From NCBI GenBank assembly GCA_024236215.1, contig JACKKX010000005.1, forward strand, positions 186,001 through 250,000: 64,000 nt of DNA, written 5' to 3'. Of the stretch, positions 1 through 64,000 are shown in pieces. Below the pieces are notes generated by a model. It saw only the letters and a list, made by a program, of their open reading frames with translations. It did no database searches and had not been told where the DNA came from. A program made the translations under genes and the position numbers. The DNA is from Novosphingobium sp. Its GTDB lineage: Bacteria; Pseudomonadota; Alphaproteobacteria; Sphingomonadales; Sphingomonadaceae. How positions within the stretch are numbered: the first letter of the stretch is position 1; the number at the start of each line of letters is the position of its first letter.

Positions 1-390
1 CGAGGGCACGTTGTATCGCAGCGTGATCGTGCGCTCGCTGGTCCCGTCGACCCGGGTGGGAACGCTGGTGACGGTTGCCGTCAGATGGCTTGCCTGCAGA
101 TGGTAGGGCGCAATGGTGCCGATTTCCACAGCGTAGGCTTCAAGCTCGGTATTGGTATCGCGCATGGTCATGTCCGAATGCGCGGCGGCATCCTGGGCAT
201 TGATCACCGCATAGCGCGCCACTTCCTCGGAAACCGAGCGCAGCGCGTTATAGTTCTGCATCCCGATCCCGAACTGCATCACCCCGAACAGCATCGCCAG
301 CAGGGCCGGGCCGAGGATCGCGAATTCGACCATCACCGAACCGCGGCAATCGCCACGGAATTTCGTCAGCAGGGCGCTCAGGGCAGTCAT
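1..390 (-). CDS. TadE-like pilus assembly protein (partial, C-terminus outside window)
   Basis: The reading frame starts with ATG at 390 and stays open to the window edge, so only the first 130 residues are visible. It begins with a short basic stretch, then a hydrophobic helix after the motif GSVMVEFAILGPALLAMLFG, which is the TadE signature (a Glu about five residues into the helix). TadE-like minor pilins belong to the Flp/Tad pilus machinery and are inserted in the inner membrane. Its start overlaps the stop of the upstream gene as ATGA, so the two are probably translationally coupled. The family call is firm; the exact pilin role is inferred from the neighbours. Confidence 0.85.
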   Translation of the reverse strand, partial: MTALSALLTKFRGDCRGSVMVEFAILGPALLAMLFGVMQFGIGMQNYNALRSVSEEVARYAVINAQDAAAHSDMTMRDTNTELEAYAVEIGTIAPYHLQASHLTATVTSVPTRVDGTSERTITLRYNVPS

Positions 391-851
391 GATTGCTTGA
401 TCATCACATAGCGATCGACGTTGAAGTTGATCGGCGAGCCAAAGCCCCACTGCGTCCAGGCCGGAGTGTAGGTGTCGTTGAGCTGGATCAGAACGTAGCT
501 GGACACCTTGGTGCCGACACAGGTGGAGGACGAATCGACATAGGTAGTCGCCGATCCGCAGCGGAATTTCTCGCTGACGGTCACCTGATCGCTGTCCAGG
601 CCGGTGGAGGCGACAATCACGCTTTTCAGCGTGGTGCGCTGGTCATTGGTTTCCGGCGGTGAGGCGAGGGCGATCCCGGTCGCCTCCGCAGCGGCACCCT
701 GCAGCTCGGTCTGCCGGGCGACCACCTGCGAAACCTGAAAGGCACCCATGCTCATCAGCACAAGCACCGGAGCGACGATCGCCGTTTCGACCAGCATCGC
801 CCCGCGATCGTCGCGCCAAAGCGCTGCCAGCGATTGCAACCGGCGCCTCAC
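387..851 (-). CDS. TadE-like pilus assembly protein
   Basis: This 154-residue protein has an N-terminal basic segment followed by the TadE-type helix (motif GAMLVETAIVAPVLVLMSMG, residues about 18-37) and a periplasmic remainder with two Cys (in FRCGS and STCVG) that could form a disulfide. It is the second of three consecutive Tad-type genes. Its stop overlaps the next start (ATGA at 390-387), and its own start overlaps the end of the upstream tadG-like gene at 848-851. The family is known for pseudopilins that assist Flp pilus assembly. The lack of other tad genes in view reflects the window edge. Confidence 0.8.
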   Translation of the reverse strand: MRRRLQSLAALWRDDRGAMLVETAIVAPVLVLMSMGAFQVSQVVARQTELQGAAAEATGIALASPPETNDQRTTLKSVIVASTGLDSDQVTVSEKFRCGSATTYVDSSSTCVGTKVSSYVLIQLNDTYTPAWTQWGFGSPINFNVDRYVMIKQS

Positions 852-2458
852 GCGATCAGCCTCACCGTTGCGGTGCGATCGCCGATCAGCATGCCGCCGC
901 CGCCGTCGGGCGAGCAGAAATTGGTCAGGTTGGCCGATCCAGTGATCCAGAACGTATCGGCCACCAGCATGATGCAGCGCGTGCCGCTGCTCATGTTGCC
1001 GTTAATCTTCACCTCTCGCGAGGGCATGTAGAGAATCCCGTTGAGATCGAGCGTGGCATTGCCGTTGATATCGAAATCGCTGGTGTTGTTTTTGTCGAAA
1101 AACAGCATGTTCTTCCACTTCGCAGCCAGGCTGGCAGAATAGCCATAGGTATTCTGCAGCGTATCTGCGGTGATCCCGGACAATGAAACGTTAGATGTGG
1201 AGTTGATCCGGATATCGCCTGAGGTTCCGGTCATCACGAACAAGACATCGGACCCGGTTACAACCCGATTGTTGCCGAAATCGATCGTTCCGCTGATGAA
1301 ATAGATCCCGCTTGAGAAGATCGTGTTGCAGGTGATCGAAATGTTGCTGTAGATCCCCGGCTGGGGCCGGGCGATACCGTCGGATGCCCCGGTCGTTACC
1401 GGGCCTGTGACCGTGCCGATAGTGGTGGTAACCGTGGTCGTCGCTGCGCGCCAGATGCGGTTGTTGCCGTTGCCGGCGACAACGCTGTAGCTGCCCGTGG
1501 TCGGGCCAGACACGGTCGTCCCTGCGGTCGGCGCGCTGGTATAGGTAGTGCTGGTCGGGCCAACTGTATTGTCGCTTGGGGCCATATAGCCGGCATCGCT
1601 TGACGTCAGCGTAACCGGGGTCGCGCTGCTGACTGGATTGCCCTTCTTGTAGCTGTAGGTAACCTGCGTGCGGACTGTCTGGTTCGCGGTCCAGGTGGTC
1701 GTCCCGGCCGAGTATGCCGGGCACGAATAGGTGCGCGATGGCTAGCCGGCCGAGCTTGGCGCAGTCAGTTCGGCGTAGGGATCGGACAGGCCGTCGACAA
1801 ATTCGTGGATCGTGCCGTTGTTCGAGAACGTATCCTCGATCCCGCCCGCCGAGACAATGTCGCCCAACTGCACTTCGGAGTCGCCGGTTTCGACGATCGC
1901 CTGGGTGCCGGTCGAAAGTGCGCCAACGCCGCAGTCCGAACCGCCGGTGATCGCATTGCCGAAGATCGCGGAGCGGTTGTCGGTTGGGTTCACCGAAAGG
2001 ATGCAGGCATTGTAGCTCGACGACATCGAGAAGGTCGCCCTCGCGGTTACCGCAACCGTTGCGGAACGACCGGTCAGGAACGCCGTGAACGGAAGTGCCT
2101 TGCTTGCCGATGCGGTGACCCGCACCGCGTTGTTGGTGCCGCCATTGTAATTGCCCAGCGAAACCGAGGGTGTAGTGGTGTTGCCGCGGGTGGTGGCAAG
2201 ATTGGCGGTAAACTCTTGACGGGCGCGGGTCTGGTAGTCGTTCTGGGTGGTGGTCGAGCTGCGCGCCCAGGCTCCGGCCAGCGCGGCCTGGTCGGCCGCG
2301 AACTGCAGTTCCTGCTTCCACATGTACCATTGCGAAACGTCGACCGCGAGGCCCGAGCTGCCGATCAGCACCGGCAGACCAAGCGCGACCAGAAGCGCGG
2401 CATTGCCGCTCTTGCTGGCCTTGAGTCGCTGCGCCGTGCGGCGGATCGAGTCGAACAT
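848..2458 (-). pseudogene. TadG-like protein, interrupted by one in-frame TAG
   Basis: From ATG at 2458 a single frame runs to 848, broken once by TAG at 1744-1742 (codon 239 of 537). The N-terminal part has the TadG signature: basic leader, GNAALLVALGLPVLIGSSG helix, then YMWKQELQFAADQAALAGA, typical of the TadE/TadG N-terminus. I translated across the stop: the frame stays open on the other side and continues in a Thr/Ser/Pro-rich low-complexity stretch, then a beta-rich C-terminal region. No frameshift is needed, only one changed codon. It could be a true nonsense mutation, a sequencing error, or two separate proteins (the C part has ATG at 1585). The upstream frame to 2521 exists, but ATG 2458 fits the leader length better. 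Confidence 0.7.
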
Positions 2459-2610
2459 GGGAACCCCGGAGGTTGACTTAAGCGGCACAGCAATAGCCTG
2501 CCTTGGTTGTCGCACCTTCAAGCAGCATGGTTAGCAAATGGTTAGGACCGCAGAATTCCAATTGGCGCGAGGGGCTTGCCCGCGCGGCTTGGGACGATAC
2601 CTTGATCGCG

Positions 2611-3261
2611 ATGTACGATCCCGAACCGCACCTTCTGCTCCTGCCGCCAGAGCAGCGGCTGGCGTTGGCATATGCTCCCGGCGGAGTGCGCCAGGATTGG
2701 CTTGCCGTGCTGGCGCTCGATGCGAAGCTCGCCTGGATCGTACGCGGCGCGCGCGAGCCCTTACTGGCCCAGATGCGGCTCGCCTGGTGGCGCGAACAGC
2801 TTGCAGAATCGGCGACGGTGGTAGCGGGTGAGCCCTTGCTTGCATCCTTCGCCGGGTGGGACGGAGCACGGGGAGGCCTGATCGCGCTGGTCGATGGCTG
2901 GGAAGCTCTGCTCGGGCAGGCTCCGCTTGGCTGCGCGGCCTTGTCGGAATTTGTCGAAGGGCGTGTCGCGGCGCTGGGCAGCATGGCAGATCGGCTGGGC
3001 TGCGATGGCGCCGCCGCCCGGCAGGCTGCGCGGGGCTGGGCCCTGGTCGACCTCCTCGGACACCTCACCCACCTCGATGAGCGAGAGACGGTGGCGGAAA
3101 TGGTCGCGGTGCATCGCTGGGATCGGGTCCGTCTGGCGCGCTCCATGCGCCCGCTTGCCGTGCTTCACGGTCTGGCCCGCCGCGCGCGCGGCGATGGCCG
3201 CCTGCTTGCCTCTCCCACCGGCTTCGCCCGAGCGATCCGGCTTGGCCTGCTCGGTTTCTGA
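2611..3261 (+). CDS. squalene/phytoene synthase family protein
   Basis: The 216-residue protein carries the motif AQMRLAWWREQL, the signature helix of the squalene/phytoene synthase fold, preceded by a LDAKLAWIVRGAREP segment like that of trans-isoprenyl synthase relatives. It lacks the clear paired Asp-rich motifs (DxxxD) of true phytoene synthases, so it more likely belongs to the short NDUFAF6-like branch; its substrate is unknown. I chose ATG 2611 because the conserved region begins right after it. The frame is open upstream with alternative starts at ATG 2527 and TTG 2503. It is divergent from the tadG-like gene, with about 150 bp between. Confidence 0.65.
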   Translation: MYDPEPHLLLLPPEQRLALAYAPGGVRQDWLAVLALDAKLAWIVRGAREPLLAQMRLAWWREQLAESATVVAGEPLLASFAGWDGARGGLIALVDGWEALLGQAPLGCAALSEFVEGRVAALGSMADRLGCDGAAARQAARGWALVDLLGHLTHLDERETVAEMVAVHRWDRVRLARSMRPLAVLHGLARRARGDGRLLASPTGFARAIRLGLLGF

Positions 3262-3287
3262 GTTATGCTCGGATCGATTGGAGTCTG

Positions 3288-3755
3288 ATGATGAACCGCA
3301 TGATCCTTGGCGCCGTTTCCGCCCTGCTGCTGGCTGCTGCCGGGCTGTTCTGGTGGCAGGGCCGGGCGGCAACCGAAGCCGCTGCTCCGCCGCCTCCGCC
3401 CGGCATGGAGGAAATTGGCCCGCCGCCCGACGAAATCCCGACCGAGGACGGCGAAGGGCTGTTCGGCGATACGCTGCCCCACGCCGACGAGGCAACCCGC
3501 GAGGAGCGCCGCTTCAACCGGATGGACCGCAACCGCGACAACCTCATCAGCCGCAACGAGCTGATGGCGCCGCGGGTCGCCGCGTTCCGCAAGCTCGACA
3601 CCGATCACAATAACCTGCTGAGCTTTGAGGAATGGGCGGTCGCCACCTCGAACCGGTTCAAGGGAGCCGACGCCAACGGCGATGGCCAGCTGACCCGGGG
3701 CGAATTCGCCACGACCAAGCCCAAGCCGCCCGCCAAACCGGCTTGCAAGTGTTAG
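3288..3755 (+). CDS. exported EF-hand calcium-binding protein
   Basis: The 155-residue protein begins with an N-terminal hydrophobic helix (residues about 5-22), a Pro-rich linker (AAAPPPPPG), and then three EF-hand loops: D80 [12 protein letters not shown]104 [11 protein letters not shown] and D128 [11 protein letters not shown]. In each loop the acidic or amide ligands at positions 1, 3, 5 and 12 are in place. The helix implies a periplasmic or membrane-anchored Ca2+ sensor or buffer. It lies 26 bp after the phytoene-synthase-like gene and overlaps the convergent trmFO stop by four bases. No partner is evident. Confidence 0.85.
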
Positions 3756-5089
3756 GCTGAGGCCGTCCATCCGGCCAGGTCGGCCTTGGCGCGCTCGGTA
3801 TAGGCAAGCTTGCGCTGCTTCTTTTTCACCGCTGGATCGGTTGGCGGGAACAGCCCGAAATTGACGTTCATCGGCTGATAGCTTTCGGCCTCGGCATCGC
3901 CGGTGATGTGGGCCAGCAGCGCGCCCAGCGCCGTGGTGCGGGGCGGGGACTGCCATTTGCGCCCCTGGAGCTCCGCCGCGCTCATCATCCCCGCCATCAA
4001 CCCGACCGCGGCGCTTTCGACATAGCCCTCGCAGCCGGTGATCTGCCCGGCGAAGCGGACATGCGGTGCGCTTTTCAGGCGCAACTGTCGGTCGAGCAGC
4101 ACTGGCGAGTTGAGGAAGGTGTTGCGATGCAAGCCGCCAAGCCGCGCGAATTCCGCCTGCTCCAGCCCCGGGATGGTGCGGAACAGCCGCACCTGCTCAC
4201 CGTGCTTGAGCTTGGTCTGAAAGCCCACCATGTTCCACAAGGTGCCCAGCTTGTTATCCTGCCGCAGCTGGACCACGGCATAGGGCCAGCGCCCGTTCGG
4301 GTGCTCGGGGGTAGCCCAGTGCGGGTTGTCGAGTCCGACCGGTTTCATCGGCCCGAAGCGCAGGGTATCCTCGCCCCGCGCCGCCATCACCTCGATCGGC
4401 ATGCAGCCTTCAAAATAGGGGGTATTGGCCTCCCATTCGCGGAATTCGGTCTTTTCGCCCGCCAGCAGTTCCTCGCGGAAGGCGCGGTATTGCTCGCGGG
4501 TCATCGGGCAATTGATGTAATCCTTGCCGCCCTTGTCCCAGCGCGCGGCCATCCAGCACACCGCCATGTCAATGCTGTCGCGGTGGACGATCGGGGCGAT
4601 GGCATCGAAAAATGCCAGGCTCTCGGCCCCGGTGGCCTGGCCGATGCTGGCGGCGAGAGCCTCGGCGGTAAGCGGTCCGGTGGCAACCACGGTCAGCCCG
4701 GCCGAGGGCAAGGCGTCGACCCGCTCGCGCACGATCTCAAGGTTGGGGAGCGCGCCCAGTCGCGCCTCGACCTCCGCCGAAAACACATCGCGGTCCACTG
4801 CCAGCGCCGAGCCGGCGGGGACCTGCGCCTTTGCCGCCGCCGCCATGACCAGCGAATCGAGCTGGCGCATCTCGTGGTGGAGCAAACCGACCGCGTTGTT
4901 TTCATGATCGTCGGAGCGAAACGAGTTGGAGCAGACCAGCTCGGCGAGGCCCATGCCCTGGTGAGCGGGGGTGCTGCTGCCTCCGCCGCGCATTTCGGAA
5001 AGGCGCACCTTCAATCCCCGCCGGGCGAGCTGCCAGGCCGCCTCGCTTCCGGCCAGTCCGCCGCCGATGATGTGAACGTCGTATGTCAT
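3752..5089 (-). CDS. trmFO: methylenetetrahydrofolate-tRNA-(uracil-5-)-methyltransferase TrmFO
   Basis: TrmFO methylates U54 of tRNA to ribothymidine using methylene-THF and FADH2. The 445-residue protein has the FAD-binding motif [16 protein letters not shown] at residues 7-22, the family block [14 protein letters not shown] with its conserved Cys, and a C-terminal [10 protein letters not shown] segment, all typical of TrmFO rather than GidA/MnmG. Length is normal for the family (about 440-470). It stands alone, convergent with the EF-hand gene and about 50 bp downstream of the serine hydrolase on the same strand. Confidence 0.95.
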
Positions 5090-5138
5090 GCCGCGCGCCG
5101 CCTAGCGGTTTGGCGCGGCGATTACCACCTCTGGCCGA

Positions 5139-6626
5139 TCAATCGCTGACCGTGAACGAGAGATCGAGCGCCTGGAGCCGGGGCGTGAAATCGGGCGCGA
5201 GCAGCACCCGCCCGACCAGACTGCCGCGTTCGCAGCGCCACGCGAAGGTGGCCGAGAGAGCGCCTGTCGGCCGCAAGGGCGCGGAGATGTCGCAGGTTCC
5301 GCTCTGCGCCTGGATCTGCACAAGCCACTGTTTCCAGTGCGGCGCATCGCGGTCCATTGTGAAATTCATCGCCAGCGCATCGGCGGAAACGGCATCGATT
5401 GCGCCGTCGCTCCAGATCTTTCGGGCCGTGGCATAGCCACTGTCAAGCGCGGGCGTGACGGGCAGATCGCGCTTGTGGATCAGGCCTTGGCGCATCAGCC
5501 GGGTTGCGGCGTCCCATGCGGGGCCTGAGGGTGAGGAATAGGTGCGGTTGGTCAGCACGAACACGCCCGCACCCGCCTCGGGCATCAGCAGCATGTGGCT
5601 TCCGTAACCGGGAAACCCGCCGCCGTGGAACAACACCTGGCCCAGCACGCAATCGCTCCCGGCGATCAGCCCTGCGGCATAGACCGCCGCGACCTTGCAC
5701 TCCGGCGCCGCGCCGCCCAACCGGTCGCGCAGCTGCGGGGTGCCACCGCCATAGGCCAGCGTGCGGACCGTGGCACCCGTGCGATCTTCCGGGCTTGCCG
5801 GGGGCCAGGCCGCGAGCAGGAACGAAACCCACCGCGCATAATCGTTCGCGCTGGTGGTGATCCCGCCCATCGCCCCGAACGCGCCGTGTGCCATAACCGG
5901 CTCGGCGCGCCAGGCCCCGTCTTCCCAGCGATAGCCCATGGCCCTGCGCTCGGCGGGGAAAGTGCTGAACTCGTAGGTTGTCGAAGCCATGCCGAGTGGC
6001 GAGAAAACCCGCTGGGCAATGAATTGCGAGAAATTGCGCCCGCTGACGTTGCTCACGATCCGGCCCAGCATGGCATAGCCGAGATTGGAATATTCATAGC
6101 GCGTTTCGGGTGCGGCGGTGCGCGGCACCCCGGCCTTGAGCAGCCGGGTGAAATCGGCCTCGGACATCGGCTGATGCCGGTCGCCCCAGGGATCGTCGGT
6201 AACGAACCCGGCACTGTGGTGAAGCAGATCGGCAACGGTAATGTCGGGCGCCCACCGGGCTACCTCGGGAATGTATTTCGCCACCGGATCGTCAAGCCGC
6301 AGCTTGCCTTCATTGCGCAGCAGCATGATCGCATAGGCGGTGAAGGCCTTGCTCATCGAGGCGATGCGGAAACCGGTATCCCCGCTGACCGGCCGTGCAT
6401 CGGCGCCCACCGTCTGGGTTCCGAAGGTGCCGAGATGGGCCAGCTTGCCATCGATCACCACACCCCAGGCGAGCCCGGGGACATCGTGGCTCTTGGCCCA
6501 GGCGGCCATATCGGCATCGAGCGCGGCATAGGCCTGCTCGGCCGACACGGCGGCTGCAGACTCGGCCTGCAGATCTCCAGACAGCAGTGCAAGCGAAAGT
6601 GCCAGGGCGGTGATAATGCGGTTCAT
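5139..6626 (-). CDS. exported serine hydrolase, class C beta-lactamase/PBP-like
   Basis: This 495-residue protein has a signal peptide (residues 1-21, cleavage near LQA-ES). The catalytic SxxK is at S90-K93 (IASMSKAF), a YxN-type motif lies in YEYSNLGYAML, and an HGG triplet (FHGGGFPGYG) takes the place of the KTG box, as in esterase/peptidase members of this superfamily. An extra C-terminal domain of about 120 residues follows. The likely role is a periplasmic esterase, D-amino-acid peptidase or similar; true beta-lactam hydrolysis is not implied. It is divergent from the YhhN gene across about 100 bp. Confidence 0.85.
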   Translation of the reverse strand: MNRIITALALSLALLSGDLQAESAAAVSAEQAYAALDADMAAWAKSHDVPGLAWGVVIDGKLAHLGTFGTQTVGADARPVSGDTGFRIASMSKAFTAYAIMLLRNEGKLRLDDPVAKYIPEVARWAPDITVADLLHHSAGFVTDDPWGDRHQPMSEADFTRLLKAGVPRTAAPETRYEYSNLGYAMLGRIVSNVSGRNFSQFIAQRVFSPLGMASTTYEFSTFPAERRAMGYRWEDGAWRAEPVMAHGAFGAMGGITTSANDYARWVSFLLAAWPPASPEDRTGATVRTLAYGGGTPQLRDRLGGAAPECKVAAVYAAGLIAGSDCVLGQVLFHGGGFPGYGSHMLLMPEAGAGVFVLTNRTYSSPSGPAWDAATRLMRQGLIHKRDLPVTPALDSGYATARKIWSDGAIDAVSADALAMNFTMDRDAPHWKQWLVQIQAQSGTCDISAPLRPTGALSATFAWRCERGSLVGRVLLAPDFTPRLQALDLSFTVSD

Positions 6627-6732
6627 GGGGTAAGCCTATCACCAACGACCGCTCCCGCAAGCGTGCACAAATCCGCAAGGAGATTGACAGGGGCGGGGCA
6701 GCGCAAGCAGATTTCGCTGCGGAGGAACCATC

Positions 6733-7395
6733 ATGCCCAAACGCGCCCTGATCGAAAAGCGGCCGTGGCTGCTCGCCAGCCTGGCGGGCGGGATTGCGTT
6801 CTATTTCCTGCGGGACGCGGCCTGGCCGGAAACCTATCGCATCGCGCTCAAGGGTACCGGTGTGGCACTGCTCGCCTGCTATGCCCTGGCGCGGCACAAG
6901 GGTGCGGATTCGCGCCAGATTGCTGCGGTGATGGGGTTCGGCGCGCTGGGCGACGTGCTGATCGATCTGGTTTCGCTTCGGGCCGGGGCGATTGCCTTTC
7001 TGATCGGGCACCTGATCGCGATCCACCTTTATCTGCGCCACCGCCGCGCTGTGACCAGCCTCAGCCAGAAGCTCGCCGGGCTGGCCTTGCTCGTGCTGAT
7101 CCCGGTAATCTCGTTCTTGCTTCCCGCCGACCGCGCGGCCGCGCCGGGTGTTGCGCTCTATGCACTGGGGCTGGGGGGGATGACCGGCGCGGCCTGGACC
7201 AGCTCCTTCCCGCGCTATCGGGTCGGGATCGGGGCGGTGCTGTTCGCGGTGTCCGACCTGTTGATTTTCGCCCGGCTTGGGCCTCTGGCGCAAAGCCCGC
7301 TACCCGATCTGCTGATCTGGCCGCTCTACTACTTCGGGCAATTCCTGATCTGCACGGGGGTGATCGGAGAGCTGCGCAGCCGCGCATCCCGTTAG
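6733..7395 (+). CDS. YhhN/lysoplasmalogenase-like membrane protein
   Basis: The 220-residue, very hydrophobic protein has about seven to eight predicted helices. It contains the YhhN/TMEM86 family features FGALGDVLIDL, AFLIGHLIAI and GAVLFAVSDLLI, where the small-residue and Asp positions in the helices form the family signature. Eukaryotic relatives hydrolyse lysoplasmalogen; the bacterial substrate is usually unknown. A strong ribosome-binding site (GGAGG, 6721-6725) precedes ATG 6733, which settles the start. It is the first gene of a short plus-strand group leading to the Sel1 gene. Confidence 0.8.
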   Translation: MPKRALIEKRPWLLASLAGGIAFYFLRDAAWPETYRIALKGTGVALLACYALARHKGADSRQIAAVMGFGALGDVLIDLVSLRAGAIAFLIGHLIAIHLYLRHRRAVTSLSQKLAGLALLVLIPVISFLLPADRAAAPGVALYALGLGGMTGAAWTSSFPRYRVGIGAVLFAVSDLLIFARLGPLAQSPLPDLLIWPLYYFGQFLICTGVIGELRSRASR

Positions 7396-7463
7396 GGGCT
7401 TGCCAGCCGGGCCGAAACCGGCAAGAGTTAACTTAGGTTGCGCGCCTGGACCCGAGGACCCTG

Positions 7464-9227
7464 ATGGCCCGGCTGCTGCGCCTGTTTGCCCTTCTTCTGC
7501 TGCTTGCGTTCACATCGCACCCGGCTCTGGCCAGGAGCAAGGTGCCCTCGGCCTATGACGGGCATCTGGAAACCTATGTTTCTGATGGGCGCCAGCTCTA
7601 TCCCGCGCATCTCTATGGCGTGGCGATTGACTGGAACAAGGCCTGCAACAAGGGGGATGCCGCGCAGTGCCTTAGGCTGGCCGGTGCATTTGAGAGCGGG
7701 CTGGGAGATATCGAAGCCGATCCGCGCGCGGCGGTTGGCTATTACATGCAGGCTTGCAAGGCGGGATCGGGTGAGGGTTGCGCCACCGCAGCGCGGATGC
7801 TGCGCGAAGGAACGCCGGGATACACACTCCCCGCGCTTGCCCAGCAGCAGGCCGAGCGCGGGTGCGGCGCACTCAAATACCAGCCTGCCTGCGCCAGCCT
7901 TGCGGTCAGCCAGGCAACCGGCGCGGCGAAGGGCACCGGGTCTGCCGACAGCCTGCTCGCCGGAGCTTGCAGCGCGGGCGACGACGACGGTTGCCGGATC
8001 CGCGCCAACACCCTGTTCTACACCCGGGGCGATCCGGCTTCGCGCGCCGAGGCACTCAAGCTCTTCGAATCGGCCTGTAAGGCGCGCAAATCGTGGGGCT
8101 GTCTGGGATTGGTCGATGCCTATTCCAACGGCTGGGGACTGGCCCGCGACGACGCCAGGGCCGCCGACTATGCCCGGATCGGCTGCGAGGAGACCCGGGG
8201 CGAGAAGCTGCGCCTGTGCACCGATCACGGCCGCAATCTGCTCGCCACCGGCAACGCCAAGGCGATCGATAAGGGGGAGGGGATTCTCGATGCCTCGTGC
8301 GCTGCGAACGACAGCATTGCCTGTTACGCGATCGCTCGCTGGGCGATCGAGCCGCACCGGGGAGGGCTGACCACGCTCAAGGAGGGCTATTACTATGCCC
8401 GGCGCGGTTGCGATCTGGAATTCGGCCAGGCCTGCACCCTGCTCGCGGCGGTCTATGAGGGGCGCTATGCCCATGAAAGCCAGGCGGAAATCGCCCTTCC
8501 TCTCTATGAACGCGCATGCCGGTTCAAGGATCAGACCGGTTGTGACCGCGCCGCGGCGTTGTTGCGTGCAAGGCCGGGTCTGCGCGGGCAGATCCCGGCA
8601 ATCGATCCGTCGCTGCCGGTTGCCGATCAGCTGCGCCGGGCCAAGGCCGCAGTCGATCGCGGCGATCGCGACGCGGCAATCTTCACCGTGGTGCGGCTGA
8701 TGGATGAGGGCAGCGAGGACGCCGACTGGTTGCTGGGCGGGTGGATGTATTACGGCCTGTCCGGCGCCTTCGGACCCGAGCGCAAAGGCGATGGACTGAT
8801 CCTGTTTGAGAACGCCGCGCGGGTTGGGCATGTCGATGCCGCGATCTTCATGGGCATGGCCTACTGGTATGGAGAAGGCGTGGCCGAGGATCATGCCAAG
8901 GGCGAAAACTACATGGCAATCGCCGCCATGAAAGGCAGCAAGATGGCCGAGGCAATCCTGCGCTCGATGAAGGCGGAACCGATCCGTCAGGAACGCGCGC
9001 GGCGCGAAAAGGAAGCTGCCGAGTGGCGGGAAAAGCACAAGAACGACTGGACCTTCAGCTGGTCGACCTACACCCCGACCTGGACCCCGCCGCCCAGCAC
9101 CTACAGTCCCTATACCTCAACCGGGCCGACGGTTGCCCAGATCTATGACAACCACAACTTCAACAACGCGATGGATTATTACCGCGGCTACACCACGGCC
9201 TGTGCGGTTTCCAATCCGTATTGCTAG
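7464..9227 (+). CDS. secreted cysteine-rich Sel1-repeat protein
   Basis: The 587-residue protein has a signal peptide (residues 1-25, ending HPALA-RS). Next comes a long series of Sel1-like alpha-alpha repeats of about 36 residues, many bearing paired Cys (for example NKGDAAQCLRLAGAF, AGSGEGCATAARML and CEETRGEKLRLCTDHG), as in the disulfide-stabilised Helicobacter Hcp type. Two clear Sel1 repeats (GHVDAAIFMGMAYWYGEG) lie near residues 450-490. The tail is charged, then rich in Thr, Pro and Tyr. Such proteins usually act as periplasmic or secreted scaffolds. The next gene starts 11 bp after its stop, suggesting co-expression. Confidence 0.85.
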   Translation: MARLLRLFALLLLLAFTSHPALARSKVPSAYDGHLETYVSDGRQLYPAHLYGVAIDWNKACNKGDAAQCLRLAGAFESGLGDIEADPRAAVGYYMQACKAGSGEGCATAARMLREGTPGYTLPALAQQQAERGCGALKYQPACASLAVSQATGAAKGTGSADSLLAGACSAGDDDGCRIRANTLFYTRGDPASRAEALKLFESACKARKSWGCLGLVDAYSNGWGLARDDARAADYARIGCEETRGEKLRLCTDHGRNLLATGNAKAIDKGEGILDASCAANDSIACYAIARWAIEPHRGGLTTLKEGYYYARRGCDLEFGQACTLLAAVYEGRYAHESQAEIALPLYERACRFKDQTGCDRAAALLRARPGLRGQIPAIDPSLPVADQLRRAKAAVDRGDRDAAIFTVVRLMDEGSEDADWLLGGWMYYGLSGAFGPERKGDGLILFENAARVGHVDAAIFMGMAYWYGEGVAEDHAKGENYMAIAAMKGSKMAEAILRSMKAEPIRQERARREKEAAEWREKHKNDWTFSWSTYTPTWTPPPSTYSPYTSTGPTVAQIYDNHNFNNAMDYYRGYTTACAVSNPYC

Positions 9228-9238
9228 GGAGCTCCCCG

Positions 9239-9763
9239 ATGACCCTTCGACCCCTGCTTGTCCTGAGCCTTGCCGCGACCTGCGTTTCCGCTTCGGCCCA
9301 GCCGATCAGCCTGAGCTACCAGCAGAGCGAGCGCGGCGGCGTGTGCTATTTCAGCGTCGATGGCCCCGGCCCGGCGGGCGGTTCGGAAACGATGACGCTT
9401 GAGTTCAGCTACCGGGTCGAGGATGGCAATCTCGGGCTCGATCTCAAGGCCGCTTCCTTCCCCAAGGCAGCTGGGGGCGATCCGGACAAGAACCTCAAGA
9501 TCACATTCGAGACCGACAGCGGCGCCATGCCCGGACCGCGCTCGGGCGGCTATGCCGTGACCAGCCGCTACCAGCGCATCTGGGGTGGATGGGGCGCAGG
9601 CGCGCCATCGCAGGCGGCCTTGGAGGCACTGCGGACTTTCAAGACGGTGACGGTGCTCGCCGATGGAGCGCGTTACGGTCCGTTCAGCATGCAGGTGCGG
9701 ACCTTGCCCTACAATGTGCTCAACAACTGCGCCAAACGGGTCCGTGGGGAGCCGACCAGCTAG
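9239..9763 (+). CDS. small exported protein of unknown function
   Basis: The 174-residue product has a signal peptide (MTLRPLLVLSLAATCVSASA, cleavage near SAQ) and a mature part with two Cys (GVCYF and NNCAK) likely to form a disulfide. It is predicted to be mostly beta, with no family I can name. ATG 9239 is chosen because AGGGAG (9226-9231) precedes it; an upstream in-frame codon at 9221 would overlap the Sel1 gene. It probably forms an operon with the Sel1 protein and may act with it in the periplasm, which is inference from position only. Confidence 0.7.
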   Translation: MTLRPLLVLSLAATCVSASAQPISLSYQQSERGGVCYFSVDGPGPAGGSETMTLEFSYRVEDGNLGLDLKAASFPKAAGGDPDKNLKITFETDSGAMPGPRSGGYAVTSRYQRIWGGWGAGAPSQAALEALRTFKTVTVLADGARYGPFSMQVRTLPYNVLNNCAKRVRGEPTS

Positions 9764-10602
9764 CCGCGCCAGGCCGCAATGGTGGTGCGGTGCAGTTCGC
9801 GCCGGTGGCCTTCGTAGCCGCCGGTGGCGCGGTGCAGGACCGAGCGGTTGTCCCACATCACCAGCATTCCCGGCTCCCACTTCTGGGCGAAGACGAAGGG
9901 TTCGTCGCCCTGCCATTGCTGGACCTCGCGTAGCAGCGCGATTGCCCGGTCCTGGGCCATGCCCTCGATCCCGATGATGTATCCCAGCGTCGAATAGAAC
10001 CCGCGCCGCCCGGTTTCGGGATGGGCCGGAACCAGGGGATGGGTCTGCGTCGCATAGGCCGCTTCGCCGGGGCGGATGTCCATCGACCACTGCTTGTCCC
10101 TGGCCGCATAGGTTCCCTCGGGCGAATAGGCGAGGCGGGCGGAATGGACCGCGATCAGATCGGCCAGCTCGGCCTTGCGCACTTCGGGCAGCATGTCCCA
10201 GGCAAGGTGCTGGTTGGCGAAATGCGTGTCGCCGCCGTGCGGGGGAATATCGACCGCCATCAGGCAGGTGCCCGCTGGCGGATGCTCCCGAAACGACCAG
10301 TCCGCATGCCAGTTTTCGGCAAAAATCGGCGAGGTTTCCTCCGCCTCGCGCCGGATCGCCGCAATGTGCTCGCGGCCCGGAATCGGGGCGAAGAACGGAT
10401 CCTCGCCGAACCCGCCGAAGGCCAGGGTAAAGCGCTCAAGATCGTCGTCGCCGATCGCCTGATCGGGGAAGGCCAGGACGTGATGCTCAAGCCAGGCTTT
10501 GCGGATTTCCGCGATGGTCTCGGGATCGAGTGGCTGCGACAGGTCGATCCCGGTAACGCGCGCGCCGCAGGCACCGCCCGATGGTTCGACCCGCAGCGTC
10601 AT
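9760..10602 (-). CDS. TauD/TfdA-family Fe(II)/2-oxoglutarate dioxygenase
   Basis: The 280-residue protein shows the facial-triad HxD in ENWHADWSF and the distal His in NRSVLHRATGGY, with the 2-oxoglutarate-binding Arg in RELHRTT. The N-terminus (GARVTGIDLSQPLD) is the usual TauD opening. Such enzymes hydroxylate taurine, alkyl sulfates, 2,4-D or related acids; the substrate cannot be read here. Its start shares bases with the gyrA stop (TGATG at 10604-10600), so it is translationally coupled to gyrA, an unusual partner that probably reflects chance compaction. Confidence 0.9.
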   Translation of the reverse strand: MTLRVEPSGGACGARVTGIDLSQPLDPETIAEIRKAWLEHHVLAFPDQAIGDDDLERFTLAFGGFGEDPFFAPIPGREHIAAIRREAEETSPIFAENWHADWSFREHPPAGTCLMAVDIPPHGGDTHFANQHLAWDMLPEVRKAELADLIAVHSARLAYSPEGTYAARDKQWSMDIRPGEAAYATQTHPLVPAHPETGRRGFYSTLGYIIGIEGMAQDRAIALLREVQQWQGDEPFVFAQKWEPGMLVMWDNRSVLHRATGGYEGHRRELHRTTIAAWRG

Positions 10603-13298
10603 CAGCCTTCGCTTTCGCCTTCGTCCTCGCCCTCTTCCTCTGCCAGACGCACCGCGCTGACCACGTGTTCGTTGTCGGCAACGTTGAACAGCCGCACCCC
10701 GGCGCTGCCGCGCCCAATCACACGCAGACTTTCCAGCGGCAGGCGGATCAGCTTGGCCTGATCGGTCACCAGCATCAGCTGGTCGGCCTGCGTTGCAGGG
10801 AAGCTCGCCACCACCGGGCCGTTGCGCTCGATGTTGTCGATATTGGTGATGCCCTGGCCACCGCGCCCGGTGCGGCGATACTCATAGGCCGACGACATCT
10901 TGCCATAGCCGTTTGCGCAGACGGTAAGGATGAACTGCTCGCGCGCGGCCAGCTCGGCATAGCGCTCGGCCGAAAGCGCGGGCTCGCCTTCCTTCTCGCC
11001 CTTCCACGGAGCAAAGCGGACATAGTCTTCGCGCTCGTCGCTGCTGGTGCCGACGCGGTGGAGGATCGACAGGCTGATAACCTCGTCGTCGCCCTTCAGC
11101 GTCATCCCGCGCACGCCGGTCGAGGTGCGGCTCTGGAATTCGCGCACGTCGTCGCCGGCAAAGCGGATCGCCTTGCCCGCGCGGCTGGCGAGCAGCACGT
11201 CGTCGCTCTCCTCGAGCAGGTCGACGCCGATCAGCCGGTCATCGCTGTCTTCCTCGAAGCGCATCGCGAACTTGCCGTTGCTGGGGATATTGGCGAACGC
11301 ATCCATGCTGTTGCGCCGGACATTGCCTTTGGCCGTGGCGAACACCACCGAGAGCTTGGCCCATTCGGCCTCGTCCTCGGGCAAGGGCAGGACGGTCCGG
11401 ATCGTCTCGCCCTGATCGAGCGCGGGCAGCAGGTTGACGATCGGCCGTCCGCGCGTGGTCGGCCCGCCTTCCGGCAGCCGCCAGACCTTGAGCCGATAGA
11501 CCTTGCCCGCAGTGGAGAAGAACAACACCGGATTGTGGGTCGAGGTGACGAACATGGTGGTGACCACGTCCTCGTCCTTGGTCGCCATCCCGGCGCGGCC
11601 CTTGCCGCCCCGGTTCTGGGCGCGAAAGGTGGAGAGCGCGGTGCGCTTGATATAGCCGTCCATGGTCACCGTCACGACCATGTCCTCGCGCTCGATCAGA
11701 TCCTCGTCCTCGATCCCGTCGGCGGCGGCGGTGATCTCGCTGAGGCGCGGGGTGGCGTAGGCGTCGCGAATGGCAACCAGCTCGCCGCGCATCACGCCGT
11801 AGAGTCTGGCCCGGTCCGCGAGGATCGAGAGATATTCCTCGATCGCGGCGGCCAGTTCCTTGAGCTCGTCGCCGATCTCGTCACGGCCTAGCGCGGTCAG
11901 CCGGTGCAGACGCAGGTCGAGGATCGCCTTCACCTGCACCTCGGACAGGCGATAGGTGCCGCCTTCCTGTTCGGCGCTGGGTTCGATCGCCTCGACCAGC
12001 TTGATATAGGGCGCGATCTCGCCGATCGGCCATTCGCGCTTCAGCAGGGACTCGCGCGCCGCCGCCGGGTTGGGCGAGCCGCGGATAATCCGCACCACCT
12101 CGTCGAGGTTGGTTACCGCGACCACCAGACCAAGCAGGATATGCGCCCGGTCACGCGCCTTGTTCAGCTCGAACTTGGTGCGGCGGGTGATAACCTCTTC
12201 GCGGAAACCGATGAAGGCGCTGATGATGTCGCGCAGCGTCATGATCTCCGGGCGGCCGCCACGGATCGCCAGCATGTTGGCGGCAAAATTCGACTGCGCG
12301 GGGGTGTTGCGCCACAGCTGGTTGAGCACGACTTCGGGCGTCGCATCGCGCTTGAGATCGATCACCACGCGCACGCCCAGTCGGCTCGATTCGTCGCGGA
12401 TGTCTGAGATGCCCTCGATCCGCTTGTCCTTGGCCGCCTCGGCGATCTTTTCGACCAGGCCGTTCTTTCCCACCTGATAGGGGATAGAGGTCAGCACGAT
12501 CGAGCGCCGATCGCCGCGGCCTTCCTCGATCTCGTGGCGGCAGCGCATGATGATCGAGCCGCGCCCTTCGACATAGGCCTTGCGCGCGCCTGACTGGCCC
12601 AGAATCAGCGGAGCGGTGGGGAAATCCGGGCCGGGGATGATCTCGAACAGTTCTTCCGAGGTAATCGCGGGGTTGGCGATATAGGCCAGGCAACCATCGA
12701 TCACCTCGCCCAGATTGTGCGGTGGAATGTTTGTCGCCATACCCACCGCGATCCCGCCCGCGCCATTGACCAGCAGGTTGGGGAAGCGCGCGGGAAGCAC
12801 ACTCGGCTCTTGACGCGAACCGTCATAGTTTTCGGAGAAATCGACCGTATCCTTGTCGAGATCCTCAAGCAGCGAGTTGGCAACTTTGGCCAGCCGCGCC
12901 TCGGTATAGCGCATTGAGGCCGGGGGATCGGGGTCCATCGAGCCGAAGTTGCCCTGACCGTCGATCAGCGGCAGCCGCATCGACCAGTCCTGCGTCATGC
13001 GGGCCAGGGCATCGTAGATCGCGCTGTCACCGTGGGGGTGATAGTTGCCCATCACGTCGCCGACGATCTTGGCGCTCTTGCGATAGGGCCGCCCGGCGAC
13101 AAAGCCGCCCTCCTGGCTGGCGAAGAGGATGCGGCGATGGACCGGCTTCAGGCCGTCGCGCACATCGGGCAGCGCCCGCGCCACGATCACGCTCATCGCG
13201 TAATCGAGATAGCTGGTCTTCATTTCATCGACGATGTCGACGCGGGTGTATTCTCCGGCAGGGCCGGTGGAATCGGGAATTTCGTTCTCGTCGCTCAC
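10602..13298 (-). CDS. gyrA: DNA gyrase subunit A
   Basis: GyrA is the DNA-cleaving subunit of the A2B2 type II topoisomerase that introduces negative supercoils. I chose GTG 13298 ([11 protein letters not shown]...), giving 898 residues, because the frame upstream to 13418 has no GyrA similarity. The catalytic Tyr lies in MRYTEARL, and the quinolone-determining region reads [10 protein letters not shown], keeping the Ser83 and Asp87 equivalents of sensitive enzymes. The C-terminal beta-pinwheel has a GyrA box variant (QNRGGKG) and an acidic tail rich in Glu and Asp. It is transcribed divergently from the exported protein at 13584. Confidence 0.97.
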
Positions 13299-13419
13299 GC
13301 GTGCAATTTTCTGTTGTTGTCGGGAAATCCTGCTGGTTTGAGGCACTAGGCCAAGCCACGCCGCAAGGCCAGTTTGACGGCCCGTCAGGCGCGGTTTTTC
13401 CACACCTCTCCACCCCAAG

Positions 13420-13458
13420 CTGAACGAATGCGACGAACCGCATTCAATCGCCGTTCAG
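13420..13458. promoter_or_regulatory. nested inverted repeat between gyrA and the exported protein gene
   Basis: CTGAACG at 13420-13426 pairs with CGTTCAG at 13452-13458. Inside it AATGCG (13427-13432) pairs with CGCATT (13439-13444). The arms are perfect and separated by a six-base loop and a seven-base bulge. There is no T-run, so a terminator is unlikely. Its central place in the 285-bp divergent region suggests an operator or structured leader. Beyond this repeat I see nothing definite in 13299-13583. Confidence 0.45.
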
Positions 13459-13583
13459 TGCAGTCTGCCTAGATGCTGCCCTGTTGCCAAATCGGCCAAT
13501 TCGGGCCAATGGCTGTGTCAAACGGGTTGGCGGCGCGCGCCGGGGATGGCCCCGGTCGGAAGCCGCGAAGGAGAAGGGGTATC

Positions 13584-14972
13584 ATGGTTCGCAGCAAGTT
13601 CTTCGGGCGCAGCGCGCTCGGTCTGGTGCTGGCGCTCGGCGTGGTTGCCGGGGCGTCGGTTTCAACCACCGCCTATGCCAAAGAAAAGGCGCCGGCCGTG
13701 GCCAAGCCGCAACCCAGCAAGGGCTTCATTCCGCCCTATCAGGCGGCGGCTGCCGCGCTCGATAAGGCATCGAAGAATCCCGACATCACCGCTGCCCAGA
13801 CGGAAGTCCGCAATGCCGAAACCGCCTATCGCAACGCGCGTGGCAAGGACGCCAAAGCCCAGACCAAGACCGCGCTCGATGCCGCCACTGCGGCGCTGAA
13901 CGGCAAGCTTTCCGGTGAGTTTGGGCTGATCGAGGCGGCCTTCGCTGCCGTCAGCAACCCGGATGACAAGCTGCTTGCGGGCCAGCTCGCGCTCAACCTC
14001 GGGCAAACCTCGCTCGACAAGGGGCTACAGCGCCGGGGTCTTCAGGCGATGGTTGACAGCGGAAAGCTGCCGCCGGCCGATATGGGCAAGTTCAATTTCT
14101 ATATCGGCGGCATCTCCTTCGACATGAAGGACTTTGCGGCCGCGCGCACCGCCTTTACCGCCGCGATCGCTGGCGGGTATGGCGAGAACGACATCGATTA
14201 TCTGCTGGCCGAGGCAAACCTTTCGGACAACATGATTCCCGAAGGCATGCGTCTGCTTCAGGTCGCGATCGACAAGAAGGGCGCAGCTGCACCTGAAGAC
14301 TGGCTGCGCCGGGGCATGGTGGTTTCCTACAAGTCGAAGTCTGCGGACTACTCGAACACTTTCGGGACCCGCCTGGTCAGCCTCTATCCCAGCACCGAGA
14401 ACTGGTCGCTGGTGATTGCCGTGCTGCGCGATCTGGCCAACTTCCAGTCGCAGGAATCGATCGATTTGCTGCGCCTGATGGAGCGGACCAAGAGCTTCTC
14501 CGAAGCGCGCGACTATGTCGAATACATCCAGGCCGCGGATCCGCGGCGTCTGCCGGGCGAGGTGATCAAGATCCTCGATGAGGGGCTTGCTGCTGGCAAG
14601 CTCGATCCCAAGGACGTGTTCGTGAGCGACGCGCGGGCAAATGCCGCAGGGCGCATCGCACCCGACAAGGCCTCTTTCCCCGCGCTGGAAAAGGATGCCC
14701 GCGCCGCCAACGGCACTGCGGCAACAGCGATGGCTGCGGGCGACACCTTCCTGAGCTATGACATGCCTGCCAAGGCGATCGAGATGTACCAGCTGGCGCT
14801 TTCAAAGCCCGGGGTGGATTCACCCCGTGTGCTGACCCGGCTGGGCATCGCCCAGGCCGATGCCGGCCAGCTCGCCGAGGCCCAGGCAACCTTTGCCAAG
14901 GTGGAGGGCGTTCGCAAGCCGATCGCGGCCTTGTGGACGGTCTATGCCGCCAACAAGGCGGCCGGCAAGTAA
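13584..14972 (+). CDS. exported alanine-rich, TPR-like protein of unknown function
   Basis: The 462-residue product has a signal peptide (cleavage near TTAYA-KEK). Its alpha-helical Ala-rich repeat architecture looks like TPR units (for example AGDTFLSYDMPAKAIEMYQLAL and RLGIAQADAGQLAEAQATF at the C-terminus). ATG 13584 follows a purine-rich site (AAGGAGAAGG, about 13568-13577), which decides the start over the in-frame codon at 13473. It is monocistronic, with a good terminator just downstream. The likely role is an envelope scaffold; no enzymatic motif is visible. Confidence 0.75.
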   Translation: MVRSKFFGRSALGLVLALGVVAGASVSTTAYAKEKAPAVAKPQPSKGFIPPYQAAAAALDKASKNPDITAAQTEVRNAETAYRNARGKDAKAQTKTALDAATAALNGKLSGEFGLIEAAFAAVSNPDDKLLAGQLALNLGQTSLDKGLQRRGLQAMVDSGKLPPADMGKFNFYIGGISFDMKDFAAARTAFTAAIAGGYGENDIDYLLAEANLSDNMIPEGMRLLQVAIDKKGAAAPEDWLRRGMVVSYKSKSADYSNTFGTRLVSLYPSTENWSLVIAVLRDLANFQSQESIDLLRLMERTKSFSEARDYVEYIQAADPRRLPGEVIKILDEGLAAGKLDPKDVFVSDARANAAGRIAPDKASFPALEKDARAANGTAATAMAAGDTFLSYDMPAKAIEMYQLALSKPGVDSPRVLTRLGIAQADAGQLAEAQATFAKVEGVRKPIAALWTVYAANKAAGK

Positions 14973-14996
14973 CGCCACCGCAGAGTTGAAACGGAT

Positions 14997-15029
14997 AAGG
15001 GCGGCGAGCGATTGCCGCCCTTTCTTTTT
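14997..15029 (+). terminator. rho-independent terminator
   Basis: A 9-bp stem (AAGGGCGGC at 14997-15005 pairing with GCCGCCCTT at 15014-15022, 8-nt loop) is followed by TTTCTTTTT. It lies 24 bp after the exported protein stop and 4 bp before the end of the convergent carbonic anhydrase gene, so it may serve both strands. Confidence 0.9.
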
Positions 15030-15032
15030 GCC

Positions 15033-15686
15033 CTATTCGACAGGCTCGAACACTCCACGCGCTTCGTCGAGCACGTGCAGCACCCCGTCGGAAATTGCAA
15101 AGAAGGCTCCGGTCAGACGCAGTTCGCCGTCGCGTTCCTTGCGGCGGATGCAGGGGAAGGTGCGCAGGTTGTTCAGGCTGACGCGAACCCCGGCCTGCTC
15201 CATCGCCCGTTCCGCCGGGCGGCCCTCGGTGCCGTGAAGCGCGGCAACCTCATCGCGCACGTCGTCGAGCAGCGCGATCCAGTCGGCAATGAAGCCCCCT
15301 TCACCGGGCTCGGTTCCATGCATCTCGCGGGTCAGCGCAGCCTTGCAGCCGCCGCACATGCCGTGGCCCATGACCACGATTTCCTTGACCTTCAGCACCT
15401 GCACCGCGAATTCGAGCGCGGCAGATACCCCGTGGTGCCCCGGGGTGGTTTCAAAGGGGGGAACCATTGCCGCAACGTTGCGGACCACGAAGATTTCGCC
15501 TGGATCGACATCGAACACCTGCGCCGGATCGACCCTGCTATCGGAGCAGGCGATGATCATCACCTCTGGCTCCTGACCGTCGCGCAGGTTTGCCCAACGC
15601 TCGCGGTTGGGGGCCCAGCCATTCTGACGGAAGCGGCGGTATCCTGCCACGAGGTGGCCGAACGAGGGTGAGAATCCTTCACGCAT
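15033..15686 (-). CDS. beta-class carbonic anhydrase
   Basis: Beta carbonic anhydrases interconvert CO2 and bicarbonate with a Zn bound by two Cys and one His. Here the ligands are C47 (ACSDSRVDP), H108 and C111 (MGHGMCGGC), with the D49/R51 dyad in place. The 217-residue length is normal. ATG 15686 is the first ATG of the frame; TTG 15722 is possible but overlaps the divergent lipA promoter. The protein is probably cytoplasmic, supplying bicarbonate for carboxylations. Confidence 0.93.
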   Translation of the reverse strand: MREGFSPSFGHLVAGYRRFRQNGWAPNRERWANLRDGQEPEVMIIACSDSRVDPAQVFDVDPGEIFVVRNVAAMVPPFETTPGHHGVSAALEFAVQVLKVKEIVVMGHGMCGGCKAALTREMHGTEPGEGGFIADWIALLDDVRDEVAALHGTEGRPAERAMEQAGVRVSLNNLRTFPCIRRKERDGELRLTGAFFAISDGVLHVLDEARGVFEPVE

Positions 15687-15751
15687 GGCGCGCCTGATGC
15701 CCCCGGAATTTGGCGCTGGCAAGCCCGCTGCGATGCGCCTATCTGGGCGCC

Positions 15752-16675
15752 ATGAACGATCTGAGCAGTCCCCCGAAAGCCGAACGCCAACGCAAGCCCG
15801 ACTGGATCCGGGTCAAGGCGCCGACCAGCAAGGGCTATGGTGAAACCCGCCAGCTGATGCGCGGGCTGGGCCTCAATACGGTGTGCGAAGAGGCAGCCTG
15901 TCCCAATATCGGCGAGTGCTGGACCAAAAAGCACGCCACGGTGATGATCCTGGGCGATATCTGTACCCGGGCCTGCCGGTTCTGCAATATCAAGACCGGG
16001 ATGCCGCGCCCGGTTGACCCAAGCGAGCCGGAACATGTCGCCGAAGCTGCGGCAAAGATGGGGCTGGAGCACATCGTCATCACTTCGGTCGACCGCGACG
16101 ATCTTGCCGACCGTGGTGCCGGGCATTTCGTCCGGGTGATCGAGGCGCTGCGCCGCAACACACCGGACACCACGATCGAAATCCTCACCCCCGATTTCAA
16201 GGGCCGGATGCGCCAGTCGGTCGAAGAGATTGCCGCCGCCGGTCCCGATGTGTTCAATCACAATCTTGAAACCGTGCCCCGGCTCTATCCTACCATCCGA
16301 CCCGGTGCGCGCTATTATGCCTCGCTCCGCTTGCTGGAGGAAGTGAAGCTCCACGATCCGCTGATCTTTACCAAGAGCGGGATAATGCTGGGGCTAGGCG
16401 AGGAGCGGCTCGAAGTGCACCAGGTGATGGACGACATGCGCTCTGCCGGGATCGATTTCATCACCATGGGGCAATACCTTCAGCCCACGCCCAAGCACGC
16501 CAAGGTGGCCGACTTCGTGACCCCTCAGGCCTTCGCCGCTTATGGCTCGATTGCCCGGGCCAAAGGCTTCCTTCAGGTCGCGGCGACCCCGCTGACCCGA
16601 TCGAGCTATCACGCGGGCGACGATTTCAAGGCGATGCGCGCGGCGCGCCAGGCAAAGCTTGCCAGGGAGGGCTGA
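15752..16675 (+). CDS. lipA: lipoyl synthase
   Basis: LipA is a radical-SAM enzyme that inserts two sulfurs into the octanoyl group on lipoyl domains such as those of the pyruvate dehydrogenase E2 encoded at 42.4 kb. The auxiliary cluster Cys are C45, C50 and C56, and the SAM cluster motif is C71-x3-C75-x2-C78 (CTRACRFC). The C-terminal RSSY motif provides the Ser ligand. ATG 15752 gives 307 residues. The stop shares bases with the next start (TGATG), so it is coupled to the START-domain gene. Confidence 0.97.
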
Positions 16676-17133
16676 TGCCCGGAATCAAGGAAGTTCGCCG
16701 TCTGCCGTTTTCGGCCGAACAGATGTTCGATCTGGTCGCCGACGTGGCGCGTTACGGGGAATTCCTGCCCTGGGTGGTCGCGACAAGGGTGCGATCAGAT
16801 AGCGAGACCGAAATGGTTGCCGACATGCTGGTCGGGTTCAAATCGCTGCGCGAAAAATTCACCTCTCGCGTCATCAAGTCTCGGCCCGGGCGGATCGAAG
16901 TGATCTACCTCGACGGACCGATGCGCGATCTCGACAATGTGTGGGAATTCGTGCCGCTTGAAAGCGGATGCGAGGTTCACTTCGATGTGCAGTTCACATT
17001 CCGCAACGCGGTGTTCGAAAAGCTGGCAGGTCAGTACTTCGACCGCGCGTTCCGCCGTATGGTCGAGGCTTTCGAGGCCCGCGCGGAAAAGCTCTACGGG
17101 AGCAGCAGCTCAAGCGCGACCAGCGCGGCCTGA
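16675..17133 (+). CDS. Coq10/RatA-type START-domain protein
   Basis: The 152-residue protein has the SRPBCC/START features of the ubiquinone-binding Coq10 family: RRLPFSAEQMFDLVADVARYGEFLPW at the N-terminus (positions about 5-30) and an amphipathic C-terminal helix FDRAFRRMVEAFEARA. Family members bind ubiquinone or other lipids and support respiration; the E. coli relative RatA was described as inhibiting ribosome association. Coupling to lipA (TGATG) is common in alphaproteobacteria. The 3' end overlaps the convergent CinA-like gene by 40 bp. Confidence 0.88.
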   Translation: MPGIKEVRRLPFSAEQMFDLVADVARYGEFLPWVVATRVRSDSETEMVADMLVGFKSLREKFTSRVIKSRPGRIEVIYLDGPMRDLDNVWEFVPLESGCEVHFDVQFTFRNAVFEKLAGQYFDRAFRRMVEAFEARAEKLYGSSSSSATSAA

Positions 17134-17585
17134 TGGCGCACCGCGTCGCGGCTCGACGCCGCGAAGTGGCGCTCCTCGCCCACGGTCTCCTCGCTTCCCG
17201 CCACGGCTCGGGCAAACACCACCGTTCCGACCGGCTTGAGATCGGTGCCGCCACCGGGCCCGGCGATCCCGCTGATCGCCACGGCGACCTGCGAATTGCT
17301 GCGCTTCAGCGCCCCCTGCGCCATGGCCCAGGCACAAGCGATGGATACCGCGCCGAAAGTTTCGATAATGTCGGCGGAGACACCCAGCGCCTCGATCTTG
17401 GCTTCGTTGGAATAGGTAACAAAGCCGCGATCGAGCACGTCGGAGGAGCCGGGAATTTCGGTCAGCGCCGCCGCGACGAGCCCGCCGGTGCAGCTTTCGG
17501 CGAGCGCGATCATCCGCCCGGCCTTGCGGTTCTCATCGATCACCCGCTCGGCCAGCTTGGCCAGATCCTTGGGCAGAAGGCTCAC
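17094..17585 (-). CDS. CinA C-terminal-domain protein (nicotinamide-nucleotide amidase, PncC type)
   Basis: The 163-residue single-domain protein has the conserved block IALAESCTGGLVAAALT and ISGIAGPGGGTDLKPVGTV of the CinA C-terminal/PncC family, which deamidates NMN to NaMN for pyridine nucleotide recycling. The N-terminal molybdopterin-binding half of full CinA is absent, as in stand-alone PncC. GTG 17585 is chosen because it overlaps the upstream stop as GTGA, with the conserved domain starting soon after. It is coupled to the exported protein gene upstream. Confidence 0.88.
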   Translation of the reverse strand: MSLLPKDLAKLAERVIDENRKAGRMIALAESCTGGLVAAALTEIPGSSDVLDRGFVTYSNEAKIEALGVSADIIETFGAVSIACAWAMAQGALKRSNSQVAVAISGIAGPGGGTDLKPVGTVVFARAVAGSEETVGEERHFAASSRDAVRHQAALVALELLLP

Positions 17586-18115
17586 TTGGCGGCGGCCTCG
17601 CGCGGGCAGATCGGCATCGACTTGTCCTTGCGCGCGACCACGCCGACGATCGCCATCACCAGCGCGAATGCGTCGTTCGGGGCAATCGGATCGAGCGCCA
17701 CGGCAATATCCTGCGCATCGAGGCATTCCGCCGCAGTCAGTTTGAAATCCATCTTGCTGGTGATGATCTCATCGGCCAGCGGGCGGATCGCCTCGTCGGA
17801 AAGCTTCGAGAAGTCGATCGCGTCCTGGCCCTGGCCCGCGAACTTGGCGATTGCCGCGCGCGCCATCGGCCAGGCCGCATCGCGCCCCGCAGCATAGCGC
17901 TGTTCGAGTGCGGGAAGACCAGCATTCAGGTAATCTCCGCGGCCGACGTGGGCCGAACAGGCTTCACCAAGCTTATGGATCGCGCCGGGCGCCATGTAGG
18001 CGATCAATCCCCGCGCTTCGGCAAGGGTAATACAGGCCCCCGGAGCCGCGGCCTGAGCCATCGAAGAAGAGAAGAGAGCGAAAGCCGCCGCTCCGCCGAT
18101 CACCGTCTTGCGCAT
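17582..18115 (-). CDS. small exported protein of unknown function
   Basis: The 177-residue product begins MRKTVIGGAAAFALFSSSMAQA, a clear signal peptide. The mature region is helical with four Cys (ACITL, EACSA, ECLDA, ICPRE) that could form two disulfides. ATG 18115 is preceded by AGGAG (about 18125-18129), which sets the start; the upstream frame to 18142 adds nothing recognisable. It is located between ispDF and the CinA-like gene on the same strand, with GTGA coupling downstream. I recognise no family. Confidence 0.7.
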   Translation of the reverse strand: MRKTVIGGAAAFALFSSSMAQAAAPGACITLAEARGLIAYMAPGAIHKLGEACSAHVGRGDYLNAGLPALEQRYAAGRDAAWPMARAAIAKFAGQGQDAIDFSKLSDEAIRPLADEIITSKMDFKLTAAECLDAQDIAVALDPIAPNDAFALVMAIVGVVARKDKSMPICPREAAAK

Positions 18116-18138
18116 CGCATGATACTCCTGAAACTGGT

Positions 18139-19290
18139 TCAATCCTGTTGCAGCAAAACTGCAGCCTGGGCCGCAATCCCTTCGCCCCGGCCTGCGAATC
18201 CCAGCCGTTCCGTGGTCGTCGCCTTGACGCTCACGGCGGCGATGTCAACGCCCATGATCCGCGCCAGGGCGGCACGCATCGCCTCGCGGTGGGGACCAAT
18301 TTTGGGCGCTTCACATACGATCGTGACGTCCGTATTGCCGACACGATACCCGTCCTTGCCGGCCAGTTCGACCGCATGGCGCAGGAATTGTTCGGAGGCG
18401 GCACCCTTCCACTGCGGGTCGGACGGTGGAAAGTGCGATCCGATGTCACCCCGGCCCAGCGCACCCAGGATTGCATCGACCAGCGCGTGGATCGCCACGT
18501 CGGCATCCGAATGCCCGGCAAGGCCGCGCGGAAGGTCGATCTTGACGCCGCACAGCCACAGCTCTTCGCCATCGGCAAGGCGGTGGACGTCGTATCCGGT
18601 GCCGACCCGCATCGCGGGCCTTGCCTGCTCAAAATCCGAGGCGACGGTCAGTTTGTGCAAGGCCTCGTCTCCTTCGACCAGCGCAACGGTCAGCCCGGCT
18701 GCCTGGGCCACCTGGGCGTCATCGCCAGCATCGGCGGGGCCATCCCACGCCCGGTGCGCCGCCAGTATCTCCGAATAGCGAAAGGCTTGCGGGGTCTGAA
18801 CCCTGCGCAGCGCCTCGCGCCGGGCAGGCATGCCCATCAAGGTTCCTTCGGTGTGGGCCAGGCTGTCAACCACCGGCAGTACCGGAATGGCTCCCGGCTG
18901 TACGGCCAGCGCCGCGATCAACCGGTCTATCACCGTCTGCGGCAGACAAGGGCGGGCAGCATCATGGATCAGCACCGTTGCCGGGGCATCCGCTTCGAGC
19001 GCGGCCAGGGCTTTTGAAACCGATTGCTGCCGCGTCGCGCCGCCCTCGATCAAGCGGATCCCGGCGATCCCCGCCAATGCCGCTCCGGCCTGATCCTGCG
19101 CCCCAGCGGGAATTGCCACCACGATCGGCGCGATCCCCGCAGCCGCCAGCGCTTCGGCGGAGTGGCGTACCACCGGCTTGCCGCGCCACAGCGCGAACTG
19201 TTTGGGCAGCGGCTGGCCCGCGCGCAGCCCTTGTCCGGCCGCGACGATAACTGCCGCACACGTGGGAAGGGGAGGGCCGGGATCGCTCAT
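18139..19290 (-). CDS. ispDF: bifunctional IspD/IspF (MEP pathway)
   Basis: This fused enzyme makes CDP-methylerythritol (IspD, residues about 1-225, motif VIVAAGQGLRAGQPLPKQF) and the cyclic diphosphate (IspF, residues about 229-383, motif TGYDVHRLADG with the Zn ligands D and H, then AGHSDADV). The fusion is characteristic of alphaproteobacteria. Steps two and four of the isoprenoid MEP pathway are thus on one chain. It is divergent from dusB with about 80 bp between, likely sharing a promoter region. Confidence 0.97.
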   Translation of the reverse strand: MSDPGPPLPTCAAVIVAAGQGLRAGQPLPKQFALWRGKPVVRHSAEALAAAGIAPIVVAIPAGAQDQAGAALAGIAGIRLIEGGATRQQSVSKALAALEADAPATVLIHDAARPCLPQTVIDRLIAALAVQPGAIPVLPVVDSLAHTEGTLMGMPARREALRRVQTPQAFRYSEILAAHRAWDGPADAGDDAQVAQAAGLTVALVEGDEALHKLTVASDFEQARPAMRVGTGYDVHRLADGEELWLCGVKIDLPRGLAGHSDADVAIHALVDAILGALGRGDIGSHFPPSDPQWKGAASEQFLRHAVELAGKDGYRVGNTDVTIVCEAPKIGPHREAMRAALARIMGVDIAAVSVKATTTERLGFAGRGEGIAAQAAVLLQQD

Positions 19291-19369
19291 TTCTGGACCT
19301 TGCGGGTAAAGCCTTGCTGCCTTCGCGGCAATTCCCTATGTGCTGCCCAAATTTTAGGCACACCCACAG

Positions 19370-20386
19370 ATGAACCCGCTTCCCGCCCCGCCAAGACTGG
19401 CTCCGATCGCGATTGGCCCGGTGCAGATCGACTGCCCGGTCGTGCTCGCACCCATGACCGGGGTGACCGACCTGCCGTTCCGCCGCCTGGTCCGCCGCTT
19501 TGGTTCGGGACTAAACGTTACCGAGATGATCGCCAGCCCCGCCGCGATCCGCGAGACCCGCCAATCGGTGCAGAAGGCGATGTGGGATCCGGCCGAGGAG
19601 CCGGTCTCGATGCAGCTGGTCGGCTGCGAGCCCGAGCAAATGGCCGACGCGGCCCGCCTGGTCGAAGATCGCGGCGCGGCGATCATCGATATCAACATGG
19701 GCTGTCCGGTGAAGAAGGTGGTCAACGGCGATGCCGGCTCGGCGCTGATGCGCGACCTGCCGCTCGCCACCCGCCTGATAGCGGCGACGGTCAAGGCGGT
19801 ATCGGTGCCGGTCACGGTCAAGATGCGGATGGGCTGGTGCCATGACAGCCTAAATGCCCCCGAACTGGCGCACATCGCCGAAGACCTGGGTGCCAGGCTG
19901 GTCACGGTGCATGGCCGTACCCGCAACCAGATGTACAAGGGCCAAGCCGACTGGGGCTTTGTCCGCAAGGTCAAGGCGGCAGTCTCGATCCCGGTGATCG
20001 TCAACGGGGACATCTGCGGGATCGAGGATACCGCGCGCGCGCTCGAACAGTCGGATGCCGACGGGGTGATGATCGGGCGCGGGGCCTATGGCAAGCCGTG
20101 GCTGCTGGCGCAGGTGATGCACTGGCTGCGCAGCGGGGAGGAGCTGGCCGATCCCACGCTGTCCCACCAGCTTGAGCTGATCCTCGAGCATTATCGCTGG
20201 ATGCTTGAGCACTATGGCGAGGACACCGGCGTGAAGATGGCCCGCAAGCACCTTGGCTGGTACACGCGCGGGCTGCCCGGATCGGCGCATTTCCGCAACA
20301 TGGTCAACTTCGTCGACGATCCGCGCGAGGTGATGGACCACCTGTCGGCGTTCTATGCGGCGTTCCTCGATCGTCGGGCGGCCTGA
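19370..20386 (+). CDS. dusB: tRNA-dihydrouridine synthase B
   Basis: Dus enzymes reduce uridine to dihydrouridine in tRNA using FMN and NADPH. The 338-residue protein has [15 protein letters not shown] at the start of the TIM barrel, the catalytic Cys in NMGCPVKKV, and phosphate-binding VNGDICG and GVMIGRGA. Dus genes upstream of ntrB (the old name nifR3) are classic for alphaproteobacteria and support this being DusB. It heads the ntr cluster, whose next start lies within or just after its stop. Confidence 0.95.
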
Positions 20387-20390
20387 GCCG

Positions 20391-21472
20391 GTGTCATCCG
20401 CCCAGCGCCAGCTTGCCAGCCTCTCGCTCGGGGTGGTGTTGCTCGCTCCGGGCCAGAAGGTGGCCGCCGCCAACCCGGCAGCGGAGCAGTTCTTCGGGCA
20501 GAGTTTTCGCCGCCTGGAAGGGCGCGCATTGGGCGAGCTGGTGATGTTCGAAGAGCCGCACCTTGCCGAAAGGCTTTCCGAAACCGACGCCCACGTTTCC
20601 GCCCGAGCGGTTGCCTTGCGCGTTCTCGGCAAAGGCGGAAGGCGCGTCGATGTGACGGTAACCCCGATGATCGAGCAGCCTGGCTGGCAGATCATCACGC
20701 TGCATGACAACAGCGGCGCCGAAGCCATCAGCGGGGACCCCGGCAGCGGCGACAATCCGGTGCTTCGCGCGCCCGACATCCTTGCCCACGAGATCAAGAA
20801 TCCGCTTGCCGGGATTCGCGGCGCGGCACAGCTGCTGGGCCGCAAGCTTGAAGGAAGCGATCTCGCGCTGACCGGGCTGATCGCGGATGAGGTCGACAGG
20901 ATCGCCAAGCTGATCGATCAGATGCAGTCGCTTTCGCGGCGCACCGCGCCCGAGCTGCACCCCTGCAACCTGCACGAGGCAGTGCGCCGCGCCACCGCAG
21001 TCCTCGCGGCCAGCGGTTCCGCCCCACCGATTTTGGAGGAGTTCGACCCCTCGCTGCCGCCGGTGCAAGGCAATCCTGATGCGTTGGTTCAGGTATTGCT
21101 CAACCTGCTGACTAACGCCGCAGATGCCTGCAAGGCGGTTGCCATGCCACGCATCAGGGTGCGCACGCGTTTTGCCAGCGGCCTGCAATTGCAGCGCGGC
21201 GCGGACGGCAACCCCGTGCGCCTTCCAATCGAGCTCAGGGTCAGCGACAACGGACCCGGAATCGACCCGGCGATGCGCGAGCACGTGTTCGAACCGTTCG
21301 TCACCTCCAAGAAGAGCGGTCAGGGACTGGGCCTGGCGCTGGTCCGCCGGCTGGTGCGCGACATGAACGGGCGGATCGCCCACGAACGCGACGAGGCGGC
21401 CGGAGTAACTCACTTTCGCGTCCATTTGCCGATGGCCATCGCGAAACGACAGAACAGTGACGGGGAAGCCGC

Positions 21473-21476
<4 letters not shown>
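20391..21476 (+). CDS. ntrB: nitrogen regulation sensor histidine kinase NtrB
   Basis: NtrB phosphorylates or dephosphorylates NtrC according to PII signals. The 361-residue protein has an N-terminal PAS-like domain (residues 1-120), the phospho-acceptor H box ILAHEIKNPLAGIRGA, and the ATPase boxes N (LLTNAADACK), G1 (DNGPGIDP) and G2 (GQGLGLALV). It has no membrane segment, as expected. GTG 20391 avoids overlap with dusB; ATG 20355 would overlap by 32 bp and is the alternative. It is coupled to ntrC by an ATGA overlap. Confidence 0.93.
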
Positions 21477-22873
<1,397 letters not shown>

Positions 22874-22893
22874 CGCGCCGAGCCGAAAGGAAA

Positions 22894-22918
22894 CCCCCTT
22901 GCAACTTTGCAACAGGGG
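22894..22918 (+). promoter_or_regulatory. dyad/hairpin upstream of ntrY
   Basis: TTGCAA at 22899-22904 is repeated as TTGCAA at 22907-22912 (each self-complementary) and flanked by CCCCC (22894-22898) and GGGG (22915-22918). This forms a 10-bp stem with a 2-nt loop and a small bulge. The right arm carries the only purine-rich ribosome-site candidate (AGGGG) before ATG 22937, so the hairpin may mask it. The function is inferred. Confidence 0.4.
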
Positions 22919-22936
22919 TGTTGTAACCACGCAACT

Positions 22937-25141
22937 ATGAATGCCGAGCGCAACAAGGGCTGGCCGCGCTGGTGGCGACGGGTACAGATCGGCGCCCGGC
23001 GGGCCAACTTCTTCGCGATCATGGAAGTGGCCTCGGTGATCGGCTTTCTGGTGATGACTGCGGTCTCATGGTTTGCGGTGACCCGGCAGTCGAACAGCGG
23101 GCAGCTGATGCCCACCAATCTCACCGCGACGCTGCTGGTCGGCACATTGGTTCCGGCCATGGCGATCCTGGTTCTGCTGGGACGGCGGATCGCTTTGCAA
23201 CGGGCAACCGAGGCGGCGGGGGGAGGGGGGCAGCTCCACGTCCGCCTGGTGTTCTTGTTCTCGATGATTTCTGCGGTTCCCACGCTTTTGGTGGTGATCT
23301 TTGCCTCGCTGCTGTTCCAGTCGGGGGTGGAATTCTGGTTTTCGGACAACTCGCGCGGACTGCTGGAAAACGCCAACAAGCTGGCGCGGGGCTATTACGA
23401 GCAGACCCAGCGCGACATGGAATACGAATCGCTCGCCATGGCTGCCGACCTGCGCGACGAGCTGGCCCAGGTGCCGATCGCCAGCAACGAGTTCGTCGAA
23501 TACTACCAGTACCAAGTGTTGCACCGGAAGATCAACGAATCGACCATCATCCAGAAAGCGCCTGATGGCCAACTGACCAAGGCTGCCTTTACGCGCGGCG
23601 ACGCACCGCTTTCGGAGATTTCGGGCAGCGCGCTACGCCAGCTCGATCAAGGCACCGAGATCGTGGTGTCCTCGGCCGACAACTCGATCAAGGCCGTGAC
23701 CCCGATTGACCGCAGGGCGGGCATCTATCTCTACACGGTACGCAAGTCCGACCTGCTTTCGACCGGCTACGCCCAGAACATCGTTCGTGCCTATGACGAA
23801 CTGACCCGGCAGGCCCGGATCCTGCAGCTTCGCTTCAATGTCGGGCTGTTCGTGGCCAGCCTGATGCTGGTCGGGCTGGCGGTGTGGTTCGGGCTGCGCT
23901 TCGCGGACCGTCAGGTCAAGCCGCTCTACCAACTTGTTTCCGCCGCGCGAGAGGTGGGAGCGGGCAATTTCTCGATGCGGGTCGAGGGCCGCACCGGAGC
24001 CGACGAGATCGGCCTGCTCAACCGCGCTTTCAACCGCATGACGCAGCAGCTCGAACGCCAGACCCAGGCGCTGCTGGGGGCCAACCAGCAGCTCGATGAG
24101 CGCCGCTCGTTCATCGAGGCGGTGCTCGAATCGGTAACCGCAGGGATCGTCTCCACTTCGCCGGATGGGCGCATCCGCCTGATGAACGGCTCGGCGCAGA
24201 AGTTGTTGCTCGAAAGGGGCGCGGAGGCCCCGATCGGCGAACCGCTTGACGAGATCCTGCCCCAGCTGGCCGCGATCGTCGCGGGCGAGAAGGAAAGTGG
24301 GATCGTGCAATATGCCAAGGGCAGCGAATTGTTGACTCTGGCGGTCAAGGTGAGCGGCGGGGCGGCGGGCCATGTGATTACCTTTGAGGATATTACCCGG
24401 CAGTTGCTCGACCAGCGCCAGGCGGCCTGGTCCGATGTTGCGCGCCGGATTGCGCATGAGATCAAGAATCCGCTAACCCCGATTCAGCTCGCCACCGAAC
24501 GTCTGAGCCGGCGCTATCGCAAGCTGATTACCGCCGATGCCGATCTGTTCGAGGAACTGACCGGGACTATTATCCGCCAGGTTGGCGATCTCAGGCGGAT
24601 GGTCGATGAGTTTTCATCGTTTGCGCGGCTGCCCAAGCCGATCTTCCGTGGGGAAGACCCGGTCGATCTCGCCCGCCAGGCGCTGTTTCTTCAAGAAGTC
24701 GCGCGCCCCGACATCAATTTTGCCTTCGTTGCCGATGCCGAGGTGGGGATCGTCGCTTGCGATCGGCATCAGTTCGGCCAGGCGATGACCAATGTCCTCA
24801 AGAATGCGGTTGAAGCGGTTGAGGCGCGGGCAAAGCAGGCGGAAGCTGACTATCGCGGGCGTATCGCGGTGACGATCAAGAGCCTGGCAGACTCGATCGA
24901 GGTCGCGATTGCCGACAACGGGATCGGTCTGCCGCAGGACCGCGAGCGGATCGTCGAACCCTATGTCACCACGCGTGAGAAGGGGACCGGTCTGGGGCTC
25001 GCGATCGTCAACAAGATTGTCGAGGAACACGGCGGTGAGATGACCTTTGCCGCCGGCGAGGGCGGGGGCAGCGTCGTTACCATGCGCTTTGCGCGCGATC
25101 CCGTTTCGGGCGGCCAGTCCGCATCCGAGGCGGCCGAATGA
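22937..25141 (+). CDS. ntrY: nitrogen regulation sensor histidine kinase NtrY
   Basis: The 734-residue membrane kinase has two N-terminal transmembrane segments (about residues 25-80), a third (FLFSMISAVPTLLVVIFASLLF), a periplasmic region, and a fourth (VASLMLVGLAVWFGLRF). After these come HAMP (VKPLYQLVSAAREVG), PAS, the H box RRIAHEIKNPLTPIQLA and ATPase boxes (DNGIGLPQD, GTGLGLAIV). NtrY pairs with NtrX and responds to nitrogen or redox cues. ATG 22937 is chosen over TTG 22907 since the latter reads through the hairpin. ntrX follows 19 bp downstream. Confidence 0.95.
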   Translation: MNAERNKGWPRWWRRVQIGARRANFFAIMEVASVIGFLVMTAVSWFAVTRQSNSGQLMPTNLTATLLVGTLVPAMAILVLLGRRIALQRATEAAGGGGQLHVRLVFLFSMISAVPTLLVVIFASLLFQSGVEFWFSDNSRGLLENANKLARGYYEQTQRDMEYESLAMAADLRDELAQVPIASNEFVEYYQYQVLHRKINESTIIQKAPDGQLTKAAFTRGDAPLSEISGSALRQLDQGTEIVVSSADNSIKAVTPIDRRAGIYLYTVRKSDLLSTGYAQNIVRAYDELTRQARILQLRFNVGLFVASLMLVGLAVWFGLRFADRQVKPLYQLVSAAREVGAGNFSMRVEGRTGADEIGLLNRAFNRMTQQLERQTQALLGANQQLDERRSFIEAVLESVTAGIVSTSPDGRIRLMNGSAQKLLLERGAEAPIGEPLDEILPQLAAIVAGEKESGIVQYAKGSELLTLAVKVSGGAAGHVITFEDITRQLLDQRQAAWSDVARRIAHEIKNPLTPIQLATERLSRRYRKLITADADLFEELTGTIIRQVGDLRRMVDEFSSFARLPKPIFRGEDPVDLARQALFLQEVARPDINFAFVADAEVGIVACDRHQFGQAMTNVLKNAVEAVEARAKQAEADYRGRIAVTIKSLADSIEVAIADNGIGLPQDRERIVEPYVTTREKGTGLGLAIVNKIVEEHGGEMTFAAGEGGGSVVTMRFARDPVSGGQSASEAAE

Positions 25142-25160
25142 TTTGCATAAGGAAGATTGA

Positions 25161-26567
25161 ATGGCGCTCGATATCCTGATCGTCGATGACGAACGCGACA
25201 TTCGCGAACTCGTTGCCGGCGTGCTGAGCGATGAAGGTTACGAGTGTCGCACCGCTGGCGATAGCACCAGCGCGCTCGACATGATCGATCAGCGCCGACC
25301 CAGCCTGGTGCTGCTCGACGTCTGGCTGCACGGTAGCCCGATGGACGGGCTTGAAGTGCTCGACGCGATCAAGGCCCGCGAGCCCGAACTGCCGGTGATC
25401 ATCTTTTCCGGCCACGGCAATATCGACACCGCAGTATCCGCGATCGGGCGCGGGGCGATGGATTTCATCGAAAAGCCCTTCGAGGCCGAGCGTCTGCTGC
25501 TGCTGGTCGCGCGCGCTACCGAGACTGAGCGCCTGCGGCGCGAAAATGCGCGGCTGCGCGAAGGGTTCGTCACATCGGATGAATTCACGGGCAATTCCTC
25601 CGCAATCAACCAGGTCCGCGCCACGCTCAAGCGGGTTGCCAACACCGGCAGCCGTCTGCTGATTTCCGGTCCGGCCGGCGCCGGCAAGGAAGTCGCGGCG
25701 CGGCTGCTCCATTCGTGGAGCCCGCGTGCAGGGCATGCCTTTGTTACGGTCAATTCGGCCCGAATCACGCCGGAGCGCTTCGAGCAGGAATTGTTCGGCG
25801 AGGAGGCGGGCGGCAAGCTGGTGCGTGCCGGTCTGCTGGAAATGGCCGACGGGGGGACGCTCTATCTCGACGAAGTCGCCGACATGCCGCTTTCAACCCA
25901 GGCGCGCATCCTCAGGGTGCTGACCGAGCAGGCATTCGTGCGGGTCGGCGGGCATCGCCAGATTCGGGTGGACGTCAGGGTCGTTTCCTCCACGGCGCGG
26001 GATCTCGAGAAGGAAATCGCGGAGAAGAGGTTCCGCGAAGACCTGTTCTATCGCCTCAATGTGGTTCCGGTATCGATCCCCTCGCTGGCCGACCGGCGCG
26101 AGGATATCCCGATGCTGGTCGACCATTTCTTTGCCCGCTTCGCCGCCGATCAGGGTGTCCCTCCACCCGAGGTCAATACCGAGGCCATGGCATCGCTGCA
26201 AAGCTACGAATGGCCGGGCAATGTGCGCCAGCTGCGCAATGTGGTTGAGCGCACAATAATCCTCACACCTCGCGAACGCCTTTCGCGCATCGATGCCGAC
26301 ATGCTCCCGGCAGAGGTGGTTAGCGGACGCATCGCGGGGGACAACGGCATGCCCGCGCTGATGGGCGTACCGCTGCGCGAGGCCCGCGAAAGCTTTGAAC
26401 GCGAATACCTCAAGGTTCAGATCCGGCGCTTTTCCGGCAACATCTCGCGCACCGCCGCGTTCATCGGGATGGAGCGATCTGCATTGCACCGAAAGCTCAA
26501 GCTGCTCGGCATGGCCGAACGGCGCGAGGATGAGGAAGGCGAATTCGAAACTGCCGGCGATGAATGA
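25161..26567 (+). CDS. ntrX: nitrogen regulation response regulator NtrX
   Basis: The 468-residue regulator has a receiver domain (VLLDVWL, phospho-Asp), an AAA+ domain with Walker A GPAGAGKE and Walker B GGTLYLDEVAD, and a C-terminal Fis-type helix-turn-helix (TAAFIGMERSALHRKL). The loop that in NtrC reads GAFTGA is replaced by ELFGEEAGGKLVRAGLLE, so the sigma-54-contact motif is missing, as in other alphaproteobacterial NtrX. It probably works with sigma-70. RBS AAGGAAG precedes ATG 25161. It is the cognate partner of NtrY. Confidence 0.95.
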   Translation: MALDILIVDDERDIRELVAGVLSDEGYECRTAGDSTSALDMIDQRRPSLVLLDVWLHGSPMDGLEVLDAIKAREPELPVIIFSGHGNIDTAVSAIGRGAMDFIEKPFEAERLLLLVARATETERLRRENARLREGFVTSDEFTGNSSAINQVRATLKRVANTGSRLLISGPAGAGKEVAARLLHSWSPRAGHAFVTVNSARITPERFEQELFGEEAGGKLVRAGLLEMADGGTLYLDEVADMPLSTQARILRVLTEQAFVRVGGHRQIRVDVRVVSSTARDLEKEIAEKRFREDLFYRLNVVPVSIPSLADRREDIPMLVDHFFARFAADQGVPPPEVNTEAMASLQSYEWPGNVRQLRNVVERTIILTPRERLSRIDADMLPAEVVSGRIAGDNGMPALMGVPLREARESFEREYLKVQIRRFSGNISRTAAFIGMERSALHRKLKLLGMAERREDEEGEFETAGDE

Positions 26568-26612
26568 TGCGGCGCAGCATTTAGGCCGTTGCAGCAGGTT
26601 CAGGGCAAAGCT

Positions 26613-26629
26613 ATTATCGCCCCGATAAT
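26613..26629. promoter_or_regulatory. inverted repeat between ntrX and hfq
   Basis: ATTATCG (26613-26619) and CGATAAT (26623-26629) form a perfect 7-bp stem with a CCC loop, centred in the 134-bp gap between ntrX and hfq. No T-run follows. It could be an operator in an hfq promoter or an RNA processing hairpin. The AT-rich arms stand out against GC-rich surroundings. Confidence 0.4.
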
Positions 26630-26701
26630 TCCGGTTCGGCCACGCAGGGCCAGCCAGATCGCGGACCGCACAAGCGGCCGCCAACAAGAAGGAGAAGCAG
26701 A

Positions 26702-27286
26702 ATGTCGACGTCTGGCTCGCGCACATTAAGCGCCCGTCCGCGTCCGCCCAAGCCCGAATCCGAAGCGGCCGAGGCTCCTCTGGTCCCCGAAGCCGGGGCG
26801 AAGGGCCAGAACCTTCAGGATCAGTTTCTCAATCTGCTCCGCCGCACCAAGACCCCGGTGACCATGTTCCTGGTCAAGGGCGTCAAGTTGCAGGGTATCG
26901 TCACCTGGTTTGACAACTTCTCGATCCTGCTGCGCCGCGATGGGCAGTCGCAGCTGGTCTACAAACATGCGATTTCGACGATCATGCCCAGCGTGCCGGT
27001 CGATGCGCGCCAGTTCGGCAGCGCCGAAGGCGGCAAGAAGGTGCGTCTGCTGCAGGATGTGTTCCTCTCGAGCGTGCGCAAGGCCGAAGCGCAGGTCACC
27101 ATGTTCCTGGTCAACGGGGTGATGTTGCAGGGCCGGGTTGCCGCCTATGACCTGTTCTGCATGATGCTCGAACGCGAAGGCTATGTGCAGCTTGCCTACA
27201 AGCACGCGGTCTCGACCATCCAGCCGGTTACCCCGGTCGATCTCACCGGCGAGGATATGGATGGCGAGGGTGAGGAGCCGGCCTGA
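26702..27286 (+). CDS. hfq: RNA chaperone Hfq with two tandem Sm domains
   Basis: Hfq is a hexameric RNA chaperone promoting sRNA-mRNA pairing. This 194-residue chain has two complete Sm domains, each with the Hfq KH motif: domain 1 about residues 35-100 ([21 protein letters not shown]) and domain 2 about residues 112-180 ([22 protein letters not shown]). A basic Pro-rich N-tail (residues 1-33) and an acidic C-tail flank them. Domain 2 lacks the Lys of KLQG (distal face) and has a weakened rim (VRKAEA instead of LRRTK). ATG 26702 follows AAGGAGAAG. A ring of three chains would give six Sm folds, which is inference. hflX follows at once. Confidence 0.97.
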
Positions 27287-27333
27287 GCTTCCTTGACGAC
27301 AACCGGGAAGAGGTAACCCGCGGAGCGCGGGCG

Positions 27334-28614
27334 GTGATCGCTTACCCCGAATTCCGGGGCAGGGGGGCGGGAGATATCGATACCGCCGCGCGGATCGAGG
27401 AAGCGCGCGGTCTTGCCCTGGCGATTGGGCTGGAGGTGGTCGATGCGCTCGCGATTCCGATTCGCGAGGCACGCGCCGCGACGCTGTTCGGCGAAGGCCA
27501 GATCCAGAATATCGCCTTGGCCTGCAATCAGGGCGATGCCGAACTGGTGATCGTCGATGGCTCGCTCAGCGCGATCCAGCAGCGCAACCTTGAGGAAAAG
27601 CTCGCCCGCAAGGTGATCGACCGAACCGGGCTGATCCTCGAAATCTTCGGCGAACGCGCGGCCACTGCCGAGGGGCGCCTGCAAGTGGAACTGGCGCATC
27701 TCGACTATCAGGCCGGGCGTCTGGTGCGCAGCTGGACCCACCTTGAGCGCCAGCGCGGGGGCTTCGGATTCCTCGGCGGGCCAGGCGAAACACAGATCGA
27801 AGCCGACCGGCGGATGATCCGCGATCGGATGGCCCGCTTGCGCCGCGAACTCGATCAGGTGCGCCGCACCCGGGGCCTACACCGCAGCCGCCGCGAAAAG
27901 GCACCCTGGTCGGTGATTGCGCTGGTCGGCTATACCAATGCCGGCAAGTCGACCCTGTTCAACCGGCTAACCGGGGCAGGGGTGATGGCCGAGGACCTGC
28001 TGTTCGCCACGCTCGATCCGACCATGCGCCGGATTCGTCTGCCCGGGCTCGACAAGGCCATTCTTTCCGACACGGTGGGTTTTATTTCCGATCTGCCGAC
28101 CCAGCTGGTCGCCGCCTTCCGCGCCACTCTGGAAGAGGTGACCGCCGCCGATCTGATCGTCCACGTACGGGATGTGGCCAATCCCGAAAGCTCGGCACAA
28201 AAGCGCCAGGTTCTGGGCGTGCTGGCCGATCTCGGACTGACCGAGGCTGACGGCGAAGTCCCGCGTGTGCCGATCATCGAAGCCTGGAACAAGTGGGACC
28301 TGCTCAGCCCCGAACGCGCCGAGGAACTGGCCGAACAGGTCGCCGCGCGCAGTGAGGAAGTGATCGTGCCGGTTTCCGCCGTCACCGGCTTCGGCTGCGA
28401 CGCGCTGCTCGAAGCGGTCAGCAAGCTGCTCACCGCCGGGGCGAGGGTTCACGCTTTCGTCCTCCCGGTCAGCGATGGCCAACGTCTCGCCTGGCTTCAC
28501 GCCCACGGCGAAGTTCTGGCCGATGAAGAATCCGGCGAAGACGAACGCGGTCCCTTGCGCCGCCTCGAAGTGCGGCTGGATCCGCGCGAACTGGGCCGGT
28601 TCATGCGGGTTTGA
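27334..28614 (+). CDS. hflX: GTPase HflX
   Basis: HflX is a ribosome-associated GTPase that rescues or splits stalled ribosomes. It shows the N-terminal HflX domain (ATLFGEGQIQNI), the linker motif GGFGFLGGPGETQIE, the G1 P-loop GYTNAGKST (residues about 206-214) and G3 DTVGF. The first standard start is GTG 27334 (426 aa), but the frame is open upstream and EEVTRGARA before it looks like the family's N-terminus. CTG 27283, overlapping the hfq stop as CTGA, is a strong alternative adding 17 residues. hfq-hflX linkage is classic. Confidence 0.94.
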   Translation: MIAYPEFRGRGAGDIDTAARIEEARGLALAIGLEVVDALAIPIREARAATLFGEGQIQNIALACNQGDAELVIVDGSLSAIQQRNLEEKLARKVIDRTGLILEIFGERAATAEGRLQVELAHLDYQAGRLVRSWTHLERQRGGFGFLGGPGETQIEADRRMIRDRMARLRRELDQVRRTRGLHRSRREKAPWSVIALVGYTNAGKSTLFNRLTGAGVMAEDLLFATLDPTMRRIRLPGLDKAILSDTVGFISDLPTQLVAAFRATLEEVTAADLIVHVRDVANPESSAQKRQVLGVLADLGLTEADGEVPRVPIIEAWNKWDLLSPERAEELAEQVAARSEEVIVPVSAVTGFGCDALLEAVSKLLTAGARVHAFVLPVSDGQRLAWLHAHGEVLADEESGEDERGPLRRLEVRLDPRELGRFMRV

Positions 28615-28624
28615 GCTGGGACAA

Positions 28625-29227
28625 TCAGGCGGGAAGGGCGGCGATCAGATCGTCGAAAACCGCGAGGCCAGGATACCGATTCAATTCGTGCATGGTGGGA
28701 AGTTCATCCGGAAAACCGAACTGCACGCGGTCGGGCAGCACTTTGTCCAGCACTTCGTACCATTTCAGAAGGGCGGGTTGTAGCCGCACATGCAGGTCGA
28801 GTTTCTGGCGGCGGCGGGTCATATCGACCCGGGCCTGCGCGCGCGCCAGATCGGGATCGATGGTCTTGACGAAGTAGGCGTCCGCAAACCCGATTTTGCG
28901 CCCTTCAATCGTCGCTCTCACTGCCTGGACGGACAATTGCCATTGCTGTTCCGTCACTTCGCCAATTTGCCAGAGGCACCAGGTGTAATGCAGCTTGAGC
29001 GGGTCGGTATCGCACAGGGCAAGGCCGGTGCGCTGTTCCATGGCGAGGGCCGTCTGCCAGCGCAAAACATTGCGTCCCGCCCAATATGCCGCGGCGCCTT
29101 GCGGATCGCTTTGCTCGCAAGGCACGTTTTGGACCGGGCCAGTTTCGGGGATTGTATGGTCGGCACCATGGGCATTGCACCAGGTGCTTTTGCCCGATGC
29201 GCTGATCCCTTCGATAACGACGATCAC
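28625..29227 (-). CDS. P-loop kinase-like protein coupled to mazG
   Basis: The 200-residue protein starts with a Walker A, GISASGKST (residues 7-15), and resembles small nucleoside/thymidylate-kinase-like or AAA ATPases in size and position of the P-loop. A DTD motif (LALCDTDPLKLHY) and Arg-rich lid-like stretch (ARVDMTRRRQKLD) fit a phosphotransferase. I cannot name the substrate. GTG 29227 is chosen since it overlaps the mazG stop as GTGA, so the two are translationally coupled. A nucleotide-pool role is a guess from mazG linkage. Confidence 0.75.
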   Translation of the reverse strand: MIVVIEGISASGKSTWCNAHGADHTIPETGPVQNVPCEQSDPQGAAAYWAGRNVLRWQTALAMEQRTGLALCDTDPLKLHYTWCLWQIGEVTEQQWQLSVQAVRATIEGRKIGFADAYFVKTIDPDLARAQARVDMTRRRQKLDLHVRLQPALLKWYEVLDKVLPDRVQFGFPDELPTMHELNRYPGLAVFDDLIAALPA

Positions 29228-30006
29228 TTTTCCGACGCCTTGATAGCAACCCACAGCCTCTCCTGCTGGTCGAGCGGCAATGCGGCAAACACCTGACTGC
29301 GCGCCTCGGCCAGGGCTTCCATCCCCCGGAAGCGGCGCTCGAACTTGGTATTGGCGGCGCGCAGGGCCTCTTCCGGGGCGACGCCGTAGGCGCGCACCAA
29401 ATTGACGGCGGCGAACAGCAGGTCTCCGGCCTCTTCGGCGCGTTCCATTTCTGTTCCGGCCTCGGCCAGTTCGGCGATCTCCTCGATCACCTTGGCCCTG
29501 GGGCCCTCGGTATCGCCCCAGTCAAACCCCTGGCGCGCCGCGCGCTTTTGCAGCTTTTCGGCACGGAGAAGCGCGGGGAGGGCGAGGGCGACCCCGTCCA
29601 TCGCGCTGGTTGAACCCTTGGCGCTGCGTTCTTCGGCCTTGAGGCTCTCCCAGCGGTCTTCGCGCGATTGGCCGCGATCGGGCGCAGAGCCGAAGATGTG
29701 CGGATGCCGGGCTTCCATCTTGGTCGAGATCGCTTCGGCGACGTCCGCGAAATCGAACAATCCGGCTTCCTCTGCCATGCGGGCGTGAAACACCACCTGG
29801 AGCAGCAGATCGCCAAGCTCGTCCTTGAGCGCCGCCGTATCATCCCGGGCAATGGCATCCGCTACTTCGTAGGCTTCCTCGATCGTATAGGGCACGATCG
29901 TTGCGAAGTTCTGCGCCAGATCCCATTCGCATCCACGCTGCGGATCGCGCAAGCGGGCCATGATCGCGAGGAGGCGCTGGAGGGAGGCGGTGGCTGGTTC
30001 GGACAT
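29224..30006 (-). CDS. mazG: nucleoside triphosphate pyrophosphohydrolase MazG
   Basis: MazG hydrolyses (d)NTPs to NMP and PPi. The 260-residue protein has two MazG domains, each with the EExxE/ExxD Mg-binding helices: IEEAYEVADAI with ELGDLLLQVVFHARMAEE in the first, and IEEIAELAEAG with EEAGDLLFAAVNLVRA in the second. ATG 30006 lies inside the 5-bp target duplication of the adjacent insertion sequence, so its native promoter and ribosome site have been displaced. The reading frame is intact. It ends in a GTGA overlap with the P-loop kinase gene. Confidence 0.95.
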   Translation of the reverse strand: MSEPATASLQRLLAIMARLRDPQRGCEWDLAQNFATIVPYTIEEAYEVADAIARDDTAALKDELGDLLLQVVFHARMAEEAGLFDFADVAEAISTKMEARHPHIFGSAPDRGQSREDRWESLKAEERSAKGSTSAMDGVALALPALLRAEKLQKRAARQGFDWGDTEGPRAKVIEEIAELAEAGTEMERAEEAGDLLFAAVNLVRAYGVAPEEALRAANTKFERRFRGMEALAEARSQVFAALPLDQQERLWVAIKASEK

Positions 30007-30007
30007 A
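30003..30007. repeat. 5-bp target site duplication (left copy)
   Basis: ACATA here is repeated at 31681-31685, directly flanking the TGT...ACA ends of the insertion sequence. It contains the complement of the mazG ATG. Confidence 0.7.
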
Positions 30008-30058
30008 TGTTTCTGCTGTTTAGAGAAGACACTATTTCCGCCAAGTAGAGATGTCACC
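30008..30058. repeat. IS left terminal inverted repeat region
   Basis: It starts TGT and holds TTTAGA (30019-30024) and two degenerate TAGA-ATG-CACC motifs (30021-30033, 30046-30058), matching the right end in reverse complement at equal spacing with several mismatches. Confidence 0.65.
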
Positions 30059-30173
30059 GTTTGATGCAGCAGGGGCTGTGCGGAACCCTTCGGTCTTGTG
30101 CAGCGCAGCCCCTGCTGGTGCGCTGGTCTCTCAGTAGTGGAGCCCCGGACCCGCTGCTTTGCAGTGGGCTCCC

Positions 30174-31568
30174 TCACAGGGGCTCGAGCATGCGCTGCGC
30201 TGCTTCAATCGGGCTTAGACGGGGAAGGGGAGGACGGCCCCGCTTGCGTTTGACCGGTGCGCCTTCCTGCGGCTGCGGGGGAGGGAACAGGTGGGCGCCC
30301 TGCGATCTTCGGCACGGCTCGTTGTTGTTGCGCTTCCTCGGTGGCAACATCTCTTGCATCGCCTTGGCCATGGCCAGCGCCGCATCGAGATGCTTGTTTT
30401 CAACGATCGCCGCCTGGTTCACCTGCCGGATCTTGTCGAACACCCGGTAGGGCAGGATGTGTTCTTCGTGCCGGATCTCGAGCCGGCCGTCAGGATACTC
30501 GCAGACGTCGACCCGCTTGCCCGCCAGCGGCCGGCTGATCTCGGTTGGTTCAAGGATGATGAGCGCCTTGTTGTAATGCAGCGTCAGCGCCTGCGTCACC
30601 GTGCGCTGTTCGCGCCAGACCATCTCGGCCTTGAGATCATCGTGCGGGGCCAAGGGGCGATGCACATCGCGCGGATCGAACGGCGCCTTGGCGAACCGCT
30701 GGTTGTGGCGTGCCATGTAGCCCGGCAGGAACGCGTTGGCCTCGGCAATGGTCGAGATGCCTTCAAGCCGCATCGCCTTGACCAGCCGGTCCTGCAACGT
30801 CCCGTTGGCGCGCTCGACCCGACCCTTGGCCTGCGGCGAGTTGGCACAGATGATTTCGATGTTCAGCGTCTCGAGCGCCCGACCGAAGTGGGTCATGCCG
30901 TCGCCTTTGGCCGAGGCGGTGTTGTTGCGGAACACGCCGTGTTTGTCGGAATAGATCGCCACCGGCTTGCCGTGTGCCTCGATGTAGGCGGTCATCGCAT
31001 CCATGTAGGCGAAGGTGTTCTCGCTCTCGACCATCCTGAGGTGCATCAGCTCGCTGGTTGCATCGTCGATGAACACCAGCAGCGTGCACTGCGGCCCGCG
31101 ATCCTCGAACCACCAGTGCTTCGAGCCGTCGACCTGGACCAGCTCGCCGCGGCAGTCGCGGCGGTAACGCGGCTGATAGGGTCGCGGGCGACGAGCATCG
31201 CGGTCCTTCCACAGACCTGCCTGGATCATCAGCTGGCGCAGCGTCTCGCAACCAACAGTGATCCCGTGTCGTTCGATCAGATACTCGCGCGCCAGAGTCG
31301 GGCCGAAGTCGTGATAATGCTCGCGAACGAGGCCGACGATCTGCTCGCGAAGCGCATCGCTGTGCCGCCGGTTGCTTGGTCGACCTCGTTTGCGGGAGAT
31401 GAGGCCTGCAGCACCTTCGGTCCGCAGCCGGTCCAGCAGCCGGAAAACCTGACGGCGCTTCAATCCAAGCAACGCGGCCGCATCTTCAACCCGCAGTTCG
31501 CCGCGCTCAACCCGCATCAGCGTATCAAATCGCGAAAGTTCCCCATGGCTCATCGCCAGCACCGTCAT
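30174..31568 (-). CDS. ISNCY-type DDE transposase
   Basis: The 464-residue protein has an N-terminal helix-turn-helix (DAAALLGLKRRQVFRLLDRL), then GLISRKRGRPSN, typical of ISNCY/IS1202-like transposases. The rve-fold catalytic core follows: first Asp in VQVDGSKHWWFEDRG, second in IYSDKHGVF, and Glu in KGRVERANGTLQDRL. The C-terminus is rich in Lys, Arg and Pro. ATG 31568 is chosen as the first ATG before MSHGELSRF; an upstream in-frame codon at 31589 adds only seven residues. It is transcribed toward mazG, so IS transcription may read into it. Confidence 0.88.
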   Translation of the reverse strand: MTVLAMSHGELSRFDTLMRVERGELRVEDAAALLGLKRRQVFRLLDRLRTEGAAGLISRKRGRPSNRRHSDALREQIVGLVREHYHDFGPTLAREYLIERHGITVGCETLRQLMIQAGLWKDRDARRPRPYQPRYRRDCRGELVQVDGSKHWWFEDRGPQCTLLVFIDDATSELMHLRMVESENTFAYMDAMTAYIEAHGKPVAIYSDKHGVFRNNTASAKGDGMTHFGRALETLNIEIICANSPQAKGRVERANGTLQDRLVKAMRLEGISTIAEANAFLPGYMARHNQRFAKAPFDPRDVHRPLAPHDDLKAEMVWREQRTVTQALTLHYNKALIILEPTEISRPLAGKRVDVCEYPDGRLEIRHEEHILPYRVFDKIRQVNQAAIVENKHLDAALAMAKAMQEMLPPRKRNNNEPCRRSQGAHLFPPPQPQEGAPVKRKRGRPPLPRLSPIEAAQRMLEPL

Positions 31569-31630
31569 AAGCGCGCCCTCCCGACCCACAGGAGAGCCAT
31601 GCCACCGTTGTTCCGCTGACGACGCCCGGG

Positions 31631-31680
31631 GGTGTCATTTCTATCTAGCGGAGAGGTGTCATTTCTAAATGGGGCTTACA
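31631..31680. repeat. IS right terminal inverted repeat region
   Basis: Two exact copies of GGTGTCATTTCTA (31631-31643, 31655-31667) start 24 bp apart, ending in ACA at 31678-31680. Their complements match the left-end motifs. Confidence 0.7.
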
Positions 31681-31685
31681 ACATA
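31681..31685. repeat. 5-bp target site duplication (right copy)
   Basis: ACATA identical to 30003-30007, directly outside the right IS end. Confidence 0.7.
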
Positions 31686-31693
31686 TTGGAATG

Positions 31694-31707
31694 ATAATAT
31701 ATATTAT
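31694..31707. promoter_or_regulatory. AT-rich 14-bp perfect palindrome
   Basis: ATAATAT followed by its complement ATATTAT lies in the strongly AT-rich strip 31665-31720, just outside the IS and upstream of where mazG began before insertion. It may have been a promoter or regulator site of mazG, or RNA end of the 59-aa gene. The function is unknown. Confidence 0.4.
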
Positions 31708-31728
31708 GTTAAATATCAGATGACCCGA

Positions 31729-31908
31729 TCAACCCCCACGCGGCGGGAATTGCGTAAAAATCGCTGCCAGCAGCAGGATGATCGCCACCCAGATCGCAGC
31801 CATCAGCACAGACTTCCCCATCGGAACCCGGCGCAATCCATAACCGCGCACAATCAGCGCCAGAAACGCCGTGAGAATGATCGCACTGGCCCAGACGCTG
31901 TCGCTCAT
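31729..31908 (-). CDS. small two-helix membrane protein
   Basis: The 59-residue product has two hydrophobic segments (about 5-21 and 35-52) separated by GYGLRRVPMGK, so it is probably an inner-membrane hairpin with a basic cytoplasmic loop. ATG 31908 overlaps the stop of the MBL gene (ATGA), which supports a real gene rather than a shadow frame. It is the last gene before the insertion sequence on the minus strand. No family is recognised. Confidence 0.7.
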   Translation of the reverse strand: MSDSVWASAIILTAFLALIVRGYGLRRVPMGKSVLMAAIWVAIILLLAAIFTQFPPRGG

Positions 31909-32672
31909 GGTTCGATCGTCAATCCATCGTAGCCGACCAGCACATGGGCCGGCACTTCGCCGCACAAGGTGGCATAATCCATCGACTTGTCGAGATGTGT
32001 CAGAACACCGGTGCGCGCCCGCGACGCCTCGATCAGTTCCAATGCCATCGCCAGATGCGCATGGGTTGGATGCGGATCGCGCCGCAAGCAATCGCTGACC
32101 AGCACATCAACGCCATCGAACAGCTCAACCATTTCGCGCGTAATCGCGCTGAAGTCCGTCGCGTAACCGATGGACTTTCCGTCACAATCGAAACGAAACG
32201 CCGTGCTTTCACCGGGGCCATGCGGCATCTGGCAGGAAGCAATGCCAAAGCCCGCGCACATCCGCAACCGATCGAGCGTATCGATGCTGAGCAAGGTCGG
32301 ATAGCCATGCTGCCCGGCAAAAACATAACCGAAACGCTGGCGCAGCCGCCGCACGGTCTCCTCGGCGGCATAGGACGGAAGCGGCCCTGCACGGCCATAG
32401 CGCATCACCCGCAAGTCATCGATGCCGTGGGCATGATCGGCGTGGTCGTGGGTCCAGAACACCGCATCGACCCGATCGATCTGGTTGGCCAGCAGCTGGG
32501 CACGCAGGTCGGTAGAGGTATCAACCAGCAGCCGGTTTCCCGCTGTGTTCTCCACCATGATCGAGACCCGGCTTCGCCGGTTCCGGGGCTCGTCGGGATC
32601 GCACAGGCCCCAGTCGTTGCCGATCCGCGGCACTCCGGTCGAAGTGCCGCTTCCCAGCAGTAGCAGCTTCAC
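31905..32672 (-). CDS. MBL-fold metallo-hydrolase (PhnP/RNase Z-like)
   Basis: The 255-residue protein has the metal-binding HxHxDH (H75, H77, D79, H80 in THDHADH), with further ligands H in QMPHGP and D in YATDFS, and a C-terminal LTHLD. The opening LLLGSGTSTGVPRIG is like PhnP-type phosphodiesterases. It lies directly downstream of tatD in the metG operon, a common order in sphingomonads. The exact substrate (cyclic phosphodiester or similar) is unknown. Both ends overlap neighbouring genes by ATGA. Confidence 0.88.
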   Translation of the reverse strand: MKLLLLGSGTSTGVPRIGNDWGLCDPDEPRNRRSRVSIMVENTAGNRLLVDTSTDLRAQLLANQIDRVDAVFWTHDHADHAHGIDDLRVMRYGRAGPLPSYAAEETVRRLRQRFGYVFAGQHGYPTLLSIDTLDRLRMCAGFGIASCQMPHGPGESTAFRFDCDGKSIGYATDFSAITREMVELFDGVDVLVSDCLRRDPHPTHAHLAMALELIEASRARTGVLTHLDKSMDYATLCGEVPAHVLVGYDGLTIEP

Positions 32673-33445
32673 AGCGCCACCTTGGAAAACAGCCGCAGAA
32701 AGTTGCGGCTGGTCTGCTCGGCCAGCCGCTCTGCTTCCACTCCGCGCAAGGCAGCCACGAACCGTGCGGTGTCGGCCACAAAAGCAGGTTCGCAGACCTG
32801 GCCGCGATGCGGCACTGGCGCCAGAAACGGCGCATCGGTTTCTACCAGCAGCCGATCCTCCGGTATTTCAGCAGCAATGGCTTGCAAGTCTTTGGCATTC
32901 TTAAATGTTACAATCCCGGAAAGCGAGATTGTCAGACCAAGATCGAGCATCTTGCGGGCAAAATCGGCCGAAGCCGTGAAGCAGTGAATCAGTGCCGGAA
33001 AGACGCCATGCGCGGCCTCTTCGGCCAGGATCGCAGCGGTATCGTCCTCGGCATCGCGGGTATGCACGATCAGCGGCAGACCGGTCTGGCGTGAAACCGC
33101 GATGTGGCGGCGGAACAGCGCGCGTTGGGTCTCGCGATCCGAATGGTCGTAATAGTAATCGAGCCCGGTTTCGCCGATCGCCACCACCCGGGGATGCCCG
33201 GCCGCCGCGATCAGCGCGGCCTCGCCCATGTCGGCATGGCCATCGGCCTCATGCGGATGGATCCCTACGCTGGCCCAGACATCGCGCTCACGCTCGGCGG
33301 TGGCGACTACCTGGCCCCATTCGCGCTGGCGGGTGGAGATCGAAAGGAAGCCCCCTACTCCGGCGGCGCGCGCGCGCGCCAGCACGCCCTGCTGGTCCTC
33401 GACCAGGCCCTTGTACTCCAGGTGGCAGTGCGAATCGATCAGCAT
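32669..33445 (-). CDS. tatD: TatD family Mg2+-dependent deoxyribonuclease
   Basis: The 258-residue TIM-barrel hydrolase has the N-terminal metal motif DSHCHLEY (H6, H8), the Glu in GETGLDYYYD, His ligands in LPLIVHTRDA and LIHCFTAS, and the C-terminal ETDAPFLAP Asp. TatD/YcfH enzymes are 3'-5' DNases or RNases acting in repair and quality control. It is coupled to metG by TGATG at 33445 and to the MBL gene by ATGA. metG-tatD linkage is typical across bacteria and supports the YcfH-like assignment. Confidence 0.94.
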   Translation of the reverse strand: MLIDSHCHLEYKGLVEDQQGVLARARAAGVGGFLSISTRQREWGQVVATAERERDVWASVGIHPHEADGHADMGEAALIAAAGHPRVVAIGETGLDYYYDHSDRETQRALFRRHIAVSRQTGLPLIVHTRDAEDDTAAILAEEAAHGVFPALIHCFTASADFARKMLDLGLTISLSGIVTFKNAKDLQAIAAEIPEDRLLVETDAPFLAPVPHRGQVCEPAFVADTARFVAALRGVEAERLAEQTSRNFLRLFSKVAL

Positions 33446-35007
33446 CAGGCCGTGTTTTCCTCCGGAAGTTCAAGGCGCGGAAATACCCCCACCGGCTGAG
33501 CCAGGGTGAAGCCCGAGGCTACCAGCGTTTCGAACCAGTCCGGATCGCCGAGCGCCGCGAAATCCCGTGCTGCCTCGGCAATCCCGATCTGGTCGAGCAG
33601 CCTGTCCGCCGATGCCGGGACCACCGGGCGTACGGCCACCGCAAGCGCGCGGACGCAGCGCAACAGCGTCATCAGCACGGCCGTCATCCGCTCGGGATCG
33701 GTCTTGCGCAGGGTCCAGGGGGCCTGCTCGTCGACGTACTGGTTGCAGGCAAACACTGCCCGCATCCATTCGTTCAGGCCCTCGGAGAAGTTGAGCGCAG
33801 CAAATTCGCGCGGCAGCAGATTGCGGCAAGCATCGAGAACGGTGTTCTCGAGCGCGATGTCGGCATCGGAGGGACTGTACTCTGCCGAGATCGCCCCATT
33901 GAGGTTCTTGAAGATCATCGACAGGGCGCGCTGGGCCAGGTTTCCGAAACTGTTCGCCAGCTCTGCGTTGCAGCGGGTCACGATCGCCTCGGCCGACCAC
34001 GATCCGTCCTGTCCGAAGGCCACTTCGCGCAGCAGGAAATAGCGCAGCGCATCGACCCCGAAACGCTCAGCCAGCTCGACCGGATCGGTGACGTTGCCGA
34101 GCGATTTGGATTCCTTTTGCCCGCGGTTGAGCAGAAATCCGTGACTGAACACCTGTTGCGGCACAGCCAGCCCAGCGCTCATGAGGAAGGCCGGCCAGTA
34201 GATCGTGTGGAAGCGGGTGATATCCTTGCCGATCAGGTGCAGATTGGCCGGCCACCATTTAGCAAAATCGCCGCCTTCATCGGGAAAACCAATCCCGGTC
34301 AGATAGTTGGTTAGCGCATCGACCCACACGTACATCACGTGATTTTCACTGCCGGGAACCTTGATCCCCCAATCGAAGCTGGTCCGTGAAACCGAAAGGT
34401 CGCGCAGCCCGGCCTTGACGAAGGCCGCCATCTCGTTGCGGCGGCTCTCGGGGCGAAGAAATCCCGGCTTCTCGAGCAGATCGAGCAATTGCTGTTCATA
34501 GGCCGAGAGCCGGAAAAACCAGCTTTCCTCGACCGTCCACTCAACCGGGGTGCCTTGCGGGGAAAGCTTTTCGCCCCCCTCCCCTTCGACCAGCTCGCTT
34601 TCGTCATAGTAGGCTTCGTCACGGACCGAGTACCAGCCCTCGTATCGATCGAGGTAGAGATCCCCGTTAGCCTCCATCCGCCGCCAGAGCTCCTGCACGG
34701 AAGCATGATGGCGCGGCTCGGTGGTGCGCAGGAATACATCGTAAGAAACATTCAATTTATCGCACATATCTATGAAATATGACGACATTTCAGACGCCAG
34801 CTGGGCAGGCTCAATCCCCAGCTCGCGCGCCTTTTGGGCCATTTTGAGCCCGTGTTCGTCGGTTCCGGTCTGAAACCGCACGTCGCGCCCCATCTGTCGC
34901 TGAAAGCGCGCGATCACGTCTGCGGCGATCGCCTCATAGGCGTGGCCGATATGCGGACGTCCGTTGGGATAGGAAATCGCGGTGGTGATATAGAATGGTT
35001 CGGCCAT
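33445..35007 (-). CDS. metG: methionyl-tRNA synthetase
   Basis: This class I synthetase charges tRNA-Met. The 520-residue protein has the HIGH motif PNGRPHIGHAYEA, the Met-pocket region, the KMSKS loop as GQKESKSLGN, and the C-terminal helical anticodon-binding domain (CNQYVDEQAPW). The Zn-knuckle Cys set and the C-terminal tRNA-binding extension of the E. coli enzyme are absent, which fits the short alphaproteobacterial type. ATG 35007. It lies 23 bp after holB on the same strand. Confidence 0.95.
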   Translation of the reverse strand: MAEPFYITTAISYPNGRPHIGHAYEAIAADVIARFQRQMGRDVRFQTGTDEHGLKMAQKARELGIEPAQLASEMSSYFIDMCDKLNVSYDVFLRTTEPRHHASVQELWRRMEANGDLYLDRYEGWYSVRDEAYYDESELVEGEGGEKLSPQGTPVEWTVEESWFFRLSAYEQQLLDLLEKPGFLRPESRRNEMAAFVKAGLRDLSVSRTSFDWGIKVPGSENHVMYVWVDALTNYLTGIGFPDEGGDFAKWWPANLHLIGKDITRFHTIYWPAFLMSAGLAVPQQVFSHGFLLNRGQKESKSLGNVTDPVELAERFGVDALRYFLLREVAFGQDGSWSAEAIVTRCNAELANSFGNLAQRALSMIFKNLNGAISAEYSPSDADIALENTVLDACRNLLPREFAALNFSEGLNEWMRAVFACNQYVDEQAPWTLRKTDPERMTAVLMTLLRCVRALAVAVRPVVPASADRLLDQIGIAEAARDFAALGDPDWFETLVASGFTLAQPVGVFPRLELPEENTA

Positions 35008-35030
35008 CGCCGGTTCGTGCTTTCTGCCAG

Positions 35031-35993
35031 TCAGTGTGCGGCTTCTCTAGGCATGGCGAGCGAGGCCAGCAAGGCTCCGATTTCGATCGCCAGCAGGCCG
35101 GGATCGAAGTTGTAAGTCGGCATCTGGGCTGCAAGGCGGACCATTTCCCCGTGGGCAGCGATCACGCGTTGCTGCCGTTCCGCTGGCTCTTTACCCAGCT
35201 CCGCCGCAATCACCGCCCGTGCAAGATCGAGCGCGGCAAGCTGCCGCTCACGCGAGGGACGCGCGCCGATCTCAGCCGTCAGTGCGCCGCGCAACGCGAA
35301 ATGCTCGTCACCCTCACGGATCAGCCGCAGCATCGCCTGGTGCAACCTGCCCAGATCCTGCTCGACGAATTCGAGCGCCGCACCAGGCGAACCCTCGGCG
35401 GCGGCAATCGCGGCTGCGCGGGTTGCTTCGTTGGCCTGTGGGGCGTCCGCGCGCAGGATCCGCTCGACCTCGGGAGTGTCCAAAGCGGGGAATCGCAGGA
35501 TCCGGCAGCGCGAGCGGATGGTCGGCAAGAGCCGACCCGGGCGATGCGAGACCAGCAGGAAATAGGTTCCCGCCGGCGGTTCCTCGAGGCTCTTGAGCAG
35601 GGCGTTGACCGCGTTCTTTTCCAGATCGTCGGCCGGATCGATAATCACCACGCGGCGGCTGCCCAGCGTGGGCCTGGTGGTAAGCCGCGACTGCATCCGC
35701 CGAACCTGATCGATGGTGATATTGCGTTTGACCGCGAACGGCTTGCCCTCGGCCTTCTTTTCTTCCTCGCTCTCGTTGGCGGGAAGATGATCCAGCACCA
35801 GAATATCGGGATGGGCCTGTGGGTCGGGCTGCGGAATACCGGGTTCGCGCACCAGTTCGGCCGCGGCGGCGCGGGCGAACAGGCCCTTGCCGATGCCCTT
35901 CAGCCCGGCGAGAATCCAGGCGTGGTGCATCCGCTCCGAGCCGAGCGCGGCGCGCCATTCGCGCCAGGCGTCGTCATGGCCGGTGAGGTGCAT
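35031..35993 (-). CDS. holB: DNA polymerase III delta prime subunit
   Basis: HolB is part of the clamp loader. The 320-residue protein has the start HHAWILAGLKGIGKGLFAR (degenerate P-loop), VVIIDPADDLEKNAVNALLKSLEEPP (sensor region) and SHRPGRLLPTIRSRC (SRC motif). The Cys of the usual zinc module are missing. ATG 35993 shares bases with the tmk stop (TGATG), so coupling to tmk decides the start. tmk-holB order is very common in bacteria. Confidence 0.94.
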   Translation of the reverse strand: MHLTGHDDAWREWRAALGSERMHHAWILAGLKGIGKGLFARAAAAELVREPGIPQPDPQAHPDILVLDHLPANESEEEKKAEGKPFAVKRNITIDQVRRMQSRLTTRPTLGSRRVVIIDPADDLEKNAVNALLKSLEEPPAGTYFLLVSHRPGRLLPTIRSRCRILRFPALDTPEVERILRADAPQANEATRAAAIAAAEGSPGAALEFVEQDLGRLHQAMLRLIREGDEHFALRGALTAEIGARPSRERQLAALDLARAVIAAELGKEPAERQQRVIAAHGEMVRLAAQMPTYNFDPGLLAIEIGALLASLAMPREAAH

Positions 35994-36628
35994 CACAAGG
36001 CTTGTCCAAAGGCATCGAGAGCGCCCAGAACCGCGCGGTGCACCGCCTCGGCATCGCGATTGCCATCGATCCGGGCGAACCGTGCCGGTTCGGCATCGGC
36101 AAACCGCGCGAAAGCAGCGGCGACCCGCGCGTGGTAAGCCGCATCGCGACCACCGATCCGGTCGGCGTCTCCACCGTCGCGCGCACGGGTGCGCTGCGCT
36201 GCAGTCTCGGGCGAAACCTCGACCAGCAAGGTGAGATCGGGCAGCAGACCCCCGCTGCCGACGCGGTGCAGCGCCAGCACATCGGAATCGGACAATCCCC
36301 CCGCCCCGCCCTGATAGGCTCGGCTCGAATCGACAAAGCGATCGCAGATCACCCATTTCCCGGCCTCAAGCGCCGGGCGGATCAGGCGCTCGACGTGATC
36401 CGAGCGAGCCGCAGCGAACAGTAGGGCCTCGGCCCGGGGATGCCATCCTTCACCGTCCAGTCCGAGCAGCAATTGGCGGATTGCCTCCGCCCCCGGAGTG
36501 CCACCGGGCTCACGCGTGACGACACAGGCGATCTCGCGCGCCTCGAGAGCCGCTGCCAGCATCTGCGCCTGGGTCGATTTGCCCGCCCCTTCGCCGCCTT
36601 CGAACGCAATGAACCTGCCGCGTGTCAT
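35993..36628 (-). CDS. tmk: thymidylate kinase
   Basis: Tmk phosphorylates dTMP to dTDP. The 211-residue protein has the P-loop FIAFEGGEGAGKSTQAQ, the DR motif CDRFVDSSRAYQGG and a lid with Arg residues (QRTRARDGG). The size is normal. It overlaps the D-Ala-D-Ala carboxypeptidase stop by ATGA at 36628-36625 and shares bases with holB downstream. Confidence 0.96.
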   Translation of the reverse strand: MTRGRFIAFEGGEGAGKSTQAQMLAAALEAREIACVVTREPGGTPGAEAIRQLLLGLDGEGWHPRAEALLFAAARSDHVERLIRPALEAGKWVICDRFVDSSRAYQGGAGGLSDSDVLALHRVGSGGLLPDLTLLVEVSPETAAQRTRARDGGDADRIGGRDAAYHARVAAAFARFADAEPARFARIDGNRDAEAVHRAVLGALDAFGQAL

Positions 36629-37785
36629 GAAACCAGCCCTAGCAGCCCATTCACGATCCTGTCGATTGGTCCTGCCCGGTTGACCGTTTCGGCCGCGACC
36701 AGAGGGAGGTAATGCACCGGCTGTCCCTCAATCGTAACTTCAAGCCCGGCGACCTGCGCGCCTTTGGCAATCGGTGCGCGAAGTGGCCCGCGATAGACCA
36801 CCCGAGCACTGACCTTGGCGTCGAACCCCTTGGGCACCGCCAGGGTGAAACGGCGCGGCACCGCCAGCGGCACCCGGCGCCTGTCCCCGTTCTGCACCCT
36901 TGCACTGCCGATCCGCTGCCCCGCGCCAAGGAAAGGCCGGCTGTCCCAGGCGGAATAGCCCCACTCGGCCAGACCGGTTGCCGCCTTGCCGCGCAGATCC
37001 TCGTTCTGCGCTCCGCCAATCACCAGCACCAGCCGCCGCCCGTCCCGTTCGACCGCGCCGAGGAAGTTGAAGCCTGCCTCATAGGTGTGCCCGGTCTTGA
37101 TCCCGTCGGCCCCGGCGAGCGCGCCGCCCGCGAAGGGATCGTGGCTGAACAGTTCCGTTCCGCGCCAGACCATGCTCTTGCGGCCGATGTAGCGCTGGTA
37201 GAGTGCGGGATGATCGGTGATCAGCGCCTGGGCCAGACGCACCAGATCGCGTGCGGTGACATAGGTCTTGCCGCCATCGGGGAAACCATTGGCCGTGGCG
37301 AAATGACTGCCGCTCATGCCCAGGCGCTGCGCGCGGGCGTTCATCGCCGCGATCCATGCTTCATTCGATCCCAGCGCGCCCTCGGCCAGCGCCACCGCTG
37401 CATCGTTGGCGGAAGCCGTGGTCAGCCCCATCAGCAGATCGCGTACTTTCACCAGTTCGCCAGACCGCAGTGACAGCGTGGTACCCTTTCCAGACCAGCG
37501 CGCGGCGGTATCTGGGCGCACGGTGATGGCGGCATCCTCGGAAAGCTTGCCCGCCGCGATCAGATCGAAGGCCACCAGCGCACTCATTGCCTTGGTGATC
37601 GAGGCGGGCAGCAGACGGCGCTCGGCCTCGTGGGCGTAGAGCGTCTGCCCGGCCGAAAGATCGACCAGCAGGACCACGGGCACATCGTAGACCGCCGCGG
37701 GCACCGGCTTGCATTGCGGCGCCGAGTTTGCCGCCCCCAGCGGCATGCCAAGTGCGAGCAACAACGGAATTAGGGTACGTTTCAA
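36625..37785 (-). CDS. D-alanyl-D-alanine carboxypeptidase (PBP5/6-like)
   Basis: The 386-residue exported enzyme trims pentapeptide stems in peptidoglycan. It has a signal peptide (residues 1-21), SxxK at S62-K65 (ASITKAMS), SxN in TTASANDAAVA, and KTG in DGIKTGHTYEAG. A C-terminal PBP5-type beta domain follows. It is the third gene of the envelope part (mltB, rlpA-like, dac) of the long operon. Whether it is dacA, C or D cannot be told from sequence alone. Confidence 0.94.
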   Translation of the reverse strand: MKRTLIPLLLALGMPLGAANSAPQCKPVPAAVYDVPVVLLVDLSAGQTLYAHEAERRLLPASITKAMSALVAFDLIAAGKLSEDAAITVRPDTAARWSGKGTTLSLRSGELVKVRDLLMGLTTASANDAAVALAEGALGSNEAWIAAMNARAQRLGMSGSHFATANGFPDGGKTYVTARDLVRLAQALITDHPALYQRYIGRKSMVWRGTELFSHDPFAGGALAGADGIKTGHTYEAGFNFLGAVERDGRRLVLVIGGAQNEDLRGKAATGLAEWGYSAWDSRPFLGAGQRIGSARVQNGDRRRVPLAVPRRFTLAVPKGFDAKVSARVVYRGPLRAPIAKGAQVAGLEVTIEGQPVHYLPLVAAETVNRAGPIDRIVNGLLGLVS

Positions 37786-37820
37786 ACCTCTTCCCCGGCG
37801 CCAGCAAGCGGCGCCGTGGC

Positions 37821-38714
37821 CTAGTTGGCGCGCTGGACTCGTGCCTCGCTATAGCCCGCCGCCCTGGCTTTTGCCAACGCCGCATCGGCCTGGGCCTGGG
37901 TTGCGAAGGGCCCGACCCGCACACGCCACAGCTTGCCCGCCGGGCTGACCGCGCCGCCCGAGCGGGCTGCTGCCTTTTCGGCGCGAGCCTTGTCGGAGAA
38001 GGCTCCAATCTGGATCACGAAGCCGCCGCTTGCCGCGGGCCTGGACGGCTGTGGCTTTGGCTTGGGCTGGGCGGGCAGCACAGTCAGGGGTGTCGGCGGT
38101 GGAACCTGCACCGCCTCGCCAATCGCAGGGGGGGCGATCTGCGGGGCAGGCTGGCCTGGCCCTTCCTGCTGCTCGAGCTTGCGAGCAAGCACCGCGACGA
38201 GCGATTTCGGAGTATCCATCCGTGCGGGTGCCTGCTGGCCGCCCCGCAGCAGCGCCCGTTCGGCCTCTGGCGGGTTGACCCGCCGCACCCGCACCGGCAC
38301 GTTGCCTTCAGCGCCCAGCTGCGCTGCCGCGCCAGGCGAGAGCTCGATCAGGGCATTGCCGCCCATTGGGCCGCGCCGCTCGATCCGCACAAGGATGGTG
38401 CGCCCGGTTTCGAGCGAGGTTACCTCGACATAGCTGGGTAGCGGCAAGGTGCGATGCGCCCCTGAAACCGCCGAGCCCCCTTCCCCGCCAACCGTGCTGC
38501 GGCCAACTGCGTCATAGTTCATCCGGTCGGCGGGGGTATATGTCACCCCGTCGACCACGAAGGGGTCACCCAGCACCACCGGATAGTCGGCGGCAGGCCC
38601 GCTGGCGGGCATACGGGTACTCGACGAGGCGGATTCGACATGACCCTTGCCGCCGCAGGCAGCAAGGAGGACAAGCGCCGCTAGCGGCAGGTTTCGGTTA
38701 ACGGGCAATCTCAT
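37821..38714 (-). CDS. RlpA-like lipoprotein with SPOR domain
   Basis: The 297-residue lipoprotein has the lipobox LLAAC (C20), an RlpA-type double-psi barrel (about 50-140; GAHRTLPLPSYVEVT with H87) and a C-terminal SPOR domain (about 221-297) that binds denuded septal glycan. In active RlpA the motif VRINDRGP carries a functional Asp; here it reads VRIERRGP, so that Asp is replaced by Arg. This may be a non-catalytic septal protein. The first ATG before the lipoprotein signal, 38714, overlaps the mltB 3' end by 17 bp. Confidence 0.85.
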   Translation of the reverse strand: MRLPVNRNLPLAALVLLAACGGKGHVESASSSTRMPASGPAADYPVVLGDPFVVDGVTYTPADRMNYDAVGRSTVGGEGGSAVSGAHRTLPLPSYVEVTSLETGRTILVRIERRGPMGGNALIELSPGAAAQLGAEGNVPVRVRRVNPPEAERALLRGGQQAPARMDTPKSLVAVLARKLEQQEGPGQPAPQIAPPAIGEAVQVPPPTPLTVLPAQPKPKPQPSRPAASGGFVIQIGAFSDKARAEKAAARSGGAVSPAGKLWRVRVGPFATQAQADAALAKARAAGYSEARVQRAN

Positions 38715-39726
38715 CTGCAAGCAACCCCACGGACAGAGCGTAGTAGTTCGAGCAGTTGTATTGCAGGATAACCCTGTAATTCCCGGTTAACAGGAATGCG
38801 CCGGTGCCAGGGCCGTCGGGTTCGAACAGCGCCGCCATGGTCTGATCGCCCAGCGGAGCCAGGGGCTGGATCCCCATTGCCTTCCATTCCGCCACAGTGC
38901 GCCATAGTGAATGGCGCGCGTGGACGCGCGCGCAAGACGGCGCCTCGAGCCGGGGTGAAACCAGATTGCGATCGAACCCTGCGGGTACCGAAACGCGCAC
39001 ACCCCACGGCTCGCCCGGGCGCCAGCCGGCATCGCGAAAATAGTTGGCGATCGAGGCCAGCGTATCAGAGCGGCTGTGCCAGATGTCGATATCGCCATCG
39101 CCGTTTCCATCCTGCGCCAGCCTGAGATAGACCGTCGGCAGGAATTGCGGGTTCCCAAAAGCACCGGCCCACGAACCTACCATGCGCTGACGCGGCACTC
39201 CGCGATCGGCCATCTTGAGCAAGGCAACGAATTCGTCGGCAAACAGCTCGCGCCGCCGCCCCTCGTAAGCCAGGGTGGCGAGCGAGCGGGCCAGATCGAA
39301 ATCGCCCTTGTAGCTGCCGTAATTGGTCTCATGCCCCCAGATCGCAATCACAACCTTGGCGGGAACGCCATATTCGGCCTCGATCCGATCTGCCTCGGCG
39401 CCCAGCGATGCCAGCTCCCTTCGCCCACCACCGATCCGCGCGGGATCGACATGGGTGCGGATATAGGTCCACATTGCGGGCGGCTTGCCCGGATCGGAAC
39501 CCGGCTGCGCGCGGTCGAGGCGAATCACCTTGGGGTTGAAAGCCAGTCCCGCGGTCAGGGCCTGGATCGAGCGCTCGCTCACCCCTTCGCTGCGGGCGCG
39601 GGCGGCAAGGAGCTGCAGATAGCCCTGAAACCCCGCCTCCTCGTCAACCTGGGCGGACGCCGGTGAAAACAGCGCAAGGACCAAAGCAAAGGGAACCGCG
39701 AACTTGAAACGTCTGAGCGAGCTCAT
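38698..39726 (-). CDS. lytic murein transglycosylase B-like
   Basis: The 342-residue exported enzyme has a signal peptide (residues 1-25, FSPASA-QV) and the MltB/SLT fold with catalytic Glu E133 in IAIWGHETNYGSYKG, plus FGNPQFLPTVYL and DGDIDIWHS. Family members cleave peptidoglycan to 1,6-anhydro-muropeptides. No PG-binding domain is evident. It is first in the minus-strand operon, just downstream of the tRNA-Ser region, so the operon promoter should lie in 39727-39816. Confidence 0.9.
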   Translation of the reverse strand: MSSLRRFKFAVPFALVLALFSPASAQVDEEAGFQGYLQLLAARARSEGVSERSIQALTAGLAFNPKVIRLDRAQPGSDPGKPPAMWTYIRTHVDPARIGGGRRELASLGAEADRIEAEYGVPAKVVIAIWGHETNYGSYKGDFDLARSLATLAYEGRRRELFADEFVALLKMADRGVPRQRMVGSWAGAFGNPQFLPTVYLRLAQDGNGDGDIDIWHSRSDTLASIANYFRDAGWRPGEPWGVRVSVPAGFDRNLVSPRLEAPSCARVHARHSLWRTVAEWKAMGIQPLAPLGDQTMAALFEPDGPGTGAFLLTGNYRVILQYNCSNYYALSVGLLADEIAR

Positions 39727-39816
39727 CGGCAATGTCTTGCACAATGCGCCCGCCATTGGAACCATCAAGCGCGTGACATTGCACCGGATGATCGCTAGCG
39801 GCATCCGCGCTGGCAT

Positions 39817-39887
39817 GGACAGGTGGCCGAGTGGTTTAAGGCAGCGGTCTTGGAGCCGAAGGCGTCACCGAAGGTGACAAAACCGCC
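39817..39887 (+). pseudogene. incomplete tRNA-Ser copy with inserted hairpin
   Basis: The first 36 bases match the intact tRNA-Ser downstream, through the D arm into the anticodon loop (to TCTTG, 39852). A 26-nt insertion (39853-39878) follows, with the hairpin GTCACC-GAA-GGTGAC, then AAAACCGCC as in the real anticodon arm. The rest of the tRNA is missing: no T arm or acceptor 3' half precedes the next copy. It cannot fold as a tRNA. Confidence 0.75.
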
Positions 39888-39905
39888 ACGCGGCGCTAGC
39901 CGCGT
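39888..39905. repeat. 7-bp hairpin ahead of tRNA-Ser
   Basis: ACGCGGC and GCCGCGT pair around a GCTA loop. It lies just upstream of the tRNA and downstream of the incomplete copy. No T-run follows. Confidence 0.5.
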
Positions 39906-39917
39906 TCGCGCTGGCAT

Positions 39918-40007
39918 GGACAGGTGGCCGAGTGGTTTAAGGCAGCGGTCTTGAAAACCGCCGTGGGTGCAAGCTCACCGTGGGTTCGAATCCCACCCTG
40001 TCCGCCA
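39918..40007 (+). tRNA. tRNA-Ser (UGA anticodon)
   Basis: The 90-nt tRNA with encoded CCA has the acceptor stem GGACAGG/CCTGTCC, the class II long variable arm (GTGGGTGCAAGCTCAC) and the T arm GTGGGTTCGAATCCCAC. The anticodon stem GCGGT/ACCGC closes the loop CTTGAAA, giving anticodon UGA, which reads UCA and related Ser codons. It is intact. Confidence 0.97.
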
Positions 40008-40246
40008 GCGAAAGCCGTCGGCACTATTTGTCCACAGACCCAACAATTCTGGTAAATGGCCCGCTGTGGATTGGCGCTGCCTTCCGATCTTTGCGGTGCC
40101 GGATTCGCGGCTGAATGAGCTTCGGCTGGCATGGCTACCCCTTCCACAGGGACGCTGGCTTGTTAACCAACTGTCTGATTTAGGGTAAAAACCGCTCTCG
40201 GCAAGTAACACTTTGGCAAGATTCGTTGCCTAGCGGAACGGGCACG
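40008..40246. other. intergenic stretch between tRNA-Ser and the PilZ gene
   Basis: This 239-bp gap has no convincing gene. It likely holds the promoter of the PilZ gene, but I can assign no boxes with confidence. Confidence 0.5.
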
Positions 40247-40576
40247 ATGATTGCGACGTCCAACACTCCAGCCTCCGCCGATGCAGATATTTCGCCACGC
40301 GCGCCGCGCGCCAGCGTGACGCTGCAATGCGAGGCACGCCAGGGCACGCGGCAGTGGCAACGGGTGTTGCTAGGGAATCTTTCGGAAACCGGTTTCCGGA
40401 TGACCGGATTTGCCAATCCGAGCCCTGGCGTTCCACTGAGCATCAAGATCCCGGGCCTTCAGGTTCTGACCGCACGGATCTGTCGTCAGGAAGGGGCCGA
40501 GCTGGGCTGTGAGTTCGCAAGCCCGCTCTACGTTGCGGTGTACGAACACCTGGTCAAGGCAAGCAAGGTCGGCTGA
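40247..40576 (+). CDS. PilZ-domain protein
   Basis: The 109-residue protein is almost all a PilZ-like beta barrel: R in PRAPRASVTL, then GNLSETGFRMTG (the D/NxSxxG motif) and GCEFASPL. PilZ proteins bind cyclic di-GMP through the RxxxR and D/NxSxxG motifs. The second is clear here, the first is short, so binding is likely but not certain. ATG 40247 is chosen; an upstream TTG at 40226 is in frame. It stands alone, convergent with lpd. Confidence 0.8.
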   Translation: MIATSNTPASADADISPRAPRASVTLQCEARQGTRQWQRVLLGNLSETGFRMTGFANPSPGVPLSIKIPGLQVLTARICRQEGAELGCEFASPLYVAVYEHLVKASKVG

Positions 40577-40585
40577 CCTGCCCGG

Positions 40586-41998
<1,413 letters not shown>

Positions 41999-42000
41999 TC

Positions 42001-42372
42001 CTACTCCGCCTTGTCGATTGCGCGCGGGCGATCGTCGTCGTCCAGCAGCACGAATTTGAATTGTCCCCGGGCGACCTCGACCACCGCCTCGCCGTTGCGT
42101 TCGCGTCCCTCACCGCGCGCGGCGATGGTCAGCGAGGTGCGGCCCTGCACGATCAGCTCGGCATAGACGGTCAATTCGTCGCCGACCCGCATCGCCCCGG
42201 GAAAGGTAAAATCAGTAGCGTGGACCACCACCGCCTTGCCCCGCCCCACCCGCGAGGCGAGCGAACCGGCCCCCAACGCCAGCTGGCTCATCAGCCAGCC
42301 ACCGAACACGCCCCCATAGGGGTTGAGGTCGGTCGGCATGGCCGTGACGCGGATGACCAGTTGCTCGGCCAA
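42001..42372 (-). CDS. hotdog-fold acyl-CoA thioesterase (YciA-like)
   Basis: The 123-residue protein has the YciA/BFIT-type motif NPYGGVFGGWLMSQLALGAG, in which the usual Asn/Asp and Gly of the hotdog helix are kept, and HATDFTFPGAMRVGDELTVYAEL. Such enzymes hydrolyse short- to long-chain acyl-CoA. It fills the 7-380 bp space between pdhC and lpd, so may relieve acetyl-CoA build-up or act in lipid recycling; that link is inference from position. Confidence 0.88.
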   Translation of the reverse strand: MAEQLVIRVTAMPTDLNPYGGVFGGWLMSQLALGAGSLASRVGRGKAVVVHATDFTFPGAMRVGDELTVYAELIVQGRTSLTIAARGEGRERNGEAVVEVARGQFKFVLLDDDDRPRAIDKAE

Positions 42373-42379
42373 GGTCGCC

Positions 42380-43621
42380 TCAGGCTACCAGGCCCAGCGG
42401 CTTTTCGACCAGATCCTGGAACGCCTGCATCAGCTGTGCGCCGTCCGCCCCGTCGATCGCGCGGTGATCGAAGCTGCCGGTGGCGCTCATCACCGTGGCC
42501 ACGCCCAGCGCGCCATCGACCACGAAGGGGCGCTTCTCGCCCGCACCGACCGCCAGGATCATGCCTTGCGGCGGATTGATAACCGCCTCGAACTGCTTGA
42601 TCCCGAACATGCCCAGGTTGGAAAGGCTGGCCGTGCCGCCCTGGTATTCGTGCGGCATCAGCTTGCCTTCGCGCGCCTTATCGGCCAGCGCCTTCATCTC
42701 GGTGCTGATCTGGCCAACGCCCTTTCCTGCCGCATCGACGATGATCGGGGTTATCAGCCCCGAAGGCGCAGCCACTGCCACAGAGATGTCGGCGCGGGCA
42801 AACTTGCGCAGCTCGTCCCCGGCGAAGCTGACGTTGCACTTGGGCACCCGGATCAGCGCCTTGGCCAGCGCCTTGATCAGCAGATCGTTGACCGACAGCT
42901 TGATCCCGTCGGCCTCCAACGCGGCGTTGAGTTCGCCGCGCAGCTTGAGCAGGGCATCGAGCCGGACGTCGACGGTAAGGTAGATATGCGGGATCGTCTG
43001 CTTGGCCTCGGTCAGGCGGCGGGCGATCGTCTTGCGGACGTTGTTGAGCTTTTCGGCCTCATAGGGAATACCAAAATCGGGGACAGGAGCGACCGGCGCG
43101 GCGGCGGTCGGCGCGACGACGGCGGCAGGAGCTGTGCCGGGCTGTGCGCCCTCGACATCGGCCTTGACGATCCGGCCACCCGGGCCTGATCCCCGAACCG
43201 CTTTGAGATCGACACCTTTCTGCTCGGCAATACGTTTGGCAAGAGGCGAGGCGACAATCCGGTCGCCCTTGGGCGCCTGCGCAACAACTGGCACGGGTGC
43301 CGCCACGGGAACCAGGGCCGGGGCGGCTTCCGTCTTGGCCACAGCGGCAGGCTTTGGAGCGGGAGCCGAAGCATCCTCATCCTCTCCCGCCAGCACCGCG
43401 ATCACCGTGCCGACCTTCACGCCTTCGCTGCCTTCAGGGACAGCGATCGATACGATCGTGCCCTCGTCAACCGCCTCAAACTCCATCGTTGCCTTGTCGG
43501 TCTCGATCTCGGCCATGATGTCGCCAGAGGAAACCTTGTCCCCCTCTTTCACCAGCCATTTGGCGAGCGTGCCCTCTTCCATCGTCGGCGAAAGCGCGGG
43601 CATCTTGATTTCGATCGGCAT
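42380..43621 (-). CDS. pdhC: pyruvate dehydrogenase E2, dihydrolipoyl acetyltransferase
   Basis: The 413-residue E2 has one lipoyl domain (K43 in ETDKATMEF), a long Ala/Pro/Val linker, an E3-binding domain ([20 protein letters not shown]...) and the catalytic CoA-acyltransferase core with the [11 protein letters not shown] His/Asp motif. The single lipoyl domain is the alphaproteobacterial mitochondrial-like type, as the pyruvate complex of this group has. ATG 43621 gives the standard [14 protein letters not shown] start. The E1 genes are outside this window. Confidence 0.94.
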
Positions 43622-43746
43622 GGATTGGATCCGGTCCTCAATCGCGGGTAAACTGACGCTACGTCCTTGGCCAAATCCGGTGACTTGGGCAAGCGCCTTG
43701 CACTGAATTCGATTGTATCGGATAGCTGGCATGGTTGGGAGGTCCG

Positions 43747-44199
43747 ATGCGGGTCTATCTGGTTATCATGGATGAGACCGAAGAGGCGGGCGTTGCGCTG
43801 CGCTTTGCCGCGCGCCGCGCGGTGCGCACCGGCGGCACCTTGCATCTGCTCGCGCTGGTCCCGCGCCAGCAGTTCGTGGCATTTGGCGGCATTCAGGCCA
43901 CCATCGAGGAAGAAGCGCGACTGCGGGCCGAGGAACTGGTTACCGCAGCGGCGGGATCGGTGGCGAGCGAGAACGGCCTTTCCCCGACGATCTCGGTGCG
44001 GCGCGGCGACGGGGCGCAGGTCGTGCGGGACTATCTGGCTGAGCACCGCGAGGTTTCGGCCCTGGTCCTGGGCGCGGCAGCCAGCGGTGTGCCGGGACCG
44101 CTGGTCAGTCATTTCGTTGCCAATGCAGGGCAGCTGGCCTGTCCGGTTTATGTCGTCCCGGGCGGCATGAGCGACGCGGAGCTAGATCGGCTCAGCTAG
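43747..44199 (+). CDS. universal stress protein (UspA family)
   Basis: The 150-residue single Usp domain has the family ATP-binding glycine pattern near [17 protein letters not shown], after a beta strand [11 protein letters not shown]. Usp proteins help cells survive stress by nucleotide-dependent signalling. ATG 43747 is preceded by GGGAGG (43738-43743). It is divergent from the pdhC operon and convergent with rnr, which it overlaps by 4 bp at the stop. Confidence 0.85.
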
Positions 44200-46448
44200 C
44201 GCCCCCGCCCCTGATGGCGGATATTGCCGGGACGTCCACGCTTACCGGTGAAGTGCTTGCCTTTCTTGCCGAGCGGTAAGGGCGCGCCGCGCGGCTCGAT
44301 CCGCCCCGTGCTGTCCTCCGGTTCGAACTTGAGTGCGCCGGTCAAGGGATTTGCCTCGGCCAGCCGCAGCCGCAGCCGGTCGCCCAAGGCATAGCGGGTA
44401 CCGCTCTGCTCGCCTTCAAGCACCTGGGCCTTCTCATCATGGAAGAAGCGTTCCGCACCCAGCACCGATACCGGCACCAGTCCATCCCCACCCAACGAAA
44501 GGATCGTGGCGAACAGTCCAAAGCGCTGAACACCGGTAATGCGGCAATCGAACACCTCGCCTACGCGGGATGAAAGCCAGGCAGCGACATAGCGATCGAT
44601 CGTTTCGCGCTCGGCCTCCATCGCCCGGCGTTCGGCCGCGCTGATGGCTTCGGATACTCGCGAAAGATCGGCACGGTCACGGTCGGACAAGCCCGAGGTT
44701 GGCGGAAGATCGGACCTGGGCGCCGCTTGCTCAAGCCCATAGGCATCGACCAGCGCACGGTGCACCAGCAGGTCTGCATAGCGGCGGATCGGCGAAGTGA
44801 AGTGCGCGTAGGATCCCAGCGACAGGCCGAAGTGACCGGCATTGCGCGGCCCGTAATAGGCCTGGGTCTGGCTGCGCAGCACCGCCTCCATGATTAGGGC
44901 CTTTTCGGATTCGTCGGCCACGTCCTTCAGCATGCGGTTGAACAGGCCCGGGGTGATTACCTGACCCAGCGCCAGCTTGCGATCGAAAGTGGCAAGATAA
45001 TCCTTGAGCGCGACGAGCTTTTCGCGGCTCGGCGGCTCATGGATACGGTAGACCACCGGAGCCACCTTGCCTTCCAGCGCCTTGGCTGCGGCGACATTGG
45101 CGGCGATCATGAAGTCCTCGACCACCCGGTGTGCATCGAGCCGTTCGCGCAGTGCGATCTCGCGGATCTTTCCGGCATCGTCGAGCAACACCCGGCGTTC
45201 GGGCAATTCGAGTTCGAGCGGATCGCGGTCCTTGCGCGCCTGCTCAAGACAGCGCCATGCGCCCCAGAGGTGGATCAGGTTTTCTCTTGCCTCATCGGCA
45301 TCGATCCGGCGCTGGGCTTCCTCATAGGCGATGACTTCCGATATCCGCACCAGTGCGCGGGTGAAGCGCCATGACGTCACCCGCCCGTCCGCCGCGATCT
45401 CCAGATGGCAGGCCATGGCTGCGCGGTCCGCGCCCGCGCGCAGCGAGCAGACGTCGGCGCTTAGCACCTCGGGCAGCATCGGCACGACCCGGTCGGGGAA
45501 GTAGACCGAGTTGCCGCGCTTCCTCGCCTCGCGATCGAGCATGCCGCCAGGGCGGACGTAGAAGCTGACATCGGCAATCGCCACCACTGCGCGAAAGCCG
45601 CCCTGCCCATCGGGTTCGGCCCAGATCGCGTCATCGTGATCGCGCGCATCGCTGGGGTCGATCGCGACAATCGGCAGGTCCCGCAAATCCTCGCGCTTGC
45701 TTTGCGATAGCGGCAGCTTCGCGGCTACCTGCCCTTCTTCGAGCGTTTCGGGCGAGAAGGAGAAGGGAATGCCGTGCTTGGCGATCGCGATCAGGCTGAA
45801 GGCCTTGGGCGCAAGCGGATCGCCCAGCACGCTGGTCACCTTGACGCCTGCGCGCGGCGAGCGCCCGGCGGGTTCGGCGAGCACCAGCTGCCCGGCCTCG
45901 GCGCCGCCAAGGTCGGAAATCGGCGAAGCGTTGCGCACCCGCTTGTCCACCGGGGCAAGCCAGCCCTTGCCAGTGCGATCGATCTCCACCACCCCCATCA
46001 GCTGATCGGCGTTGGCGGGGAGCTTCTTCATCGGATGGGCGATCCACCCGGTTGCCGTTTCCTCGGTCCGGGCCAACACCCTATCGCCACTACGCAGTGC
46101 CGAACCTTTGCCCCGTTCGCGCAGGCGCAGCCGCGGCGGCGGGGTCGCGTCGTCAGGCGACCAGGCATCAGGCACGGCAATCGCCTCGCCCTCGTCGATC
46201 TCGACCACGCGCAGCACGGTCACCTTGGGCACCCCGCCCATCCGGTGATAAGCCGTGCGTTTGCCGTCGATCAGGCCTTCCTCGGCCATGTCCTTGAGCA
46301 GCGCCTTGAGCGCGATCTTTTCCTGCCCCTTGAGGCCAAAGGCGCGCGCGATCTCCCGTTTTCCGGCGGGATCGTCACTCCGTGCAATGAAATCCAGGAT
46401 CTGCTGGCGACTGGGCAGACCGGGTTGTGGCTGGGCCCGCTTGGTCAA
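44196..46448 (-). CDS. rnr: ribonuclease R
   Basis: RNase R is a 3'-5' exoribonuclease that degrades structured RNA. The 750-residue protein has an N-terminal winged-helix region (QQILDFIARSDDPAGKREIA), cold-shock domains, the RNB catalytic core with Asp ligands in VAIDPSDARDHDDAIWAE, and an S1 domain near FDCRITGVQRFGLFA. The tail is basic. The first plausible start is TTG 46448, next to the proS stop; upstream ATG 46490 is also in frame. Coupling with proS is likely. Confidence 0.95.
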   Translation of the reverse strand: MTKRAQPQPGLPSRQQILDFIARSDDPAGKREIARAFGLKGQEKIALKALLKDMAEEGLIDGKRTAYHRMGGVPKVTVLRVVEIDEGEAIAVPDAWSPDDATPPPRLRLRERGKGSALRSGDRVLARTEETATGWIAHPMKKLPANADQLMGVVEIDRTGKGWLAPVDKRVRNASPISDLGGAEAGQLVLAEPAGRSPRAGVKVTSVLGDPLAPKAFSLIAIAKHGIPFSFSPETLEEGQVAAKLPLSQSKREDLRDLPIVAIDPSDARDHDDAIWAEPDGQGGFRAVVAIADVSFYVRPGGMLDREARKRGNSVYFPDRVVPMLPEVLSADVCSLRAGADRAAMACHLEIAADGRVTSWRFTRALVRISEVIAYEEAQRRIDADEARENLIHLWGAWRCLEQARKDRDPLELELPERRVLLDDAGKIREIALRERLDAHRVVEDFMIAANVAAAKALEGKVAPVVYRIHEPPSREKLVALKDYLATFDRKLALGQVITPGLFNRMLKDVADESEKALIMEAVLRSQTQAYYGPRNAGHFGLSLGSYAHFTSPIRRYADLLVHRALVDAYGLEQAAPRSDLPPTSGLSDRDRADLSRVSEAISAAERRAMEAERETIDRYVAAWLSSRVGEVFDCRITGVQRFGLFATILSLGGDGLVPVSVLGAERFFHDEKAQVLEGEQSGTRYALGDRLRLRLAEANPLTGALKFEPEDSTGRIEPRGAPLPLGKKGKHFTGKRGRPGNIRHQGRGR

Positions 46449-46449
46449 A

Positions 46450-47991
46450 TCAATATGCCCGCGCCACGAAAATGCGCTCCACCGCCGCATCGCCGGTGAA
46501 CGGGCAGGTGCCCGAAACCGGCGCACCGTTCATCGGGGCGTTGCGGATCGTCAGCTTGAGCGCCTTGAGCCGTTGCACCACGCCTTCGAGGGCCTCGCCG
46601 TTGGGCCGCGACCATGCCAGCTCTACCCACCCGGGGTAGCGCTTGTCCTCCGCGAAGAAGGCCTCAAGCCCAGCGAGATCGCTCACACCGCGATGGATAT
46701 GCGCATCGCGGCGCGCGGCAGCCTCCGCATGGAGCGAGCCTTGCACGTCTTCGAGTTCCGCGACCGCCTGGGCCAGAAATTCCTCGCGACTCTGGGCGAT
46801 GAAGTTGACCTTCCCATCCGGGCGCCACAGCCGGTCACGGCGCAGCACCGAAACCTGTCCGCCGACGGCATCGCGTCCGCCGATTTCGAGGATCAGCGGA
46901 ACCCCTTTCTTGACCCAGCCCCAGCGCTTTTGCGTGGCCTTGCCAGCGCGCTTGTCGAGCAGCACGCGGACCGGTTCACCCAGCGCCCACTGGCTGGAAA
47001 GCGCCGCGCGCAGATCTTCGCAATAGGCCAGCAGCGCCGCGTCGCCATCGTCCTCGCGCAGCATCGGCAGAATTACCACCTGATGCGGGGCGATGCGCGG
47101 CGGCACGCGCAGCCCGTCGTCATCGCCGTGAGTCATGATGACGCCGCCGATCAGCCGGGTCGAGACGCCCCACGAAGTGGTATGGCATAGCGCTTGCTGG
47201 CCTTCGCGATCCTGATAGCGAATCCCCGCCGCTTCGGCGAAGCCGGTGCCGAGATAGTGCGAGGTGCCGGCCTGCAGCGCCTTGCCATCCTGCATCATGG
47301 CTTCGATCGAATAGGTAGCCACGGCGCCGGGGAAGCGCTCGTTTTCGGGTTTTTCCCCTGCGATCACCGGCATCGCAAGATCGTCTTCGGCGTGGGCCCG
47401 GTACATCTCCAGCGCGCGCAGGGTTTCGGCCATCGCATCGTCGCGGTCGGCATGGGCGGTGTGGCCTTCCTGCCAGAGGAACTCACTGGTACGCAGGAAC
47501 ATGCGGGTGCGCATCTCCCAGCGCACCACGTTGGCCCACTGGTTGGTGAGCAGCGGCAGGTCGCGCCATGACTGGACCCAGCGGCTCATCGCCTGGCCGA
47601 TCACGGTTTCGCTGGTGGGCCGCACGATCAGCGGTTCTTCCAGCTTCGCCTCGGGATCGGGGACCAGCCCGCCCTTGCCGTCTCCGATCAGGCGGTGGTG
47701 GGTGACGACCGCCATTTCCTTGGCAAAGCCTTCGACGTGCTCGGCCTCCTTGGCGAAGTAGCTCAAGGGGATGAACAGCGGGAAGTAGCAATTCTGCACC
47801 CCCGCGGCCTTGATCCGCGCGTCCATCAGGTGCTGGATCCGCTCCCAGATGCCGTAGCCCCACGGCTTGATCACCATGCAGCCGCGCACCCCGCTTTCCT
47901 CGGCCATCTCCGCCTCGGCGATGACTTCCTGATACCAGGCGGCGAAATCGGCTTCTCGGGTGATAGTCAGGGCGTGACGGATTGCGGACAC
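46450..47991 (-). CDS. proS: prolyl-tRNA synthetase, archaeal/eukaryotic type
   Basis: The 513-residue enzyme charges tRNA-Pro. It is the short eukaryotic/archaeal-type ProRS: the class II core starts near residue 9, motif 1 lies around GVRGCMVIKPWGYGIWERIQ, motif 2 around RTSEFLWQEGHTAH, no bacterial editing insert is visible between motifs 2 and 3, and the C-terminal extension ends in a conserved Tyr (IFVARAY). GTG 47991 is the start. rnr follows immediately, sharing the region of the stop codon. Confidence 0.93.
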   Translation of the reverse strand: MSAIRHALTITREADFAAWYQEVIAEAEMAEESGVRGCMVIKPWGYGIWERIQHLMDARIKAAGVQNCYFPLFIPLSYFAKEAEHVEGFAKEMAVVTHHRLIGDGKGGLVPDPEAKLEEPLIVRPTSETVIGQAMSRWVQSWRDLPLLTNQWANVVRWEMRTRMFLRTSEFLWQEGHTAHADRDDAMAETLRALEMYRAHAEDDLAMPVIAGEKPENERFPGAVATYSIEAMMQDGKALQAGTSHYLGTGFAEAAGIRYQDREGQQALCHTTSWGVSTRLIGGVIMTHGDDDGLRVPPRIAPHQVVILPMLREDDGDAALLAYCEDLRAALSSQWALGEPVRVLLDKRAGKATQKRWGWVKKGVPLILEIGGRDAVGGQVSVLRRDRLWRPDGKVNFIAQSREEFLAQAVAELEDVQGSLHAEAAARRDAHIHRGVSDLAGLEAFFAEDKRYPGWVELAWSRPNGEALEGVVQRLKALKLTIRNAPMNGAPVSGTCPFTGDAAVERIFVARAY

Positions 47992-48041
47992 GGGTAATGG
48001 CTTTCGGTTCGTGTGGATTTGTTGGCCGGAATTGAGGCGGA

Positions 48042-48593
48042 CTATTTGCCGAGCTTGTCGAGCTTGGCTTGCATTTCCGCCATCTGGGCCCGCAGGGCAG
48101 CGATTTCGCCATCCTGCTCCTTGTCATGGTCGCCAGGCTTGTCGTCAGCCAGGCCCGGCATGAAGGCCGATGCCGCCGCCTTGAACATCGCGATGTTGTG
48201 CTGGGCCAGCTTGGCGAGCGGATTGTTGCCGATCGAATCCTCGAAGGCCTGGCGCAGCTTGGCCTGGTTGGAGCGGAAATTGTCCATCGAGGCTTCGAGA
48301 TAGTGCGGCACCAGCCCCTGGAGCGAATTGCCGTACATCGAGATCAGCTGGCGCAGGAAGTTGACCGGAAGCATCTGCTCGCCCCGCGCGCTTTCCTCTT
48401 CCATGATGATCTGGGTCAGGATCTGGTGGGTGATGTCGGCGCCGGTCTTGGCGTCGATTACCTTGAAGTCCACCCCGTCGCGGGTCATCTTGGAAAGGTG
48501 GTCAAGCGTGATGTAGCTCGACGATTGGGTGTTGTAGAGCCGCCGGTTGGCGTACTTCTTGATCGTGACAGTGTCGCCTTTGGCGTCGCTCAT
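48042..48593 (-). CDS. phaR: polyhydroxyalkanoate synthesis repressor PhaR
   Basis: PhaR represses PHA/phasin genes and is released by binding granules. The 183-residue protein has the N-terminal DNA-binding block IKKYANRRLYNTQSSSYITLDHL and the PHB_acc helices (HQILTQIIMEEE, LPVNFLRQLISMYG), then a coiled-coil C-tail (QMAEMQAKLDKL). The purine-rich GGGAGGGC precedes ATG 48593. It implies that the organism makes polyhydroxyalkanoate, with the biosynthetic genes elsewhere. About 50 bp separate it from proS. Confidence 0.94.
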   Translation of the reverse strand: MSDAKGDTVTIKKYANRRLYNTQSSSYITLDHLSKMTRDGVDFKVIDAKTGADITHQILTQIIMEEESARGEQMLPVNFLRQLISMYGNSLQGLVPHYLEASMDNFRSNQAKLRQAFEDSIGNNPLAKLAQHNIAMFKAAASAFMPGLADDKPGDHDKEQDGEIAALRAQMAEMQAKLDKLGK

Positions 48594-48696
48594 CGTATGC
48601 CCTCCCCGCTGCCGGGTGTGTGTTGCGGATGCACGATTTAGCACCCGCAGCAACGGCAATGCAACAAATCCATGTTGCGCAGCAACGAAGCCTTGT

Positions 48697-49743
48697 TCAG
48701 CGTGCGAAACGCTGTCCCAGCGAGGTCAGCAGCTCGTACTGCGACAGACCGCTGACCGTCGCAGCTTCGGGAAGGGCGTAATCCGCCGCAACCCAGTCGC
48801 CCTCGCCCAATTCGGGAGCATCGCCAAGGTCAACCACGGTCATGTCCATCGAAACCCGGCCCAGCACCGGCAAGCGTCGCCCTCCGCCGAGGAAGGCGCC
48901 TTTTCCCGACCAGCTGCGCAGATAGCCATCGGCATAGCCGATCCCCAGAACGCCGATCCGCATTGCTGTGGGAGCCACAAAGGTGGAGTTGTAGCCCACC
49001 CCTTCGCCTGCCTCGATCTCGCGCACCTGCATCAGCTGAGCCTCGGGACGCACGACCTGCCGGATTTCACCGGCCAGCGAAGCACAGGGAATCCCTCCAT
49101 AGAGTGCCAGCCCAGGGCGGGTCAGGTCGCCATGGAAGGCAGGGCCAAGCGCAATCCCGGCGCTGTTGGCGAGCGCAGCGCGGCGGTGGGCGATGGCCTG
49201 ACGCGCATCCTGCCAGCGGTGGCGCTGGAGCTGATTGACCGAGTTGTCTTGTTCTTCCGCCGCGATCAGGTGCGAATGAAGGACATCGACCTCAAGCATC
49301 GCGATCTGCGGATCGCCAAGTTCCTCCATAGCAAGGCCGATCCGGTTGATCCCGGTATCGACCATCAGATCGCAGGAGCCACCGCCAGCATCTGCCCACA
49401 GGCGTGCCTGCCGTAGCGAGTTGATGACCGGACGTACTCCCGCCCGGTACATCCACCGTGCCTCCGAGGGAGACTGCGGCCCGTGCAAGACCGCAAGGTT
49501 ACCCGCCGGAAGATGTTCGAGCGCCGCGTCGGCTTCCGCGGCATGGGCAACGAAGAAATCGCGGCACCCGGCATCCCACAAGGCCGGGACACAAGCGCCG
49601 ACACCCACGCCGTAGGCATCGGCCTTGATTGCGGCGCCTGCCCGGGCATTTCCCGATAGCCGATTCAGCACGCGCCAATTGGCAGCCAGCGCGTCGCGGT
49701 CGATCGACAGGCGCAGCGCTGGTCCGGGAAGCTCAGTTGGCAT
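48697..49743 (-). CDS. alr: alanine racemase
   Basis: Alr makes D-alanine for peptidoglycan with PLP. The 348-residue protein has the PLP Lys K40 (AAIKADAYGVG) and the catalytic Tyr in GVGYNSTFVAP, plus the C-terminal beta domain (VSMDMTVVDLGD). ATG 49743 is the first ATG and overlaps the MFS stop by 11 bp. It is last of the alr-MFS-NifU-CvpA-RadA minus-strand group. Confidence 0.95.
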   Translation of the reverse strand: MPTELPGPALRLSIDRDALAANWRVLNRLSGNARAGAAIKADAYGVGVGACVPALWDAGCRDFFVAHAAEADAALEHLPAGNLAVLHGPQSPSEARWMYRAGVRPVINSLRQARLWADAGGGSCDLMVDTGINRIGLAMEELGDPQIAMLEVDVLHSHLIAAEEQDNSVNQLQRHRWQDARQAIAHRRAALANSAGIALGPAFHGDLTRPGLALYGGIPCASLAGEIRQVVRPEAQLMQVREIEAGEGVGYNSTFVAPTAMRIGVLGIGYADGYLRSWSGKGAFLGGGRRLPVLGRVSMDMTVVDLGDAPELGEGDWVAADYALPEAATVSGLSQYELLTSLGQRFAR

Positions 49744-51370
49744 CGTCGGCAAAATCCCGTGGCGGCCCGCCCTTCAAGCCCCAGATCGCCACCATCAGAC
49801 CAAAGGCGACGACCGCCCAAGTGTACCACAGTCCGGCATAGGCATCCCCGGTCCGAGCATTGATATAACTCGCGATCAGCGGCAGAAATCCCCCAAGATA
49901 GCCTGCACCAATGTGATAGGGGATCGACATCGAACTGTAGCGGATCGGGGTTGGGAACATTTCGCAAAGCAGCGCCGCCACGCTGCCATAAGTCAATGCA
50001 GACAGCACACCCAGCACCAGTAAAATCCCGGCGATGCCAGCGATTGCCAGGGCAGAAGGCTTCTGCACTCCGAAATCGAAGCCGTGCGCGGTCAGAGCGG
50101 TTTCAAGGCCTTTCTTGCGCGCCGCGCCGTCGCCCAGCCAATCCGTTGCGATCTCGATCGGCTTCCCTCCAGCACTGACGCCCAGCTGCGGCGCATTGCT
50201 GACCGAATAGGGCACCCCGCTTGCTGTCAACGATTCAAGAACCTTGCCGCAATCGCTCTGCTTGCGCCCGAACAGGTCGGCGAAGGGATCGGTGTGGCAT
50301 TGCTGGCCAGCCACGACGACCGGAGCCGCGCTTGCGCTTCGTGCAAGGCCCGGGTTGGCCAGGGCGCCAAGGCCCCAGAACAGGGGGAACAGCAACGCAA
50401 GGGCTGCCGCAGCACCCAGCACCAACGGCTTCTTGCGTCCAACCCGGTCAGACCAGTGACCGACCATTACATAGAAGCTCATCGAAACCAGGGCAGTCAG
50501 TCCGATCACAAGCTCGGCGGTGGTGGCGTGCATTCGCATCGGCCCCTTGAGGAACGAAAGCGCCGAGAAGAAAGCCGTGTACCAGATGGTTGTCAGGATC
50601 CCCGTTACGCCGAACAGCGCGACGAAAATCCGCCGCTTGTTTCCGGGGTAGGAGAAGCTTTCGGTGAAGGGGTTGCCAGCGATTTCGCCTTCTTCCTTCA
50701 TCGCCACGAAAACCGGGCTTTCGGAAAGCTTGAGGCGCATCCACAGCGAGATCGCCAACAGCGCCAGCGAGAGCAGGAAGGGGATCCGCCAGGCCCAGGC
50801 CGCAAAATCTGCCTCGGAAAATGCAAGCTTGCTCAGCACCACCACCGCGATCGAAAGGACAAATCCGCCAACCACGCTGGCCTGGATAAAGCCGGTATAG
50901 TAGCCGCGCCGATCGGGCGCGGAATGTTCCGAAACATAAATCGCCGCGCCGCCATATTCCCCGCCCAGCGCCAGACCCTGAAGTATCCGCAGCAGGATCA
51001 CGATTGCCGGTGCCCATAGGCCGATGCTGGCCGCAGTGGGGATCAGGCCGACGCCGGCAGTGGCGATGCCCATCAGCGTCACCGTCACGAGAAAGGTATA
51101 CTTGCGCCCCAGCTTGTCACCGAAATATCCAAACAGGATTGCGCCGAGCGGCCTAAAACCAAAGCCAACCGCGAAACCGGCCCAGACCAGCAGCAGCTGC
51201 AGCGTCTGGTTGTCAGCCGGGAAGAACGCCTTGCCGATCAGCGTCGCAAGGGTGCCGTAGATGAAGAAATCGTACCACTCGAACACGGTCCCCGCGGACG
51301 AGGCGGCAATCACCAGCCGGATATCCGAGACGCTTGGCTGAATCTCCGGGTGCCGTGCCGGTTCACTCAT
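49733..51370 (-). CDS. MFS transporter, metabolite:H+ symporter (ProP/MHS-like)
   Basis: The 545-residue protein has 12 hydrophobic segments, the N-terminal GTVFEWYDFFIYGTL motif of the MHS family and the loop motif FGDKLGRKYTF. Between helices 8 and 9 (about 340-437) sits a periplasmic-looking insert of about 100 residues with two Cys (C358, C374), not seen in ordinary ProP. A transported substrate (a carboxylate, betaine or similar) cannot be read. ATG 51370. It probably shares transcription with alr. Confidence 0.85.
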   Translation of the reverse strand: MSEPARHPEIQPSVSDIRLVIAASSAGTVFEWYDFFIYGTLATLIGKAFFPADNQTLQLLLVWAGFAVGFGFRPLGAILFGYFGDKLGRKYTFLVTVTLMGIATAGVGLIPTAASIGLWAPAIVILLRILQGLALGGEYGGAAIYVSEHSAPDRRGYYTGFIQASVVGGFVLSIAVVVLSKLAFSEADFAAWAWRIPFLLSLALLAISLWMRLKLSESPVFVAMKEEGEIAGNPFTESFSYPGNKRRIFVALFGVTGILTTIWYTAFFSALSFLKGPMRMHATTAELVIGLTALVSMSFYVMVGHWSDRVGRKKPLVLGAAAALALLFPLFWGLGALANPGLARSASAAPVVVAGQQCHTDPFADLFGRKQSDCGKVLESLTASGVPYSVSNAPQLGVSAGGKPIEIATDWLGDGAARKKGLETALTAHGFDFGVQKPSALAIAGIAGILLVLGVLSALTYGSVAALLCEMFPTPIRYSSMSIPYHIGAGYLGGFLPLIASYINARTGDAYAGLWYTWAVVAFGLMVAIWGLKGGPPRDFADDAN

Positions 51371-51402
51371 GGTCGCAACTCCCCCAAATCTGTGCGCTTG
51401 CT

Positions 51403-51837
51403 CTAACCGGGGATGCCGGTCGTGGAAAGCGCTTCGAGCGCAGCGCGCCAGGCCAGCACAATCGCGCCATGCCGGCCGGGAAAATTGCGTGCCGGGACGA
51501 TGGGCGCAAATCCGGGCCAGGCCGGCATCGCGGCCCTGTCTGCCAACCAGGCTTCAATATCCTCGATCGCGGCGACGATCCCGGCTAGGTCCTTGCCGAC
51601 AGCGGCCCCGGCAAAGATTGCCGCTGCGGCTTGCCCGATCGCGCAGGAATGGGCGCGGATACCGACCCGCCCGATCTGTCCTTTGGGGTCCAGTTCCAGA
51701 CCCAATTCAATGCTGCTGCCGCAGGCTGCGGACCGCGCAGCTCCGCGCAGGGGAAGCGTCCCGTCAAGCGGAACGCTGGCAAGCACGGTTGCGAGTGCCA
51801 GCACCTCGGGTGTGTAGAGTGCAGCGACCGATGCCAC
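51403..51837 (-). CDS. NifU/SufU-like iron-sulfur scaffold-family protein
   Basis: The 144-residue protein has the IscU/SufU layout: C39 in AACGSSIEL, C65 in HSCAIGQAAA and the C-terminal RHGAIVLAWRAALEAL helix. The third Cys of scaffold proteins (normally just before this last helix) is replaced by the RHG triplet, so cluster assembly by the standard three-Cys site is doubtful. GTG 51837 overlaps the cvpA stop. It may have another role in Fe-S handling. Confidence 0.8.
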   Translation of the reverse strand: MASVAALYTPEVLALATVLASVPLDGTLPLRGAARSAACGSSIELGLELDPKGQIGRVGIRAHSCAIGQAAAAIFAGAAVGKDLAGIVAAIEDIEAWLADRAAMPAWPGFAPIVPARNFPGRHGAIVLAWRAALEALSTTGIPG

Positions 51838-52373
51838 TATTTGGCTGCTTCGGCTTCTTCCTGGGTCCTCTCCGAATCGACCGAACGGCGCCGTTCGGCG
51901 ATGAGCTTGACCAGCATCTCGCTACCGCGATTGACGAAGGGGTAAGAACGCGCCTGGGTGATCCACAGCGGCCGCCCCTTTGCGCCCCAGATTGTATCGT
52001 AGCCCAGCACCAGCACCGAAAAGGCCATCACCACGATGATCGCGCCCTTGATTGCGCCAAAGCCAAAACCGATCACCCGATCGATCGGGCCGATCAGCGA
52101 GTTGCGGCTGACCTCCCCCAGTCTGTCCGCCAGCAGCTTGACGATGGCATAGGGCACAAGCAGCAGGATCGCGAAGGCCAACACGCTCGCGCTGGCCTGA
52201 TTGCCGATCGACTTCTCGAGAAACAGGGTCATCGGGGTGTGGAGGTTGTGGATCGCCACCAGTGATAGCACCCAGGCGGCCAAAGCCAGTACTTCCTGCA
52301 CGAAGCCGCGCAGGAAGCCGGTGATGGCACCCATCCCGACCAGGATAAGAACCGCGATGTCAAAACCCGTCAT
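51837..52373 (-). CDS. CvpA family inner-membrane protein
   Basis: The 178-residue protein has four hydrophobic segments and the CvpA opening MTGFDIAVLILVGMGAITGFLRGF. In E. coli CvpA is needed for colicin V production and helps envelope homeostasis. A C-terminal hydrophilic tail (EEAEAAK) follows. It lies 12 bp after radA and shares bases with the NifU-like start, so belongs to the same operon. Confidence 0.9.
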   Translation of the reverse strand: MTGFDIAVLILVGMGAITGFLRGFVQEVLALAAWVLSLVAIHNLHTPMTLFLEKSIGNQASASVLAFAILLLVPYAIVKLLADRLGEVSRNSLIGPIDRVIGFGFGAIKGAIIVVMAFSVLVLGYDTIWGAKGRPLWITQARSYPFVNRGSEMLVKLIAERRRSVDSERTQEEAEAAK

Positions 52374-52385
52374 AGCGCCGCGAAA

Positions 52386-53753
52386 CTAGGCGGCGCCCAA
52401 AATCCGGTCAACGAGATTTGGTAGCAGGCCTAGCGCGGTAAAGTGCGCTCCGTCGCATCTGGCGCCCGCTTCGCCGGGACCATAGGCCGAGGCGAATCCA
52501 AGTTTGGCCGCTTCGCGCAGACGAATTGCCGAATGGGCCACCGGCCTGATCTCACCGGCAAGCGAAACCTCGCCGAACCAGACCGCGTCTGCGGCAAGCG
52601 GCTTGTCGGCCAGAGCCGAGACCAGCGCGGCTGCCACTGCAAGGTCGGCCGCAGGATCGGTCAGGCGGTAGCCGCCCGCCACGTTGAGATAGACCTCGGC
52701 CGAGGAAAAATTGAGCCCGCAGCGTGCCTCGAGCACGGCTAGCAGCATCGCCAGCCTTCCGCTGTCCCACCCGACCACCGCGCGGCGCGGGGTGGCGCCG
52801 CTGGCAAGGCGGACGATCAGGGCCTGGATCTCGATCAAAACCGGGCGCGTGCCCTCGATCGCGGGGAAGACCGCGCTGCCGGCAACCGGTTGCTCGCGTC
52901 CGGAAAGAAACAGCAGCGAGGGATTGCCGACCTCGCTCAGCCCTTGCCCTTCCATCGCGAACACTCCGATCTCGTCAACCGGTCCAAAGCGGTTCTTGAG
53001 CGAACGGAGGATGCGGTACTGATGGCTGCGCTCTCCCTCAAAGCTCATCACCACATCGACCATGTGTTCGAGCACGCGCGGTCCCGCGATGCTGCCATCC
53101 TTGGTGACATGTCCAACCAACACCAGTGCCACGCCGTTTTCTTTGGCATAGCGGATCAGCTCAAAGGCCGAGGCGCGGACCTGGCTGACCGTGCCCGGCG
53201 CGCCTTCAATCTGGTCGGAATGCATGGTCTGGATCGAATCGATCACCACCAGCGCGGGCGGCGGCATCTGTGCCAGGGTAGTCAAGATGTCGCGCACAGA
53301 GGTGGCCGCGGCCAGCGCGATCGGCGCTCCGGCAAGGCCCAGCCGCTCGGCGCGGAGCCGCACTTGCCCCGCAGCTTCCTCGCCACTGATATAGACCACC
53401 GAGCTTCCAGTCCGGGCGATCCTGGCTGCGGCCTGGAGCAGCAGCGTGCTCTTGCCAATCCCCGGATCGCCGCCCATCAGCACCGCACTTCCCGGCACCA
53501 GCCCGCCGCCCAGCGCACGGTCGAATTCGGCCAATCCGGTTGAACGGCGCTGCAAGGCTTCCGACGGCGCATCGAGCGGCTCAAAAGCAATCGCCCGCCC
53601 ACCCGACGATAGGTCGTGCCGAGCCGAAAAGACCGTTTCGGGTGCTTCCTCGGTCAACGTGTTCCACTCGCCGCAATCAGCGCACTGGCCCTGCCAGCGG
53701 TTGGTCAGACTACCACAGGCGGAACAGACATAACGGCGTTTGGGCTTGGCCAT
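52386..53753 (-). CDS. radA: DNA repair protein RadA
   Basis: RadA (Sms) is a RecA-like branch-migration helicase in recombinational repair. The 455-residue protein has the Zn finger YVCSACGSLTNRWQGQCADC, the Walker A GGDPGIGKSTLLL, the KNRFG motif (SLKNRFGPVDE) and a Lon-like C-terminal domain (VGWDSGRLAMLLAVLEARCG). ATG 53753 is chosen by the zinc motif following directly; the frame runs upstream to 53867. It heads the minus-strand operon. Confidence 0.96.
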   Translation of the reverse strand: MAKPKRRYVCSACGSLTNRWQGQCADCGEWNTLTEEAPETVFSARHDLSSGGRAIAFEPLDAPSEALQRRSTGLAEFDRALGGGLVPGSAVLMGGDPGIGKSTLLLQAAARIARTGSSVVYISGEEAAGQVRLRAERLGLAGAPIALAAATSVRDILTTLAQMPPPALVVIDSIQTMHSDQIEGAPGTVSQVRASAFELIRYAKENGVALVLVGHVTKDGSIAGPRVLEHMVDVVMSFEGERSHQYRILRSLKNRFGPVDEIGVFAMEGQGLSEVGNPSLLFLSGREQPVAGSAVFPAIEGTRPVLIEIQALIVRLASGATPRRAVVGWDSGRLAMLLAVLEARCGLNFSSAEVYLNVAGGYRLTDPAADLAVAAALVSALADKPLAADAVWFGEVSLAGEIRPVAHSAIRLREAAKLGFASAYGPGEAGARCDGAHFTALGLLPNLVDRILGAA

Positions 53754-53845
53754 GGCGCAATCATAAGCAGAACATACAAAGAACGCAAGCGAGGCATAGT
53801 CTTGATTAAGCGGCCCTTTACCCGCCGTTGTTAGGCTGTTCAGGC

Positions 53846-54859
53846 ATGATCGGCGCGCAACAGTCATCCCGAATCGGGGAACTCGATGGTTTGCGCGGAA
53901 TAGCCGCGCTGGCGGTGGTTCTGTTTCACTATACCGTCAAGGCGCCCGAGATGGTGCCAGGCTTGCAGACGGCAGGCCTAGGGTTCGTGCCCGGGATGTA
54001 CGGCGTCCACCTGTTCTTCGCGATTTCCGGCTTTGTCATTTTCATGACGCTGGAGCGGACAAGGCGCCCGCTCGACTTTGTCGTATCGCGCTTTGCCCGG
54101 TTGTTCCCCACCTATTGGGCGGCGATCCTTGCCACCTGTGCGATCATCGCGGCCCTTGGCCCGGCCCTGCTGGCCCAGCCGGCCCCGGTGATCGCAATCA
54201 ACCTGACCATGCTCCAGGGCTTTCTCTACCTCCCGTCGGTTGACGGAGCCTACTGGTCGTTGGGGGTCGAACTCGCCTTTTATGGATGCATGCTCGGACT
54301 ATGGCGAGCCGGTCTGCTTTGCCGGATCGAAACGGTGCTGTGCCTGTGGATCGCACTCAAGCTGGTGTGGTGGAGCCTGCCGTTCCTGCCCTCACGCATC
54401 GAACTGCTGCTTGTGCTGCGCTACATACCCTTTTTTGCGATCGGAATCGCCGCCTACCGGGTGTGGGCGGGCGAGCGGCGGTGGCGCGAACAGCTGCCGG
54501 CGCTGCTGACCGCGCTTTTGGCCGCGAAAATTGCCGACGGGTGGATCGACGGGCTGGTGGCGTTGGCCTGCACCATTCTGTTTGCTCTCCTTGCCGAGCG
54601 ACGGCTGAGCTGGCTGGGGCATCCGGGCCTGCTCTGGCTCGGCGCGCTTTCCTATCCGCTCTACCTTGTGCACCAGAACATCGGCTACGCAGTCATGCAG
54701 CAGGTCGAAGCGCAGGGGGGCGCCCCCGCCCTGGCGACCGGCGCTGCGCTTTTCGCCGTGTTCCTGTTGGCACTGGCCATCCACAAGGCGATCGAACAAC
54801 CCTCGCTGGCCGCGATCCGAGGGGCGTGGCGCAGATCGGCAGTCCGATCCCCGGACTAA
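53846..54859 (+). CDS. acyltransferase-3 family membrane protein
   Basis: The 337-residue multi-pass protein opens LDGLRGIAALAVVLFHY, the acyltransferase-3 signature with His, and contains GVHLFFAISGFVIFMTL and RLFPTYW, also typical. About ten hydrophobic segments follow. Such enzymes O-acetylate or acylate cell-surface sugars. ATG 53846 is the start. It stands just upstream of the patatin-like gene (58 bp between), an intriguing lipid/acyl pairing. Confidence 0.9.
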   Translation: MIGAQQSSRIGELDGLRGIAALAVVLFHYTVKAPEMVPGLQTAGLGFVPGMYGVHLFFAISGFVIFMTLERTRRPLDFVVSRFARLFPTYWAAILATCAIIAALGPALLAQPAPVIAINLTMLQGFLYLPSVDGAYWSLGVELAFYGCMLGLWRAGLLCRIETVLCLWIALKLVWWSLPFLPSRIELLLVLRYIPFFAIGIAAYRVWAGERRWREQLPALLTALLAAKIADGWIDGLVALACTILFALLAERRLSWLGHPGLLWLGALSYPLYLVHQNIGYAVMQQVEAQGGAPALATGAALFAVFLLALAIHKAIEQPSLAAIRGAWRRSAVRSPD

Positions 54860-54917
54860 GCACCAATACCTGCCGGGCATATTGGCGCCATTCATCCAAA
54901 TCTGCCACACTGCCGCC

Positions 54918-57239
54918 ATGCGGCACAAGGAACTGAGGATCGCGCTCGTCTGTTATGGCGGGGTAAGCTTGGCGGTCTACATGCACGGCGTGACCAAGGA
55001 GCTGTGGAAACTCTCCCGCGCCAGCCGCGAACATCACGGCGGAGGGCCCGCCCCCGAACGCGGCACCGAGGCGGTCTATCTCAAACTGCTGCGCCGGATT
55101 GAGGGGCACCAAGGGGTGCGGCTGCGGGTCCTGCCCGATATCGTCGCGGGTGCCTCGGCCGGTGGCATCAACGGCGTATTTCTGGCCCAAGCAGTCCATT
55201 CCGGGCAGAGCCTCGAACCACTGACCGAGCTGTGGCTCGAATGCGCCGACGTCGATGTCCTGCTCGATCCCGATGCCCGCCCCTGGTCAAGAATTGCCAA
55301 GTTTTGGGCCATGCCGCTGGTGTGGTTCGCGCTGACCCGCGGCGACAGCGCGATCACTGCCAGTGTCGCGCCCGAAACCCGCAGCGAAGTGCGGCGCAAA
55401 CTGTCCCGGCTGATCCGTTCGCGCTGGTTCGAACCGCCCTTTGGCGGCCTGGGTTTCTCGCGGCTGTTGGCAGGGGCATTCGACGCAATGGCGCGCGGAC
55501 CGACCGATGCCCCGCTGCTGCCGCCCGGCCATCCGATAGACCTGTTCGTGACCGCTACCGATTTTCGTGGCCATCCCGAAACCCTGCGGCTCCACAGCCC
55601 GGAGCGGATCCGGGAAAGCGAGCACCGCCTTTCGATCGGATTTCGGGCGACGACACCGTCCGAACCGGGCCAGCCACTGGCCGCGCTGCCCGAATTGGTC
55701 TTTGCCGCGCGGGCTACGGCCAGCTTCCCGGGCGCCTTTCCCGCCTTGCAGCTGGGTGAGATCGATGCGCTCGCGGCGGAACGGGGCGAAACCTGGAACA
55801 GCCGCGCCGCCTTCATCGAGCGGATCATGCCCGAGCACAGCCATCGCGGAGATGCCGGGGGAGTTGCGCTGATCGACGGGTCGGTTCTGGTCAACGCACC
55901 CTTTGCCGAGGCCATGGGCGTGCTGCGCGATCGTCCGGCCCAGCGCGAGGTTGACCGGCGCTTTGTCTATATCGACCCGCATCCGGATGAGGTCGGGGGG
56001 CAGCGCCATTCGGAAACTGCCGCGCCCGGCTTCTTCCCAGTAATCTTCGGCTCGCTTTCGTCGATCCCGCGCGAGCAGCCGGTGCGCGACAATCTCGAGG
56101 AACTCGGTCGCCGCTCGCGCGCCCTGACAGAGCTCAAGGCGATCATCGAAACCCTGCGGCCCGAAGTTGAGGCGGCGGTGGAGAAACTGTTCGGGCGTAC
56201 GCTGTTCTTCGATCGGCCAACCGTGTCCCGGCTGACCGCGTGGCGCGCAAAGGCGCAGCAGGCCGCTGCGGAGAAAGCGGGTTTTGCCTTTCAAGCCTAT
56301 GGTCAGGTCAAGCTGGCGGGAGTGCTGGTGGACCTTGCCCGGGCGATCCACCGTGCCGCACCTGACTTGCGCCAACCCGATCCGGCGGCGATCGCCGATC
56401 ACCTTGGTGCACATCTTGCGGCGCAAGGTCTGGACCGGGTCGCTGCGGCCAAGGGCGGCGCATCGGCTGAGGCAATCGCCTTTTTCCGCGAGCATGACAT
56501 CTCCTTCCGGATCCGCCGCCTGCGGCTGCTGGGGCGGCGCCTGACCGAGGATTGGGACGACCTGGAAACGATCGCCCCCGATGCGCGCGAGGCGGCCCGC
56601 GATGCAGTCTACCGTGCGTTGGCGCTCTATTTCGACCGCGAAAGTACAGCCGTGCTGGGGGGAGACTTTGGCGAAGTGGCCCGCCAGGTGTTCACCGACC
56701 CGGGGCTTGTGCTTGCCACCATTGCCGCACGGCGTCAGTTGCCGGCAACCGATCTGGTGGTCGATGCCCTACTGGTCGAAAGCCTTGCCGCCCTGCCGCG
56801 CGAAGTGCGGCGGCGGGTGATGCAGACTTATCTCGGTTTTCCCTTCTACGATACCGTCACCCTGCCCTTGCTGCGCGACGAGGAAGGAAGCGAATTCGAA
56901 CCCGCCAAGGTCGATCGGATCAGCCCCGAGGACTGTCCTTCGATCCGCGGCGGCGGCGCCAATGCCACGTTGCGCGGCAACGAATTCTACAGCTTCGGCG
57001 CCTTCTTCAGCCGCGCCTACCGCGAGAACGATTACCTGTGGGGCCGCCTTCATGGGGCCGAGCGGATGATCGACCTGGTCGCCTCCGCCCTGCCGCGCGG
57101 CCACAGCTTCGATCCTGCCGAGCTTGCCGCACTCAAGCGTGAGGCGTTTCTGGCCGTGCTGGATGAGGAGGACGGAAAACTGCTAGCAGAGCCGGGACTG
57201 GTGCTGGGGATCCGCAAGGAAATCGAAGCCAGGGGCTGA
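54918..57239 (+). CDS. large patatin-like phospholipase protein
   Basis: The 773-residue protein has the patatin GxSxG serine (G78-A-S80-A-G82 in IVAGASAGGIN) and the DG dyad Asp (LIDGSVLVNAP), so a functional Ser-Asp pair is visible. The patatin domain spans roughly residues 5-330; the long helical C-terminal part is characteristic of a bacterial patatin-like group of about 750-1100 residues. Patatins hydrolyse phospholipids or other acyl esters. ATG 54918 is the first in the domain. No signal peptide is seen. Confidence 0.88.
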   Translation: MRHKELRIALVCYGGVSLAVYMHGVTKELWKLSRASREHHGGGPAPERGTEAVYLKLLRRIEGHQGVRLRVLPDIVAGASAGGINGVFLAQAVHSGQSLEPLTELWLECADVDVLLDPDARPWSRIAKFWAMPLVWFALTRGDSAITASVAPETRSEVRRKLSRLIRSRWFEPPFGGLGFSRLLAGAFDAMARGPTDAPLLPPGHPIDLFVTATDFRGHPETLRLHSPERIRESEHRLSIGFRATTPSEPGQPLAALPELVFAARATASFPGAFPALQLGEIDALAAERGETWNSRAAFIERIMPEHSHRGDAGGVALIDGSVLVNAPFAEAMGVLRDRPAQREVDRRFVYIDPHPDEVGGQRHSETAAPGFFPVIFGSLSSIPREQPVRDNLEELGRRSRALTELKAIIETLRPEVEAAVEKLFGRTLFFDRPTVSRLTAWRAKAQQAAAEKAGFAFQAYGQVKLAGVLVDLARAIHRAAPDLRQPDPAAIADHLGAHLAAQGLDRVAAAKGGASAEAIAFFREHDISFRIRRLRLLGRRLTEDWDDLETIAPDAREAARDAVYRALALYFDRESTAVLGGDFGEVARQVFTDPGLVLATIAARRQLPATDLVVDALLVESLAALPREVRRRVMQTYLGFPFYDTVTLPLLRDEEGSEFEPAKVDRISPEDCPSIRGGGANATLRGNEFYSFGAFFSRAYRENDYLWGRLHGAERMIDLVASALPRGHSFDPAELAALKREAFLAVLDEEDGKLLAEPGLVLGIRKEIEARG

Positions 57240-57241
57240 AC

Positions 57242-58378
57242 CTATTCGGTCAGTCCGTCCCAGACTTCCTTGATCCGGTCAAAAAAGCCCTTCGATTGCG
57301 GCGTTTCCTCGCCGGTTTCGGTCTCCTGTAGCTCGCGCAGCAGTTCCTTTTGGCGGGCGGTGAGTTTGGTCGGGGTTTCAACCATGATTTCCACCACCAG
57401 ATCGCCGCGCCCACGCCCTTGCAGCACCGGCATGCCCGCGCCGCGCTTACGCAGCTGCTTGCCCGACTGGATGCCGGCCGGGATATCGATCCCGATCTTC
57501 TCCCCGTCGAGGCCAGGAATCTCGAGCGTGCCGCCCAGCGCCGCAGTGGTGAAGGCGATCGGCACCCGCGTGATCAGGCTGGTCCCGTCGCGATCGAACA
57601 CCTTGTGGCGGCGGATGTGGATGAACAGGTAGAGATCGCCCGGCGGGGCGCCGAACGGCCCGGCCTCGCCCTTTCCGGCCAGGCGGATGCGGGTGCCATT
57701 GTCGACGCCCGGCGGAATGTTGACCTCAAGCTTTTGCGGGGTATCGACCCGCCCTTCGCCGCGGCAGGCCTTGCACGGCTTTTCGATTACCTCGCCCCGG
57801 CCGTGGCAGGTCGGGCAGGTGCGCTCGACCATGAAGAAGCCTTGCTGGGCGCGGACCTGACCATGCCCGCCGCACAGGTTGCATCGCCGCGTTCCGGTGC
57901 CGGGCTCGGCGCCCGAACCGCCGCACGGCTCGCAAGCTGCAGCCACCTCGATCTCGATTTCGGCGCTCTTGCCGTGAAACGCCTCGTCCAGCCCGATTTC
58001 CAGGTCATAGCGCAAATCGGCGCCGCGCCGCGCCTGCTGGCGTCCGCCTCCGCCGCCAAAGGCCGAACCAAAGATCGTCTCGAAGATGTCGCCAAGGTCG
58101 GAGAAGCCGGCGCCGCCGCCACTTCCCGCGCCGCCGCCCATCCCGCCGCTCTTGAACGCCTCGTGGCCGAAACGGTCATAGGCGGCGCGCTTTTGCGGGT
58201 CCTTCAGGCAGTCATAGGCTTCATTGATCGCCTTGAACCGGGTTTCGGCATCGCCATCACCCGGGTTGCGATCGGGGTGCCAGCGCATCGCCAGCTTGCG
58301 GAACGACGACTTGATCGTCGCATCGTCCGCTGTGCGCTCTACTTCGAGCAATTCGTAGAAATCGGCCTCGATCGCCAT
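57242..58378 (-). CDS. dnaJ: chaperone DnaJ
   Basis: DnaJ stimulates the DnaK ATPase and presents substrates. The 378-residue protein has the J domain with HPD (RWHPDRNP), a Gly/Ala-rich linker (GGGAGSGGGAG), four CxxCxGxG zinc motifs (CEPCGGSG, CNLCGGHG, CPTCHGRG, CKACRGEG) and the C-terminal beta domain. It follows dnaK after 68 bp containing a hairpin. Confidence 0.97.
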   Translation of the reverse strand: MAIEADFYELLEVERTADDATIKSSFRKLAMRWHPDRNPGDGDAETRFKAINEAYDCLKDPQKRAAYDRFGHEAFKSGGMGGGAGSGGGAGFSDLGDIFETIFGSAFGGGGGRQQARRGADLRYDLEIGLDEAFHGKSAEIEIEVAAACEPCGGSGAEPGTGTRRCNLCGGHGQVRAQQGFFMVERTCPTCHGRGEVIEKPCKACRGEGRVDTPQKLEVNIPPGVDNGTRIRLAGKGEAGPFGAPPGDLYLFIHIRRHKVFDRDGTSLITRVPIAFTTAALGGTLEIPGLDGEKIGIDIPAGIQSGKQLRKRGAGMPVLQGRGRGDLVVEIMVETPTKLTARQKELLRELQETETGEETPQSKGFFDRIKEVWDGLTE

Positions 58379-58398
58379 GCTTACACCCCAGCCCCGTT

Positions 58399-58428
58399 CC
58401 CGTCATCGCGGCATGGCCGGATGACGGG
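58399..58428. promoter_or_regulatory. dnaK-dnaJ intergenic hairpin
   Basis: CCCGTCATC (58399-58407) and GATGACGGG (58420-58428) form a 9-bp stem; the loop includes CGG/CCG that can extend it. No T-run follows. It may tune dnaJ relative to dnaK expression or stabilise the mRNA end. Confidence 0.5.
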
Positions 58429-58446
58429 GGGAGTTTTCACAGCAGC

Positions 58447-60363
<1,917 letters not shown>

Positions 60364-60453
60364 ATAAAGCCCATCCTTGGTTCAGGTTTGACACCGCTTC
60401 GGATGCCTCCCGCTAAACGGCAAGGCAGGTCGGCGGCTCGTTATGCCAGGCCG

Positions 60454-60481
60454 ATATAGGAGCGGTTTTGCTTGGCACAAG
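60454..60481 (-). promoter_or_regulatory. sigma-32-like heat-shock promoter of dnaK
   Basis: On the minus strand CTTGTG (60481-60476) and CTATAT (60459-60454) are separated by 16 bp, fitting the alphaproteobacterial RpoH consensus. The start codon of dnaK is 90 bp downstream. The hrcA promoter has the same geometry. Confidence 0.65.
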
Positions 60482-60537
60482 GGCACCGGAAAGCTAGCGA
60501 AACAGAAACCCCGAACCCGCCGAAAGGACCTGCTGTA

Positions 60538-61065
60538 ATGTCTCGCCTAAGCCTTCTTGCCGCTCCCGTTGCCCTTGCTCTGTCGCTGGCTGCCTGTCAG
60601 CAGGGCGGTCCGGACCAGGCTGTGGCCACTGAGGCAGCCACCGCCGCACCCGATGCCAAGCCGGGCATGGCGTTGAGCGCGGGCCGGCTCGTGCTTCCGG
60701 TGGTCGCGGGAAATCCGGCCGCGGCCTATTTCGACCTGACCAACGGCGGCGGAGAGGCCGTGACCCTGGCCGCCGTTTCGATCGAAGGCGCGGGCAATGC
60801 GGAAATGCACCAGACGGTCGACGGCAAGATGAGCCCGCTTGACGGTGCGACGGTAGAGCCTGGCGCGACCCTCAAGTTCGAACCCGGCACAAACCATGTT
60901 ATGGCATTTGAACTCGATCCCAAGCTCGCGCCAGGTGGCACCACGGAAATTACCCTGACCTTCGCCAACGGCGACAAGCTGTCCGCCCCGCTCAAGATCG
61001 AAACGCGCGGCGATGCGATGGGCGGCATGGATATGGGCGGCCACGATATGGGATCTCACCGCTGA
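60538..61065 (+). CDS. PCuAC-type periplasmic copper chaperone lipoprotein
   Basis: The 175-residue lipoprotein has the lipobox LAAC (C20) and the PCuAC (DUF461) motif: M/H in AEMHQTVDGKM and the later NHVMAFEL, the classic H-M ligands for Cu(I). A Met/His-rich tail (MGGMDMGGHDMGSHR) extends copper binding. It delivers copper to cytochrome oxidase or protects the periplasm. ATG 60538 is the start. The next gene begins within or just after its stop. Confidence 0.93.
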   Translation: MSRLSLLAAPVALALSLAACQQGGPDQAVATEAATAAPDAKPGMALSAGRLVLPVVAGNPAAAYFDLTNGGGEAVTLAAVSIEGAGNAEMHQTVDGKMSPLDGATVEPGATLKFEPGTNHVMAFELDPKLAPGGTTEITLTFANGDKLSAPLKIETRGDAMGGMDMGGHDMGSHR

Positions 61066-61100
61066 GCCAGCACAATTGCCCGGTTGGCGGCGAACGCCCG

Positions 61101-61547
61101 TTGACCTCCGGGGAAACGGCACTGGTGCGATCGGCGTTCGGCGCCGCGATCGATTGCGCGCGGGTCACCATCCGCCGCCGTCGCTGGTGGTGGTTCCAGC
61201 CCCGCCACATCACCATGGCGCCGATGGGGCACCTGCACTTCCACCCCGCCGGTGACGGCTATTGCGACGATTTCAGCCAGGCATCCCCCGACCTGCAAGG
61301 CCACTTCATCCACGAAATGACCCACGTCTGGCAGGCCCAGACGCGCGGCAGGTGGTATGTCGTTGCGCTCGGCGCGGTGCAGAGGCGCTATTCCTATCGC
61401 CTGCAACCGGGCAAGCGACTTGAGGATTACGGGATCGAACAGCAGGCCGAGATCGTGCGCCATGCGTTTATGGCGCGGATGGGGTGGTTTAGATGCCCAG
61501 CGACCGAGGCAGCGATCCTCAAAACCCTCGTATCGTTCGGGAACTGA
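61101..61547 (+). CDS. HEMTH-motif ('Vgr-related' type) protein
   Basis: The 148-residue protein has the zinc-protease-like HExxH as HEMTH (GHFIHEMTHVWQ) after a basic, Trp-rich stretch (RRRRWWWFQPRHIT) and a His-rich MGHLHFHPAGDG. A similar small protein is often annotated Vgr-related in sphingomonads; it has no proven activity. The only standard start near is TTG 61101; the frame is open to CTG 61062, which overlaps the PCuAC stop as CTGA and would add residues ERPLT before SGE that look conserved. True start is uncertain. Confidence 0.7.
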   Translation: MTSGETALVRSAFGAAIDCARVTIRRRRWWWFQPRHITMAPMGHLHFHPAGDGYCDDFSQASPDLQGHFIHEMTHVWQAQTRGRWYVVALGAVQRRYSYRLQPGKRLEDYGIEQQAEIVRHAFMARMGWFRCPATEAAILKTLVSFGN

Positions 61548-61550
61548 GGA

Positions 61551-62123
61551 TCAATCCGGCTTCTTTGCCACTGCCACCATCGCCGGACGCAGCAGACGGT
61601 CCTTGATCATGTAGCCGGCCTGAAGCTCCTGCAGCACGGTTCCGGGTTTGGCATCGGCGCTTGGTACTTCGAGCATCGCCTGATGCTGGTTGGGATCGAG
61701 CGGCAGACCGGTGGCGGCGATGCGGCTGATGCCGTGGAGGCCGAACACCTTGTCGAGCTCGCGCGCGGTGGCCTCGATCCCGGCGACCAGGCTGTTCAGC
61801 CGCTCATCCTCGCGCAGTTCCTGAGGAATGGCATCGAGTGCGCGGGACAGATTGTCCGAAACTGAAAGAATATCGCGGGCAAAGCCGGTTGCTGCATAGG
61901 TGCGGGCATCGGCCACGTCCTTTTCCAGACGGCGGCGCACGTTCTGGGTTTCGGCCTTGGCGTAAAGGATATCCTGCCGCGCCGCCTCAAGATCGTTCTT
62001 GAGCATGGCCAATGCGTCGTCGAGCGCTTCGCTCGCGTTCTCAAGGTCGATCATGTCTTCGGGAACGCCGGCCAGTTCGGCTTCAACCGCCGGGTCGGCC
62101 TGCGGCTTCTTGTCATCGCTCAT
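61551..62123 (-). CDS. grpE: nucleotide exchange factor GrpE
   Basis: GrpE releases ADP from DnaK. The 190-residue protein has an acidic N-terminus, a long helix (LAMLKNDLEAARQDILYAKAE) that dimerises, and the C-terminal beta head (NQHQAMLEVPSAD..TVLQELQAGYMIKDRLLRPAMVAV). It follows hrcA on the minus strand 18 bp away, one operon with the sigma-32-like promoter at 63193-63220. Confidence 0.96.
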   Translation of the reverse strand: MSDDKKPQADPAVEAELAGVPEDMIDLENASEALDDALAMLKNDLEAARQDILYAKAETQNVRRRLEKDVADARTYAATGFARDILSVSDNLSRALDAIPQELREDERLNSLVAGIEATARELDKVFGLHGISRIAATGLPLDPNQHQAMLEVPSADAKPGTVLQELQAGYMIKDRLLRPAMVAVAKKPD

Positions 62124-62141
62124 TGCAGTCAGGAACCTGTC

Positions 62142-63185
62142 TTATCCGATCAATTTGCCCAGCGACTGGGCGGTGAAGTCGATCATGGGGACGAGGCGGG
62201 CATAATTCAACCGCGTCGGGCCGATAACCCCCAGCACCCCCACCACCCTGCCCTCGCGGTCGCGATAGGGCGAGGCGATTACCGAGGAACCCGAAAGCGC
62301 GAACAACCGGTTCTCTGCGCCAATGAAGATCCGGGTTGCCTCGGCCTCGCGCGCCGAATCGAGCAGACTGGCAACCGATTGCTTGCTTTCCAGATCGTCG
62401 AGCAGCATCCGCACCCGCTCAAGATCGGTCTGCACGCTTTCGTCGATCAGGTTGGACGCGCCGCGCACGATCAGCACCGGCCGTTGCAGCGTATCCTCGC
62501 TCCACAAGGCAAGGCCGCGTTCGACTAGATCGCGGCTCGCGGCATCGAGCGCGCTGCGCCCCGCGGCGATCTCGGCCCTGATCGCCCGTCCCGCCTCGGC
62601 AAGAGTTTTGCCGCCGAGATGCGCGGTGATGTAATTCGACGCCGCTTCGAACGCGCCGGGCACGATCCCGCCGGGAAGATCGATCACCCGGTTCTCGATG
62701 CCCCCGTCGCTTCCCACCAGCACGGTCAGCGCGCGGGTGGCAGAAAGCGGTACCAGTTGAAGTTGTGCCAGGCGCGGTTCTCGGCGCGGGACCATCACCA
62801 CCCCGGCGGCGGCGGAAAGCTCTGACAAAAGCGTACTGGTCGCCGTAAGCGCGGCCTCGATCGGGCCGGGCTGGGCCAGGCGGCTCTCGATGGTCAGCCG
62901 CTCCTCGGCGGTCGGTTCGGCAACCTGCATCATCGCATCGACGAACAGGCGCAGCCCAACCTCGGTCGGCAGCCGCCCCGCGCTGGTATGCGGAGCGGCG
63001 AGCAGCCCCAGCCCCTCAAGCTCGTGCAGCACCGAACGGATCGAGGCGGGGGAGAGGTTGAGCCCCCCTGCTCCGGCCAGCGTTTTCGACCCAACCGGCT
63101 GGCCCGAGGAGAGATACCCCTCGACCACCAGGCGAAAGATATCGCGGGCACGGGTGGTCAGTTCGGAGATCGGCGGGCTGGGCAT
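62142..63185 (-). CDS. hrcA: heat-inducible transcription repressor HrcA
   Basis: HrcA binds CIRCE sites to repress groE and related operons at normal temperature. The 347-residue protein has the N-terminal winged helix ([27 protein letters not shown] with [14 protein letters not shown]) and the C-terminal GAF-like dimer domain ([23 protein letters not shown]). No CIRCE sequence (TTAGCACTC-N9-GAGTGCTAA) is seen at either the hrcA-grpE or dnaK promoter here, so its targets are probably elsewhere (groESL). Confidence 0.96.
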
Positions 63186-63192
63186 CTGGTCT

Positions 63193-63220
63193 ATTTAGAA
63201 GCTGCACTTGCAGCCTCAAG
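63193..63220 (-). promoter_or_regulatory. sigma-32-like promoter of hrcA-grpE
   Basis: On the minus strand CTTGAG (63220-63215) and CTAAAT (63198-63193) are 16 bp apart, the same spacing as at dnaK. The spacer holds a perfect dyad GCTGCA-CT-TGCAGC (63201-63214), a candidate operator. Confidence 0.6.
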
Positions 63221-63263
63221 CCCAATGCGCCTAACGCGGTGCAAACAGCAACAAGGAATCCCC

Positions 63264-63977
63264 ATGCGACCTTCCGGCCGCGCGCCCGACGAGATGCGCG
63301 CTATCAGCTTCGAACCGCACTTTACCAAGCATGCCGAGGGATCGGTGCTGGTCAGCTTTGGCCATACCAAGGTGATCTGTACCGCCTCGGTCGAGGAGCG
63401 GCTGCCGCCGTGGCTGCGCGGCAAGGGCGAAGGCTGGGTGACTGCGGAATATTCGATGTTGCCGCGTGCCACCCACACCCGCGGCGCGAGGGAAGCCGCC
63501 AAGGGCAAGCAGAGCGGCAGGACGCAGGAAATTCAGCGCCTTATCGGTCGATCCTTGCGCGCTGTCTGCGATCTCAAAAAGCTCGGCGAACGCCAGATCA
63601 CGCTCGATTGCGACGTGATCCAGGCCGATGGCGGCACCCGGACCGCCGCGATTTCGGGCGCCTGGGTGGCTTTGCGCATCGCGATCAGTAAGCTGATGGA
63701 ACAGGGGTTGATTGCCGAAGACCCCCTCAACCGCAAGGTCGCGGCGGTCAGCTGCGGGATTGCGGATGGCGTGCCGGTGCTCGATCTCGACTACGACGAG
63801 GATTCAAGCGCCGACGCCGATGCCAATTTCGTGCTGATCGAAGGTGGGCAGATCGCCGAAGTTCAGGCTACGGGGGAAGGCGCAACCTATGACGAGGAAG
63901 CCCTCTTGCGCCTGCTGCGCCTTGCCCGGATCGGCTGCGAGCGGATCTTCGCCGCGCAGGGAGAAGCGGTGAAATGA
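63264..63977 (+). CDS. rph: ribonuclease PH
   Basis: RNase PH is a phosphorolytic 3'-5' exoribonuclease trimming tRNA ends. The 237-residue protein has the PH fold motifs ([60 protein letters not shown]). ATG 63264 is preceded by CAAGGAATC. It is divergent from hrcA and coupled to the next gene by ATGA. Confidence 0.97.
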
Positions 63978-64000
63978 CCCGCAGGCTGGGCGCTGATACC
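63974..64000 (+). CDS. start of the next gene, probably rdgB (partial)
   Basis: ATG 63974 overlaps the rph stop as ATGA, and the frame runs to the window edge as MTRRLGADT. In sphingomonads rph is usually followed by rdgB, a dITP/XTP diphosphatase that begins with MTRxLG. Only nine codons are visible, so the identity is inferred from order. Confidence 0.45.

Follow-up and report, generated by a model that had tools for sequence, protein, structure and literature searches.

Fixed residue differences between the two Sm domains of a tandem Hfq in Novosphingobium and its relatives

The only Hfq encoded by the Novosphingobium genome studied here is a single chain with two complete Sm domains, D1 and D2, and these two domains differ, across 178 related loci, at residues involved in RNA contact that are fixed in one domain or the other. 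Our best reading is that three such chains probably form a pseudo-hexamer in which D1 and D2 alternate, with full lateral rims on D1 and acidic tails that could gate the D1 rims; from the residue patterns we infer the stoichiometry of the ring, the alternation, the docking of the tails and the effect on RNA. The tandem architecture itself is not new, being the subject of the NCBIfam model NF010691 and of a published description (PMC2877685), and the gene in the window (the whole 64,000-nucleotide stretch of DNA that was analysed) is an ordinary member of a real, old and family-wide architecture already in print. Among the matches listed in a search of the open-access literature, with most subscription journals outside its scope, no description of the fixed residue division between D1 and D2 was found, nor any structure or domain-by-domain study of a tandem Hfq.

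The gene reads in one frame from an ATG at 26702 to a stop at 27286 on the forward strand, encoding 194 amino acids (Table 1). The product scored 185 bits against the Pfam Hfq model PF17209 (cut-off 27), over two stretches, 174.8 bits against TIGR02383 (cut-off 61.7), and 294.3 bits (curated cut-off 270; E 2.3e-88) against NF010691 (PRK14091), a 176-position Hfq model covering both domains, which was matched from position 10 to 173 by residues 25-187. A six-frame search of the 3.08-Mb genome returned the D1 and D2 segments with 104.9 and 84.6 bits, respectively, and no third Hfq match. The protein is thus the cell's sole Hfq, and since only D1 and D2 match Hfq in the genome, there is no ordinary Hfq chain to complete a ring. 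A separate Hfq gene serving that purpose was likewise rejected for other genomes, because all 32 tandem genomes given to PF17209 had exactly two matches, both in one open frame. A frame error or a pair of overlapping genes is ruled out, as a single frame spans both domains in all 188 tandem loci read, of which the window is one.

Table 1. Features of the tandem hfq locus, in window coordinates (residue positions 28, 31 and 41 follow E. coli numbering).
Feature	Positions	Strand	Basis
ntrX-like sigma-54 response regulator gene, upstream of hfq	25161..26567	+	Pfam
Likely ribosome-binding site AAGGAG upstream of the hfq ATG	26689..26694	+	read in sequence only
hfq, tandem Hfq, 194 aa	26702..27286	+	single open frame; Pfam and NCBIfam NF010691/PRK14091 matches; genome search
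N-terminal extension, predicted disordered, with motif RTLSARPRP (residues 7-15)	26702..26812	+	pLDDT below 50 for most of the first 32 residues
D1, the N-terminal Sm domain, with Lys at 28 and 31 and with lateral rim site, distal residues and proximal pocket all preserved	26813..27001	+	Pfam, alignment, AlphaFold2
D1 distal loop KGVK: Lys59 and Lys62 are positions 28 and 31	26876..26887	+	residue alignment
Region separating the two Pfam matches (the measured linker, 20 residues in the window, starts slightly earlier)	27002..27049	+	
D2, the C-terminal Sm domain, with distal core and proximal pocket preserved; Met31, Leu41, rim altered	27050..27238	+	Pfam, alignment, AlphaFold2
D2 distal loop NGVM: Asn138 and Met141 are positions 28 and 31	27113..27124	+	residue alignment
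Acidic C-terminal tail, 15 residues	27239..27283	+	acidity conserved across core tandem loci
hflX GTPase gene, downstream of hfq	27334..28614	+	Pfam

Structure prediction with AlphaFold2, using 77 tandem sequences as input, gave a best model with a complete Sm fold in each half (mean pLDDT 83.4, pTM 0.73), each fold consisting of an alpha helix and five strands with block pLDDT values of about 95-98, while the linker blocks, at 80 and 74, lay below the domains. Four of the five models reached a mean pLDDT of 81-83 and one failed (47.0). An earlier note, drawn from the letters of the window, had proposed that one chain carries two complete Sm domains of the Hfq type, and this is borne out by the two PF17209 stretches and by the confident folding of both halves in the best model; the limits it gave (residues 35-100 and 112-180) are correct to within a few residues, and its motifs YKHAIST (87-93), YKHAVST (166-172) and VMLQG (in D2, against VKLQG in D1) are present. 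A pTM of 0.73 with 140 of the 194 residues at a pLDDT of at least 70 is about what would be expected if D1 and D2 were placed relative to each other, a placement that may be driven by AlphaFold2's memory of Hfq rings. In the N-terminal extension, T8, L9 and R12 are at least 90% conserved among the 77 aligned sequences; the strict pattern of its motif occurs in the window, in 22 of 80 named loci and in 10 of 97 other tandem loci, and in none of the 10 decayed tandem loci described below or the 31 single-domain proteins.

For the comparison of the two domains, in E. coli numbering, the core set comprised 178 tandem loci including the window (153 distinct two-domain core sequences), set against 31 intact single-domain proteins (29 distinct sequences). 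Ten decayed loci of the genus g13 (L166-L175) were counted apart, two contig-edge fragments (L176 and L177) were left out of the counts, and one single-domain protein whose frame runs on (L049) was omitted from the single-tail statistics. The 188 tandem loci are an uneven sample: L003-L032 were the matches with the highest scores, L063-L142 are the nearest named relatives, the window itself recurs as L001 and L002, and some genomes appear as both named and unnamed records. Among 43 core positions conserved at 90% or more in the single-domain proteins, both domains retain 27, six have acquired a different majority residue in D2 alone, seven vary in D2 only, two vary in both, and a single one, position 28, is replaced in D1 only. 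Positions 28 and 31 are Asn and Lys in all 31 single-domain proteins; in the core set they are Lys and Lys in D1 and Asn and Met in D2, in 178/178 loci and 153/153 distinct sequences. Position 28 of D2 thus carries the residue of the single-domain proteins, as does position 31 of D1. Since Lys28 was gained in D1 and Lys31 lost in D2, each D1/D2 pair keeps two distal-loop lysines, both on D1. The earlier claim that the second domain had lost the lysine of its distal motif therefore holds for Lys31 itself, but the distal lysine has not simply been lost, given the gain of Lys28 in every core D1. Such invariance at positions 28 and 31 leaves no covariation signal able to prove a contact between D1 and D2.

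The pockets that bind RNA are kept in both domains. The proximal uridine pocket (positions 8, 42, 55, 56 and 57, namely Gln8, Phe42 and Tyr55-Lys56-His57) is intact in 178/178 D1 and 178/178 D2 domains, window included, and the distal A/R-site residues (25, 26, 29, 30, 32, 33, 52 and 61) are intact in 176/178 D1 and 177/178 D2 domains. Position 41, Asn or Gln, is kept in 162/178 D1 and 12/178 D2 domains, being mostly Leu in D2. For P. aeruginosa Hfq, it has been described that residue 31 contacts the A site through its backbone amide and that the distal R site is built from two neighbouring monomers (PMC6422490). Because the contact of Lys31 is of this backbone kind and nearly all D2 domains have the remaining distal residues intact, the A-rich site of D2 need not be dead, and Met31 in D2 need not kill the distal pocket as judged from the residues present. 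In E. coli, a preprint reports that RIL-seq chimeras fell almost fourfold in the K31A mutant and were nearly abolished in R16A, that R16A kept partial regulatory function, and that RpoS levels were similar and intermediate in R16A, Y25D and K31A (PMC12262471). The sites on the rim of the ring are divided between the domains. The lateral site formed by residues 13, 16, 17 and 39, a uridine-binding rim pocket in published structures (PMC5379935, PMC4337610), is complete in 178/178 D1 vs 20/178 D2 domains. Position 19 is basic in 178/178 D1 vs 12/178 D2 domains, and an extra rim Arg of Alphaproteobacteria is present in 178/178 vs 4/178, Asp or Glu being found there in 159 D2 domains.

The division of the rim is nevertheless one of degree in D2, where position 16 is basic in 139/178 domains, positions 16 and 17 are both basic in 33/178, and 176/178 have Phe or Tyr at position 39. 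A relaxed rule for the lateral site (Asn, Ser or Thr at 13, basic residues at 16 and 17, Phe or Tyr at 39) fits 32/178 D2 domains, that of the window among them with Ser13, Arg16, Lys17 and Tyr39. There, Arg16 and Lys17 are kept, Lys19 and the extra rim Arg have both given way to Glu, Asn13 to Ser and Phe39 to Tyr. Over five rim sites the net charge is +5 in every core D1, +0.5 on average in D2 and +1 in the D2 of the window. The suggestion of a weaker basic rim in D2 is supported across the family, the rim of the window's D2 being altered and not absent. A basic lateral rim on each subunit is usual in the Hfq family, if not universal. From 5000 sampled pairs, D2 was estimated to diverge 2.05 times as fast as D1, and judging from this rate the changes in D2 could be mere relaxation. 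One step further, D2 might serve mainly as structural filler, its RNA sites decaying, and leave D1 to carry most of the function of an alternating ring. The roughly doubled divergence would agree with that, as would the lack of the complete lateral site in 158/178 D2 domains and of Lys31 in all of them, and the far-gone decay of D2 in ten g13 loci; however, a proximal pocket intact in every core D2 and a distal core intact in all but one argue for selection on RNA contact, and position 16 is still mostly basic, so that we regard the filler explanation as quite unlikely.

The ten decayed loci are part of 27 g13 loci, the remaining 17 fetched ones being less altered. They keep two domains, with strong decay in both: the full proximal pocket is found in 5/10 D1 and 2/10 D2 domains, D1 position 31 is Arg in 10/10 and D2 position 31 is variable, and Lys28 of D1 is kept in 10/10. 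Their tails are 1-5 residues long with no acidic end, and their linker is shorter. From these sequences, the decayed g13 Hfq looks like a protein under relaxed or changed selection, and its loss of the tail and of many conserved sites in both domains counts against a simple form of the alternating-ring account.

Linker and tail also differ. In the 178 core loci, the linker has 18-24 residues and a median net charge of +1 (range -4 to +2), and in none of them does it carry three acidic residues among its last eight. The tail behind D2 has a median net charge of -6, with at least three Asp or Glu among the last eight residues in 175/178 core loci; at least three acidic residues in the last eight are likewise found in 28/30 single-domain proteins. 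In Caulobacter Hfq, the acidic tip is described as packing against the basic rim of the neighbouring protomer, an arrangement that the authors interpreted as autoinhibition (PMC6561178). As the tail follows D2 alone, and a D2 in the alternating ring would be flanked on either side by D1, with its full rim, there would be three gates for three full rims.

Taken as a mechanism, three tandem chains would close into a six-domain ring with D1 and D2 alternating, and all six positions would keep the proximal uridine pocket together with the backbone-driven distal A and R pockets. The lateral rim used for annealing would be full at the three D1 positions and weaker at the three of D2, the distal lysines would be gathered on D1, two at a time, instead of one per subunit, and each tail could gate one D1 rim; we predict that three full rims suffice for a ring. 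A stronger version, which we hold only tentatively and consider doubtful, is that of strictly alternating annealing-active D1 and annealing-poor D2 positions, with the distal lysines shifted across the subunit boundary onto D1 and each tail gating exactly one D1 rim in trans; it is rated lower because a basic residue is so often kept at position 16 of D2. It could also be that six chains form one hexamer of D1 and one of D2, stacked or joined by the linkers. The linker could by our estimate span stacked rings, stacking of Hfq rings is known from crystals (PMC5379935), and D1 retains the ancestral residues that a ring of D1 alone would require. However, a ring of D2 alone would lack lysine at both 28 and 31 and would be weak at its rim, even though D2 has kept its proximal pocket and, with one exception, its distal residues, and the pTM of the AlphaFold2 model fits a defined placement of D1 and D2, without saying which, so that separate rings of each domain seem unlikely to us.

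A two-domain Hfq has a precedent in print. Yang et al. (2010; PMC2877685) described two Sm-like domains in ZMO0347 of Z. mobilis and in six other species of Sphingomonadales, reported stress phenotypes for the Zymomonas hfq mutant, and proposed structural work on whether only three chains form a ring; the earlier note's mention of tandem Hfq proteins from sphingomonads is thereby traced to a source that already raises the three-chain question. ZMO0347, likened to the window's Hfq here through its published description, shares with it and with PRK14091/NF010691 (over whose cut-off the window's protein scores) two Sm domains per chain in Sphingomonadales; no architectural difference is known, and the residue-level division between D1 and D2 is absent from the portions of PMC2877685 drawn on here. 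N. aromaticivorans has been counted among species with two hfq-like copies (PMC3474761). The closest solved structure is that of Caulobacter crescentus Hfq (PDB 6gwk), both by sequence (E 2.7e-31) and by fold, being the best of the Foldseek matches listed; among the best 50 of 1131 matches none was long enough for both domains. It resembles D1 in its rim residues and has a short acidic tail, but it has one domain per chain, the rim and tail on every subunit, and Asn28 with Lys31. E. coli Hfq shares the Sm core, the YKH motif, Gln8, Gln33, Gln52 and Thr61, and differs in having one domain per chain, with a core identity of 60% to the window's D1 and 43% to its D2. Eukaryotic Sm and Lsm rings are heteromeric and made of non-identical Sm domains. 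The likeness is one of analogy, with no direct relationship claimed, and those rings are built from seven separate gene products and not from a fused repeat.

Among the genomes sampled, matches over the cut-off of NF010691 are confined to one family. Among 396 genomes of the order (313 in the window's family, f1, and 83 elsewhere), 390 matched NF010691 and 265 exceeded its cut-off, all of the latter in f1 since the best match outside it (E 4.8e-44) was far below the cut-off. Within 385 genomes of the class only five passed, all from f1, and the same five alone passed among 150 genomes of the phylum, many of which recur from the class set; the model is tuned to the sphingomonad form and might, at this cut-off, miss a tandem Hfq that arose independently. 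PF17209, applied to 65 genomes, found one domain in 13 and two in 32 of 45 f1 genomes (mostly low scorers), the 13 being spread over seven genera, and one domain in 18 of 20 genomes from other families, with none in G092 and two on different contigs in G001. Two sub-threshold matches were seen in a few genomes outside f1, on different contigs in G001 and G796, and also in G454, G701 and G761; G001 has a full single-domain hfq (L059) and a 51-residue fragment at a contig edge (L177), which may be a second copy or contamination. The nearest named relatives of the window are Novosphingobium records (best segment 86%), and Zymomonas forms a family of its own in the NCBI taxonomy. The spread of the two-domain form also bears on whether six chains might form a ring by way of D1, leaving D2 outside it, or whether the chain might be cleaved between its domains. 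The lower pLDDT of the linker blocks would be in line with either, but an architecture that passes the family cut-off in 265 of the 396 genomes sampled from the order, and a D2 that keeps its full fold in the AlphaFold2 model, make both very improbable.

In a tree of the NtrX and HflX flanks from 49 chosen loci (29 of the 188 tandem and 20 single-domain), rooted on one locus and not on the whole outgroup, the tandem loci formed one clade with an ultrafast bootstrap of 100, and single-domain f1 loci were the nearest branches outside it. A FastTree of 219 loci, again not rooted on the whole outgroup, grouped all 188 tandem loci with a weak support of 0.54. With the NF010691 cut-off passed in one family only and the tandem loci being one clade among single-domain relatives, the simplest account from these sequences would be one duplication after the split from the single-domain lineages, with no loss in the sample. 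An origin of the single-domain relatives through loss of D2 is unsupported in the sample, as 31/31 have Asn28 and Lys31, none of the 31 has the derived Lys28, and the tandem loci form one clade. A recent duplication at the DNA level was also rejected, no direct repeats of at least 12 bases being found in the gene (9-base seeds); D1 and D2 of the window are 56% identical over the core, for which reason the duplication looks old. Of 221 loci whose neighbourhood was compared, the window and the two contig-edge fragments included, 199 had an NtrX match and 217 an HflX match. Wide sharing of the NtrX side is not supported by the 22 loci without NtrX, 17 of which are single-domain loci from other families of the order. 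One single-domain locus, L049 of G339, had no HflX match near hfq, and its frame extends well past the acidic stretch. Scans for promoters and terminators near hfq found none. Elsewhere in the window, a tRNA gene at 39918-40004 (+) gave the single Rfam match above the gathering score, and an ORF at 30177-31589 (-) adjoining mazG reads like a transposase, Pfam giving only helix-turn-helix matches for it; the longest mazG ORF (29224-30177, -) begins at the end of that ORF, and its true start may be further in.

What the tandem Hfq offers concerns a question that identical subunits make hard to ask, namely what number of functional rims, tails and distal sites, out of six of each, an Hfq ring requires. 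If the ring alternates, the rim is weakened on half of the positions with the pockets kept on all, and point mutations can be confined to every other subunit, so that the fixed difference between D1 and D2 amounts to a natural test of the number of working sites an Hfq ring needs. If the stronger, strictly alternating version were true, this would be a bacterial Sm ring with a built-in, ordered asymmetry and one full RNA-exchange site per two binding pockets. Since the tandem form occurs in Zymomonas, as described in PMC2877685, and in named Novosphingobium genomes, laboratory hosts for such work exist.
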